46,934 nucleotides of DNA from Spirochaetaceae bacterium. GTDB taxonomy: Bacteria; Spirochaetota; Spirochaetia; Treponematales; Rectinemataceae. The notes under the pieces are model-generated. The model searched no databases, was not told where the DNA came from, and was given only the letters and a program-made list of their open reading frames with translations. How positions within the stretch are numbered: position 1 is the first letter of the stretch; the number at the start of each line of letters is the position of its first letter. This document shows positions 1-46,934 of the stretch, in pieces. A program made the position numbers and the translations under genes. The DNA lies in the NCBI GenBank assembly GCA_025355995.1, contig JANXYQ010000003.1, forward strand, positions 1-46,934, written 5' to 3'.

Positions 1-348
1 TCGACGCGGATCTTCGCCTGCGAGGACGAGCTCGTCGCGCGGGCGGTCAGCTTCATACGCGCCCATGCCTTCGAGGGCATCGATGTCTCCGACGTCCTCG
101 CCGTGGTCTCCGCGTCGAGGCGCTCGCTCGAGATCCGTTTCCGCAGGGCGATGGGCAGGAGCCTGCATGAAGAGATCCTGAGGTCGAAGCTCGCCCGCGC
201 GAAGCGGCTCCTGCGCGACACGGGCGATACCGTCGAGCGCGTCGCCGAGGACTCGGGCTTCTCCTCGATCGGTCGATTCCACGCTGCGTTCAGAGAAGCG
301 GAAGGGAGCTCGCCGGGAGAATGGCGGCGGGGAAACGGAGCGCGCTGA
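1..348 (+). CDS. AraC/XylR-type transcription regulator, C-terminal part (5' end outside window)
   Basis: The reading frame is open from the first base, so only the last 115 residues are present. They form a two-helix-turn-helix AraC-type DNA-binding domain. Segments such as VSASRRSLEIRFRRAMG and the closing FSSIGRFHAAFREAEGSSPGEWR resemble the C-terminus of XylR, the xylose regulator that carries a periplasmic-binding-protein-like sensor in front of the AraC domain. I infer a sugar-responsive activator, but the sensor domain lies outside the window, so the ligand is unknown. An ATG at 103 would give an 81-residue protein that starts inside the DNA-binding domain and is not credible as the real start. 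The gene converges on the lipoprotein gene on the other strand, with a hairpin between them. Confidence 0.8.
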   Translation, partial: STRIFACEDELVARAVSFIRAHAFEGIDVSDVLAVVSASRRSLEIRFRRAMGRSLHEEILRSKLARAKRLLRDTGDTVERVAEDSGFSSIGRFHAAFREAEGSSPGEWRRGNGAR

Positions 349-423
349 TACAGTCGGTGCCGGGGCAGGGATAAGGCGCTCGTCTGTATTCCTAGTCGGA
401 TCCCTCGAGGCTCGCCGATTAGC

Positions 424-458
424 CAGGCCCCCTGAAGCGTCGGCTCTCAGGGGGCCTG
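424..458. terminator. Bidirectional terminator-like hairpin between convergent genes
   Basis: A perfect 12-base-pair inverted repeat (CAGGCCCCCTGA and its complement) encloses an 11-base loop. It lies between the 3' ends of the AraC-type gene and the lipoprotein gene. There is no long T tract on either strand, so its strength as an intrinsic terminator is uncertain. Confidence 0.65.
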
Positions 459-468
459 TTCACGCCCG

Positions 469-1209
469 TCACCCCACCGTGACAGTGACAATAGAGCCGT
501 TCTGCGTCGTCAGCATTGCAGAGCCGTCTCCGCTAAAGACCCAGCTGTAGCTTCTGGAAAAACTCCGCCCGCTGTTGACCTTGATGGTAGCGGTCGTGGA
601 CGCGGTGCCTCCCTTCTGGATGGAGCCGTTCGAAGCCGATACGCTGTAGTTCAGCGTGTGGGTAGTCGCGGTCGCCACCTCGTTGCCGTTCGCGAGAGCG
701 ATGTCGCGGCTTACGATTATCGTGCCGCTTATCGACCAGGTACCGGTCGTCGAGCGAGGATTATTCACGACGATCGAAGAGTCGACGGCTACCGTACTAT
801 TGCCCCGGGCTCCCGCAACCGTGTACGGCCGGGTCGACGCGATCTTCGCCGAAAGCGTCCCTACCGGGATAGTACCAGGCGCCGGGGACGTGGTCGTCCC
901 GAGGACCGTACCCTTTCCGTCCAGCTGATCGTAATAGGTCGCCGTAATCGTCCTCGTCCCCGCGACGATCGTCACCGTGCCGCGGGCCGAGACGACGGAT
1001 TTCGCGGCCGAGACTCCGGTCAACTCCGCTATATCGCTCGCCGCCACGTAGGAGGCGCCCGCCTCCGCGCTGCCCATGGATGCCGCGACCTCGTCGGTCG
1101 CCATCGTGTCGTCGCCTTCGGTACCCGAGCTCGAGGTCGAGCAGGATGCCGCCAGGAGGAGCAAGAGAGCCGCGCAGGGCGCGAACCGCAGGAAGTTTCT
1201 TCGTTTCAT
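469..1209 (-). CDS. Predicted lipoprotein of unknown function
   Basis: A 246-residue protein with a basic N-terminus, a leucine/alanine-rich hydrophobic stretch and a lipobox LAASC near residue 23, so it should be exported and lipid-anchored. The mature part is rich in Ser, Thr, Gly and Val with alternating hydrophobic residues, which suggests beta structure, for example Ig-like or DUF-type surface domains. I recognise no catalytic motif. The start is supported by GGAGG a few bases before the ATG. It is the last gene of a leftward group led by the ECF sigma factor at 2382, about 28 bases after the Spy/CnrR-like gene, so it could be a target or output of that sigma system. Function unknown. 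Confidence 0.7.
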   Translation of the reverse strand: MKRRNFLRFAPCAALLLLLAASCSTSSSGTEGDDTMATDEVAASMGSAEAGASYVAASDIAELTGVSAAKSVVSARGTVTIVAGTRTITATYYDQLDGKGTVLGTTTSPAPGTIPVGTLSAKIASTRPYTVAGARGNSTVAVDSSIVVNNPRSTTGTWSISGTIIVSRDIALANGNEVATATTHTLNYSVSASNGSIQKGGTASTTATIKVNSGRSFSRSYSWVFSGDGSAMLTTQNGSIVTVTVG

Positions 1210-1237
1210 GTCGTTGCCTCCAATTTCTGTGTTCTCA

Positions 1238-1624
1238 TTAGCGGAGGATGGATTCAGCCTTCTCCCGCTGCGCCACCGATAAACCCTCTTTTACCTCGGC
1301 GTAAACCTCCCAGGCGATGGCCCGAGCGTCTGCGCCCATGGAGGACCTCGCCTTCTCTATCTCCGCCATTCGCCCTTGGAGCGCGTCCGCCAGCGAGGCC
1401 CTCTGCTTCGCGCCGAGGGACAGCTCCCTCGAGACGAGGCGCTCGATTCCCCTGGAAATTCGCGCGGCGCCGTTCGCAGCGGGCTTTCCCTCGAGCTGGG
1501 CGATCACGAGCTGCCGCACCTTGGCCGCCTCGAGGCCTATCGTCCCCGCCGAACCGACCAGGACTCCCAGCGCGAAGACGAGGCTGATGATGATGGCCGC
1601 GCGGCCCCCGCTCTGTCGTCTCAT
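1238..1624 (-). CDS. Membrane-anchored Spy/CnrR-like (heavy-metal-sensor-like) protein
   Basis: A 128-residue protein with one N-terminal membrane segment (about residues 10-30, AAIIISLVFALGVLVG) and a helical, charged exterior domain. The pattern LSLGAKQRASLADAL followed about 40 residues later by LSVAQREKAESIL is the paired-helix spacing typical of Spy/CpxP and CnrR-like periplasmic metal or stress sensors. An ATG at 1645 in the same frame would add seven residues; I prefer 1624 because GCGAGG lies about 8 bases upstream and the protein then begins with MRRQ. It follows the short membrane protein and the sigma factor, which recalls the cnrYXH type of arrangement. There is no obvious His-rich metal site, so the stimulus is unknown. 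Confidence 0.6.
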   Translation of the reverse strand: MRRQSGGRAAIIISLVFALGVLVGSAGTIGLEAAKVRQLVIAQLEGKPAANGAARISRGIERLVSRELSLGAKQRASLADALQGRMAEIEKARSSMGADARAIAWEVYAEVKEGLSVAQREKAESILR

Positions 1625-1637
1625 TAGTAGCCTCGCT

Positions 1638-1868
1638 TCATGCAAACAAGATAAAAAGCTCGCCGATGAGTCCCGCGAGCTCGCCGATGCGCGACGCTAG
1701 CCAGGTCGCCCCTCCGCACAGGAGGAGAGCGGCCGCTGCGGCGCCGAAGCCGAAGCGCAGCGTGAGGCCCAGCGGCCTAGGCTCCGGATAGGCCGCGTCC
1801 GCCTCTGCCGCGAGGGCGCGTATATAACGGTCGAGCCCGCACTTCGTCCTATCCGGACTCCGTTCCAT
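1638..1868 (-). CDS. Short single-pass membrane protein, candidate anti-sigma factor
   Basis: Seventy-six residues: about 35 charged N-terminal residues, then a hydrophobic segment with Gly/Ala/Leu (about residues 40-60) and a short hydrophobic tail. It overlaps the end of the ECF sigma gene by 20 bases, which implies translational coupling. Short single-pass proteins encoded directly behind ECF sigma genes are commonly anti-sigma factors that hold the sigma at the membrane, as CnrY and NccY do. There is no zinc-binding HxxxCxxC motif, so it would not be a ZAS-type anti-sigma. The assignment rests on size, topology and position, not on sequence recognition. Confidence 0.5.
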   Translation of the reverse strand: MERSPDRTKCGLDRYIRALAAEADAAYPEPRPLGLTLRFGFGAAAAALLLCGGATWLASRIGELAGLIGELFILFA

Positions 1869-2382
1869 CCATTCCCCCCTCGGCGACGCCGAGCCTGACC
1901 GCCAGGCTCCTGCGGGCGTCGAAAATCCCCGATTCCACCGAGCCTATGGAGAGCCCCAGGACCTGGGCGATCTCTCGATAGGCAAGGCCCCCGAACTCCC
2001 TGAGCGAAAGCAGCTGCCGCTGCCGCGGCGGCAGCCCCTCCATCGCGATCCCGAGGGCGATCGCCATCGCGCGATCCTCGCCCGGGGAATGGAGCTCTTC
2101 CACAAGCTCGACCTCGCTCGCCGATCGCCGCGCGCCTTTCCTCGCATAGTCGCGGCAGGCATTGATCGCCACCCGGAAGATCCAGGTCTCCGCGCTCGAG
2201 TCCCCGAGGAAGCCCCCGCCTTTCTCCAGTACCTTCAGCCTTATGTCCTGGGAGAGGTCCTGGGCATCCTCTACGTTCCGGACATAAGAATAGGCCAGGC
2301 GCCAGATCCTCCTATCCATCGACAGGAGGGCGCGATAGAGAATGTCCTCGCCCTTCGAAACCCGCGCGCCGATCGATCCCAT
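1849..2382 (-). CDS. ECF-type RNA polymerase sigma factor
   Basis: A 177-residue protein with the two-domain ECF layout. Region 2 is at about residues 22-90, with WRLAYSYVRNVEDAQDLSQD and the ETWIFRVAINACRDYARK helix. Region 4 is at about 110-165, with GLPPRQRQLLSLREFGGLAYREIAQVLGLS acting as the -35-binding helix-turn-helix. It has no region 1 or 3, as expected for RpoE-like factors. An AGGGAG lies about 12 bases before the ATG. It heads a leftward group with the short membrane protein and the Spy/CnrR-like protein, so release by an envelope signal is likely. It diverges from the aconitase operon across about 245 bases. Confidence 0.9.
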   Translation of the reverse strand: MGSIGARVSKGEDILYRALLSMDRRIWRLAYSYVRNVEDAQDLSQDIRLKVLEKGGGFLGDSSAETWIFRVAINACRDYARKGARRSASEVELVEELHSPGEDRAMAIALGIAMEGLPPRQRQLLSLREFGGLAYREIAQVLGLSIGSVESGIFDARRSLAVRLGVAEGGMDGTESG

Positions 2383-2460
2383 CAGCCCTAGAATCTCCCT
2401 TTAGCGCGCCGCTCATCGCTTGCGTCGATGCCTCGTCCGCGATACCAATGATTAGACGCG

Positions 2461-2490
2461 CCAGGCCTCCCATTTATTGGGTGAGGCCGG
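2461..2490. other. Imperfect hairpin in the divergent sigma/aconitase intergenic region
   Basis: GGCCTC at 2464-2469 pairs with GAGGCC at 2483-2488, with flanking CC/GG and two more C-G pairs inside if one base is bulged. It lies upstream of both divergent genes, so it may be an operator or a leader structure rather than a terminator. Role not determined. Confidence 0.25.
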
Positions 2491-2569
2491 ATAATATCGT
2501 CGATTCCGAATTCTTCGGCCGCCTGCTGATATATCATGCGCGCGAGGCCTCTTCGACGCGAGCTCCGTC

Positions 2570-2599
2570 TTGCATTTTTATGCAGTAAATTGGTATGAA
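2570..2599 (+). promoter_or_regulatory. Candidate sigma-70-type promoter for the aconitase operon
   Basis: TTGCAT at 2570-2575 and TATGAA at 2594-2599 are separated by 18 bases, in a locally AT-rich stretch of a GC-rich region. The aconitase ATG follows about 30 bases later, preceded by GGAGG at 2620-2624. Confidence 0.4.
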
Positions 2600-2628
2600 T
2601 AGTCTGTGAAAGACTGATCGGAGGCAGA

Positions 2629-4602
2629 ATGGGCAAGAGCCTTACGCGCAAGATTCTCGAGTCCCATCTGGTCGAGGGAGAGTGGAAGGCCGGCGGCGAG
2701 ATAGGGATCCGCATCGACCAGACCCTGACCCAGGACGCGACGGGCACGATGGCCTATCTCCAGTTCGAGGCCATGGGCGCGGCGAGCCTCGCCACCGATC
2801 TCTCGGTCAGTTATATCGACCATAATACCCTGCAAATGGGCTTCGAGAACGCGGACGACCATCGCTACCTCCTCTCGGTCGCGCGCAGGTTCGGCATTCG
2901 CCTGTCGCGGGCCGGCAATGGCATCTGCCACCAGGTCCATCTCGAGCGCTTCGGCCTGCCCGGGGCGACCCTGCTGGGTTCGGACAGCCATACGCCGACG
3001 GGCGGGGGTCTCGGGATGATAGCCATAGGCGCGGGCGGCCTGGACGTGGCCCTCGCCCTGGGCGGCTCTCCCTTCTTCCTGCCCTGCCCCGAGGTGGTGC
3101 GCGTCGCGCTCAAGGGCGCCCTCGGACCCTGGGTCTCCGCCAAGGACCTCGTGCTCAAGATGCTCGAGATCTTCGGCACCAAGGGCAACGTGGGCAGGGT
3201 CTTCGAGTACGCGGGCCCCGGCCTCGCCGGCCTCTCGGTGCCCGAGCGCGCGACGGTGGCGAATATGGGCGCCGAGTGCGGCGTCACCACATCGATCTTC
3301 CCGAGCGACGAGGCCACCCGCCTGTACCTGCGCTCGCAGGGACGCGAGTCCGGCTGGGCGAGCCTCGGGCCCGACCCAGACGCCGAGTACGCGATGGAGG
3401 TCGAGATAGACTTGGGAGCCCTCGAGCCCCTCGCGGCCGCCCCGCACTCGCCGGGCAACGTGGTGCCCGTGCGCGGCCTCAAGGACGTAAAGGTCGACCA
3501 GGTCTGCATAGGCTCCTGCACCAACTCCTCGTACAAGGACCTCGCTACCGTGGCGCTGATGCTCCGCGGGCGCGCTCTCCCCCCCGACGTGAGCCTCGTC
3601 GTCACTCCCGGCTCGCGCCAGGTATTGATGAACATCGAGAGGGACGGCTACCTCGCGGACTTCATAGCCGCGGGCGCGCGCCTCGTGGAGAGCTCCTGCT
3701 CCTTCTGCATCGGGAACGGCCAGGCGCCCGCGAGCGGCGCCGTGTCCTTGCGCAGCTCCAACCGCAACTTCGAGGGCCGCTCGGGCACGGCCGACGCCCG
3801 CGTCTACCTCGTCAGCCCGGAGACCGCGGCGGCATCCGCCCTGCTCGGCCGCATCGCGAGCGGGCTGGACCTCGAGGCCGAGCTGGGCGTCCGGCCTCCC
3901 TCGCCTCCCGTGCCCGGGGCCTTCCTCCTCGACGACGGCATGATCGTCGCCCCCCTCGACCCTAAGGAGCGCGCCAAGGCGGTCATCCTGCGCGGGCCTA
4001 ATATCGGCGGGCCGCCCGTCACCGTCCCCCTGCCCGAGAACCTGAAGGGCGTCGCGTCCATCAAGCTGGGCGACAAGGTGACCACCGACCACATCATGCC
4101 GGCGGGAGCCAGGATGAAGTACCGCAGCAACATCGCCGCCTACTCCGCCTTCGTATTCGAGGGAGTCGACCCGTCCTTCGCGTCGAGGGCGGCCGCCTCC
4201 CGCGACGCGGGATCGCACAACGTGATAGTGGCCGGGCTCTCGTACGGCCAGGGCTCCTCGCGCGAGCACGCGGCCATCTGCCCCGCCGCCCTCGGCGTAC
4301 GCGCCGTCATCGCGAAATCATTCGAGCGCATACACGCGGCCAACCTGGTCAACTTCGGGGTGCTGCCCCTCGCCTTCGCGAGCGACGGCGACTACGCGGC
4401 GGTCGAGCAGGGCGACGCGCTCGAGATCCCCGGCTTGCGCGCCCAGGTGGCCGCGGGCGCGCGCAAGATCCGCGTCAGGGACGCGACCAAGGGCCTGGAG
4501 TTCGACGCGATCTGCGACCTTACCGGCCGCCAGAGGGCCATAATCGTCGCGGGCGGCGCCCTGGCGGCCGCCGCCTCGGCCCGCGCCAAGGAGGATGCGT
4601 AA
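2629..4602 (+). CDS. acnA: Aconitate hydratase (aconitase), monomeric short form
   Basis: Interconverts citrate and isocitrate through cis-aconitate using a [4Fe-4S] cluster in the cytoplasm. The 657-residue length fits the shorter aconitase branch (about 640-660 residues) rather than the roughly 890-residue AcnA/IRP type. The sequence shows the substrate-binding block [20 protein letters not shown] and the cluster ligands Cys297 (in CIGSCTNSS), Cys357 and Cys360 (in [11 protein letters not shown]). The swivelling C-terminal domain contains [15 protein letters not shown] and [16 protein letters not shown] replaces the common CGPC; both ligand cysteines are kept, so it should be active. The stop codon shares one base with the next ATG (TAATG), so it is translationally coupled to isocitrate dehydrogenase. 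Confidence 0.95.
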
Positions 4603-5810
4603 TGAAGATATCGGTGAAGACCGCCCTCGTAGAGCTCGACGGCGACGAGATGACCCGCGTCATCTGGGCCCTCATCAAGGATAGGCTCATCCTGCCGCAC
4701 CTCGACATCAAGCTCGAGTACTACGACCTCGGCGTGAAAGAGCGCGACCGCACGGACGACGCGGTGACCGTCGCGGCGGCGAAGGCGATAGCGAGGCTCG
4801 GCGTCGGCGTGAAGTGCGCCACGATCACCCCGGACGCGGAGAGGGTCGGCGAGTATTCCCTCAAGAAGGCTTGGCCCTCGCCCAACGGCACCCTGCGCGG
4901 AATCCTCGACGGCACGGTCTTCCGCAAGCCGATCACCGTCCGCAACATCGAGCCGGCGGTCAACGCGTGGCGGAAGCCGATAACGATCGGCCGCCACGCC
5001 TACGGCGACCTATACAAGGCGGTGGACTTCGCGGTCCCCGGTCCCGGCCTCGCCGAGCTCGTCTACACCCCGGCCGGCGGCGGCGCGCCGACGAGGCTCG
5101 CCGTGCACGAGTACTCGGGCCCCGGCGTCCTCATGGGCATGCACAATACCGACGCCTCGATCATGTCCTTCGCCAAGGCCTGCTTCGCCTACGCCCTGTC
5201 GGAGAGGATAGACCTCTGGTTCGCCGCCAAGGACACGATTAGCAAGACCTACCACGCCCGGTTCAAGGACGTCTTCGCAGCGGAGGCCGCGGCGCGGGCC
5301 TCCGAGTTGCGCGACGCAGGGATAAGCTATCGCTACCTCCTCATCGACGACGCCGTGGCCCAGGTGATCAAGCACCCCGGCGGCTTCCTATGGGCCTGCA
5401 CCAACTACGACGGGGACGTGTTCTCCGATATGCTCGCCTCGGGCTTCGGGTCCCTGGGCATGATGACCTCGGTGCTGGTGTCGCCCGGCGGGGCCTTCGA
5501 GTACGAGGCCGCCCACGGGACCGTGAGGCGGCACTATTACGAGCACCTCAAGGGCAATCCGACCAGCACCAACCCGATCGCCTCGATCTTCGCCTGGTCG
5601 GGCGCGCTGCGCAAGCGCGGCGAGCTGGACGCGACTCCCGGCGTGGTTCGCTTCGCCGACGGGCTCGAGCGCGCGGTGATCGGCCTCGTCGAGGATGGGA
5701 TCGTGACCAAGGATCTCGTCGCGCTGGTGGAGCCGAGTCCCGCGGGCTACGAGACCACCGAGGGATTCATCGACAAGGCCGCGGCGCGGCTGGCCGCGGC
5801 CCGGGCCTAG
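4602..5810 (+). CDS. icd: NADP-dependent isocitrate dehydrogenase, eukaryotic-like type
   Basis: Oxidatively decarboxylates isocitrate to 2-oxoglutarate. The 402 residues align by eye with the homodimeric eukaryotic-like NADP-IDH family rather than the 416-residue E. coli Icd. Diagnostic blocks are [65 protein letters not shown] and [18 protein letters not shown]. In this family the Ser-Pro-Asn-Gly-Thr loop and its Arg residues bind isocitrate, and AAHGTV binds the nucleotide. The gene starts inside the aconitase stop codon and is followed after 13 bases by citrate synthase, so the three are almost certainly one transcript. Cofactor choice is inferred from family membership. Confidence 0.93.
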
Positions 5811-5823
5811 AGGAGAGCGCAGC

Positions 5824-7110
5824 ATGCCCAAGGACAGCCTCAGCGTCGTCGACAACCGCACCGGCCTAAGCTACGAGCTGCCCCTCGCGGACGGCACCGT
5901 CAGGGCCATGGACCTCCGCAAGATCCGTACGGGAGAAGACGACTTCGGCCTCATGTCCTACGACCCCGGTTTCGCCAATACGGCCTCGACGCGCAGCTCC
6001 ATCACCTACGTCGACGGCGAGAAGGGGATACTCAGGTACAGGGGCTACCCGATAGAGACCCTCGCGAAGAACGCGGGCTACCTGGAGACCGCCTACCTCG
6101 TGATCTTCGGGAGGCTCCCCACGGCGCCGCAGCTCGCGAACTGGGAGCGGGACATCCGCCACCACACGATGCTGCACACGAACATCCAGAACCTCATCGA
6201 GACCTTCCGCTACGACGCCCACCCGATGAGCCTATTCATCAGCTCCGTGGCCTCCCTCGCCACCCTCTACCCGGATTCGCGCGACGTGATGGACCCCGCC
6301 AACCGCCGCCTCCAGGTCGAGCGCATCATCGCGAAGGTCGCGACGATCGCGGCCTTCGCCTACCGCCACAACCAGGGCTGGCCCTTCAACGGGCCCGACG
6401 ACAGCCTGTCCTACGTCGGCAACTTCCTCAACATGATGTTCAAGATGACGGAGGTGAAGTACGAGCCCAACCCCGTGCTGGAGAAGGCGCTCAACGTGCT
6501 CTTCGTCTTGCACGCCGACCACGAGCAGAACGCCGGCACGACCGCGATGCGGGTCATCGGCTCGGCCCAGGGCGACCCCTACTCGGCCCTCGCGGGCGCG
6601 GCGGCCGCCCTCTACGGCCCCTTGCACGGCGCGGCCAACGAGGCCGTGCTCTCCCAGCTCGAGCTGATCGGCAAGCCCGAGAGGGTGCCCGAGTTCATCG
6701 AGCGGGTGAAGAAGGGCGAGTGCAGGCTGATGGGCTTCGGCCACCGCATCTACAAGAACTACGACCCGCGCTGCCGCATCATCAAGAAGACGGCCGAGGA
6801 GGTCTTCCGCGTGACGGGCAGCAACGTCCTCCTCGACGTGGCCCTGGAGCTCGAGCGCATAGCCCTCGAGGACGAGTACTTCGTCTCGCGCAAGCTCTAC
6901 CCCAACGTGGACTTCTACTCGGGCCTCATCTATCGCGCGATGAACCTGCCGGCCAGCCTCTTCACGGTGATGTTCGCGGTCCCGCGGACCTGCGGCTGGC
7001 TCGCGCACTGGCTCGAGGCTTTCGACGACCCGGAGCAGAAGCTCATGCGGCCGCGCCAGATCTACGATGGTCCCGAAGAAAGAGGCTACGTCTCCATAGG
7101 GGCGAGGTAG
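5824..7110 (+). CDS. gltA: Citrate synthase (type II, hexameric-type length)
   Basis: Condenses acetyl-CoA with oxaloacetate to citrate. The 428 residues match the usual length of GltA-type enzymes (E. coli 427). The catalytic triad is visible: His268 in PLHGAANE, His307 in MGFGHRIYKNYDPR and Asp363 in NVDFYSGLIYRAMNLP. The N-terminal beta-rich domain (about residues 1-60) is typical of Gram-negative enzymes. AGGAGA precedes the ATG. It is the last gene of the acnA-icd-gltA operon, which yields 2-oxoglutarate for glutamate synthesis; no 2-oxoglutarate dehydrogenase or succinate genes follow. Its last 25 bases overlap the end of the AraC gene on the opposite strand. Confidence 0.95.
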   Translation: MPKDSLSVVDNRTGLSYELPLADGTVRAMDLRKIRTGEDDFGLMSYDPGFANTASTRSSITYVDGEKGILRYRGYPIETLAKNAGYLETAYLVIFGRLPTAPQLANWERDIRHHTMLHTNIQNLIETFRYDAHPMSLFISSVASLATLYPDSRDVMDPANRRLQVERIIAKVATIAAFAYRHNQGWPFNGPDDSLSYVGNFLNMMFKMTEVKYEPNPVLEKALNVLFVLHADHEQNAGTTAMRVIGSAQGDPYSALAGAAAALYGPLHGAANEAVLSQLELIGKPERVPEFIERVKKGECRLMGFGHRIYKNYDPRCRIIKKTAEEVFRVTGSNVLLDVALELERIALEDEYFVSRKLYPNVDFYSGLIYRAMNLPASLFTVMFAVPRTCGWLAHWLEAFDDPEQKLMRPRQIYDGPEERGYVSIGAR

Positions 7111-8000
7111 GCGGCTCGCTCCAGGTGCAGGTCCCGGTACTCCGTGGGCGACTGGCCCGTGATCCGCTTGAAGACGGCCGAGAAGTAAAAGGGAGTCGCG
7201 TAGCCCAGGGCCTCGCTGATCTCGCGGCCGCTCTGGGCGGTGGTCTCCAAGAGCTCGCAGGCGCGTTGGATCTTCAGGCGGGCAAAATACTCCATCGGCG
7301 GATAGCCGGTCCGCTCGCGGAAGGCCCGGCAAAAATGATAGCGGGAGTAGCCGGCCAGCTCGGCCAGGCTATCTAGGCTCAGGGCCTCGTCCAGGCGATC
7401 GAGCATGAGGCGGATGACGGCGCCGGCGTCGAAGCCCCCGCGCCCGGCCGCGCGGCCGGCGTCGTCCGGCGAGGGACCGGCGTCGCGCGCCATTAAGGCG
7501 GCCAGGAAGGCGGCGAGGGCGAGCGAGGCCTGGAGGAGCAGGGGATAGCTATAGCCGGCCCCGAGGATGCGGCAGCAGTCGCGCAGGGCGGCTACCGCGG
7601 CCGCCGGGAGGCCGACCTGCCGGACCGGGGCGGCGGGCGAGAAGCCCAGGCGCCCCAGCAGCTCGGCGCAGCCCTCCCCCTTGAAATGCGCCCAGCGTAT
7701 GGTCCAGGGCTCTATCGCCTCGGCGCCGTAGGCGTGCGCCAGGCCGGAGGGACAGAGGGCCAGGCCGCCGGGCCCGACCGGCGACCGCCTGCCCTCCACC
7801 TCGACCCAGCCTGCGCCTGCGAGGCAATGGATCAGGATGTGCTCGTCGATCCCGGGACGCTCGATGAAGTGCCCCCGCGCCCGGGGATAATACCCGGCCC
7901 TGCAGACCACGAGCTGCCGCAGGAAGCAGTCGTCGGCGACCTTGGCCAGGACGTCGGCCGGTATGAAGGTCGATTGCCAGACTGAAGGGTCTATCAACAT
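7086..8000 (-). CDS. AraC-family transcription regulator with cupin-type sensor
   Basis: A 304-residue protein with an N-terminal AraC-type cupin ligand domain (about residues 25-165, with RPGIDEHILIHCLAGAGWVEVEG) and a C-terminal double helix-turn-helix (about 195-295). The latter contains LDSLAELAGYSRYHFCRAFRERTGYPPMEYF and ISEALGYATPFYFSAVFKRITGQSPTEYR. GGAGGAGG lies just before the ATG. It is divergent from the URO-D-fold gene at 8098 with under 100 bases between, so it probably controls that gene and itself. Its ligand is probably a sugar or small methylated compound, but nothing in the sequence identifies it. The 3' end overlaps gltA antisense by 25 bases. Confidence 0.88.
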   Translation of the reverse strand: MLIDPSVWQSTFIPADVLAKVADDCFLRQLVVCRAGYYPRARGHFIERPGIDEHILIHCLAGAGWVEVEGRRSPVGPGGLALCPSGLAHAYGAEAIEPWTIRWAHFKGEGCAELLGRLGFSPAAPVRQVGLPAAAVAALRDCCRILGAGYSYPLLLQASLALAAFLAALMARDAGPSPDDAGRAAGRGGFDAGAVIRLMLDRLDEALSLDSLAELAGYSRYHFCRAFRERTGYPPMEYFARLKIQRACELLETTAQSGREISEALGYATPFYFSAVFKRITGQSPTEYRDLHLERAAYLAPMET

Positions 8001-8097
8001 TGCCTCCTCCCGGGTATAGCAATATTTCGTATCTCAGAGCGCAATGCGTCGAATGGCCATAATGAGAATAGCGAGGCATCATGCATCGGGGGCTACG

Positions 8098-9363
8098 ATG
8101 ACCAATCTTATCATCACTTCGGAAGAACGCAATATTTTACGTGAGCTCGCCCGGAAGCAGGCCGACTACGCGTCCCTGCCGATCATGGCCGAACGCAGGG
8201 CCCTGTGGTACCGCCACAACGAGCTCCGCAGCGACAGGCCCATGCTGCAGGTCGAACCCTGGACTTTCGAGCGGGACATCCTCCCTCCCCTGCGCTGCCG
8301 GTCCGAGGCCGCCGCGGCTATCGAGCTGCAGATCCAGCGCATGATCCTAAACCACGAGAGGATCGACGACGACCGCGTGGTCAGCCCCTGCTTCGACATC
8401 GAGTGGCGACGGACCTTCAAGCTATTCGGGCTGGAGAAAGAGACGGTCCACGCGATAGATTCCGCCGGCCGCGACCTGGGCTACCAGCACAAGCACCCGA
8501 TCGCCGACCTGGCCGCGGACCTGCCCTCCCTGGGCGCCACGGTGCGAGGCGTGGACCGGGAGGGAACCCTCGCGTGGAAGGCCTTCGTCGAGGAGCAGAT
8601 CGGCGACCTCCTGCCGGTCCGCCTGGCCAACGGCTCTCCCGGAGTCTGCTTGACCCAGGACCTCGTCCACTTCATGGGGATGGAGGCGATGTTCCTCGCC
8701 ATGATGGACTGCCCCGAGGCCTTCCACGCAGTCATGGACAGGATGAGCGCCGACCACCTGGCGTGGCTCCTCGAGCAGGAGCGGGACGGCCTGTGGTTCC
8801 TCAACAACGGCCACGACTGGCTGGCCCAGGGCTCGAGCGCCTTCACCAGCGAGCTCCCGCGCCAGGGCTGGAAGGAAGGGGACCCCGTCGCCTTGGCCGA
8901 CCTGTGGGGCTTCATGGACTCCCAGGAGACGGTGGCCATCTCTCCCTCCATGTACGGCGAGTTCATATTCCCCTACTATCGCCGCATCGCCGAGCGCTTC
9001 GGCCTGCTGTCCTACGGTTGCTGCGAGCCCGTGCACCCGATCTGGAAGGACTACCTCTCCACCTTGCCGAACCTCCGGAAGCTTTCGATCTCGCCCTGGT
9101 GCGACGAGGCCTTCATGGGCGAGGCGCTGCGGGGCGGCCGGACCATCTTCCATCGCAAGCCCAATCCTCTGGCCATCGGCCAGGAGGGCCCGCTGGACGA
9201 GGAGGCCCTCGCCGCCGCCTTCAGGGAGACGCTGGGCCATGCCCGGGGCTGCGTCCTGGAATTCTCCTTCCGCGACATCTATAGCCTGGGCGGCCGCCCC
9301 GAGAAGGCCCGCCTCATGGTGCGGATCCTGCGCGAGCAGATCGACAAGTATTGGCGGGGCTGA
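8098..9363 (+). CDS. URO-D-fold, methyltransferase-like protein (large 420-residue subgroup)
   Basis: A 421-residue member of the uroporphyrinogen decarboxylase superfamily, in the branch often found beside corrinoid methyltransferase genes and not expected to make haem. It is a clear paralogue of the gene at 21717; the two share an early ERRALWYRHNELRSDRPM-like block, GCCEP and the PNLRKLSISPW block. It lacks the His-x-Cys-Gly zinc motif of MtaA/MtbA; the double Cys in YGCCEPV sits near the expected metal site instead. I start it at 8098 (MTNLII, with CGGGGGC upstream); an in-frame ATG at 8044 would add 18 residues. Its neighbour is a divergent AraC regulator. I infer methyl transfer between a substrate and a corrinoid protein. 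Its last 50 bases overlap the broken URO-D-fold gene antisense. Confidence 0.75.
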   Translation: MTNLIITSEERNILRELARKQADYASLPIMAERRALWYRHNELRSDRPMLQVEPWTFERDILPPLRCRSEAAAAIELQIQRMILNHERIDDDRVVSPCFDIEWRRTFKLFGLEKETVHAIDSAGRDLGYQHKHPIADLAADLPSLGATVRGVDREGTLAWKAFVEEQIGDLLPVRLANGSPGVCLTQDLVHFMGMEAMFLAMMDCPEAFHAVMDRMSADHLAWLLEQERDGLWFLNNGHDWLAQGSSAFTSELPRQGWKEGDPVALADLWGFMDSQETVAISPSMYGEFIFPYYRRIAERFGLLSYGCCEPVHPIWKDYLSTLPNLRKLSISPWCDEAFMGEALRGGRTIFHRKPNPLAIGQEGPLDEEALAAAFRETLGHARGCVLEFSFRDIYSLGGRPEKARLMVRILREQIDKYWRG

Positions 9364-10298
9364 GGGCCGAAGGGCCGCGGGCGAAGTCCCTCATGGCGAG
9401 TATGTTGGCCCTCGGCGTGCCTCGGGGAATCTCGCAGCCCGCGCCCACGATCCAGGCGCGGCCCGCCGCCGAGGACAGCCCGTCGAGGGCGGCCGCTATC
9501 GTGGCCGGGCTGCCGTCGCGCACGGCGCGCACCGGGTCGAGGTTGCCGCTGAAGGCCTGCGCCGGTCCCGCGGCCTCCCTCGCGGCGGCGAGGTCGACCA
9601 TCGAGTCCACGTCGATCAGGTCGTAGCCGAGATCCTTCGTCATCGGCAGGAGGGGCCCGGAGTTGCCGCAGATGTGGAGCCGGGCGAGGGCGCCGGCGCC
9701 GTGGATGGCAGCCACGTAACGCCGGTGCCGCTCGAGGACGAACTCGCCGAAGAGCCCGGGGCCGATGAGGGAGGATGCGGCGTCGCCCACTCCGACGAGG
9801 CCCGCCCCGGCGGCGACCTGGGCGAGGGCGAAGGCTATCTCCATCTCGGCCGCGAAGTCGAGGAGCTCGCTAGCGAATGCGGGGTCGTCGTAGAAGTCCA
9901 TCATGAAGCGCGACCGCCTCGAGGCGGTTGGACATGCGGCGGCCCGAGGCGGGGTCGGGCCGCCGCAGGCTCAGCAGCGCCGACTTGTCCTCGAGGAGGG
10001 AACGCGCGTCGTCGAGGGAGGCGGGCTGGTCCTCCGGCGCGATGACGGCCGCCCCGAGGTCCGAGGCCTCGACCGCCGGGTCCGAGATCACGGACAGGTG
10101 GTCCGCGCCGAAGGCCTCGGCGAATGCGAGCTGGCCGCGCGCCTGGACCCGCCAGTCGGTCGCGTAGTCGCGGTATCGGGCGCCGATCTCGTCGGCGGCT
10201 AGGCTCATCGAGATGGGCATGAAGGCGCGAGAGTCCGTCCAGCCTCCGGCGAGGGTCTCGAGGATACGCCGGCTGCCGCTCAACTCCGCATTCGCCAT
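9314..10298 (-). pseudogene. Broken MtaA/CmuA-like URO-D-fold methyltransferase gene
   Basis: Two reading frames encode the two ends of one URO-D/MtaA-type protein. The N-terminal piece (10298 to about 9904) runs from MANAELSGSRRILETLAGGW to GRRMSNRLEAV. The C-terminal piece (about 9904 to 9314) runs from MMDFYDDPAFASELL through RLHICGNSGPLL and FSGNLDPV to GCEIPRGTP. At the junction near 9900-9908 the frame shifts by one. The stretch of roughly 40-50 residues that family members carry between these two blocks is also missing, which points to an out-of-frame internal deletion rather than a one-base slip. The C-terminal piece keeps His-x-Cys-Gly but has Ser where MtaA has its second zinc Cys. 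It sits at the end of the ABC transporter/chemoreceptor operon. An assembly error cannot be excluded. Confidence 0.75.
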
Positions 10299-10327
10299 GG
10301 CTCGATCATATACGCCACGGCCCAAGC

Positions 10328-12739
10328 CTACCATTGCGCGGGCAGGAAGGCGCTGAGGTTTTCCTTTGTCACGATGTCATAGGGCAGGTAGATCATGGGA
10401 GGGAGCTCGAGGCCGCTGAACCAGTCTACCGCGGCCTTCATCGCGAGGGCTCCGTCCCCCTCGGGCGGCTGGTAGTGGATGGAGTCCAGGATGCCCTTGC
10501 CGACCAGGCCCAGGCCGATCGAGCAGGCTCCCGCCGCCGAGACGATCAGGTCGCGCCTGCCCGTCCTCCCGATGGCGTCCGCGATGCCCAGGGCGGTGTC
10601 CCCGTCGTCCGCCGCGTACACCCCGGCCAGGGCGGCCCCGTGCTTCGCCAACCAGCCTTCGACGAGCCGGGCCGTCTCGCCGCGGTCGAAGCGGCTGTGG
10701 GCGGCCTCGAGGAGCCTCATGCCCGGAGCCGCCTTGGCGAGCTCGGTGACGAAGGCGTAGGTCCTTGAGTAGAACGCGCTCGACCCAGGCACGTGCTGCA
10801 CGATGGCGTAGCCGCCCTTCCCGCCGGCGCGCTCCGCGAAGCGGCGCGCGAGGGCCCTGGTCTGCGCCCAGTCGTCCGGGCCCGTCCAGGCGAGGCAGTA
10901 CCGGAAGCAGCCCGGGTCGGGAATCGTGTTGGCGAAGATCAAGGGAAGGCCGGCGCGATAGGCGATCTCGGCGCTGTCGGACCCTCCCACGGCGCTCGCC
11001 GCAAGGATGACGAGGAGATCGGGCCTCGAGCGGACCGCCTCGGTGACGCGGCGACGCTCGATGTCGTGATCGAAGCCGGAATGGCTGAAGACCGTCTCCA
11101 CCCCGAAGGCCCGGCCCACCTTCTCCATGCCCCGGCGGAACGCGTCGTAATAGGGATGCTCACCGGCGAGGACGCAGGCGATGCGCTTGCCGAGGGGGCC
11201 CTCCCCCCGCGACTCGGGCTGGGGCAGCTTCTCCGTTCCCCAGCCCGCGTACTCATACTCGTACCATCTACGCTCGTCTGTTTCGGGCAGGGACTCGGGG
11301 TTCGCGGGACGTGGCGGGATGGCCTTCGCGACCGCGGTCCAGGCGACGAGCGCCCGCCCGTCCGAGGCTTTCAGCGAATCCGTGTCCATCGTCTTGAAGC
11401 GGCCGACCTCGGCCTCGAGGTCGGCCACGGCCGACGCGTTCTCGACCCCAAGCCTGGAGAGCTCCGCGATCGACGTATTGATCTGTCGGGCGCCAGCCGC
11501 CATCTCGGCTATGGCGTCCGCGTTTTCCCTCGACAGGCCCGAGGCGCCGGACACGATGCGCGACACCGAAGCGGCCCGCTCGGCGACCACGCTGGCCTTC
11601 GACCGGAGGGAGGCGCCGGACTCGCGCAGCTCCCCGACTCGCTCCTCGAGCCGCGAGGCGTCGCCGACCAGGCGGGAGATCCCCTCGCCCATCCCTCCCA
11701 TGCTCGCGGCCACGGCGCTGATCCCCGACCCGAGCGAGGCGAAGGCCCGGTCGGAGCGCTCGGCGAGCGCCGAGGCCTCGGCCGCGCGCGAGCCCGCCGC
11801 GGCGAGCGACGCGCCGATGGTCTTCGTGTTGGCCGCCGTGGAGACCGCGAGGTTCCGGATCTCGCCGGCCACGACGGCGAAGCCCCTGCCCCTATCGCCC
11901 GCATGGGCGGCCTCTATGGCGGCGTTCATTGCGAGGAGGTTGGTCCTCTCCGTGATGTCCTCGATGACTCCCGCCACGAGCCGAACGCTCGCGACCGAGG
12001 CCGCGATCTGCTTGAGGGTGTCGTTCGCCGCCGCTAGGGCGCCGCGGCTCTCCCCGGCCGCCCTTTCCAGGTCCTCGGCTTGGGCCCTCCTCTCGCGCAG
12101 CTCCGCGTCGACCGCGGCGGCCGAGCTCGACATCTCCGACAGGGCGCGGGCGGACGACTCGAGGGCGGCTGACTGGGCCTCCACTCCGCCCGCGGAGGCC
12201 GAGGCCGCCTCGCGGATGGCGGAAAGCTCCTTCTCCGCCTCCTCCATGTCGTCCCGGAGCCTGGCTCCGTTCGCCATGAGGGAATCCATCGAGGCCGACA
12301 TCTCGTTCATAGTCGCGGAGAGCTCGGTGGCCTCGGCCGCGAGGGACTCGCTCCCCGAGGCGTTGCGATCGGAGATCTCCTTGATGCGCTTGACCACGTT
12401 GTGGAGCTTGGCCGTGAAGGCGTTGAAGCCCCGGGCCACCGACCCGGCCTCGCTCGAGGAGCGCACGGGCAACCTGGAGACGAGGTCGGCCTCGCCCCTC
12501 GCGGACTCGCCGATCCCCGCCGCGAGGGCGCGCAGCTCCCTTCCCGGGCCGAGGGCGAGATAGGCGGCGGAGGCGGCGGAGAAGGCCGCCGACAAGGCGC
12601 TGGCCAGGGCCGCCGCCGCGAAGGCCGAGGCGCCGAAAGCGGAAGGCGAGAGGAGGATGGCCAGCGAGGCCAGGGAGAGGAGGGCGGGCCCGCCGACCAG
12701 CAGGACCGCCCTCGATCCGAAAGAAACCTTTCGAGCCAT
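10328..12739 (-). CDS. Chemoreceptor (MCP) fused to a sugar-binding-protein domain
   Basis: An 803-residue protein. Residues 1-10 are basic. Two adjacent hydrophobic segments follow (about 11-31 and 36-63) with only a few residues between, so no periplasmic sensor is present. A HAMP-like stretch is at about 65-120. The MCP signalling coiled coil runs about 125-450, with the conserved hairpin tip [19 protein letters not shown] at 266-284. From about 453 to the end (bases 10331-11383) the sequence is homologous to the binding protein encoded next door at 12812-14011. Shared blocks are [25 protein letters not shown] and a final QW. The fused copy begins just after the equivalent of the signal-peptide region, and the topology places it in the cytoplasm. 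A GGAGG lies 5 bases before the ATG. I infer a chemoreceptor for the imported sugar. Confidence 0.88.
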
Positions 12740-12759
12740 GCGAGCCTCCGGGAATTGGA

Positions 12760-12787
12760 CGCGGCCGCGACGAGCGCCGCGGCCGCG
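12760..12787 (-). terminator. GC-rich hairpin between binding-protein gene and chemoreceptor gene
   Basis: A perfect 10-base-pair stem (CGCGGCCGCG at both arms) with an 8-base loop lies 25 bases after the stop codon of the binding-protein gene. There is no T tract. Such hairpins often stabilise an upstream binding-protein mRNA and reduce read-through to the next gene, which would suit high binding protein and low receptor levels. Confidence 0.45.
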
Positions 12788-12811
12788 GGAATCAGATGCG
12801 TCGGTCCCGGA

Positions 12812-14011
12812 TTACCACTGGGGCGGGTAGAACTTGTCCACGTCCGCCTTGGTGATGATGTGCTGGGCGAGGTTCTGGCGGAGGGGCATCGCCTTCCCGT
12901 TGAACCAATCGGCGGCGTACTTGACGGCCAGGGCGCCGTCGCCCTCCGCGGTCTGGTAGGTGATGCCGAAGAGCTTGCCTTCCTTCACGAGGTCCATGCC
13001 CTGCTTGGAGTTGCCGGCGGCCACGACGACGACGTCGGTGCGCCCGGCCTTCTCGAGGGCCTGGAAGATGCCGAGGGACTGGGCGGAGTCGTCGGAGGCG
13101 CAGATGCCCTTGAGGTCCTTGCCGTACTTGGTGAGCCAGTCGGAGACGAGCTGCATCGTGGTGTTGGCGTCGAAGGTCGCCGGGGTCGGCGACGCCTTCT
13201 CGAGGGTCTTGACCTCGGGGGCGTAGGTGGCGAGCTCGGAGATCGGGCCGAAGGAGCGCGCGAAGTAGGGCGATCCGCCGGGGGCGTGCTGCACGTAGGC
13301 TACGCCGAGGGTCTTGGCGCCGGGATTCTGCTTGCGCATCTGGTCGGCCCAGGCCTTGGCGAGGAGGCGGAACTGGCCGAAGTCGTCCGGCCCGGTCCAG
13401 CCGAGGCTGTAGTTGAGCGCGGCGGCGTCGGGCAGGGTGTTGAACATGTGGAGCGGGATCCCCGCTTGGTTGATCTTGCGGGCCTGCTGGACCGCGCCCT
13501 TGGCGTCGAGCGGGATGAGGAGGATCATGTCGGGCTTCTCGTTGATGGCCTGGTCGATCATCTGGTCCTGTACGTCCTTGACCCAGTTCGGGTCGAGGAC
13601 CTTGAAGCTCATCTTGTAGGCGTCGGCGACTTTCTTGGCGCCGCTGGTGCAGGCGGTGGTCCAGGGATGGCTGCCGTGGACGATGAAGATGATCTTCTTG
13701 CCGATCGCCCCGTCGGCCGGGGACTTGGGCAGGTTAGTCGGAGTCACGTTCCAGCCCGCCCACTCCATGTCGTACCAGTGGAGGGGATCGGTCTCGGGAA
13801 GCGCGCTGGGATCGGCGGGCCTGGTCGGCACCTTGCGATTGTCGGTCGACGGGGCCAGCAGGAGCTGGTTGTCTGCAGACTTAAGAACGCTCGTGTCTAC
13901 CTTCAGGGACGCGGCGAGATTGGCTTTTTGGGCAGCCGTCTGGCTGAAGCCGGGCATGGCCACGAGCGCCACGAGGGCGAGCGCGACTGCGAGGATAGCG
14001 GCTCTTTTCAT
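12812..14011 (-). CDS. Periplasmic sugar-binding protein of the ABC transporter
   Basis: A 399-residue substrate-binding protein of the ribose/galactose-binding type (periplasmic binding protein, Rossmann-like lobes). A signal peptide occupies about residues 1-24 (a hydrophobic run ending AMPGFSQ) without a lipobox, so it should be soluble in the periplasm. The mature protein starts with a roughly 60-residue extension (RPADPSALPETDPLHWYDMEW) before the first lobe (GKKIIFIVHGSHPWTTACTSG). Later blocks are MFNTLPDAAALNYSLGWTGPDD, LKGICASDDSAQSLGIFQAL and TYQTAEGDGALAVKY. The start has a perfect AAGGAGG. It lies between the permease genes and the MCP fusion that carries a copy of it. The substrate is unknown; a pentose, hexose or methylated sugar is plausible. 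Confidence 0.9.
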   Translation of the reverse strand: MKRAAILAVALALVALVAMPGFSQTAAQKANLAASLKVDTSVLKSADNQLLLAPSTDNRKVPTRPADPSALPETDPLHWYDMEWAGWNVTPTNLPKSPADGAIGKKIIFIVHGSHPWTTACTSGAKKVADAYKMSFKVLDPNWVKDVQDQMIDQAINEKPDMILLIPLDAKGAVQQARKINQAGIPLHMFNTLPDAAALNYSLGWTGPDDFGQFRLLAKAWADQMRKQNPGAKTLGVAYVQHAPGGSPYFARSFGPISELATYAPEVKTLEKASPTPATFDANTTMQLVSDWLTKYGKDLKGICASDDSAQSLGIFQALEKAGRTDVVVVAAGNSKQGMDLVKEGKLFGITYQTAEGDGALAVKYAADWFNGKAMPLRQNLAQHIITKADVDKFYPPQW

Positions 14012-14115
14012 CAGAGTTCCTCCTTAGAAAGCATCTCCAAACCGGTCGCGCCCTCTCGGGGCGCTCCGGAAACGGAACAACGTGCGATGCGGGCCAACGG
14101 CCCGAGGGCTCGGCT

Positions 14116-15147
14116 TTAGGCCTTTTCCTTGGCCATCCGCCTCGCCTCCAGCTCCTTCATGAGCTCGGGCCTACGGCCCAGGTCATTCTCGTGCTTGTAG
14201 GTCGCGTAGGCCTCGTAGAGGACGACGTAGGCCAGGATGAGGCCCGCGATGAAGATCTTGACCTCGTTGCCGAGGCCGAAGAGGATGACGCCAGTGTAGA
14301 GCATCTCGAGCGTGAATATGGCGACGACGCTGCGCAGGACGCCGCCCTTGCCCCCCGACATCGCGGTGCCGCCGATGATCGTGGCCGATATGACGTACAT
14401 GAGGGAGTTCTCTCCCAGCTTGAGGGTGGCCGCCGTGGATTCCAGCACCGAGAGGACGCCGCCGATGGCCGCCCCGACGCCCGAGAGGACGAAGGCCGCG
14501 ACGGTGTACTTGTCGGTGGGTATGCCCGCCAGCCAGGCGGTGTTCCGGTTGCCACCGACCAGGTAGAAGTTCCGTCCCGAGCGCGTGCGCCTCAGGTAGG
14601 CCTCCATGGCCAGCACGAGAACGAGGCTGATGAGTATTCGCGGCGTCAGGAGGGGGAGGAGGCTCTTCCCGAGGAAATCCGAGATCACGAAGGCGTCCGG
14701 CGTCGAGACGCTGATCGAGTTGCCTCCCGAGAATTGGTAGATCGCGCCTTGCAGGACTGTCATCGTGCCGAGGGTGACGATGAAGGAGTTGATCTTGGCC
14801 TTGGCAACGAGGAGGCCGTTCAAGACCCCCACGAGGCCGCCGGCCACGACGGCGACCGCGATCGAGCCCGCGTAGCCGAGGGCGGGCTTGAGGCCGAGCG
14901 CGAGCACTCCCGCGAAGGTGATCACAGTGCCGATGGACAGGTCGAGCTGGCCGCAGATCATCACCACGGTGAAGCCGATCGCCACGCAGGCGTTCATCGA
15001 GATGACCTTGAGGATGGACGTGATGTTGAACACGTTGAAGAAGCGCGGCGCGAACAAGGACATGAAGGCGAACACCAGGGCGAAGAGGATGTAGATGCGG
15101 TACTTGTCCCCGAAGGCGAGGAGGGAGTTCTTTCCTAATTTACGCAT
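14116..15147 (-). CDS. Sugar ABC transporter permease (RbsC-like), second of two
   Basis: A 343-residue polytopic membrane protein with about 8-10 hydrophobic segments. It has the RbsC-family signatures CGQLDLSIGTVITFAGVLAL, NGLLVAKAKINSFIVTLGTMTVLQG and ATIIGGTAMSGGKGGVLRS. It forms the transport channel with the permease upstream and the double ATPase. I start it at 15147 (MRKLGKNS), where the ATG overlaps the stop of the upstream permease (ATGCGTAA), implying coupled translation. An in-frame ATG at 15180 would add 11 residues that lie within the upstream gene. The C-terminus carries a charged cytoplasmic tail of about 30 residues. Confidence 0.9.
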   Translation of the reverse strand: MRKLGKNSLLAFGDKYRIYILFALVFAFMSLFAPRFFNVFNITSILKVISMNACVAIGFTVVMICGQLDLSIGTVITFAGVLALGLKPALGYAGSIAVAVVAGGLVGVLNGLLVAKAKINSFIVTLGTMTVLQGAIYQFSGGNSISVSTPDAFVISDFLGKSLLPLLTPRILISLVLVLAMEAYLRRTRSGRNFYLVGGNRNTAWLAGIPTDKYTVAAFVLSGVGAAIGGVLSVLESTAATLKLGENSLMYVISATIIGGTAMSGGKGGVLRSVVAIFTLEMLYTGVILFGLGNEVKIFIAGLILAYVVLYEAYATYKHENDLGRRPELMKELEARRMAKEKA

Positions 15148-16153
15148 CGTCGCGCCCCAGGCTCCGCAAGGATTTGGCATTTATCCCGACGACCACGATG
15201 AAGATCGCGCCTCGGATCATGTCCTGGGAGAAAGTGCCGACTCCCAGGAGGGTGAGTACGTTGTTCAGCAGCCCGATGATCAGGGAGCCGCCGAGCACCC
15301 CGAGGATGGAGCCTCGGCCGCCCGCGAGCGTCATGCCGCCTATCACGATGGCCGTGACCGCCTTGAAGTCGTAGCCCGCCCCGTTGTACCAGGCGCCGAC
15401 CCTCGACAGCGAGGTGACGGCCAGCCCAGCGATCGTCGCCGTCAGGGCCGTGAGCACGAAGGCGGTCGTGATGACGCGCTCGACGCTTATCCCCGAGAAT
15501 TTCGCCGCGCGCAGGCTCGAGCCCGTGAGCTTCAGCTTCACGCCGAAGGAGGTCTTGGTCATCACGAACTGGCCCGCGACGACCAGGACGAGGAGCATCA
15601 CGACGGGCAGCCCGATCAGGTTGAAGAAGCGCAGCCTGTAGATGTTATCGAAGAGCTCGACGGCCTTCTGCCCCGATCCGCGCATGTCGGGATAGATCTG
15701 CTTGTTGACCCAGATCAGCCTGATGACGCCCATCGTCACGTAGTTGACCGCGAGGGTCCAGATGATCGGATTCGCCTTGAGCTTGCCCACGACGAAGCCG
15801 TTCATCAGGCCGATGAGGAGGCCGATGGCCAGGGCTACGATCACCGCGGGGATGAAACCGTAGCGCAGCAGCTCGATGCAGACGTAGCCGGTGAAGCCCA
15901 TCGTGGTCGGGACGGACATGTCGGCGAAATGGCCGGAATAGGTGACGAAAGCCATGCCGACGGCGACGATCCCCACGAGGGCCGCCGCGTCCACGATGTT
16001 AAGCATGTTCTGGATCGTGAGGAAGCCCCGGATGATCCCGGTAGCCTGGAGCAGCGCCCCGACCGCGAGGAACAAGGCCGCGATGCCGTAGACGCCCGCG
16101 GCGCTCACGAGCCGCCCTACCGAGCTCGAGCCCAAGGAGCGATCGTCCGCCAT
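15140..16153 (-). CDS. Sugar ABC transporter permease (RbsC-like), first of two
   Basis: A 337-residue polytopic membrane protein of the ribose/xylose permease family, with MAFVTYSGHFADMSVPTTMGF in place of the usual GGIDLSVG-type loop and AVTAIVIGGMTLAGGRGSILGVLGG near the C-terminus. The start at 16153 (MADDRS) overlaps the ATPase stop by one base (TAATG) and has GGAGG about 4 bases upstream. A longer in-frame extension to 16435 is Arg-rich and lies inside the ATPase gene, so I reject it. Together with 14116-15147 it makes a heterodimeric permease. The less canonical substrate loop may reflect an unusual substrate. Confidence 0.9.
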   Translation of the reverse strand: MADDRSLGSSSVGRLVSAAGVYGIAALFLAVGALLQATGIIRGFLTIQNMLNIVDAAALVGIVAVGMAFVTYSGHFADMSVPTTMGFTGYVCIELLRYGFIPAVIVALAIGLLIGLMNGFVVGKLKANPIIWTLAVNYVTMGVIRLIWVNKQIYPDMRGSGQKAVELFDNIYRLRFFNLIGLPVVMLLVLVVAGQFVMTKTSFGVKLKLTGSSLRAAKFSGISVERVITTAFVLTALTATIAGLAVTSLSRVGAWYNGAGYDFKAVTAIVIGGMTLAGGRGSILGVLGGSLIIGLLNNVLTLLGVGTFSQDMIRGAIFIVVVGINAKSLRSLGRDDA

Positions 16154-17694
16154 TAGGCTCCTCCCTCGGCGCCGAGGGCGCCGTTCGCGGCGAGCAGGAG
16201 GCTTTCCTCGCTGCATTCGCCGAAGCCCATTTCCCTGGTGAAGTGTCCCTTGCGCATTATCATCACCCGGTCGGAGAGGCCGACGAGCTCTGGCAGGTCG
16301 GAGGAAATCAGGAGCACGGTGCAGCCCTCCCTCGCGAGCTTCTCTATCGAAGAATGGATGGTCATCTTGGCGCCGATGTCCACGCCGCGGGTGGGCTCGT
16401 CGAGGATGAGCACCTTGGGCTTGCTCGCGAGCCACTTGGCCAGGAGGACCTTCTGCTGGTTCCCGCCCGACAGGTTGCCCACCGTCCGCTCGGGGTCCGG
16501 GGGGTAGATATCGAGCTCCCCGATCAGCTCGGCGGCCAGGGGCGCGCCCTTGGCCTTCGAGAAGACCGAGCCCGAGGAGAGCCGGTCCACGATGGGCGCC
16601 ATGATGTTCTCGCCCACGGTGAGCCTCAGGGCCAGGCCCTCGTGCTTGCGGTCCTCGGTGAGGTAGGCGATGCCGCGGGAGAGGGCGTCGGCCATCGTGC
16701 CGCTCCTCACCTCGGCGCCGTCGAGCTCGATGCGCCCCTCGTCGGCCCTGTCCAGGCCGGCGAGCACCTTCGCGAGCTCGCTGCGGCCCGCGCCCGAGAG
16801 GCCGCAGATGCCGAGGGTCTCGCCGCGCCTCGCCTCGAAGGAGACGTCGTGGAAGAAGCCGAAGCGGGAGAGGCCGCTCACCTTGAGCCTGGTCTCGCCA
16901 ATCTTGCGCTCGTCGCGCTTGTAGAATTCCTTGACCGAGCGGCCGACCATCATCTGGACGATCTCCTCGCGGGTGACCTCGCCGATCGGCTTGGTCGCGA
17001 TCTTCTTGCCGTCGCGCATGACGGTCACCCTGTCCGCGATCCGGAAGATTTCCGGAAGGTGGTGGGATATGTAGACGACGGCGATGCCGCGGTTCTTGAG
17101 CTGGACGATGATCTGGAAGAGGCGCTCGACCTCCTCCCTCGACAGGGCGCTGGTCGGCTCGTCCATCACGAGGATGCAGGGGCCGTTGCCGAGGACCTTC
17201 GCGATCTCCACGAGCTGGGCCTCGTGCTGGCTGATGTCCTCTATGGGGAGCTCGGGGTCGAGGTCGAGGCCGACGTGGGCGAGCAGCCCCTTGGCCTGCG
17301 ATCGCGCTCGCGCCTTGTCGAGGAGGGGGCCCTTCCGGGGCAGGCGGCCGGCGAGGAGGTTCTCTATGATGCTGATGGGCCTGGCGAGGCTCAGCTCTTG
17401 GTAGATCATCCCGATGCCGTACTTCTTGGCCTGGGTCGGCGAATGGAGCTTGACCTCCTTGCCGTTGATGCAGATTTGCCCCGTATAGTCGTCGAAGGAG
17501 CCGGCGAGCATCTTCATTAGGGTGGATTTGCCCGCGCCGTTCTCGCCCACCAGGGCGTGGACCTCTCCCGCGTACACCTCGAAGCTCACGTCGTCCACGG
17601 CAATCGTGCCCGGGAAGCGCTTGCTCACGCGCTTCATCTCGAGGGCGAGCCCTATCTCCCGTTCTTCCAAAATGAGCTCCTCATCTCTTTCCAT
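16153..17694 (-). CDS. Sugar ABC transporter ATPase with two nucleotide-binding domains (RbsA/XylG-like)
   Basis: A 513-residue CUT2-type ATPase that powers sugar import. Domain 1 (about residues 15-250) has Walker A GENGAGKST, an altered signature DISQHEAQLVEIAK and Walker B ILVMDEPTSAL. Domain 2 (about 265-505) has a degenerate Walker A (GLSGAGRSE), the signature NLSGGNQQKV and Walker B VLILDEPTRGVD. One degenerate second site is normal in this family. I start it at 17694 (MERDEE), overlapping the preceding URO-D-fold gene by 14 bases. No strong ribosome binding site precedes that ATG, so coupling from the upstream gene is likely; an internal Met at codon 20 is the alternative. Confidence 0.92.
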   Translation of the reverse strand: MERDEELILEEREIGLALEMKRVSKRFPGTIAVDDVSFEVYAGEVHALVGENGAGKSTLMKMLAGSFDDYTGQICINGKEVKLHSPTQAKKYGIGMIYQELSLARPISIIENLLAGRLPRKGPLLDKARARSQAKGLLAHVGLDLDPELPIEDISQHEAQLVEIAKVLGNGPCILVMDEPTSALSREEVERLFQIIVQLKNRGIAVVYISHHLPEIFRIADRVTVMRDGKKIATKPIGEVTREEIVQMMVGRSVKEFYKRDERKIGETRLKVSGLSRFGFFHDVSFEARRGETLGICGLSGAGRSELAKVLAGLDRADEGRIELDGAEVRSGTMADALSRGIAYLTEDRKHEGLALRLTVGENIMAPIVDRLSSGSVFSKAKGAPLAAELIGELDIYPPDPERTVGNLSGGNQQKVLLAKWLASKPKVLILDEPTRGVDIGAKMTIHSSIEKLAREGCTVLLISSDLPELVGLSDRVMIMRKGHFTREMGFGECSEESLLLAANGALGAEGGA

Positions 17695-18988
17695 TGAACT
17701 CGGCGACCGCGTCGAACATGGCCACCACGTTGCGGGCCGGAACGTCCGGCATGATGTTGTGCACCGTGTTGAACACGAAGCCCCCGTCCCTGGAGAGGAG
17801 GGCGAGCCGCTCGAGGACCTGGGCCCGCACATCCGCGGGTGTCCCGTCCTTGAGGACGGTGCGGTTCTCGACCCCGCCGCCCCAGAACGTCATATCGGCG
17901 CCGAACTCCCGTTTCAGCCGCTCGGGCTCCATGTCCCTGGCGCTGGTCTGCACGGGGTTGAGGATGTCGTAGCCCGCCTCGATGAGGTCGGGGATGACCG
18001 CGTAGATCGAGCCGCAGGAGTGGAGGAAGGTCTTCATCGAGCTGTGGGCGTGCACGTAGTCGCAGAGGATCCTGTGCCTGGGCTTGAACACGCGGCGGTA
18101 GATCTCGGGGTCCATGAACGGGCCGCCCTCGTGGCCGAGGTCGTCGCCGAAGCGCAGGACGTCGGCCACGTCGCCCACGGCCTCGCAGACCTTCGCGAGG
18201 GTCGCGAGGTGGCTCTCCATGAGGGCGTCCAGCATCCTCGTCACCTGGTCCTCGTCCATGAGGAGGTCGACGAGGAAATTGTCGATGCGGCGGAGGAAGG
18301 TGCCCCACTCGAAGAGGTTGCAGCCGACGACGATCATCAGGGCGCGGTCGGTCCTGGCCCTGAGGGCGAGGGCCCTCGCGCGCAGGTCTGCCCAGAAACT
18401 ACCCTCGCCCGCGCGGTCCCAGGGCGAGTGGACCAGGGCGGACCAGAGCACCTTGCCCATGGCCGCGGGAAGCAGCCTGTAATCCGCCGGGTAGCCGTCC
18501 TCGTAGGGGAAGCAGCGCTCGTCGTAGAAGGTCGCGCCCTGGGGCCGCCGGGCGATGAGGGTCCCGTCGGCGTGGTAGACGAAGAAGTCGTCCCCCTTCC
18601 GGACGGGCTTGAACCAGGCAGGATAGAGATAGGAGCTGCCGTCCGGCATCTCGAGCCCGGCCCAGTCCTCGTCCTTGTCGTTGAAGGCGCGGCCGACGTC
18701 GACGACGTCGATGCCGAGGCGATCGAGCAGCCAGTCCTCGGGCTGGGCCAGCTCCTGCACGACGTCGTAGACGCGGGGCCGGGAATCGTGCGCGTTTGGG
18801 CCGCCGGCCAGGCCGTCCCGAGAGTCCAGCTCGCGCACGAGCGCGGTATACCCCAGGGCTGAGATGCCGGAGCTCGGCGTGCTGCCTAGGTCGACGGGCA
18901 CGCGGTCGCCCTCGCGATGGGCGATCGCCGCGAGGACGCGCTCCCGGGAGGTCAGGCCCCGCCCCCGGGTAGCTCGGGGTCGTCCCAT
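17681..18988 (-). CDS. URO-D-fold methyltransferase-like protein
   Basis: A 435-residue URO-D-superfamily protein. The N-terminal LTSRERVLAAIAHREGDRVPVDLG is the usual family opening; later come FLHSCGSIYAVIPDLIEAG and MTFWGGGVENRTVL. The His-x-Cys-Gly motif is present but the second Cys expected near the end is replaced by Gly (WGGGV), so metal binding would differ from MtaA. The gene starts inside the preceding one. An ATG at 18988 has an AGGGA almost touching it. A CTG at 18955 sits exactly where other members have Met (xTSRERV) and overlaps the upstream stop as CTGA, so it may be the true start (424 residues). It precedes the ABC ATPase with a 14-base overlap, tying it to sugar uptake. 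Confidence 0.78.
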   Translation of the reverse strand: MGRPRATRGRGLTSRERVLAAIAHREGDRVPVDLGSTPSSGISALGYTALVRELDSRDGLAGGPNAHDSRPRVYDVVQELAQPEDWLLDRLGIDVVDVGRAFNDKDEDWAGLEMPDGSSYLYPAWFKPVRKGDDFFVYHADGTLIARRPQGATFYDERCFPYEDGYPADYRLLPAAMGKVLWSALVHSPWDRAGEGSFWADLRARALALRARTDRALMIVVGCNLFEWGTFLRRIDNFLVDLLMDEDQVTRMLDALMESHLATLAKVCEAVGDVADVLRFGDDLGHEGGPFMDPEIYRRVFKPRHRILCDYVHAHSSMKTFLHSCGSIYAVIPDLIEAGYDILNPVQTSARDMEPERLKREFGADMTFWGGGVENRTVLKDGTPADVRAQVLERLALLSRDGGFVFNTVHNIMPDVPARNVVAMFDAVAEFNGKR

Positions 18989-20139
18989 TTCCCTAGCTCG
19001 AGCGGATAGGTCCCGTGCTTTCGCAGGAGATTGAGCACGAACTCGTAGCGCTCGGCCGACACGTTGCTGGGAACCGAGTGGTCCGACTGGACGAGGTAGC
19101 CGCCGCCCTTCGCGGCGTTCAGCTTGCGCATGACCTGGGCCTCGAGTTCGGGGAGGCTGTCGTTGGCCCAGGCGAGGGCGTCGATGTTGCCGCAGAAACC
19201 CATCCTGTGGCCGTGCTTCTTGCGCAGCTCCACGACGTCGAGGCCGGACTTGGCCTCGAGGGGATTGTATGAGTCGAGCCCGATCTCGATGAAGTCCTCG
19301 TAGATCTCGCTCGCGTTGCCGCAGCCGTGGTAGATGACGGGCAGGCCCGCGCCGTGGCAGACCCTGATCTGCTCGGCCACAATGGGCTTGAAGTGCTCGC
19401 GCCACATGGCCGGCGAGAAAAGCATGCCGTTGCGATAGGCCACGTCGCCCCAAACCACCATCCCCGCGAGCATCCCGTCGGCGGCCTTGATCTGGGCCTT
19501 CGTCATCTCGACGACGAATTCGCCGATGCGCCTGACGAAGGCGCCGAGCTCGTCGGGGTAGAGCCCGAGCCACATCAGGACGTTCTCGGTGCCGACCACC
19601 CGCCAGACGTACTCGTGTCCCTCGCAGATGGAGCCGTAGACCGGGAAGTCCTCGTAGTAGGATTTCACGCGGTCGATCCAGGCGGGGATGTCCCGGCTGA
19701 TCACGTCCCCGATGCCGTTGAGCTGGTCGTCCCCGCGCTTGAAGAAGCGGCGGTCGTCCCAGGGATCGTCGAAGCGGAAGGCGGACATCTTCTCGAGGTC
19801 GTTTGTATCGAAGCTCTCGAAGTAGGGCATCTGCGTGCCGAGCTTCTTGCGGATGGTCGCCTCGAAGCCGGTTTTGAGGATAACGTCCTCCTCCGTCTCC
19901 TTGATGACCGTGAAGTTCTTGATGTGCGGGTCCATGTTGGGGGTCACGCATACCCAATCCAGGTCGTAGTGCCGGTAGATGTCCGCGTCCGCGGCGAGCC
20001 CCAGCTCCTTCCTCCAGCGCGAGATGAAGGTCGACCAATAGAAATCCGACAGGGGGAGCCTATCGCCCTCCTCGTGGCGGAGCGCCTTGTTCAGGCGATC
20101 GAGCTTGGCTAGGCAGTTCGCCGTCCGTTCGAGCTTCAC
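18952..20139 (-). CDS. URO-D-fold methyltransferase-like protein
   Basis: A 395-residue URO-D-superfamily protein. The barrel carries the full metal-site pattern: His-x-Cys-Gly in IYHGCGNASEIYEDFIEIG and a second Cys in GFCGNIDALAW, as in MtaA/MtbA-type methyltransferases whose zinc activates a thiol. Other landmarks are GDRLPLSDFYWS near the start and VWGDVAYRNGMLFSP. The start codon is GTG with AAGGAGAG 6 bases upstream. It follows the mutarotase-like gene by 34 bases and overlaps the next URO-D-fold gene, so it is the second gene of the transporter operon. The exact reaction is unknown; methyl transfer to or from a corrinoid or thiol carrier is my inference. Confidence 0.8.
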   Translation of the reverse strand: MKLERTANCLAKLDRLNKALRHEEGDRLPLSDFYWSTFISRWRKELGLAADADIYRHYDLDWVCVTPNMDPHIKNFTVIKETEEDVILKTGFEATIRKKLGTQMPYFESFDTNDLEKMSAFRFDDPWDDRRFFKRGDDQLNGIGDVISRDIPAWIDRVKSYYEDFPVYGSICEGHEYVWRVVGTENVLMWLGLYPDELGAFVRRIGEFVVEMTKAQIKAADGMLAGMVVWGDVAYRNGMLFSPAMWREHFKPIVAEQIRVCHGAGLPVIYHGCGNASEIYEDFIEIGLDSYNPLEAKSGLDVVELRKKHGHRMGFCGNIDALAWANDSLPELEAQVMRKLNAAKGGGYLVQSDHSVPSNVSAERYEFVLNLLRKHGTYPLELGKWDDPELPGGGA

Positions 20140-20173
20140 GACTCTCTCCTTAAGGCAAAGGGCGAAATGCGAA

Positions 20174-20497
20174 TCAATCCTGGTGGAAGACCTCTTCCAT
20201 GTCCGCCCACCACTCCCCCGCCGACCTGGAGGGAAGGGGATCCTGCATGGGCTTCATGATCGCCCACCATTCCTGGGTCTTCGGATCCTCGCCCATCCTG
20301 GCCATGTCGGCCTCGAAATCCGAGCCGACGTACTCGAAATACGCGAAGAGGAAACCGTCCTTCAGGTAGATGGAGTAATTCCGGAGGCCGCAGTCGCGGA
20401 TGGTCTTGGCGACCTCGGGCCAAATGGCCGAGTGGTATCGCTTGTAGGCTTCCGTCACGCCGCCCTGCAATTTGATGACCTGTCCGAATCGTCTCAT
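20174..20497 (-). CDS. L-rhamnose mutarotase family protein
   Basis: A 107-residue protein of the RhaM family (E. coli RhaM has 104), which interconverts alpha and beta anomers of L-rhamnose. The family pattern KRYHSAIWPEV with His22, YSIYLKDGFLFAYFEY and the late EWW.IM and EEVFH blocks are all present, so it is probably catalytically competent. GAGGAGG precedes the ATG. It is the first gene of the leftward operon with two URO-D-fold genes and the CUT2 sugar transporter, which suggests that the imported substrate is a free or released sugar, possibly a 6-deoxyhexose. The true substrate may be another sugar, since this small family is used widely. Confidence 0.82.
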   Translation of the reverse strand: MRRFGQVIKLQGGVTEAYKRYHSAIWPEVAKTIRDCGLRNYSIYLKDGFLFAYFEYVGSDFEADMARMGEDPKTQEWWAIMKPMQDPLPSRSAGEWWADMEEVFHQD

Positions 20498-20548
20498 GAG
20501 TCGCAGCCTCCTCGCGTCGCAGGCCTTAGGGCTTTCTTTCTGGACCTA

Positions 20549-20576
20549 ATGCTAGCACTTTGCTGAGGGCTGTCAA
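20549..20576 (-). promoter_or_regulatory. Sigma-70-type promoter for the mutarotase/URO-D/ABC operon
   Basis: On the minus strand a perfect -35 box TTGACA (20576-20571) and a -10-like TAGCAT (20554-20549) are 16 bases apart. Initiation would leave a leader of about 45 bases before the mutarotase ATG. The palindrome at 20585-20595 lies immediately upstream of the -35 box. Confidence 0.6.
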
Positions 20577-20584
20577 CGTATTTT

Positions 20585-20639
20585 AGTAAATTACTGCTTA
20601 ATAATTGGATTTCTTTATCTCTGCTAGACATAATATTAT
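20585..20639. promoter_or_regulatory. AT-rich divergent control region with two palindromes (candidate LacI-family operators)
   Basis: AGTAAATTACT at 20585-20595 (arms of five around a central base) and ATAATATTAT at 20630-20639 (perfect) stand in the strongly AT-rich gap between the leftward operon and the lacI-like gene. LacI-family proteins bind palindromes of this kind, but neither matches the common CG-centred consensus, so assignment is tentative. A weak rightward promoter, TTGGAT (20605-20610), 18 bases, CATAAT (20629-20634), could drive the regulator gene. Confidence 0.35.
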
Positions 20640-20686
20640 TGCATTTATTGGAATATTATGATAAAGTTTTACCAACGGAGAGATAA

Positions 20687-21727
20687 ATGCCAGCCAAAGT
20701 CAGGCTCGATGATGTCGCGCGAAAAGCCGGGGTCTCCCTCACGACCGCGTCGCTCGCGCTTTCCGACCAGGGCAGGATCTCCGCGGACACGAGGGAAAAA
20801 GTCTTCGAGGCGGCCCGCGAGCTCGGGTACCTCCAGAAAAAGAAGCGGATAGAGGCCCCCGTGGCCGAGAGCAGGGACATCGCGGTCCTCCTCAACATGG
20901 ATCCGGAATGGTCCTTCGTGCTCCACCTGATACGTCCCATCATCTACGAGTTCGAGAAAACCCTGAGGCAGGTGGGCTTCAACACCCTGCTAGTGCCGAT
21001 CTCCCGCACGGACACGACCGCGGTCATCCTGGACAAGATCCGCTGCTCGGGGGCGGTGGGCGTGGCCACCATCCACTTCGCCTCGCTGGAGCTCATCCTC
21101 CTCCTCGAGGCGGCGGGCATACCCGTAGTCGTCGTGATGAACTCTACCTACCAGGACCGCGTCTATACCGTCTGCGTCGACGACTTCCAGGGCGCCTACG
21201 AAGGCGCATCCTACCTCGTCAAGTGCGGCCACCTCCGCCTCGGCTACGTGGACTGCGAGAGGCTGGACCTCCCGGTCCTGCCGATCGACCGCTTCTTCGG
21301 CTTCAAGAAGGCCATAGAGGAGTACCGCCTCGAGTTCGACGACTCGATGCGGCTCAAGCTCCCCCTCGACGACGAGGACGAGCAGCTGCGCGCGATCGAG
21401 GCCCTCGTCCTCGCGCATCCCGACATGACGGCCATCTTCGCCCTCGACGACGACGTCGCGGTTCGGGTCGTGGAGATGCTGAGGCGCCTCGGCATCGGCG
21501 TGCCCTCGCGGATATCGGTTATCTCCCCGGGCGACACCCTCGACTACTCGCTCTGCTTCGTGCCCCAGATCACGACGATGCGGATCGACACCACCTACAT
21601 GGGCAGGATCGCCGCCCAGATGCTGCACAACCGCATCGCCCACAATCCCGAGGAGATCCACGTGCTGAAGGTCAAGCAGCAGCTCGTGCGCCGAGGATCG
21701 GTAAAGGAGGATCGCCATGCTCCATGA
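20687..21727 (+). CDS. LacI-family transcription regulator
   Basis: A 346-residue regulator. The N-terminal helix-turn-helix VRLDDVARKAGVSLTTASLA (residues 5-24) and hinge SADTREKVFEAARELGY lead into a periplasmic-binding-protein-like effector domain (about 60-335). The usual hinge Leu/Ala dyad is not obvious, and the first lobe contains AVLLNMDPEWSFV. GGAGA lies before the ATG. It is divergent from the mutarotase/URO-D/ABC operon and its end overlaps the URO-D-fold gene at 21717 by 11 bases, so it probably controls both directions. The effector is likely the transported sugar or a derivative; not determined. Confidence 0.9.
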   Translation: MPAKVRLDDVARKAGVSLTTASLALSDQGRISADTREKVFEAARELGYLQKKKRIEAPVAESRDIAVLLNMDPEWSFVLHLIRPIIYEFEKTLRQVGFNTLLVPISRTDTTAVILDKIRCSGAVGVATIHFASLELILLLEAAGIPVVVVMNSTYQDRVYTVCVDDFQGAYEGASYLVKCGHLRLGYVDCERLDLPVLPIDRFFGFKKAIEEYRLEFDDSMRLKLPLDDEDEQLRAIEALVLAHPDMTAIFALDDDVAVRVVEMLRRLGIGVPSRISVISPGDTLDYSLCFVPQITTMRIDTTYMGRIAAQMLHNRIAHNPEEIHVLKVKQQLVRRGSVKEDRHAP

Positions 21728-23024
21728 CCCCGGAAGCTATTCCCCCCCCCTCGTCATCGACGAGATCGACCTCGCCCCAGACGAGCGGGAGAACCTTCGC
21801 GGCTTGGGCCGCGAGATCGCCGAGATCGCCGCCGATCCGGTCAACGCCGAGCGCGCCGCGCTGTGGAGGAGCCTGAACGACCTGAGACCGGACAGGCCGA
21901 TGGTCTGGATCAACGAGATCCCCTGGCACGAGATGGACTCTGGCGGCGAGCTCGCCCTGCGATGCCGAGGCGCCTGGGCGCGGGAGCTCGAGACTTCCTT
22001 GAGGCGGACGATCTACCAGTGGAGGCACATGCCCGGCGACATGGTCGTGAATCCCTGGCTCGACTGCCCCCTCGCCGTCCACTCCACCGACTTCGGGATC
22101 GTCGAGGAGGTGGACATCGCGAGCACCGACTCCGCCAACGAGATCGTCTCGAGGCACTTCCACGTCCAGATAAAGGAGAGCGAGGACATCGGGAAGATCC
22201 AGATGCCCAGGGTCACGCACTCTGAGAGGACGACTGCCGTCGTCTACGACGCGATGTGCGATCTCTATCGTGACGTCATACCGGTGAAAAAGCTGGGCCA
22301 GACCCACATCTGGTTCACGCCCTGGGACTACCTGATCCGCTGGTGGGGCATCGAGGAGGCGATGATCGACATGATCGACCGCCCCGGGATGGTCCACGCG
22401 GCCTATCAGCGCATGGTGGACGCCTGGATGACCGAGCTGGACCAGTTCGAGGCCCAGGACCTGCTGTCCCTCGACTGCTCGAACGTGCGCATCGGCTCGG
22501 GCGGCTACGGCTACGCCTCGGCCCTGCCCGGATCGCCCTACGAAAGCGGGCGCGTGCGGGCCAACAACATGTGGGGCTGCTCCAACGCGCAGATCCTCGC
22601 CTCGGTCTCGCCCGAGATGCACTGGGAATTCGCGATGGAGCACGACCTGCCCTGGATGCGCCGCTGGGGACTCAACTACTACGGCTGCTGCGAGCCGCTG
22701 GACCGCAAGGTGGCGCTGCTCGAGCGCATCCCCAACCTGCGCAAGGTCTCGGTGAGCCCCTGGAACGACTACGCCCGGATCTTCTCCGGCATCGGGGACC
22801 GCTGGGTGGCGAGCGTGAAGCCCAACCCCGCCATCTTCCTCGACGAGGAGTGGGACGAGACCGCGGCCCGCGCCGCGATCGACCTGGCTCTCGACGCGGC
22901 CGCGGCCGAGGGCGTCGCCGTCGAGCTCATCATGAAGGACATCTCCACGGTGGCGCATCGCCCCGAGCGGCTCTGGGCCTGGTCGAGGATAGCGGCCGAG
23001 GCAGTGAGGGAAGCGCGGGGCTAG
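21717..23024 (+). CDS. URO-D-fold, methyltransferase-like protein (large subgroup, paralogue of 8098-9363)
   Basis: A 435-residue URO-D-superfamily protein closely similar in layout to the gene at 8098. Common blocks include ERAALWRSLNDLRPDRPMVW, TPWDYLIRWWGIEEAMIDMI against the matching region of 8098, YYGCCEPLDRK and PNLRKVSVSPWNDYA. Like that paralogue it lacks His-x-Cys-Gly and has the double-Cys GCCEP. Proteins of this group are sometimes labelled trimethylamine corrinoid protein 2, although no B12-binding motif (DxHxxG) is visible here, so I do not adopt that name. AAGGAGG precedes the ATG, which lies inside the end of the LacI-type gene; the two are cotranscribed. It converges on the CobW-like gene with a 5-base gap. 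Confidence 0.77.
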   Translation: MLHDPGSYSPPLVIDEIDLAPDERENLRGLGREIAEIAADPVNAERAALWRSLNDLRPDRPMVWINEIPWHEMDSGGELALRCRGAWARELETSLRRTIYQWRHMPGDMVVNPWLDCPLAVHSTDFGIVEEVDIASTDSANEIVSRHFHVQIKESEDIGKIQMPRVTHSERTTAVVYDAMCDLYRDVIPVKKLGQTHIWFTPWDYLIRWWGIEEAMIDMIDRPGMVHAAYQRMVDAWMTELDQFEAQDLLSLDCSNVRIGSGGYGYASALPGSPYESGRVRANNMWGCSNAQILASVSPEMHWEFAMEHDLPWMRRWGLNYYGCCEPLDRKVALLERIPNLRKVSVSPWNDYARIFSGIGDRWVASVKPNPAIFLDEEWDETAARAAIDLALDAAAAEGVAVELIMKDISTVAHRPERLWAWSRIAAEAVREARG

Positions 23025-23029
23025 GGGGC

Positions 23030-24184
23030 CTAGCCCATCCGGTGCTTCGGCTCGGGCTTGCCGGGCCGGAAGGCGGAGCGCCCTTCCTCCGCTATCGCGA
23101 CGAGGGCGGAGCGGCGCGCCGATTCCGCCGCCATGGAGGCGAGGGCGGAGAGCTCCTCCGGGGCGGCCTGGGCCCGCGCGTTGACCGCCACCGACGCGCG
23201 CCGCGCCTCGAAGGCCGGCAGCTGGCCCTCGAGCATGCTCCCGAGCTCCGCGGCAGTCGCGACCGCCAGGAAATCCCCGCCCGTCAGGCCGATCTTACCC
23301 TCGTAGCTCCCCGCGGAGACATGGAGCTTCAGGTGCCCCAGCGCGAGGCCGGAGGCGAGGAGCCCTTCCGCGAGGCCCCGCGCGAACTCCAGGACCGCGC
23401 GCCTGCAGCGCCCGCCGTCGGACGAGAGCCCGCCCGAGTCCTCGATGAGGAGCCGCTCGTCGAGCCAGGAAAGCTCGCGCTCTCCCGAGCCGTAGCGCTC
23501 GTAGTCGATCTCGAGCGCGGGGCCGTCGCGCGCGCCCGTCCCCCTACCATCTCGGCCGCCGCGCGCCGACTCGATGGCCGCGAGCCAGGCCGCCGCGCCC
23601 TCCTCGGAGGAGCCGCTGATCTCGAGGAGCTTCTTGCCCGGCCAGGCCGCAGAGGCGAGGGAGAGCAGCCTCGCGCGGTCGGGCGGCGATAGGAGGTCGC
23701 GCTTGTTGAGGACGATGAGATCGGCCTCCTCGAGCTGGCGGTCGAAGACGTAGACGACGTCCTCGCTGAAGGGAAGGCGGGTTCCGGAGAGCCTCGCGAG
23801 GAGGAGGCGGGAGTCGGCGAAGACGGAGAAGACAGACTTGGCCCCGTAGCTCTCGCGGAAGGCCTCGAAGGGCTTGACGACCGTGGCGACGATATCGGCG
23901 CAGGAGCCGACGGACTCGGCGAAGACGGCGTCCGGGCGATCCCTCTCCACGAGGGAGGCGAGCCGCGCGTCGAAGTCGTCGTAGCGGCAGCAGAAGCAGC
24001 CGCCCCCCACCTCGACGGAGGGAATGCCGGAGGAGCGCATGAAGAGCGCGTCGACCTGGAGCTTGCCCTGGTCGTTGGTGACCACGCCTACCCGCCGCCC
24101 GGACGCGATGAGGCGACGGCAGGCGCCCGCGATGGCGGTGGTCTTGCCCGAGCCGAGGAAGCCCCCGACGAAGTACGTCCTCAT
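23030..24184 (-). CDS. CobW/COG0523-type GTPase
   Basis: A 384-residue P-loop GTPase. The Walker A motif GFLGSGKTT is at residues 8-16, the family metal-binding motif Cys-Phe-Cys-Cys at 63-66 (GGGCFCC), and the guanine-specificity motif NKRD at about 160. The C-terminal part (about 215-384) is not the usual CobW_C domain that I recognise. COG0523 proteins insert or deliver metals (Zn, Co) to client proteins; here the clients could be the zinc-dependent URO-D-fold methyltransferases or the corrinoid system, inferred from context. It overlaps the DUF1638 gene by 4 bases (ATGA). A true role in cobalamin synthesis (cobW) is unlikely because no cob genes are near. Confidence 0.85.
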   Translation of the reverse strand: MRTYFVGGFLGSGKTTAIAGACRRLIASGRRVGVVTNDQGKLQVDALFMRSSGIPSVEVGGGCFCCRYDDFDARLASLVERDRPDAVFAESVGSCADIVATVVKPFEAFRESYGAKSVFSVFADSRLLLARLSGTRLPFSEDVVYVFDRQLEEADLIVLNKRDLLSPPDRARLLSLASAAWPGKKLLEISGSSEEGAAAWLAAIESARGGRDGRGTGARDGPALEIDYERYGSGERELSWLDERLLIEDSGGLSSDGGRCRRAVLEFARGLAEGLLASGLALGHLKLHVSAGSYEGKIGLTGGDFLAVATAAELGSMLEGQLPAFEARRASVAVNARAQAAPEELSALASMAAESARRSALVAIAEEGRSAFRPGKPEPKHRMG

Positions 24185-24954
24185 GCGCCAGGGCCCGGCT
24201 TCGCCTCGATGACGCGGTCATGGTCGTACAAGGGGGCGATGCTCGCGCCGGGCGGGACGACGAGGAACTCCTCCTCGGGCCAAGCCCCCGCGACGAGGGC
24301 GCGCAGGAGCCGGGACGAGCCTTCGAGGAGCACGAATTCCTTGCCCTCCTCGGCCGCCCTGGCCCGCATGGCCCCGGCGTAGCCCAGGGCAGCCGTCTCG
24401 GGCGTCTGGATGAAGCGAAGCTCCCTCTCCTCGATGGCCGGGTGCATCGTGTCGTAGACGTAGCGCGCGTTCTCCTCGCCGTATTTCTCGACCAGCTCCT
24501 CGTACTCAAGGGCCATGCCGGTGGAGCGGCCCAGGTCGGAGCTTCGGAAATAGGTGGAGCCGCGCTCGATATAGCCCGCGGAGCTCCAGGAAGCGCTTAA
24601 GTTGTCCCCGAAACGCGCGAGGAACTCCGCGCGGGAGCCGAGGAGGATCGTGCAGCAATCGTGCGCGCGGGCGAGGACGAGGGGCAGCCCCCGCGCGGCC
24701 ACGCCGGATAGGCCGTTCCCGCAGAGGCCGTAGCCGAGGAGGATCGCGTCGTACTTGTCGGAGGCCGCCTCGGCCCTCTCGGAAGCCGCGGCCGCCTCGT
24801 CTATCCTCTCCTGGAGCCGGCCGCGCAGCCGCTCGGGACTCTCGTGAAGGCCCAGCTCGAGGAACTCGGGATCCACCACGTTGGGAGTTTCCGCGATCGC
24901 GACGCAGAGCTCGCGCTGGAAGACGTTGCAGGAAATCAGCTTGTACTTGGCCAT
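24181..24954 (-). CDS. DUF1638 family protein
   Basis: A 257-residue protein matching DUF1638. It begins with KLISCNVFQRELC and has ILLGYGLCGNGLSGV and LVLARAHDCCTILLGSR, with several conserved Cys and His residues that could form a metal site. DUF1638 genes are frequently found beside corrinoid-dependent methyltransferases; their function is not known. The gene lies between the URO-D/thioredoxin fusion (7-base gap) and the CobW-like GTPase (4-base overlap), so these three form one operon. I infer an accessory role in metal or cofactor loading of the methyltransferases, without direct evidence. Confidence 0.85.
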   Translation of the reverse strand: MAKYKLISCNVFQRELCVAIAETPNVVDPEFLELGLHESPERLRGRLQERIDEAAAASERAEAASDKYDAILLGYGLCGNGLSGVAARGLPLVLARAHDCCTILLGSRAEFLARFGDNLSASWSSAGYIERGSTYFRSSDLGRSTGMALEYEELVEKYGEENARYVYDTMHPAIEERELRFIQTPETAALGYAGAMRARAAEEGKEFVLLEGSSRLLRALVAGAWPEEEFLVVPPGASIAPLYDHDRVIEAKPGPGA

Positions 24955-24961
24955 GCGGATC

Positions 24962-26311
24962 CTAGAGCAGGGCCTTTATTCTGTCCTCGAGCTCCTTGCG
25001 CGACGGTATTATCGAGGAGAAGGCCAGCTTGCCGTCGAGGTAGATGGCCGGCAGGTTGGCCACGCCCATCTTCATGCAGCGCGCGATGTTCTCCTTGATC
25101 GTGAACTTGTACTCGACCAGGTCGATCGCGTCGCCGAACAGGCCCTTCACCTCCTTCGCGGCCTCCATCATGTAGCCGCAGGCCGCGCAGGTGGCGGAAT
25201 CGAGGGTGAAGACCTCCATGAGCGGCTTCTTGAGGCTCGAGTAATCGGGCAGGGTCACCTCGAGCTTTATCTCAGCGCCCCTGTAATGCTCGAGGATGGT
25301 CCGCGCCTGGGCCGTCTCGCGCGCGGCCTGGCCGGCGGCTATGACGTTCTCTATCGGCACGTCGTAGGGCATGTCGCAGCCGGGCGATACCACGAGGTTG
25401 CCCTCGCCGCCGCAGGAGTCGACGATGTCCACAACCGCCTTCATGTTGTCCGACTGGCTTCCGAAGAGCATGACGATCGTGAGCTGGATGTTGCCGCCTA
25501 GGCAGACGTTGTGGCGGTCAGTTATCTTCTTGGCTTCCGCCAGATGGATGTTCTCGTCCACCGAGATGCAGTCCGGCCCGGTAAGGCACATGGGCTCGAT
25601 GTTCTTGAAGGCGTTGCCGCAGACGAAGAAGGAGGAGAGGACGCCACGGGCGCGGATGCCGTCGAAGAAGGCTTTGTAGGGTTTCGCGAGGAATTCGTTG
25701 AAATGCTCCGGCGAGATCTGCGACACCATCGGATCGACCGCGGCGATCACGTCCATGCCGGCGTCGATGTAGTAGCCGGCTACGGCGGCCTCTACCTTGA
25801 ACGCGTACTCGAAGAGGGCGTGGACGTAGTCGGGCTCGAGAATCATGTCCATGAAGAGCTCGGTCCCGCGCAGGTGGGAGGCGAGGGTGAAGGGTCCCGC
25901 CACCAGGCCGTAGAGCGCGGTCTCGGCGCCCACCGCCGACTTCATGCGCTTCATCGCCTCGATGGCCATGCCGATGCGGGCCTCGCCGGGTCCCGGGATG
26001 CGCGTCGGGATGGCCCGAGTCTCGGCGAGGGGATGGCTCGAGACCGAGGGCGGCGCCTTGTCCGCCCAGAGCAGCTCGCAGCCAAGGGCCTCCGCCTCGA
26101 GCTGGAGATCGAAGACCACCGGCTGGCCGTCGGGGCGATAGATCCTGTTGACCTCGAGGAGGGACTCGACGAGCTTATCGACGTCGCTGAGCATCGCTCG
26201 CGCGTCGTGGCCTTTCAGCTTTCCCGCGTGTATGCCGGCGAAGGGGACCCAAGGCGCCCTCTCGAGCCTCTCGTGCCGCAGGGTGCGGACAAGCAATTCC
26301 TTACCGGTCAT
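24962..26311 (-). CDS. MtaA-like URO-D-fold methyltransferase fused to a thioredoxin-like domain
   Basis: A 449-residue protein in two parts. Residues 1-350 are an MtaA/CmuA-like URO-D barrel (TGKELLVRTLRHERLERAPWV at the N-terminus, LYGLVAGPFTLASHLRGTEL, FVCGNAFKNIEPM, CLGGNIQL). Residues about 365-449 are a thioredoxin-like domain with the redox pair Cys375-Ala-Ala-Cys378 and a late NLPAIYLDGKLAF that supplies the expected cis-Pro. The His of the usual His-x-Cys-Gly is replaced by Phe (FFVCG). The start at 26311 (MTGKELL) has GAGGAGG upstream; an ATG at 26347 would add 12 residues. It heads the operon with DUF1638 and the CobW-like GTPase, divergent from the corrinoid activator. The thioredoxin part may act as thiol donor, methyl acceptor or reductant; inference only. 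Confidence 0.82.
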   Translation of the reverse strand: MTGKELLVRTLRHERLERAPWVPFAGIHAGKLKGHDARAMLSDVDKLVESLLEVNRIYRPDGQPVVFDLQLEAEALGCELLWADKAPPSVSSHPLAETRAIPTRIPGPGEARIGMAIEAMKRMKSAVGAETALYGLVAGPFTLASHLRGTELFMDMILEPDYVHALFEYAFKVEAAVAGYYIDAGMDVIAAVDPMVSQISPEHFNEFLAKPYKAFFDGIRARGVLSSFFVCGNAFKNIEPMCLTGPDCISVDENIHLAEAKKITDRHNVCLGGNIQLTIVMLFGSQSDNMKAVVDIVDSCGGEGNLVVSPGCDMPYDVPIENVIAAGQAARETAQARTILEHYRGAEIKLEVTLPDYSSLKKPLMEVFTLDSATCAACGYMMEAAKEVKGLFGDAIDLVEYKFTIKENIARCMKMGVANLPAIYLDGKLAFSSIIPSRKELEDRIKALL

Positions 26312-26466
26312 TCGATCCTCCTCGCTATCCGAGGCGTCATACTCCATCCACTCCAGGATCGGGTATATATTTTTCTTGGCAATTATTGGATTTTCCTACG
26401 ATGTTTCCCGCTATCCGCCCGTTTGGCGATTGCGCTTCCATCGGGAGTGCATTATACGAATACGTA

Positions 26467-28326
26467 ATGATGCACAGCCTCAGGGTACTCGAAGGGAAAC
26501 GCATAGACGAGATGGAGGTCGAGGGCGACAGCTCCGTCCTGGAGGCCGTCGCCGGGCTCGAGCCTTCCCGCATAGACGCGCCCTGCGGCGGCAAGGGCCT
26601 CTGCGGCAAGTGCAGGATCAAGCTGGTCGGCGGCCGCCTCTCCGCCCCCGACGCGCGCGAGTCCCGCCTCCTCTCGGCAGCCGAGCTGGGCGTCGGCCTC
26701 AGGCTCGCCTGCCTCGCCCGCGTCGAGGGCGACGCCGAGATCGAGCTGAGCGAGCGCGGGGAGGCCTATATAGTCACGAGCGGCCCCGAGTCCTCCGCGG
26801 AGCTCGACCCGCCCGTCCGCCTCGTCGCCGTCGCCCCGAGGGAGTGCAGCCTCGAGGACCAGTCCGACGACGAGGCGCGGCTCCTCGAGGCTATGGCCCT
26901 GGAGCTCGACCGACAAGGCGCGGGCGGGCCGGCGCCCGCCAAGGTCGCCCTCGGCGCCCTGCAGGGGCTCGCGCGATACTGCAGGGGCGGCGCGGCCCTC
27001 GGAGCCGTGATAGCGGACGGCGGCGTGCTGTCCGTCGCGCCCCTCCGCCCCGGCGCCCGCGCCCTGGGCCTGGGCGTGGACCTCGGCACAACCACCGTCG
27101 TCTGCCGCCTCGTCGACCTCGCCACGGGTGAGCGCCTGGGCTCGGCCTCCGAGCTCAACGCCCAGCGCTCCTTCGGCGCCGACGTGATTTCCAGGATCGA
27201 GGCGGCCTCTGCCCCCGCCGGCCTGGAGGCGCTCAAATCGCGTATACGGACCCAGATCGCGTCGATGGCGAAGGCGCTCGCCGAGAGCGCCGGAGCGGAG
27301 GGCGCCGACCTCGTCTCCTTCGCCATAGCGGGCAACACCACGATGCTCCACCTGCTCGCCGGCGTCCCGCCGGACGCCATCGCGCGCTCTCCCTTCGCTC
27401 CCGCCTTTTTATCCAGGCGCACCGAGAACGCCGCGGAGCTGGGGCTCGTCCAGCATCAGGGCTGCGCCGCCATCCTCCTGCCGGGGGTATCGGCCTACGT
27501 GGGCGCGGACATTGTCGCGGGGCTGGCGGCCATCGGGCTTCACGAGGCGGCGGGCCGCTCCCTCTTCCTCGATCTCGGCACGAACGGGGAGATAGCCTTC
27601 GGCGGCGCCGACGGCATCCTCTGCTGCGCCACGGCGGCCGGCCCCGCCTTCGAGGGCGCGGGCATCGCGAAGGGAACCGGCGGCGTGGTCGGGGCCATAG
27701 ACTCCGTTTGGGTCGAGGACGGCGCGATACGCTTCGGTACGATAGGCGACGCGCCCGCCGCTGGCATCTGCGGCTCGGGCCTGATCGACGCCCTGGCCGC
27801 CTTCCTCGACTGCGGCCTCGTGGACGACACCGGCAGGGTCGTCGACGCCGAGGAGGCCCGCGCGCTGCCGCCCCGGCTCTCCGCCCTGGTCGGCGAGGGC
27901 CTCGGAGATGGGAGCGGGGGACCGCTGCTGTTCCTGGATCGGGAGCGCGGCATCTATATCAGCCAGGCCGACGTGCGCGCGGCCCAGCTCGCGAAGGCCG
28001 CCATCGCGGCGGGAATAGACACCCTCCTAAAAATAGCGGGCGTCGGCTCCGGCGACGTGGACCGGCTCTACCTGGCGGGGGGCTTCGGCAGCCTCCTCGA
28101 CGTCAGGAGCGCGGCGCGGATCGGCCTCCTCCCGCCCGAACTCGCCGACCGAGTGATAGTCGTGGGCAACGCCTCGGGGGCCGGCGCCGTCGCCGCCTGC
28201 CTCTCCCGCTCGCGCCTGGAAGCCTGCGACCGCGCCCGCGCGGCCTGCGCGTACGTCGAGCTCTCGTCCCGGCCCGACTTCAACGAGGCCTATATCGAGC
28301 GCATGATGTTCCCGGGGCTCTCGTGA
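26467..28326 (+). CDS. Reductive activator of corrinoid proteins (2Fe-2S ferredoxin plus ASKHA ATPase-like domain)
   Basis: A 619-residue RACE-type protein (RACo-like). The N-terminal [2Fe-2S] ferredoxin domain has Cys40, Cys46, Cys49 (PCGGKGLCGKC) and Cys82 (LACLA). A middle domain follows, then the C-terminal actin-like ASKHA fold (DUF4445) with LGLGVDLGTTTVVCRLVDLA, FLDLGTNGEIAFG, GSGLIDALAAFLDCGLVD and YLAGGFGSLLDVRSA. Such proteins use ATP to drive electrons onto inactivated cob(II)alamin and restore cob(I)alamin in methyl carriers. The start is one of two adjacent ATGs at 26467 and 26470; no strong ribosome binding site is visible, and a TTG at 26386 would add 27 residues that look unlike the family. 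It overlaps the PocR/AraC gene by 4 bases and lies near the corrinoid protein, its likely client. Confidence 0.92.
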   Translation: MMHSLRVLEGKRIDEMEVEGDSSVLEAVAGLEPSRIDAPCGGKGLCGKCRIKLVGGRLSAPDARESRLLSAAELGVGLRLACLARVEGDAEIELSERGEAYIVTSGPESSAELDPPVRLVAVAPRECSLEDQSDDEARLLEAMALELDRQGAGGPAPAKVALGALQGLARYCRGGAALGAVIADGGVLSVAPLRPGARALGLGVDLGTTTVVCRLVDLATGERLGSASELNAQRSFGADVISRIEAASAPAGLEALKSRIRTQIASMAKALAESAGAEGADLVSFAIAGNTTMLHLLAGVPPDAIARSPFAPAFLSRRTENAAELGLVQHQGCAAILLPGVSAYVGADIVAGLAAIGLHEAAGRSLFLDLGTNGEIAFGGADGILCCATAAGPAFEGAGIAKGTGGVVGAIDSVWVEDGAIRFGTIGDAPAAGICGSGLIDALAAFLDCGLVDDTGRVVDAEEARALPPRLSALVGEGLGDGSGGPLLFLDRERGIYISQADVRAAQLAKAAIAAGIDTLLKIAGVGSGDVDRLYLAGGFGSLLDVRSAARIGLLPPELADRVIVVGNASGAGAVAACLSRSRLEACDRARAACAYVELSSRPDFNEAYIERMMFPGLS

Positions 28327-29684
28327 GCGCGGCGCCCGAGCCCCGCGACGGGGGCTTTGACCTAAAGCTCGCCCTGCGCAAGCTCGAGCACTACTGCCGA
28401 GCCGCGGGAGTGCCCGCCCACCTCATCGACGAGGGAGGCGCGGTCCTCGCCGCCTTCGACGCGTCGGGCGGACCGATCGCCCTCGAGGGCGGCGACTCGG
28501 GGGGCCTCTGCCCGGTGTGCTCCATCGAGGGGGCGAAGGACGCCGACGAGGAGCGCAGGGCCCAGCTCTTCGTCGCCTACCAGGCCGAGCGCTTCGGGGG
28601 CAAGTACATCCAGCTCTGCCCCCACTCCCTCCTATTCTGGGCCGCGCCCGTGGTGCCCGACGGCATCATGAGGGTCGCCCTCATCGGCGGACCCGTGATG
28701 GTCGTCGAGGCGAGCGAGGTCTTCGAGGAGCTGCGCGCCTCGGGCAAGGTGCCGCGGGGCAAGGAGGCCGAGCTCCGCGCGGCCCTCGATTCCGCGCCGC
28801 GAGTCCTGCCGCAGCGGGCCTCGAGCCTGGCCGAGCTCCTCGCCGACGTCGCGTCGGCGATTGCCTGGACCTCGCCCCTCGAGCCGCAGCGGGAGCGCGA
28901 GGAGCAGCAGTCGAGGATCTCGGAGGTCATGCGGGGCATGAAGGAGGAGGCCGGCGGCGAGCAGGCCTCGGCGCCCTACCCGATCGAGAAGGAGAGGGAG
29001 CTCCTCCTGGCGATCTCGCGCGGCGACAAGGCGGAGTCCCAGCGCCTACTCAACGAGATACTCGGTTTCATCTTCTTCTCGAGCGGCCAGGACGCCGGCA
29101 TCATCAAGGCGAGGGTGCTCGAGCTCGTCGTCCTCCTGTCGCGTGCCGCGCTCGAGGGCGGGGCGGACATGGAGCAGATCTTCGGCCTCAACTTCACCTA
29201 CCTGGGCCAGGTGAACAAGATGCGCAGTGTCGACGACATCGCGCACTGGCTATCCAAGATCATGGTGCGCTTCACCGACCTCGTATTCAAGCTCAAGGAC
29301 GTGAAGCACGCGGACGTGATGCAGAAGGCGCTCAAGTACGTCAACGCCCATTATACTGAAGAGATCACCCTCGACGAGGTCGCGGGCTCGGTCTACCTCA
29401 GCCCCACCTACTTCTCGAAGCTCTTCAGCGAGGAGATGGGCTGCCGCTTCACGGCCTATCTCAATAACCTCCGGATCGAGAAGAGCAAGCTCCTCCTCAA
29501 GGGCTCGGGCATACCCCTCGTGGATATCGCCGGGCTCGTCGGCTACGAGGACCAGAGCTATTTCACCAAGGTATTCAAGCGCGTCACCGGGGTGTCGCCG
29601 GGCAAGTACAGGGAGTCCGGCGGCCGCGTCTCCACGTCGAGCCAGGAGATCCACGAGGGAGAATCGCCGTCGCCGATCGCATAA
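28323..29684 (+). CDS. AraC-family regulator with PocR-type sensor domain
   Basis: A 453-residue regulator that starts at GTG 28323, inside the stop of the activator gene (GTGA). The N-terminal region (about residues 10-180) matches the PocR sensory domain, with its Cys-rich core LCPVCSIEG and IQLCPHSLLFWAAPVV. A linker of about 130 residues follows (QSRISEVMRGMKEE). The C-terminal AraC domain (about 335-440) has LDEVAGSVYLSPTYFSKLFSEEMG and IAGLVGYEDQSYFTKVFKRVTG. PocR domains occur in regulators of B12-linked catabolism such as propanediol use, and are thought to sense small metabolites. Its place between activator and corrinoid protein suggests control of the methyltransferase island. A frame extending upstream to 27708 is a shadow of the activator gene. 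Confidence 0.87.
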   Translation: MSAAPEPRDGGFDLKLALRKLEHYCRAAGVPAHLIDEGGAVLAAFDASGGPIALEGGDSGGLCPVCSIEGAKDADEERRAQLFVAYQAERFGGKYIQLCPHSLLFWAAPVVPDGIMRVALIGGPVMVVEASEVFEELRASGKVPRGKEAELRAALDSAPRVLPQRASSLAELLADVASAIAWTSPLEPQREREEQQSRISEVMRGMKEEAGGEQASAPYPIEKERELLLAISRGDKAESQRLLNEILGFIFFSSGQDAGIIKARVLELVVLLSRAALEGGADMEQIFGLNFTYLGQVNKMRSVDDIAHWLSKIMVRFTDLVFKLKDVKHADVMQKALKYVNAHYTEEITLDEVAGSVYLSPTYFSKLFSEEMGCRFTAYLNNLRIEKSKLLLKGSGIPLVDIAGLVGYEDQSYFTKVFKRVTGVSPGKYRESGGRVSTSSQEIHEGESPSPIA

Positions 29685-29769
29685 AAGAACAAAAAGAGGA
29701 AAGAGTTTTATAGACGCCCTTCCCCGCGCCGGTATCATCGGTATGAAGCTGAGCCACCAGGAGGGCACC

Positions 29770-30414
29770 ATGTCCACGCTAGACGATATCTCCGCGTTCC
29801 TTCAAAAGGGTCGCGCGAACGAAGTCGCCGCCAACGTCCAGAAGGCTCTCGACGAGGGCCTCTCCGCCAGGTCCATCCTCGAGGAAGGCCTCATGGCCGG
29901 GATGAACATCATCGGCGGCAAGTTCAAGCGCAACGAAGTCTACGTCCCCGAGGTCCTCATAGCCGCGCGGGCGATGAACGCGGGCCTAGTGCCCCTCAAG
30001 CCCCACCTCGTGTCGTCCGGCGTCAAGGCCCGGGGCAAGGTGATCATCGGCACGGTGAAGGGCGATCTCCACGACATCGGCAAGAACCTCGTCAGGATGA
30101 TGATGGAAGGCAAGGGCCTCGAGGTGGTGGACCTCGGCGTTGACGTCTCGAGCGATAAGTTCGTCGCCGCCGCGAGGGAGCACAAGGCCGACATCGTCTG
30201 CTGCTCGGCCCTCCTCACGACCACGATGACCGAGATGAAGAACGTGGTCGAGGGCTTCCGCACGGCCGGCATCCGCGAAGGGCTAACGATCATGGTCGGA
30301 GGCGCTCCCATAACCGACTCCTTCTGCAAGTCGATCGGCGCCGATATCTACTCCGCCGACGCCGCGAGCGCCGCCGACGCGGCAGTGGCCGTCTGCGACA
30401 AGAAGTCCGCGTAG
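29770..30414 (+). CDS. Corrinoid (B12-binding) methyl carrier protein
   Basis: A 214-residue MtaC/MtbC/MttC-type protein. The helical cap domain occupies about residues 1-85 (GLMAGMNIIGGKFKRNEVYVPE), followed by the B12-binding Rossmann domain with the base-off cobalt-ligand motif Asp-Leu-His101-Asp-Ile-Gly (GDLHDIGKN). The downstream SALLTTTMTEM and VGGAPIT blocks also contact the cofactor in this family. It shuttles a methyl group from a substrate-specific methyltransferase to an acceptor. The start at 29770 (MSTLDD) has AGGAGG 5 bases upstream; an ATG at 29743 would add nine residues. It is the last gene of the activator/PocR group and the only clear B12-binding protein in the window, so it may serve several of the URO-D-fold proteins. 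Confidence 0.95.
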   Translation: MSTLDDISAFLQKGRANEVAANVQKALDEGLSARSILEEGLMAGMNIIGGKFKRNEVYVPEVLIAARAMNAGLVPLKPHLVSSGVKARGKVIIGTVKGDLHDIGKNLVRMMMEGKGLEVVDLGVDVSSDKFVAAAREHKADIVCCSALLTTTMTEMKNVVEGFRTAGIREGLTIMVGGAPITDSFCKSIGADIYSADAASAADAAVAVCDKKSA

Positions 30415-30441
30415 GGCTTTACCGACCCCGATTTCCTGCCG

Positions 30442-31923
30442 ATGATCATAGGCAGGATGCGAATATCCATAGCAGCGCGCTGGGCCGAGGGCTTCGGCGC
30501 CGGGGCCGCGGTCTGCCTCCTCGGCTTCCTCAGCCCCGCCGACCCCTCCTTTGCCGGGCTCGGTTTCCTGCCCCAGGCCCTGTCCTCGGTGCTGGCCGCC
30601 GCCCTCCTCGGCTCCGTGCCCGGCTCGCTCGCCCTGGCGGGGGCCGCCCTGGGGACCGTCGCCCTGCCGGCCATCGGCGCCCTCCTCTCCGCGCGGCTCG
30701 CCCCTGTCGAGCTCGGGCCGCTCCTCGAGTCGGCCCGGATACCCGCGGCGGCCACGCTCGGCTGCGTCCTCGCGGCGGGCTGGCTCCGGGACTCCTCGTC
30801 CCGCTCCTCGTCCAAGCTCCTGCATCGGGTCCGCGACCTTGTCCGCCGGAACGTCCAGCTCAAGAAGATGAACGCGGCCCTGTCCTCCCTGAGCGAGGAG
30901 CTGGAGCGCCGGGTCTCCGGGCAGCGCGATTCCGTATCGGCCCTCTACGCGCGCATACGGAAGATGGACAGCCAGGACATGGACAAGGTGATATCCGGGC
31001 TCCTCGAGGCCGTCGTCGCCTTCTCGCAGGCCGGCTCCGCCGCGATCTACGAGTACGATCCCAGGAATGAGCGCCTCGTCCGCCTCGGCTCGATCGGGGA
31101 CGGAAGCGAGGCCTTCCTCCCCCTGGACGGCAGCATCGAGGGCTGGGTCTTCCGCAACGACTCGACCTACAGCCTCCGCGACGTCGACGATTACCTGGGC
31201 CTCTCCAACATCGACTTCAAGCGGAGCGTGCTCGCTTACCCGCTGAAGGCGGGAGACCTACCCTGGGGCGTGCTCAACGTGATGGAGATGCCCTTTTATC
31301 GTTATAATCCGATAACCGAAAAGAACCTGGGCATCGTGGTCGAGCTGGCCTCCTCTTACATCAGGAATGCATCCGATTTCCGGGACCGGGTGCTGCGCCA
31401 TCCCCGCAACGAAGTCACCGGCCTCCCGGGCTACGGCGAGCTCCTGCGCATCCTGCGCGAGGAGATGGAGAGGCGGGCCGCGAAGCGGCTCTCGGTATCG
31501 GTAGTCATCGTCGAGATACTCGGCTTCGCGGATATCGTCTTCGCCCACTCGGGCCTCAAGGCCTTCGAGATGCTCAAGGAATTCGCCGCCGCCGCGGGCT
31601 CGGCGGGCCGGCATACCCTCGCCTTCCACTCCCGCGCGGACGGGCAGCTCGCCTTCCTGCTCCCCGACATGGACCGCGACGGCGCATCCCTCTTCTGCCT
31701 CGGCCTATCGAGCCTGGCGGGGGAGCGGGCCTGGAGGATCGGAGGCGAGCGCTCCGTCGTCGAGATAGCCTTCGGCCTCGCCGCCTTCCCCGGCGCCGCC
31801 GCGGGCGGCGCGGGCCTCGGCGGCCCGGCGGCCATCGATCCCGAGAGCCTCCTGGCGGAGGCCGAGTCGGTGCTGGCCCGCTCCAAGGGCGCCTACGTCG
31901 AGCACGGCGGCTCCCGCGGATGA
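30442..31923 (+). CDS. pelD: PelD-like membrane protein (TM, GAF and degenerate GGDEF)
   Basis: A 493-residue inner-membrane protein with PelD architecture. About four hydrophobic segments occupy residues 10-115, then a helical linker (about 120-175), a GAF domain (about 180-310, with AIYEYDPRNERLVRLGSIGDG and YPLKAGDLPWGVLNVME), and a GGDEF-like domain (about 325-480). The GGDEF motif is replaced (RADGQ), so it cannot be a diguanylate cyclase. In Pseudomonas PelD an RxxD inhibitory site binds c-di-GMP; here the aligned position reads RHTL, keeping Arg and losing Asp. The gene is followed by pelE, pelF and pelG with 4- and 1-base overlaps or direct abutment, which makes the identification firm. 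No clear ribosome binding site precedes 30442; ATG 30457 is an alternative. Confidence 0.85.
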   Translation: MIIGRMRISIAARWAEGFGAGAAVCLLGFLSPADPSFAGLGFLPQALSSVLAAALLGSVPGSLALAGAALGTVALPAIGALLSARLAPVELGPLLESARIPAAATLGCVLAAGWLRDSSSRSSSKLLHRVRDLVRRNVQLKKMNAALSSLSEELERRVSGQRDSVSALYARIRKMDSQDMDKVISGLLEAVVAFSQAGSAAIYEYDPRNERLVRLGSIGDGSEAFLPLDGSIEGWVFRNDSTYSLRDVDDYLGLSNIDFKRSVLAYPLKAGDLPWGVLNVMEMPFYRYNPITEKNLGIVVELASSYIRNASDFRDRVLRHPRNEVTGLPGYGELLRILREEMERRAAKRLSVSVVIVEILGFADIVFAHSGLKAFEMLKEFAAAAGSAGRHTLAFHSRADGQLAFLLPDMDRDGASLFCLGLSSLAGERAWRIGGERSVVEIAFGLAAFPGAAAGGAGLGGPAAIDPESLLAEAESVLARSKGAYVEHGGSRG

Positions 31924-32663
31924 GCGGCTACGAATACATCCGCGCGATGCGGAGCCTCTACAACCCCCGCACGCCGAGGGCTGCCCTCGTGGCCGCGGAG
32001 GCGGGGATCCTACCCGTCGAGGCCGTCGTCTACAAGGCCTCTTCGGTGAAGCCCCTCTTCGAGGAGCCCTACGACCTCGACGAGCTCGAGCGCGTGCTCG
32101 CGCAGCGGGAACTCTCCTTCGGCGACGCGATGATGCTCGCCGAGATCTTCGCGACGATGACCCGCGACCCGGACAAGGAGCGCGCCCTCTTCGCCGCCGA
32201 GAGCCTTACCACCCTCGAGAACCGCTGGGCCCGCAAGGTAGAGGAGCTCCGCCCCGCCTATAGTCCAGCCGATGCCGAGGGAGGGGCGGCCGTCAGCCTG
32301 GCGCGCTCTCTCTACGAGCAAGCCCTCATCGCCGGCAGGAGCACCCCCATACGCAACTACTACCTGCTCGAGGCCTACTACATCCTCTGCCAGAGGCCCG
32401 ACGCGGGATCCGGCGGGCCCGGCTTCGGGCTGCTCATCCGCTGTCTCGTCCTCCTGGGCCTCCTCGATCAGGCCGAGTCCGAGGTGCAGGGCGAGCTGAG
32501 CCTCCGGGACGACGGAGAGCTGCTGGCCCTGGCTGTCGAGCTCGCGTACGCCCGCAAGGACGTGCGCCGGGTACGCGAGCTGCTGGCCGGCCGCGACCTC
32601 GTCGCCCTCGGCCTCGAGAACGGGCTCTTCGCCGTCCTCGATTCATGGCAGGACAAGCCCTAA
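31920..32663 (+). CDS. pelE: PelE-like helical (TPR-like) protein
   Basis: A 247-residue protein, mostly helical, with TPR-like pairs such as LLEAYYILCQRPD and LLIRCLVLLGLLDQAESEVQGEL. It has no evident signal peptide or membrane segment, whereas Pseudomonas PelE (329 residues) has an N-terminal membrane part. The start overlaps the pelD stop by 4 bases (ATGA) and the end abuts the GTG of pelF. In Pel systems PelE, together with PelD and PelG, forms the inner-membrane complex that recruits the PelF glycosyltransferase. The name is given from position between pelD and pelF and the TPR-like content; direct sequence recognition is weak. Confidence 0.7.
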   Translation: MSGYEYIRAMRSLYNPRTPRAALVAAEAGILPVEAVVYKASSVKPLFEEPYDLDELERVLAQRELSFGDAMMLAEIFATMTRDPDKERALFAAESLTTLENRWARKVEELRPAYSPADAEGGAAVSLARSLYEQALIAGRSTPIRNYYLLEAYYILCQRPDAGSGGPGFGLLIRCLVLLGLLDQAESEVQGELSLRDDGELLALAVELAYARKDVRRVRELLAGRDLVALGLENGLFAVLDSWQDKP

Positions 32664-34052
32664 GTGCGAGTCTGCCTCGTCATCGAGGGCTCCTACCCCT
32701 TCATCACCGGCGGCGTGTCCTCCTGGGTGCACGAGCTCATATCCGGCCTGCCCCGGACCGAGTTCGTCCTCTTCACCTTCTCGCCGCAGGCCGACCAGGA
32801 GCCGCGATACAAGCTCCCGCCCAACGTCGTCGGCGTAACCGACGTGGTGCTCACGAGAAATCCCCTCGCGGGCGAAGGCGGCGCGAAGTCGCGCCGAGAA
32901 CGGATCGGCGGGATACTCGCCTCGCACCTGCGCATGTTCTCGGGGAGCTCCCCGAACCTCGAGCGCCTGATCGGCTCCATTCCCGAGGGCGCCGCCCTCC
33001 ATCGCGAATCGGTGCTCGACGGCGGGGCCTGGCGCTTCGTGCAGGCCCAGAACCTCTCGCGCAATCCCATCTATCCCTACTCGGACTATTTCTGGGCCTG
33101 GAAGAGCGCCCACGACCTCATCTTCAACGTCCTCGCGGCGCGGGCTCCCGAGGCCGACGTCTACCACTCCCTCTCGACGGGCTTCGCCGGCCTCGCCGCC
33201 CTCGCCGCCAAGGTGAGGCGCGGCAAGCCCTTCCTCCTCACCGAGCACGGACTCTACCACAAGGAGAGGGAGATCGAGATCCGCAAGGCCGCCTTCGTGC
33301 GCGGCTACCAGCGCGACCTCTGGATCCGCCTCTACAACAGCGTCGCCCGCATGTGCTACGAGGGAGCCGACCTCTGCACCTCCCTCTTCGAGGAGAACCG
33401 CGGCTACCAGCTCGGCCTCGGGGCCTCGCCCGAGCGTACGGTGGTCATCCCCAACGGCATAGACGTCGCGCGCTACTCGGTCGAGCGCTACAAGAAGGAC
33501 GGGGATTTCCACGTCGGCTTCGTGGGGCGCATCGTCCCGATCAAGGACGTGAAGACCTTCATCGTAGCCGCCAAACTCGTCCTCGAGCGCCTGCCGAACA
33601 CGATGTTCCACCTCGTCGGCCCCGACGACGAGGACCCCGCTTACGCGAAAGAGTGCCTGCGCCTGGCCGCCGACCTCCGGATCGAGGATCGCCTGGACTT
33701 TACGGGCAGGGCCAACGTCCTCGACTACTACGCCTACCTCGACGTCGTCGTCCTCACGAGCGTCAGGGAGGCCCAGCCCCTCGTCATCCTCGAGGCCTAC
33801 GCGGCCGGCATACCCTGCGTGGCGACCGACGTCGGCAACGTCTCCGAGCTCCTCGAGGGAGACCGCCGCTTCATCGCGCCCTCCAAGGACGCCGCCAAGA
33901 TAGCCCAGGGCATCGAATACGTCCTCGAGCACCCCGAGGAGATGGCCCGGATGGCCGAGCGCAACCGAGCGAGGACGGTAGCCGCCTACGAGAAGCGCGA
34001 GCTCCTCGCGCGCTACGGCGAATTGTACGGCAGCTTCGAGGGCGGATCCTGA
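32664..34052 (+). CDS. pelF: PelF, cytosolic GT4-family glycosyltransferase of Pel synthesis
   Basis: A 462-residue GT-B glycosyltransferase. The N-terminus VCLVIEGSYPFITGGVSSWVH is the hallmark PelF opening. The C-terminal nucleotide-sugar site has FVGRIVPIKDVKTFIVAA and the retaining GT4 motif Glu369-x7-Glu377 (in SVREAQPLVILEAYAAG). PelF polymerises the Pel exopolysaccharide (rich in N-acetylgalactosamine in Pseudomonas) from UDP-sugars in the cytosol. The start codon is GTG, directly after the pelE stop, with only a weak AGGA upstream. Its stop overlaps the pelG ATG (TGATG). The sugar made here cannot be told from sequence. Confidence 0.93.
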   Translation: MRVCLVIEGSYPFITGGVSSWVHELISGLPRTEFVLFTFSPQADQEPRYKLPPNVVGVTDVVLTRNPLAGEGGAKSRRERIGGILASHLRMFSGSSPNLERLIGSIPEGAALHRESVLDGGAWRFVQAQNLSRNPIYPYSDYFWAWKSAHDLIFNVLAARAPEADVYHSLSTGFAGLAALAAKVRRGKPFLLTEHGLYHKEREIEIRKAAFVRGYQRDLWIRLYNSVARMCYEGADLCTSLFEENRGYQLGLGASPERTVVIPNGIDVARYSVERYKKDGDFHVGFVGRIVPIKDVKTFIVAAKLVLERLPNTMFHLVGPDDEDPAYAKECLRLAADLRIEDRLDFTGRANVLDYYAYLDVVVLTSVREAQPLVILEAYAAGIPCVATDVGNVSELLEGDRRFIAPSKDAAKIAQGIEYVLEHPEEMARMAERNRARTVAAYEKRELLARYGELYGSFEGGS

Positions 34053-35443
34053 TGGCCGGCATCGGCTTCGAGCTGCGTAAGCTCGTCGAGACCCGCACGA
34101 TACGGGGCGTGCTGGGAGCGGCCTTTTCCGGCATCCTCGTCGTCGCCGGGCCTTGGCTGATCTCCGCCGCGAGCCTAGCGGCCGCCGGCCGCCTGCCCTT
34201 CCTCGCCCTGCCGGGCATCGCCCTCGCCTTCACGGGAGCCATGGTCTGGGCCCTCGCCATCTCGATCTGCGCGAGCGCGGCGCCCCTGTACGTCTTCGTC
34301 CGCTTCTCGGCCGACCTCATCTACGAGAACAAGAAGGGCGAGGCCGCGACCCTCCTCCTCAAATACGCGCTCGCCTCGACGCTGATATCGCTGCCCCTCG
34401 GCCTCCTCGCATCCCTCGTCCTGATCAAGGGGGCGCCGGGCGCTGCCGTGTTCGGCCTCGCCTTCGCCCTCCTCCTCGCGGCCGTCAACGCGCTCTGGGC
34501 CGCCATGATGACCGCCACGGTCATCCGCAAGTACGGCCGCATCCTCGCGGCCTATGCCCTGGGCATGGGACTGATGTACGTCCTCGCCCGCGTCCTGGGC
34601 CCCCGCCTCGGCGCGGCGGGCGCGGTGCTGGCCCTCGCCGCCGGCTACGCCCTCACCTCGGTCCTCCTCCTCCTCGCCACGGTGGAGGCCCTGGGGACCG
34701 AGCCCTGCCCGCGCGCCTTCCTCCGCCTCTGGGAGTACGCTGCGAAGTACCGCAACCTAGCCCTCGCCGGAGCCCTCTACGCCGCCGCTACCTGGGTCGA
34801 CAAGGCCGTGCTCGCGGCCTTCGGGGGCGTCGCGGCGACAGGGACGCGATTCTTCGTGAACCCGGGCTACGACACCGCCTTCTACTACGCCAACCTAGCC
34901 CTCATCCCAGGCCTCGTCTTTTTCACCATCGTGACCGAGACCGATTTCAACCTCGACCTCAAGCGCTTCGTCGCCTACCTCGGCCATCGCCGCCAGCCGG
35001 AGATAGAGGCCGCGAAGGCCCGCCTCATCCGCAGCTCCGCGAGCTCGATCGGGCGGCAGTCGGCCTTCCAGGGAGCGGTCGCGGTCGCCCTCGTCCTCGT
35101 CGCGCCCCTCGCGGCATCGGCCCTCGGCTTCCCGACCTCGGTCTTCGCTCGCCTGCTCGTCGGCGGCTTTTTCCAGCTGATCCTCCTCTCGGCCCTGAAC
35201 ATGCTCTTCTACCTCGAGCTCTACCGCGAGGCCGCCCTGAGCGCCGGCGCCTTCGCCCTCGTCAACCTCGGCCTTTCCCTCGCCATGTGCCTGACCGGGA
35301 GCGCCGCGGCCCTCCAAGGCTGGCCCTATTTCGCCTCCTGCCTCGTCTCCTCCGGGCTCTCCCTGGCCTTCGCCTTCCGAGGCCTTCGGCGCTTCGACCG
35401 CATAGTATTCCTGCGGGCTTCGGGCGAGGAGTTCGGGCGGTAG
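34052..35443 (+). CDS. pelG: PelG, polytopic inner-membrane protein of Pel synthesis/export
   Basis: A 463-residue membrane protein with about 12 hydrophobic segments, starting MAGIGFELRKL, the usual PelG opening. Landmarks are YVFVRFSADLIYENKK, WVDKAVLAAFGG and FFTIVTETDFNLDLKRF. It belongs to the MOP/flippase-like PelG family and is thought to carry the growing polymer across the inner membrane with PelD and PelE. The ATG shares a base with the pelF stop. It ends the four-gene Pel operon; a short GGGGC/GCCCC hairpin at 35444-35456 directly after the stop may help termination. No pelA, pelB or pelC lies upstream of pelD. Confidence 0.92.
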   Translation: MAGIGFELRKLVETRTIRGVLGAAFSGILVVAGPWLISAASLAAAGRLPFLALPGIALAFTGAMVWALAISICASAAPLYVFVRFSADLIYENKKGEAATLLLKYALASTLISLPLGLLASLVLIKGAPGAAVFGLAFALLLAAVNALWAAMMTATVIRKYGRILAAYALGMGLMYVLARVLGPRLGAAGAVLALAAGYALTSVLLLLATVEALGTEPCPRAFLRLWEYAAKYRNLALAGALYAAATWVDKAVLAAFGGVAATGTRFFVNPGYDTAFYYANLALIPGLVFFTIVTETDFNLDLKRFVAYLGHRRQPEIEAAKARLIRSSASSIGRQSAFQGAVAVALVLVAPLAASALGFPTSVFARLLVGGFFQLILLSALNMLFYLELYREAALSAGAFALVNLGLSLAMCLTGSAAALQGWPYFASCLVSSGLSLAFAFRGLRRFDRIVFLRASGEEFGR

Positions 35444-35514
35444 GGGGCCGGGCCCCTCCTTTACTCCCCTGCACGCAAAAGCCGCGACGCCCTCCTTGCC
35501 TTCGCCGACGCTTG

Positions 35515-35646
35515 CTTATATAAGGCGAAACAGGGCGGGCGCGACAGGGTCGTCGTCGCTGAATAGCGCTATTCGCAGATTGACTTCCATTTTAACCACA
35601 TTCTAACATTCTAATCTTTATATATTCCATAATAGAGATATTCTAA
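35515..35646. promoter_or_regulatory. AT-rich control region with palindromes and ATTCTAA repeats
   Basis: The gap between pelG and the DUF5666 lipoprotein holds CTTATATAAG (35515-35524), the perfect 14-base palindrome GAATAGCGCTATTC (35561-35574), and three copies of ATTCTAA at 35600, 35608 and 35640. The last three start 8 and 32 bases apart. The region is far more AT-rich than the genes around it, so it is probably the promoter/operator of the lipoprotein gene. No protein can be assigned to these sites. Confidence 0.4.
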
Positions 35647-35706
35647 TGCCATGGACGGAGTCTGGACAGGATGCGTCCTGCTCGGCGCCGATCCCGGGAG
35701 GTTACT

Positions 35707-37110
35707 ATGAACGGACTTTGGAAACGCATCACTAGTTCCTGGAAACTACTGGCGGTTATCGCCGCGATCGCATTCGCAGCCGCCGCCTGCTCGCCGAACG
35801 CCGGCGGAAGCGCGGGCGTCCCCACCTTCGGCAAGGGCGTCATCACGGCGAAGGGCAGCGTGTTCGTCAACGGCATCGAGTACGACACCTCGTCGACGGC
35901 GATCACGATCAACGGCGGGGTCGGGTCGGACGCGGATCTCAAGGTCGGCATGGTCGTGGAAGTCAAGGGAAGCGCCGATGCGGCGACCGGCAAGGGCACC
36001 GCGCTTCAGGTGCTGTATTCCGCGGACCTCGACGGCCCCGTCGGGACGATCGACCTCGCGAAGACGTCCTTCACCGTGTTCAACCGGACCGTCGTAACCG
36101 ACGCTTCCACCATATGGGAGGGCGTAACCGGCATCGCCGGCCTCGTAGTCGGAGACCGCGTCGAGGTGAGCGGATCGGTCGACACCTCGACCAAGACCCT
36201 CAAGGCGGACCGCGTCCACAAGAAGGCCGCCTCGGCCGAGGATTACGAGGTCAAGGGCATCGTCAGCGCCCTATCCGCGTCTTCCTTCACCCTCACTCCC
36301 CCCGACGGGGCTTCGCCCCTTACCGTGAACTTTACCGGGACCCTGGCCGCGTCCATCGTCAACGGATCGAGCGTCGAGCTCAGGTTCGCGAGCACGGGCA
36401 TCTCGGGTTCCGTTATCACCACCAGCGCGGACAAGATCAAGGCGGAATCCCACCTCAGCGCGGACGACAAGTCCAATGGGGAAGTGAGCGGCCGCGTGAG
36501 CGACTTCGCCGCCGGCTCGACGGATGCTACCTTCACCGTGGAGGGAGTTGCCGTAAGCGCGAGCAATTCCATCCTGCCCGCCGGCGTCGCCAACGGCGTC
36601 AAGGTCGAGGTTAAGGGCAGCATGAGCGGCGCGGTCCTCGTCGCCTCTAGCGTGAAGACGGAAAAAGAGTCGAACGCCGAGCTTCAGGGAAACGTCTCCT
36701 CCGTCTCGGCGGCTGTCGGAACGATCGTCGTGAACGGCGTGACTGTCACCGTCGACGCGACTACCCGCTTCAGGGACGAGAACGGCGCTGCCCCCGTAGC
36801 GCACTTCGGCATAGCCTCGATAGCCGTCGGGGATTATCTCGAGGTGAGCGGCCTGTACGACGCGGCTTCGGCCCCCTCGTTCGTAGCCGCCAAGGTCGAG
36901 AGAAAGGCGCCGGAAAGCACGGCCCTCGTCAAGGGCCCGGTCAGCGCGATTGTCGCGAGCCCCCTGTCCTTGACCGTACTCGGCGTGTCGGTGATACCGC
37001 CCGCCGGCTTCGCGAGCGCGGGCATCACGCCCGGTACGACGATCGTGGAGGCAAAGGGTTCCTTCGCCGCCGGAACCTTTACGGCTAGCGCGGTTTTCAT
37101 CGACAATTGA
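35707..37110 (+). CDS. Lipoprotein with six DUF5666-like repeats
   Basis: A 467-residue predicted lipoprotein: basic N-terminus, hydrophobic segment and lipobox AAAAC at about residue 28. The mature protein is built from about six beta-rich units of 60-75 residues. Recurring phrases are VxVxGIVSALxAxSFTL, VGDRVEVSGSVD, GVKVEVKGSM and VGDYLEVSGLYD, the DUF5666 (OB-fold-like) pattern. GGGAGG lies before the ATG at 35707; an ATG at 35671 would add 12 residues before the signal peptide. Similar proteins occur as surface lipoproteins with unknown binding roles. It follows the Pel operon but has its own AT-rich control region and a strong terminator after it, so cotranscription with pel is unlikely. 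Confidence 0.8.
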   Translation: MNGLWKRITSSWKLLAVIAAIAFAAAACSPNAGGSAGVPTFGKGVITAKGSVFVNGIEYDTSSTAITINGGVGSDADLKVGMVVEVKGSADAATGKGTALQVLYSADLDGPVGTIDLAKTSFTVFNRTVVTDASTIWEGVTGIAGLVVGDRVEVSGSVDTSTKTLKADRVHKKAASAEDYEVKGIVSALSASSFTLTPPDGASPLTVNFTGTLAASIVNGSSVELRFASTGISGSVITTSADKIKAESHLSADDKSNGEVSGRVSDFAAGSTDATFTVEGVAVSASNSILPAGVANGVKVEVKGSMSGAVLVASSVKTEKESNAELQGNVSSVSAAVGTIVVNGVTVTVDATTRFRDENGAAPVAHFGIASIAVGDYLEVSGLYDAASAPSFVAAKVERKAPESTALVKGPVSAIVASPLSLTVLGVSVIPPAGFASAGITPGTTIVEAKGSFAAGTFTASAVFIDN

Positions 37111-37138
37111 GCCTCGGGCCTGTCGATCATCTTGACTA

Positions 37139-37168
37139 GAGGGGCTGCCCAAAAGGGCGGCCCCTTTT
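37139..37168 (+). terminator. Intrinsic terminator after the DUF5666 lipoprotein gene
   Basis: A 10-base stem (GGGGCTGCCC with GGGCGGCCCC, one T-G wobble), a 4-base AAAA loop and four T residues, starting 30 bases after the stop codon. Confidence 0.85.
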
Positions 37169-37277
37169 CGTCGCCGGAGAGGCAAGGTTTCGATCCAATA
37201 GGGTCGCGCGTATATCATAAGCCGGGCTTTGAATTTGCCCCGAGTAATTCCCAGACTCTCATCGCCCAGCGCGCTAT

Positions 37278-37305
37278 AAAAAAGCCGCCGGGCTGCCCCG
37301 GCGGC
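37278..37305 (-). terminator. Intrinsic terminator after the LamG lipoprotein gene
   Basis: A perfect 9-base stem (GCCGCCGGG with CCCGGCGGC), a 4-base loop and six T residues on the minus strand (AAAAAA at 37278-37283). It lies about 25 bases beyond the stop of the leftward gene. Confidence 0.88.
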
Positions 37306-37330
37306 TTCGTCTATCGCGGGACGATCCAGG

Positions 37331-39343
37331 CTACCAGCCCGATTTATCCACCGACTTGTACAAATTGTAGTTAGCGAGAACCTGAGCGGCCGTGAGGGCA
37401 GAGGCGGTGACGCTCGCTCCCACGATTTTCCCGTTCAACCCGAAGTAGCCGTAGCTCGTGCTGTAGCTGGTCGGCAGCTGGGAGCCGATGAGCACCTGGT
37501 CGGTGTCGTGGCGAACGCCGGTAGCCGTCAAGTTCATCGTGCCCGAGGAACTCTGGCTGCCGTTGATGTAGAGAACTATCTTCTTTGTGGCCTTGTCCCA
37601 GGTCGCCGCAATATAATACCAGACCATTGCAGAAGGGGGGCTAGCAGGGCTGGCCGCGAGATTCGAACTGCTAAGGACGTAGTCGTAGGCCCCGCTCGGA
37701 TTGGGATCTTTCTGGTCGAGGATGATGCCGATCTGCCCACCATTGCCCCAGCCCTGCAGCGAGTAGCCCTCGTCCGAGAAGTCAACCTTGACCCCGTTGT
37801 GCACGAGGCCAGCCGTGTCGGTGAGCGCCTTAATCCAGACCCAGGCCTCGACGGTGCCCGCGCTCGAGAGGTCGAGCGTGCTCGTGGTAGTCAAGCCCAC
37901 GGCTTGCTGGCCAACGAAAGTATAGGAGACGGCATTCCCGCCTGTCAGTGTCGAGGTCGGGGCGCCGGACAGGATGGTGGTCGCAGAACCCTCGGTGATC
38001 GAGGTGAAGAGCGTTGCCAGGTCCCCGAGGCCGGAGATGTCCGCGGTCGCGACGGCGAAGGGCAGGAGCCCCGCCGAGGGGGTGATCGACTGGGTGCGCG
38101 TGAACAGGTTGAGGGCGGGATTGGCCGTCAGCAGGGCGTCGGCGTTGCCCGTGGGTATGGAGAGGCTCACGTAGTCGCTATTCTGCTGAGAGAGATAGAA
38201 GGCGCTGCTGCCCGTGACGTTGACGACGCGGGTTTTTATATTGGTCGTGATCGCGCCGACCCCGGTGGGGAGGTAGTAGGGTGTCGAGGTCAGACCGTAG
38301 ACGACCTGCTGCCGGAGCACGGATTCGGCGAGGGTGGAGAAGTTGGAGCCCACGGTGACGGTGGGGAGGGTCGTCGTGAAAGTCCCGCCCGTCGTCGACA
38401 GGTTGCTGAGGGCCTTCTCGTAGCTGGTCGTGTAGGCGATGTAGGTGCTCCCGGCCGGATCGGCGACCTCGGTGTAGTACCGGATGCCCAGGATGGTCTG
38501 GCTGTTCGAGCCGGTCCAGAACCAGAAAGCCGGATTACTGCTCGGCGTCACGTAGTATTGCACGATGGAAGAGAACATGACATTGGGGTTGGAGTTATCT
38601 AAGGCCGGAACGGCGGCCTGGCTCAGGTCGAGGGAGCCGTTGATATCGAAGGAGGACTTGGCGAACTTCGGGCCCGCCACCGGAAGGGTGGTCGAAGAGG
38701 AAATGATGGTCTCGGTCCTCGTGCTGCCGTCGGTGAAGGTGAGAAGCATCTTCACCCGGGCCGACTGGTCCTTGGTGAAGAAGCCGAGGCCGTCGAGATC
38801 GGCCAATGCCCAAACCCCGGCCTTCTTTTTGACGATGAAGTCGTCGGTAGTCCAGACGCCGTCGGCATAGACTCCGCCGGAGAATGTCCCCCCGTTCAAG
38901 CCGCCGTCCTGGACGAAGTACTCCTCCACGTATTTTGCGCGGATGTCGCCTGGCGCGAAGGTCGTCGTAGCGCTGATGTCGTAGACCTTGGTGCTAACCG
39001 GGGTTCCCGCCACCAGCACTGCCGTGAAGGCGGTCGTCTGTCCCGGCTCGGGATAGTTGGCGAGAGACAGGGGAGCGAGGCTCGCGAAGGCCGTATTAGT
39101 GAGCTTGTTGATCGGCACCGTAGCCCTGGATCCCGAAACCTGGAGCCCCGCGAAGGGCGTCAAAGCCCTCGGGCTTCCGGCGGGAGCTCCCGTGCGCTCG
39201 GCATAGTAGCTCGACATGAAGGATTTTTGGAGAAGGGCGATGTCGTCGCGGGAGGGAGCCGTCCCGGCGTTCTCGTTTCCGGTGAATAGCGTACAGGACG
39301 CCAACAGAGCGGCAACTAGCAGGAGATACAGGTATTTACTCAT
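37331..39343 (-). CDS. Large lipoprotein with C-terminal LamG/concanavalin-like domain
   Basis: A 670-residue predicted lipoprotein with a signal peptide ending in the lipobox LASC (Cys17). Most of the mature region (about 20-465) is Ser/Thr/Gly-rich and beta-prone, with no motif that I recognise. Residues about 470-660 form a LamG/pentraxin-like jelly roll: STLDLSSAGTVEAWVWIKAL, then WYYIAATWDKATKKIVLYING, then GKIVGASVTASALTAAQVLANYN. Such domains bind glycans, and the gene lies between the Pel operon and the PelB-like gene, so polysaccharide binding at the cell surface is a reasonable guess. GAGGTGG precedes the ATG. A promoter and a terminator frame it as a single-gene unit. Confidence 0.8.
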   Translation of the reverse strand: MSKYLYLLLVAALLASCTLFTGNENAGTAPSRDDIALLQKSFMSSYYAERTGAPAGSPRALTPFAGLQVSGSRATVPINKLTNTAFASLAPLSLANYPEPGQTTAFTAVLVAGTPVSTKVYDISATTTFAPGDIRAKYVEEYFVQDGGLNGGTFSGGVYADGVWTTDDFIVKKKAGVWALADLDGLGFFTKDQSARVKMLLTFTDGSTRTETIISSSTTLPVAGPKFAKSSFDINGSLDLSQAAVPALDNSNPNVMFSSIVQYYVTPSSNPAFWFWTGSNSQTILGIRYYTEVADPAGSTYIAYTTSYEKALSNLSTTGGTFTTTLPTVTVGSNFSTLAESVLRQQVVYGLTSTPYYLPTGVGAITTNIKTRVVNVTGSSAFYLSQQNSDYVSLSIPTGNADALLTANPALNLFTRTQSITPSAGLLPFAVATADISGLGDLATLFTSITEGSATTILSGAPTSTLTGGNAVSYTFVGQQAVGLTTTSTLDLSSAGTVEAWVWIKALTDTAGLVHNGVKVDFSDEGYSLQGWGNGGQIGIILDQKDPNPSGAYDYVLSSSNLAASPASPPSAMVWYYIAATWDKATKKIVLYINGSQSSSGTMNLTATGVRHDTDQVLIGSQLPTSYSTSYGYFGLNGKIVGASVTASALTAAQVLANYNLYKSVDKSGW

Positions 39344-39430
39344 AGGCCACCTCGATGCCCGCGTATACGAGACACAGCTCGACTGCGGTGAGATTGCCGA
39401 CCAAGTCGGGGGTTTTTAATTGGTAGATTC

Positions 39431-39459
39431 AATATACCACATGTATAGGCAATATTCAA
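39431..39459 (-). promoter_or_regulatory. Promoter for the LamG lipoprotein gene
   Basis: On the minus strand TTGAAT (39459-39454), 17 bases, TATATT (39436-39431). It sits about 90 bases upstream of the ATG in an AT-rich island. Confidence 0.5.
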
Positions 39460-39509
39460 TATAGACCTCCTGGACTAAAAAATGACTCGGCAAGCAAATA
39501 AATGCAGTG

Positions 39510-39550
39510 GCGTCGAAAAAAATCTTAGCCCCACGGCCTTTTTTCGACGC
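39510..39550 (-). terminator. Terminator-like inverted repeat after the PelB-like gene
   Basis: GCGTCGAAAAAA (39510-39521) pairs with TTTTTTCGACGC (39539-39550), a 12-base stem with a 17-base loop. Further imperfect complementarity extends outward (AATGCA near 39501 with TGCATT near 39572). On the minus strand the T run lies within the second arm, which is atypical, but its position 27 bases beyond the stop suggests termination or mRNA 3'-end protection. Confidence 0.6.
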
Positions 39551-39576
39551 TTCCGGCGCAGTGCATTGCCGGGTCA

Positions 39577-42500
39577 TTACGGGGCTATGAGCCCTGGCTG
39601 TTTGGCGGATACTCCGCCGACAATCGCGAAGGACCAGTATTTCGGCAGCGCCGCGAAGGGATCGGTGGCGGAAGCCTCGAGCGAGAGGTAGTAGGTCGCG
39701 TCGCCGCGGGCCCAATCCGCCCGGGCGAAGCAATATAGGTAAAGATCCTTTGTCGGCGAGGCCGAGAAAGCCTGGCCCATGTAGAGCCCTCCCAGCCCCT
39801 CGAGGCTGAGAGATAGGGAATGCCCATCCTTCAAGGCGTAGGTTGACTGCCAGAGCAGACCCCCCTTGGCGGTGAGGGCCTGGTTCGCCGAATAGTAAGG
39901 GCTGGTATGGGCATCCTTGGAATCCTCGTAGACCAGGTCGAGGGGTATGCCGAGGTTGGCCCAGGGAGCGTCCGAGAGGCGGAAGGCGGGTATTACCTCG
40001 GCCAGGGCTGTTCCGTAGAGATTCTCGCCGTCGGCGGGTACATAGCTGCCGGTGGCGTAGAATCTCGGGGCGACATAGCGGAAGGCTCCGCCCAGGGGTA
40101 GGTAGGCTCCGCCCGACAGCTCCGCCTTATGGGCGAAGAGTTGGAAGATCTCGGGATCGGGGTCCTTGAGCGAGGGATTCAGGCTGTCGGGAATGGGGGA
40201 ATAGGAGTAGGAGGCCGAGCCCCTCCAGGCCCCGAAGGCCCAATCGAGGGAAGCTCCGCCCGCGCTGTATATGCTGAGCGCGCCCAGGAACTGGGCTGGG
40301 CTGACGGAGGCTACGCCTATGGCCGAGAAGTCGGCGCTGGTCGCGATCAGCTGGCCCGAGGGCCTCACTACGAGGCTGTCTCCGCCTGCGCTCGAGTAGA
40401 GGCTGATGGGCGTCTCGATCCCGATCGTCGCCCCGATGTAGGCCGGGTAGCCTAGGTTGCGGTCGCGGATGGAGCGTATGTCCGCCGAGGGCTTGAGCGC
40501 CAGAAAGGAACCCAAGGGGAAGGTGGCGCTCGCGTCGGAGCGGTAGTCGAAGAGGTTGGGGTCGGCGACGAAGGTAGTGGAGGAAGCGAGGCTCGGGGCG
40601 TGCCGCTTGGCTATGCCGTTGTACAGGGAGGCCGCGTTGACGTAATAGGGATCGGCGTCGTTTACGGCCTTGAACAGGTTGGCGGCGGCAGACCAGTCCC
40701 CGGCCTTGTCCTCGGCGAGGGCCAGGCTCTGCATGGCCCGTATGTTGGACGGGTCGAGGGCGAGGACGCGGCGGTACTGCCTGATCGCGCTGGTCGCCTG
40801 GCCCAGGGCGTCGTAGTAGGACCCGAGCTCGGAGCGGAGGTCGAGGGCGGCCGATTCGAAGTCGTGCCAGGCGCGCTGGAGGCGCCTATCCTCGAGGGCG
40901 GCGGCGTCCTTGACCAGGCCCGCGAGGACGGCGCGCGAGGAGCTCGCGGCCGCCTTTGCCTGGTCGTCGGCGGCGAAGGCCGCGCGTAGCGCGTCGCGCA
41001 GGGTCCCCGCATAGGCTTCGAGGGCCGCGGAATCGGCGTCATTCGCCGGCTCGGCGGGCGCGGCGGGCGCCTCGGGGAGGGGCGCGGAGCCATCGGGCGT
41101 CGCGGCCGCCACCGTCGCGAGCTCCTTTGCCGCGGCCGCGAGGGCAGGCAGGCTTATGTCCTGAGCCTGCGCCGCCTTGTACAGGCTTCGGTAGTCCATG
41201 CGGGCGGCGAGCATGAGCTCGGCCTGGAGCCGATCCGCGGCGAGGGCTTCCGAGCCAACCGAGGCTAGGGCCGCCAGGGCGGCCTTCGCGTCCTTGGTCG
41301 TCAGGAGAACCCGCCCTCGGGCGAGGGCGGCTAGCTGCTCCCCGCGCGAGGCGGGAAGGGCCAGCTCCTCGGCGGCGTAGGCGGGATCGAAGCTCCGGCC
41401 CTGGCCGGAGGTCAGAGCCTTGAAAGCCTTCTCGTCGGCCTCGTCGCGGGCGGCCGCCGCGTCCAGAGACGCCTTGGCGATCGCCGCCCTATCAGCGAGG
41501 AGGGAGGCGCGGGCATCCTCGGCGGAGAGGGCCGAAAGGGCGTCGGCCTGGCTCGAGAGGGCCGCCCGCGCCGCCGCGGCAGCCCCTTCTCGCGCGGCGG
41601 CCGCGGCTTCGGCGCCCTTGCCCGCGGCGGTGGCGGCTGCCTCGGCCTTCGCTCGGGAGGCGAGGGCCGACATGGACTTGTCGGCCGCGGCTTGAGCCGC
41701 TTGAGCCTTCGCCCGAAGGGCGGCGAGGGAGAGGAGCCTTGCGTCGGCGTCCGCGCGCAGGGCCGCGCCCGAGAACTGGGCGGCGTAGACCTCCGCGATC
41801 GCGGCGTCCGAGTCGGAGAGGGCGCGGGCGAAGCGCGCCGCGAGGATGGCCTCGAGCTGGCGGGCGGCCTCGGCCTTGCGGCCGTTCCAGGCGTAGACGC
41901 GGGTCAGCTCGTCGCGGAGGCCGAAGTCTTCGGGATTGGCGGCGATCCGCGCTTCCAGCTCGGCTATCCGATCGGCCTTAAGCTGGCGCCGCGAGCGCGC
42001 GGTCTCGAGGATCGCGTCGAGCTTCGGGGAGCCCTCGAAGGCGGCGGCTATCCGGGCCTCGAGCCGCTTCTCGTCCTCGTCCCTGCCGATGGCGGTCAGC
42101 AGGGCGCTCTCGTCGAGGTAGAGGCTCAAGCGATCGGGGAAGGCGGCGATGGCCTTCTCGTAGGCGTCGATCGCGCGGTCGGGGAAGCCGTTGTCGCGGT
42201 AGATCTCGGCCAGGCGGGCTGCGCTCTGGCTATCCGCGAGGGCCGCGCGCTCCGCCTCGGCGAAGTCGGCCTCGGCATCGGCGCCCCGGCTCGCCCAGAG
42301 CAGGGACAGTCCTAGGTTGACCGTGAGGGAGGAGTTGCCGGGAAAGGCCGCGAGCCCGGTCTTGTAGAAGAATTCCGAATCCGAGAAGCGGCCCGACCAT
42401 GCGGCGATCTTGCCCGCCTCCTCGTAGGCGTCGAGGTCGTCCGGCCGGAGGGAGATATAGACGCCGTAGGCCTCGATACCCTCCTTCACGTCGCCGCGCC

Positions 42501-43353
42501 AAATCCTGTTCTTGGCCATGAGGAGCCGAGCGTCCGGGTTCTTGGGCGCCACGACGACCGCCTTGGATAGAGCCTTGAGCGCGCTCAGGTAATCGCCGGA
42601 GAGGGAGTACTCGTCCGCGAGCTCGAGATAGGGCGCGATCTCGCTCGGCTTCGCCTGGATCTGGGCCAGGTAGTCCTCGACGCTCCGGAAGGGGTGGTCG
42701 ATGCTTCGGTCGGCGGGATTCTTCGGGAAGAGGGCCGGAAAGCCTGCCCTGTCTGCCTTGGCGGCGGCGAAAGCCTCCGGGGAGGCGAGGAAGAGGGCGT
42801 CCAGGTAGAAGAAGAAGCGGTCGTCCAGGCGGCGCTTGGCGGAAACCTCGAAGCGGATGACGTGGGCGCCCCGCTCGAGCGAGAGGGCGGGAGTCCTGAC
42901 CCAGTAATAGGCCGGCGCGTAGCGCTCGACGACGTTGACGTCCTCGCGGAACAGGGTCCGGGGCATCCCCCCGTCGACCGTCACCGAGACGGGCGAGGCG
43001 AAGGAGAGCGTGAACTCGTCCTTGGAGCCCGGCGGCGAACCGCCGTACCAGAGCTCGTAGCTCGCGGCGCTTTCCGCGAAGACCGTGTACTCGGCGTAAT
43101 AGGCGGCCCCGCCGGGCAACGGTCCCTGCCGCGAGAGCTGGAGCGACCTATTCCCCGAGCAGCCGTAATTGAGGGTCGGCTCGACGGCCATGTTCGTGGA
43201 GACCGCGTCCTCCCCCTCGACGTAGACGAGGCCCGGGGGAGAGACAGGGAAAACCGGTGCGAGCGGCGGCTGAGCCGAGGCCGGGGCGGCCCCGAGGGCG
43301 CAATAAAGCAGCGCAACGAGGGCGGCGATCGGTTTAGGGGCTACAAGCATCAT
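39577..43353 (-). CDS. PelB-like outer-membrane protein: carbohydrate-binding-like domain, TPRs, coiled coil and beta-barrel-like C-terminus
   Basis: A 1258-residue exported protein. Signal peptide at residues 1-28 (ending APASAQ). Residues about 40-190 form a CBM6/35- or malectin-like beta domain (YVEGEDAVSTNM to FFFYLDALFL). TPR-like repeats run about 225-445 (LELADEYSLSGDYLSALKALSKAV and similar), an Ala/Glu/Lys-rich coiled coil about 520-800, and one more TPR pair about 825-915 (ATSAIRQYRRVLALDPSN). The last 340 residues show alternating hydrophobic and aromatic strands typical of a barrel. PelB of Pseudomonas (about 1190 residues) is likewise a TPR protein with a C-terminal barrel that exports Pel. 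Near the pel genes I infer the same job. The N-terminal glycan-binding-like domain and long coiled coil are unlike PelB. GGAGG precedes the tandem ATGs. Confidence 0.6.
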   Translation of the reverse strand: MMLVAPKPIAALVALLYCALGAAPASAQPPLAPVFPVSPPGLVYVEGEDAVSTNMAVEPTLNYGCSGNRSLQLSRQGPLPGGAAYYAEYTVFAESAASYELWYGGSPPGSKDEFTLSFASPVSVTVDGGMPRTLFREDVNVVERYAPAYYWVRTPALSLERGAHVIRFEVSAKRRLDDRFFFYLDALFLASPEAFAAAKADRAGFPALFPKNPADRSIDHPFRSVEDYLAQIQAKPSEIAPYLELADEYSLSGDYLSALKALSKAVVVAPKNPDARLLMAKNRIWRGDVKEGIEAYGVYISLRPDDLDAYEEAGKIAAWSGRFSDSEFFYKTGLAAFPGNSSLTVNLGLSLLWASRGADAEADFAEAERAALADSQSAARLAEIYRDNGFPDRAIDAYEKAIAAFPDRLSLYLDESALLTAIGRDEDEKRLEARIAAAFEGSPKLDAILETARSRRQLKADRIAELEARIAANPEDFGLRDELTRVYAWNGRKAEAARQLEAILAARFARALSDSDAAIAEVYAAQFSGAALRADADARLLSLAALRAKAQAAQAAADKSMSALASRAKAEAAATAAGKGAEAAAAAREGAAAAARAALSSQADALSALSAEDARASLLADRAAIAKASLDAAAARDEADEKAFKALTSGQGRSFDPAYAAEELALPASRGEQLAALARGRVLLTTKDAKAALAALASVGSEALAADRLQAELMLAARMDYRSLYKAAQAQDISLPALAAAAKELATVAAATPDGSAPLPEAPAAPAEPANDADSAALEAYAGTLRDALRAAFAADDQAKAAASSSRAVLAGLVKDAAALEDRRLQRAWHDFESAALDLRSELGSYYDALGQATSAIRQYRRVLALDPSNIRAMQSLALAEDKAGDWSAAANLFKAVNDADPYYVNAASLYNGIAKRHAPSLASSTTFVADPNLFDYRSDASATFPLGSFLALKPSADIRSIRDRNLGYPAYIGATIGIETPISLYSSAGGDSLVVRPSGQLIATSADFSAIGVASVSPAQFLGALSIYSAGGASLDWAFGAWRGSASYSYSPIPDSLNPSLKDPDPEIFQLFAHKAELSGGAYLPLGGAFRYVAPRFYATGSYVPADGENLYGTALAEVIPAFRLSDAPWANLGIPLDLVYEDSKDAHTSPYYSANQALTAKGGLLWQSTYALKDGHSLSLSLEGLGGLYMGQAFSASPTKDLYLYCFARADWARGDATYYLSLEASATDPFAALPKYWSFAIVGGVSAKQPGLIAP

Positions 43354-43404
43354 TTACCTCCGCGAAAGCGCTTCGCCGCGCCCGCATCAGTAAATATATC
43401 GGCA

Positions 43405-44292
43405 CTATCGGGCCCGGACCGCCCTCCGAATGGCCGCGATATGCTCGGGCGTGGTGCCGCAGCAGCCGCCCACGATGCTCGCGCCGGCATCCAGCAGGGC
43501 CGGCACGAGGGCCGCCATGTCGGCGGGGCCCTCGGGGTAGACGTCGACTCCGTCGACGCTCGCGGGCAGGCCCGCGTTTGCCTGCACCATGATGGGCGCG
43601 CCCCTGGCGGCGAGGCGCATCGCCTTCACGACCTCTATCATGCCCGCGAAGCCGTTGCCGCAGTTCGTGCCGACGATATCGGCCCCCGCGTCGAGGGCCG
43701 CGGCGGCCGCGTCCTCGGGCGAGAGGCCCATCATCGTCCGATAGTAGCCCTGGACGGTCTTGTCGAAGGTGAAGGTGCAGATGACCTCGAGCCCCGTGGC
43801 CTCCTTGGCCGCCCGAACCGCGAGGGCCGCCTCCTCGGCGTCGCTCATCGTCTCGATGCACAGGGCGTCGGCCCCGCCTCTCGCGAGGGCCTCGGCCTGC
43901 TCCCCGAAGGCGGCGCGGAGCTCCTCGCGCGTCACGTCGCCCATGACCAGCATCTTGCCCGTGGGCCCGATCGAGCCGATGACCCAAGCATCTCCGGCGG
44001 CCGCGCGCGACAGCCGGGCGGCGGCCTCGTTGAGCTCGCCCGCCCTCCCGCCCAGGCCGTGGCTATCGAGCCTGATCCGCGTACCGCCGAAGCTGTTCGT
44101 CTCGACCATGTCCGCACCGGCCGCGATGTAGCTCGAGGCAATATCGCGGACGTCGTCGGGGCGGTCGACGCACCAGAGTTCCGGGCATTGTCCGCGGCCC
44201 AAGCCCTTGCGGTAGAGGAAGGTGCCCCAGGCGCCGTCCGATATGAGGATGCGGCCTGACCTCGCGGCCGCTGCGATGCTCGTCCTTGCCAT
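43405..44292 (-). CDS. Homocysteine S-methyltransferase-domain protein (stand-alone)
   Basis: A 295-residue TIM-barrel methyltransferase like the N-terminal homocysteine-binding domain of methionine synthase or BHMT. The zinc ligands are Cys211 (GTNCGNG) and Cys277-Cys278 (GGCCGTTPEH). The early DGAWGTFLYRKGLG and VETNSFGGTRIRL blocks fit. It has no folate, B12 or activation domain, so a methyl donor such as the corrinoid protein encoded at 29770 would be needed. It could equally use S-methylmethionine or betaine. I start it at 44292 (MARTS); an ATG at 44358 would add 22 residues. The PelB-like gene follows in the same direction after 51 bases, probably by chance. Confidence 0.87.
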   Translation of the reverse strand: MARTSIAAAARSGRILISDGAWGTFLYRKGLGRGQCPELWCVDRPDDVRDIASSYIAAGADMVETNSFGGTRIRLDSHGLGGRAGELNEAAARLSRAAAGDAWVIGSIGPTGKMLVMGDVTREELRAAFGEQAEALARGGADALCIETMSDAEEAALAVRAAKEATGLEVICTFTFDKTVQGYYRTMMGLSPEDAAAAALDAGADIVGTNCGNGFAGMIEVVKAMRLAARGAPIMVQANAGLPASVDGVDVYPEGPADMAALVPALLDAGASIVGGCCGTTPEHIAAIRRAVRAR

Positions 44293-44364
44293 GGCCTGGA
44301 GCCTACACGAGTGCGGGGAACCTGGGAAGCCCGCGTAAATCCTTCGGAAGGCCTGCACTATTTC

Positions 44365-44393
44365 TTACATTATTAGTAACCTATATATAAAAT
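44365..44393 (+). promoter_or_regulatory. Promoter for msrAB
   Basis: TTACAT (44365-44370), 17 bases, TAAAAT (44388-44393), in an AT-rich stretch 34 bases before the ATG, which is preceded by GAGGAGG. Confidence 0.5.
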
Positions 44394-44426
44394 CACGCAT
44401 TATTACACGCACAGAGGAGGCTATAG

Positions 44427-45515
44427 ATGTTCGACCTCACTACTCTCGCGTTCGCGGCCGTCCTAGCTACGGCCCCGATAGGCGTTTCGGCCCTTTCGGC
44501 ATCCAAATCGCCCGGGGAGGCGCAGGCGCTATTCGCGGGCGGCTGCTTCTGGAGCATGGAGTCCGCCTTCGACAAGACCTACGGCGTAACCAAGGCGATC
44601 GCTGGGTACGCGGGGGGCGAGACCAAGAACCCGAGCTACGACAACTACGCCGAAACCGGCCACGTCGAGGTCGTCCTCGTCAGCTACGACCCGTCCCGGC
44701 TGAGCTACGAGGACCTTCTCGACGTCTACTGGCATCACACCGATCCCACCGATTCGGGAGGCGCCTTCGTCGACCGCGGGCCGCAATACCGGCCGATCGT
44801 CTACTACGCCGACGAGGCGCAGAAGGCGGCGGCCGAGAAATCCAAGGCCGATCTCTCCCGCTCGGGCGCGTTCAAGAAGCCGATAGTCGCGGAGATAGCG
44901 AAGGCTCCCGCCTTCTATGCCGCCGAGGACTACCACCAGCAGTACTGGATCAAGAATCCCTCGGACTACGAGTACTATCGCTCGCACTCGGGCCGCAGCG
45001 AGTTCTTCGCGAAGGTCTGGGGCGCCTCCGCCCTCCTCGACCCGGGAAGCCCTCCCTCGGCGCTCTCCTCGGGCAAGCCCTGGAAGAAGCCCGACTCCGC
45101 GACGCTCAAGAAGACCCTGACCGCCATGCAGTACGAGGTCACCCAGGCCGAGGGGACGGAGCCGCCCTTCGACAACGCCTATTGGAACGAGCACCGGAGC
45201 GGCATCTACGTCGACATCGTCTCGGGCGAGCCCCTGTTCAGCTCCGCCGATAAATTCGAGTCCGGAACGGGATGGCCGAGCTTTACCCGGCCCCTGGTTC
45301 CGACTAACGTGGTCGAACGGCGCGACGCGAGCCTCGGCATGGTGCGCGTCGAGGCACTGAGCCGCTACGCCGGCTCGCACCTGGGCCACGTCTTCGACGA
45401 CGGTCCCGACCCGACGGGCCTGCGCTATTGCATGGACTCGGCGTCATTGCGCTTCATTCCGAAGGCCGAGATGGAGAAGGCGGGCTACGGGGCCTTCCTG
45501 AAGTACGTGAAATAA
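44427..45515 (+). CDS. msrAB: Exported bifunctional peptide-methionine sulfoxide reductase MsrA/MsrB
   Basis: A 362-residue fusion. A short hydrophobic N-terminus (residues 1-24, ending GVSALSA) looks like a signal peptide, so it should repair oxidised proteins outside the cytoplasm. MsrA domain (about 33-190): active-site GGCFW with Cys40, GYAGG, and [12 protein letters not shown]. MsrB domain (about 225-355): [43 protein letters not shown] and the catalytic Cys335 in [12 protein letters not shown]. The MsrB part lacks the CxxC zinc pairs (DIVSGEPLF where zinc forms have CAVCG), which places it in the zinc-free class. It is transcribed alone from its own promoter and converges on the epimerase-like gene after 18 bases. 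Confidence 0.94.
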
Positions 45516-45533
45516 TCAGTCCGGACCGGAATT

Positions 45534-46736
45534 CTAGGGCCCGGGCCAGCCGAGGGCCGAGCGAAGGGACCCGAAATCGGCCTCGAGGCGAAATCGCTGG
45601 AAGGCCTTCCCGCCCTTCAGCACGAGGCCGCCCTCCTCGGCCTCGGCGTCGCGGACGCCTTCGGCCAGGAGCTCCTGCCCTATCTCGACGAGGGCCGCCG
45701 CGTAGCAGAGCCTCGCCTCGGCCCCGCCCTCGACGCGGACGGTGGTAGGCCTGCCGAGGAGCCTCGGCAGGCCGAGCGAATAGGAGAGGCCGCTGGCGAA
45801 GGCCCCTGTGGCGTTCTCGGTGCCGAGGCAGAAGGTCCGGTCGGGCGCGCCCGGTGCCGGAGCCCAGGGCTCGAAGCGCCTGCCCCCGTACTGCATCCAG
45901 AGATCGTTGAAGGAGAGGGCGATCTCGCCGGAGGGGAGCGCGGCCTCGCCCGGAAAGAGGCAGAGGTAGGCGAGCTTGAGGCGGGGGTTGACAACGCAAC
46001 TCCAGCCCAGCGCCGACTTCCCGGGGACGGCGCCCGTGACGAAATCCGTGCTTCCTATCAGGCCGGGCACTTCGCGGAGATCCGCGACCCCGCCGCCGCG
46101 GAGCGGAGCCGATCCGAGGGCCTCGAACTCGGCGCCCATCTCGAGCCTTCCGGTCGCGTCGAATTCGGTGCCCTCCGGCGCCGTCATGAAGCGGTCCGCC
46201 GCCAGGCTGATCCTGCATCCGGCCTCGAGGAAGGGAGGCCCGACGGTGTTGTGATGGCCGATGTTTACGTGGAGAGCCGCCTCGCCCCGGTTGCGGACGG
46301 CGGTCAGGCTGTAGTAGGCGTTCTGTCCCTCCAGGACCGTGATTCGCCGCCGCCAGGAGAGCGGCATCCCAGGTGACCGGGCATCGAGGGACAGGTCGCA
46401 GCGGGCCTCGGCGGAGTCGGCGCGGAAGGACTCCAGCCTCCACTCATCGTTCGCCGTCCAGCCGTGCGGGGGGAGGATCTCGCCGTCGACGCCGCACTCG
46501 GGCCCGAAATTCGGACAGCAGAGGAAGTCCCCCGCGATATGGCCGAGGAGCCCGCCGTCCTTTGCCCGGGCCGCGGGCAGGCGGAAGGGCGGCAGCCAAT
46601 GCACGTTTATCCTCCCCGACGGCCGGCGCAGGGCGAAGACCGGCATCATGCCTCCCTCGAGCTCGATGGCCGCGTCGACGGAGTCGTTCGAGAGAAGCAG
46701 GGGCCGCCTGTCCTCGCCCGACCTTCCCGCCTTCAT
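45534..46736 (-). CDS. Aldose-1-epimerase-like (galactose mutarotase fold) protein
   Basis: A 400-residue protein whose layout suggests the galactose-mutarotase/beta-sandwich fold. Landmarks are MPVFALRRPSGRINVHWLPPF, GHIAGDFLCCPNFGP, WRRRITVLEGQNAYYSLTAVRNRGE and HVNIGHHNTVGPPFL, the last with candidate catalytic His residues. The C-terminal third contains GTENATGAFASGLSYSLGLP. Its ATG overlaps the stop of the upstream PfkB kinase gene by 4 bases (ATGA), so it is part of a sugar-catabolic operon that runs in from the right edge. The substrate is unknown; the family match is by motif impression and not certain. Confidence 0.6.
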   Translation of the reverse strand: MKAGRSGEDRRPLLLSNDSVDAAIELEGGMMPVFALRRPSGRINVHWLPPFRLPAARAKDGGLLGHIAGDFLCCPNFGPECGVDGEILPPHGWTANDEWRLESFRADSAEARCDLSLDARSPGMPLSWRRRITVLEGQNAYYSLTAVRNRGEAALHVNIGHHNTVGPPFLEAGCRISLAADRFMTAPEGTEFDATGRLEMGAEFEALGSAPLRGGGVADLREVPGLIGSTDFVTGAVPGKSALGWSCVVNPRLKLAYLCLFPGEAALPSGEIALSFNDLWMQYGGRRFEPWAPAPGAPDRTFCLGTENATGAFASGLSYSLGLPRLLGRPTTVRVEGGAEARLCYAAALVEIGQELLAEGVRDAEAEEGGLVLKGGKAFQRFRLEADFGSLRSALGWPGP

Positions 46737-46934
46737 CGCGCGAGGTACCCCTCGACCTCGGCCAGGTAGGGCGGCTCCGCTCCGGCCTTGGTGCAGTCGG
46801 CCGCGGCGGCGGCGTTCGCGAAAGCGAGGATCGCGCGGAGCCGAGCCTCGTCGAGGCCCCGGAGCTCCTCGCGGGAGGAGGCGCCGTCCTCGTCCAGGAG
46901 GTGAAGCAGGGCGGCGTGGAAGGTGTCGCCCGCC
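46733..46934 (-). CDS. PfkB-family carbohydrate kinase, C-terminal end (gene continues beyond window)
   Basis: The last 66 residues of a ribokinase/PfkB-type kinase. The catalytic motif GAGDTF (its Asp is the base) stands at the very edge of the window, followed by FHAALLHLLDED, a helical stretch and the closing AFANAAAAADCTKAGAEPP, typical of this family's C-terminus. It is coupled to the epimerase-like gene through an ATGA overlap. Substrate unknown; the deciding N-terminal part is outside the window. Confidence 0.85.
   Translation of the reverse strand, partial: AGDTFHAALLHLLDEDGASSREELRGLDEARLRAILAFANAAAAADCTKAGAEPPYLAEVEGYLAR

Follow-up and report, generated by a model that had tools for sequence, protein, structure and literature searches.

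Most chemoreceptors detect their ligands on the outer side of the membrane; where a receptor responds to metabolism, the input is mostly redox, energy state or phosphotransfer. The binding proteins RbsB and MglB (PDB 2dri and 2gbp), which serve chemotaxis, exist as periplasmic proteins in their own right and dock on the periplasmic domain of a receptor (Trg). A precedent for a binding-protein fold at work in the cytoplasm is provided by E. coli regulators of the XylR type, in which an N-terminal PBP/LacI-like domain is joined to an AraC DNA-binding domain and the output is transcription. An SBP fold is also found covalently joined to a signaling protein in BT1754 (PDB 2x7x), a hybrid two-component system whose fructose-binding sensor is N-terminal and periplasmic and whose output is that of a histidine kinase. 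Finally, chemoreceptors with a C-terminal ligand-binding domain (LBD) are a recognized but poorly characterized subfamily (Ortega and Krell 2020, PMC7390727), in which no fewer than 17 types of LBD are recorded in Pfam, the commonest being CZB, a small zinc-binding domain.

Here we describe a chemoreceptor encoded in a stretch of 46,934 nucleotides (the window; contig JANXYQ010000003.1 of the Spirochaetaceae bacterium assembly GCA_025355995.1), in which a binding-protein (BP) domain follows the MCP signaling domain. The gene (10328–12739, minus strand, as are all parts of the receptor given below) is a single open reading frame of 803 amino acids with an ATG start and no internal stop. Two Pfam domains score well above their cutoffs in the protein, MCPsignal at residues 223–334 (78.4 bits, cutoff 34.6) and Peripla_BP_4 at residues 526–773 (83.4 bits, cutoff 35.1), while a HAMP-like region at residues 69–113 (12401–12535) scores 22.2 bits, just below the cutoff of 25. 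The first membrane helix (residues 12–30; 12650–12706) is clear in the hydropathy profile and corresponds to helix 7–30 of the full-length AF2 model. The second (residues 39–63; 12551–12625) is Ala-rich and is a helix in the model; it lies below the hydropathy threshold in this receptor and is a clear hydrophobic segment in the homologues L010, L011, L084 and L085. A long antiparallel hairpin, the signaling domain, is modeled at residues 97–445 (11405–12451; helices 97–279 and 281–445) with the BP domain straight after it, although confidence in the model is low over the coiled coil, with pLDDT values of 52–60 at the tip. The tip itself (residues 266–282; 11894–11944) is intact in the window receptor and nearly invariant among MCP-BP proteins. 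The original prediction, which had been made from this DNA alone and called for a single frame with two closely spaced membrane segments, an MCP domain with an intact hairpin tip and then a binding protein, is thus borne out. The BP part begins with an extension specific to its family (residues 449–514, SDG..L..PPRP..P..LPETD..W..EYAGW; 11198–11395), which lies outside the coverage of the PDB matches, and continues as a two-lobed SBP domain (residues 515–803; 10331–11197).

This layout places the window receptor in the C-terminal-LBD subfamily as that subfamily is defined in PMC7390727, since its LBD comes after the signaling domain with no membrane segment between them. As in CZB receptors, the sensor would be cytoplasmic; unlike the small CZB domain described there, it is a two-lobed SBP fold of 290 residues. 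A description of an MCP with a C-terminal Peripla_BP or SBP domain was not found in the open-access literature. The earlier suggestion that no receptor of this layout had been described is only partly right: the layout class is known, and it is for the hinged SBP-fold sensor that no description was found in that literature. The receptor resembles BT1754, which its BP domain matches in both sequence and fold, in the covalent attachment of an SBP fold to a signaling protein, and differs from it in the position, compartment and output of the parts. With the XylR type it shares a binding-protein fold working in the cytoplasm, but its output is that of an MCP and its BP domain is C-terminal. An AraC DNA-binding domain is absent from it and is present in sister BP-AraC proteins (L035, for example), which have the same BP-then-AraC order as XylR. 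A CheR-binding pentapeptide (W at position 2, F at 5, acidic) is likewise absent from the C-terminus of the receptor, which reads LPAQW; the possibility that this end acts as one was rejected because free SBPs that never meet CheR also end in QW. The genome encodes six CheW-domain stretches and has three CheR matches.

No signal peptide was found on the fused BP domain, which follows the MCP helix directly without a hydrophobic segment. The 130 residues before the BP domain include a hydrophobic segment in 36 of 39 free family members and in 18 of 22 that are fused at their N-terminus, mostly to permeases, but in no MCP-BP protein. The BP-AraC proteins, the nearest functional class, must be cytoplasmic because they bind DNA. 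Taken together with the layout of the AF2 model, these observations support a cytoplasmic location for the BP domain of the window receptor, in line with the prediction of a covalent, C-terminal, cytoplasmic sensor without a signal peptide. Since the two arms of the hairpin are of similar length around the tip (residue 276), the domain would be expected close to the membrane, next to HAMP and the membrane-proximal end of the hairpin.

The receptor gene belongs to a set of genes transcribed in the same direction. Upstream, on the minus strand, are a gene for an MtaA/CmuA-like protein of the URO-D family (18952–20139; Pfam URO-D, with an NCBIfam MtaA-like match below cutoff), an ABC ATPase with two ABC_tran stretches (16153–17832), two CUT2-type permeases with BPD_transp_2 domains (14116–15180 and 15140–16435) and the free periplasmic SBP of the transporter, which has a signal peptide and a Peripla_BP_4 domain (12812–14011). 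Downstream, a further URO-D family gene (9314–10334, minus strand) overlaps the stop codon of the receptor. It is split by a frameshift into two overlapping frames (9870–10334 and 9314–9904) that both match URO-D, and is either a pseudogene or the product of a sequencing error. On the opposite strand, 8044–9363 encodes a protein of 439 residues with no Pfam or NCBIfam match, homologues of which recur near such transporters in several phyla. The fused domain and the adjacent free SBP share 37–38% identity over about 380 residues (E 1e-79 to 5e-81), a likeness that is not due to chance and confirms that the two are homologous. The motifs that had first drawn attention to the pair (PPRP..P..LPETD, WTGPDD, EGDGALA and the C-terminal QW) are real; however, they are conserved across a large family rather than being private to these two genes.

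Members of this family, recognizable by their long conserved N-terminal extension (SDG..L ... PPRP..P..LPETD..HWYD.EYAGW), were found in four settings, and the extension is kept in all of them: free SBPs with signal peptides, permeases joined to a BP domain through a helix, BP-AraC regulators and the MCP fusions. The permease fusions, in which an extra membrane helix connects the permease to its own binding protein (BPD_transp_2 - TM - BP; L039, L043, L045, L047–L049, L051–L053, L059–L063 and L066–L068), occur in Hydrogenedentes, Planctomycetes, Verrucomicrobia, Kiritimatiellae and others. The XylR-like BP-AraC regulators (L012, L013, L035, L040–L042, L044, L058, L065, L071, L073, L077, L081, L082, L104 and others) often lie beside transporter and URO-D genes in spirochaetes. 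It is about an even bet that these settings represent one module serving a single solute system in four forms: as a free periplasmic protein, as a domain tethered to the permease, and as the fused sensor of an AraC regulator and of a chemoreceptor. Through homologous pockets, of which two are intracellular, the same molecule would then inform uptake, gene expression and swimming, and chemotaxis would be coupled to the cytosolic nutrient pool by direct binding to an SBP fold.

The structure predicted for the fused domain is that of a complete binding protein. Its AF2 model (pLDDT 94.4, pTM 0.89) matches the ribose-binding protein 2ioy with a VIA Z score of 32.6 and an rmsd of 2.3 over 273 residues. 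Pocket positions in the fused and free window proteins were assigned by alignment to 2ioy, with the ribose-contacting residues of RbsB as reference. Nine of the 11 residues are identical (HYYNTRFDAGQ in the fused domain, HWTNTRFDAGQ in the free SBP), compared with 38% overall (P 0.004); the two that differ are aromatic positions, Y/Y in the receptor versus W/T. This agreement makes it likely, judging from sequence, that the two domains bind the same or a related ligand, although it does not prove it, as pockets are usually conserved in such families. In the MCP-BP proteins of two other genomes (G416 and G498), the pocket is clearly altered. The equivalents of R141, F164 and Q235 are retained in both window proteins, while the ribose-type D89, R90 and D215 are replaced by N, T and G, the last of which is invariant in the family. 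The contacts are therefore probably not ribose-like. In this respect, as well as in being covalent and cytoplasmic, the receptor's BP domain differs from RbsB and MglB, whose fold and service to chemotaxis it otherwise shares. URO-D superfamily genes, some of them MtaA/CmuA-like below cutoff, flank most of the transporter and BP-AraC loci examined; the free SBP in Moorella (stamsii/mulderi) lies near genes for L-fucose isomerase and a class II aldolase, and the one in L056 has genes for a GHMP kinase and a nucleotidyl transferase nearby. That the solute is a methylated or deoxy sugar can be offered as a reasonable guess but no more. An account of URO-D-like methyltransferase clusters (PMC10418091) mentions neither SBPs nor chemotaxis.

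We favor, with somewhat better than even confidence, the view that the window protein is a transmembrane chemoreceptor that senses from within the cell, through the BP domain placed after its hairpin, the solute that the neighboring CUT2 transporter brings in. At the level of sequence, this view draws on the order of the domains, the lack of any membrane segment ahead of the BP domain, the complete predicted fold and the largely retained pocket. The transporter, with its free SBP, two permeases and ATPase, would import the solute, and the cytoplasmic domain would bind it or a closely related one after import, whereupon its lobes would close. Closure could alter how the C-terminal helix and HAMP are packed, thereby shifting CheA activity through the usual CheW/CheA array, for which CheW genes are present in the genome. 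Swimming would then follow uptake rather than the outside concentration. Of the earlier proposal that the receptor reads imported sugar, the sensing of an imported solute remains plausible, while "sugar" is unproven for a pocket without D89, R90 and D215. Cells with such a receptor can probably direct their swimming by substances that are already inside. If this is true, a cytoplasmic hinged binding protein serves on a chemoreceptor as a direct and specific sensor of an imported nutrient, and taxis towards a chemical becomes separable from taxis towards what the cell can take up.

Uptake sensing via a CUT2 transporter is not universal among genomes with MCP-BP proteins, as about half of them lack that transporter family. 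An exported family member was not seen in 6 of the 13 genomes, one of which is ~100% complete and another 99%, and in most genomes the receptor gene is not beside a transporter, so the ligand there must be either brought in by a different importer or an internal metabolite. These genomes lend weight to an alternative that we regard as unlikely yet worth serious consideration, namely that the BP domain senses some other internal molecule, such as a catabolic intermediate, rather than the solute of the neighboring transporter. The substitutions at the two aromatic positions and the greater variation in other MCP-BP pockets fit this alternative, and the URO-D family enzymes at most transporter loci suggest that the solute is processed. 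On the other hand, the pocket match with the free SBP in the window and the linkage of receptor and transporter genes in two genomes, that of the window (G000) and G001, argue for the imported solute itself.

That same adjacency, along with the membrane-proximal attachment in the AF2 model, could be taken to mean that the BP domain serves for docking or is coupled to transport, reporting the activity of the ABC transporter by contact at the membrane and not by binding free solute. We consider this improbable: the same domain occurs in a soluble protein (L143, which has no membrane segment across its whole frame) and in genomes without the transporter, its pocket is largely retained, and the free SBPs of ABC importers are established to meet the permease on its outer rather than its cytoplasmic side.

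A phylogenetic analysis of 94 BP domains bears on where the sensor came from. A branch with 100/100 support separates the exported domains, free and permease-fused alike, from the AraC-fused and MCP-fused ones, without exception. The free SBP of the window lies deep within the exported clade, with 86% identity to that of G012, and forcing it into one clade with the fused domain makes the tree 118 log units worse (AU p 4.4e-6). The neighboring SBP gene is thus not the source of the fused domain. A recent duplication in place followed by fusion, which had been proposed as the simplest origin and is suggested by the adjacency of the genes and their 38% identity, is rejected by both results, and MCP-BP proteins also occur in families without an adjacent SBP. 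Instead, the receptor's BP module probably goes back to an ancient group of cytoplasmic BP sensors shared with the BP-AraC regulators. The 15 MCP-fused BP domains are not monophyletic in the best tree, and a single clade is not rejected (AU p 0.44). In a tree of the MCP halves, every fusion falls in one group (support 98) separate from six ordinary MCPs, a small comparison set; the row L101_-0_492 in that tree is the G001 fusion ended by the locus edge, and L143_+2_683 is an ordinary neighboring MCP. A single old fusion is compatible with the trees of both halves and is the simplest account, not a proven one. When the BP tree was rooted with distant RbsB-like proteins, the root fell among the fastest-evolving MCP rows, where long-branch attraction is likely, and no direction of evolution is drawn for this reason.

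A search carried through the family, order, class and phylum of the window identified 13 more single-frame MCP-BP proteins with the same domain order in 12 other Spirochaetota genomes of the window's class (G001, G009, G351, G247, G275, G345, G157, G409, G416, G498, G507 and G533, which has two). The fusion in the window is therefore genuine and not an accident of assembly: the MAG-like assembly in 138 contigs and the frameshifted URO-D gene next door might suggest that an MCP and an SBP had been joined artificially, a scenario with a negligible chance of being right given that the G001 homologue, with a BP half 70% identical to the window's, is in the same frame and that 12 further fusions come from independent assemblies. 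Sampling of other phyla detected no MCP-BP protein outside the Spirochaetota in a contig scan of 44 loci or in 299 and 241 genomes of two other phyla. Two MCP-BP proteins (L088 and L107) are interrupted at contig ends. Three others (L138:3616–6789, plus strand; L141:5096–7972, minus; L142:7315–10245, minus) also carry a large periplasmic region near the N-terminus, flanked by two membrane helices, and are apparently dual sensors of inside and outside. Together with the soluble L143 and the transporter and regulator relatives, they make the MCP-BP family a comparative system for how an SBP fold may drive a signaling hairpin from its far end. A degenerate relative of 621 residues (L144:2595–4457, plus strand) retains membrane helices, a HAMP-like region and the BP domain and has lost the signaling tip.
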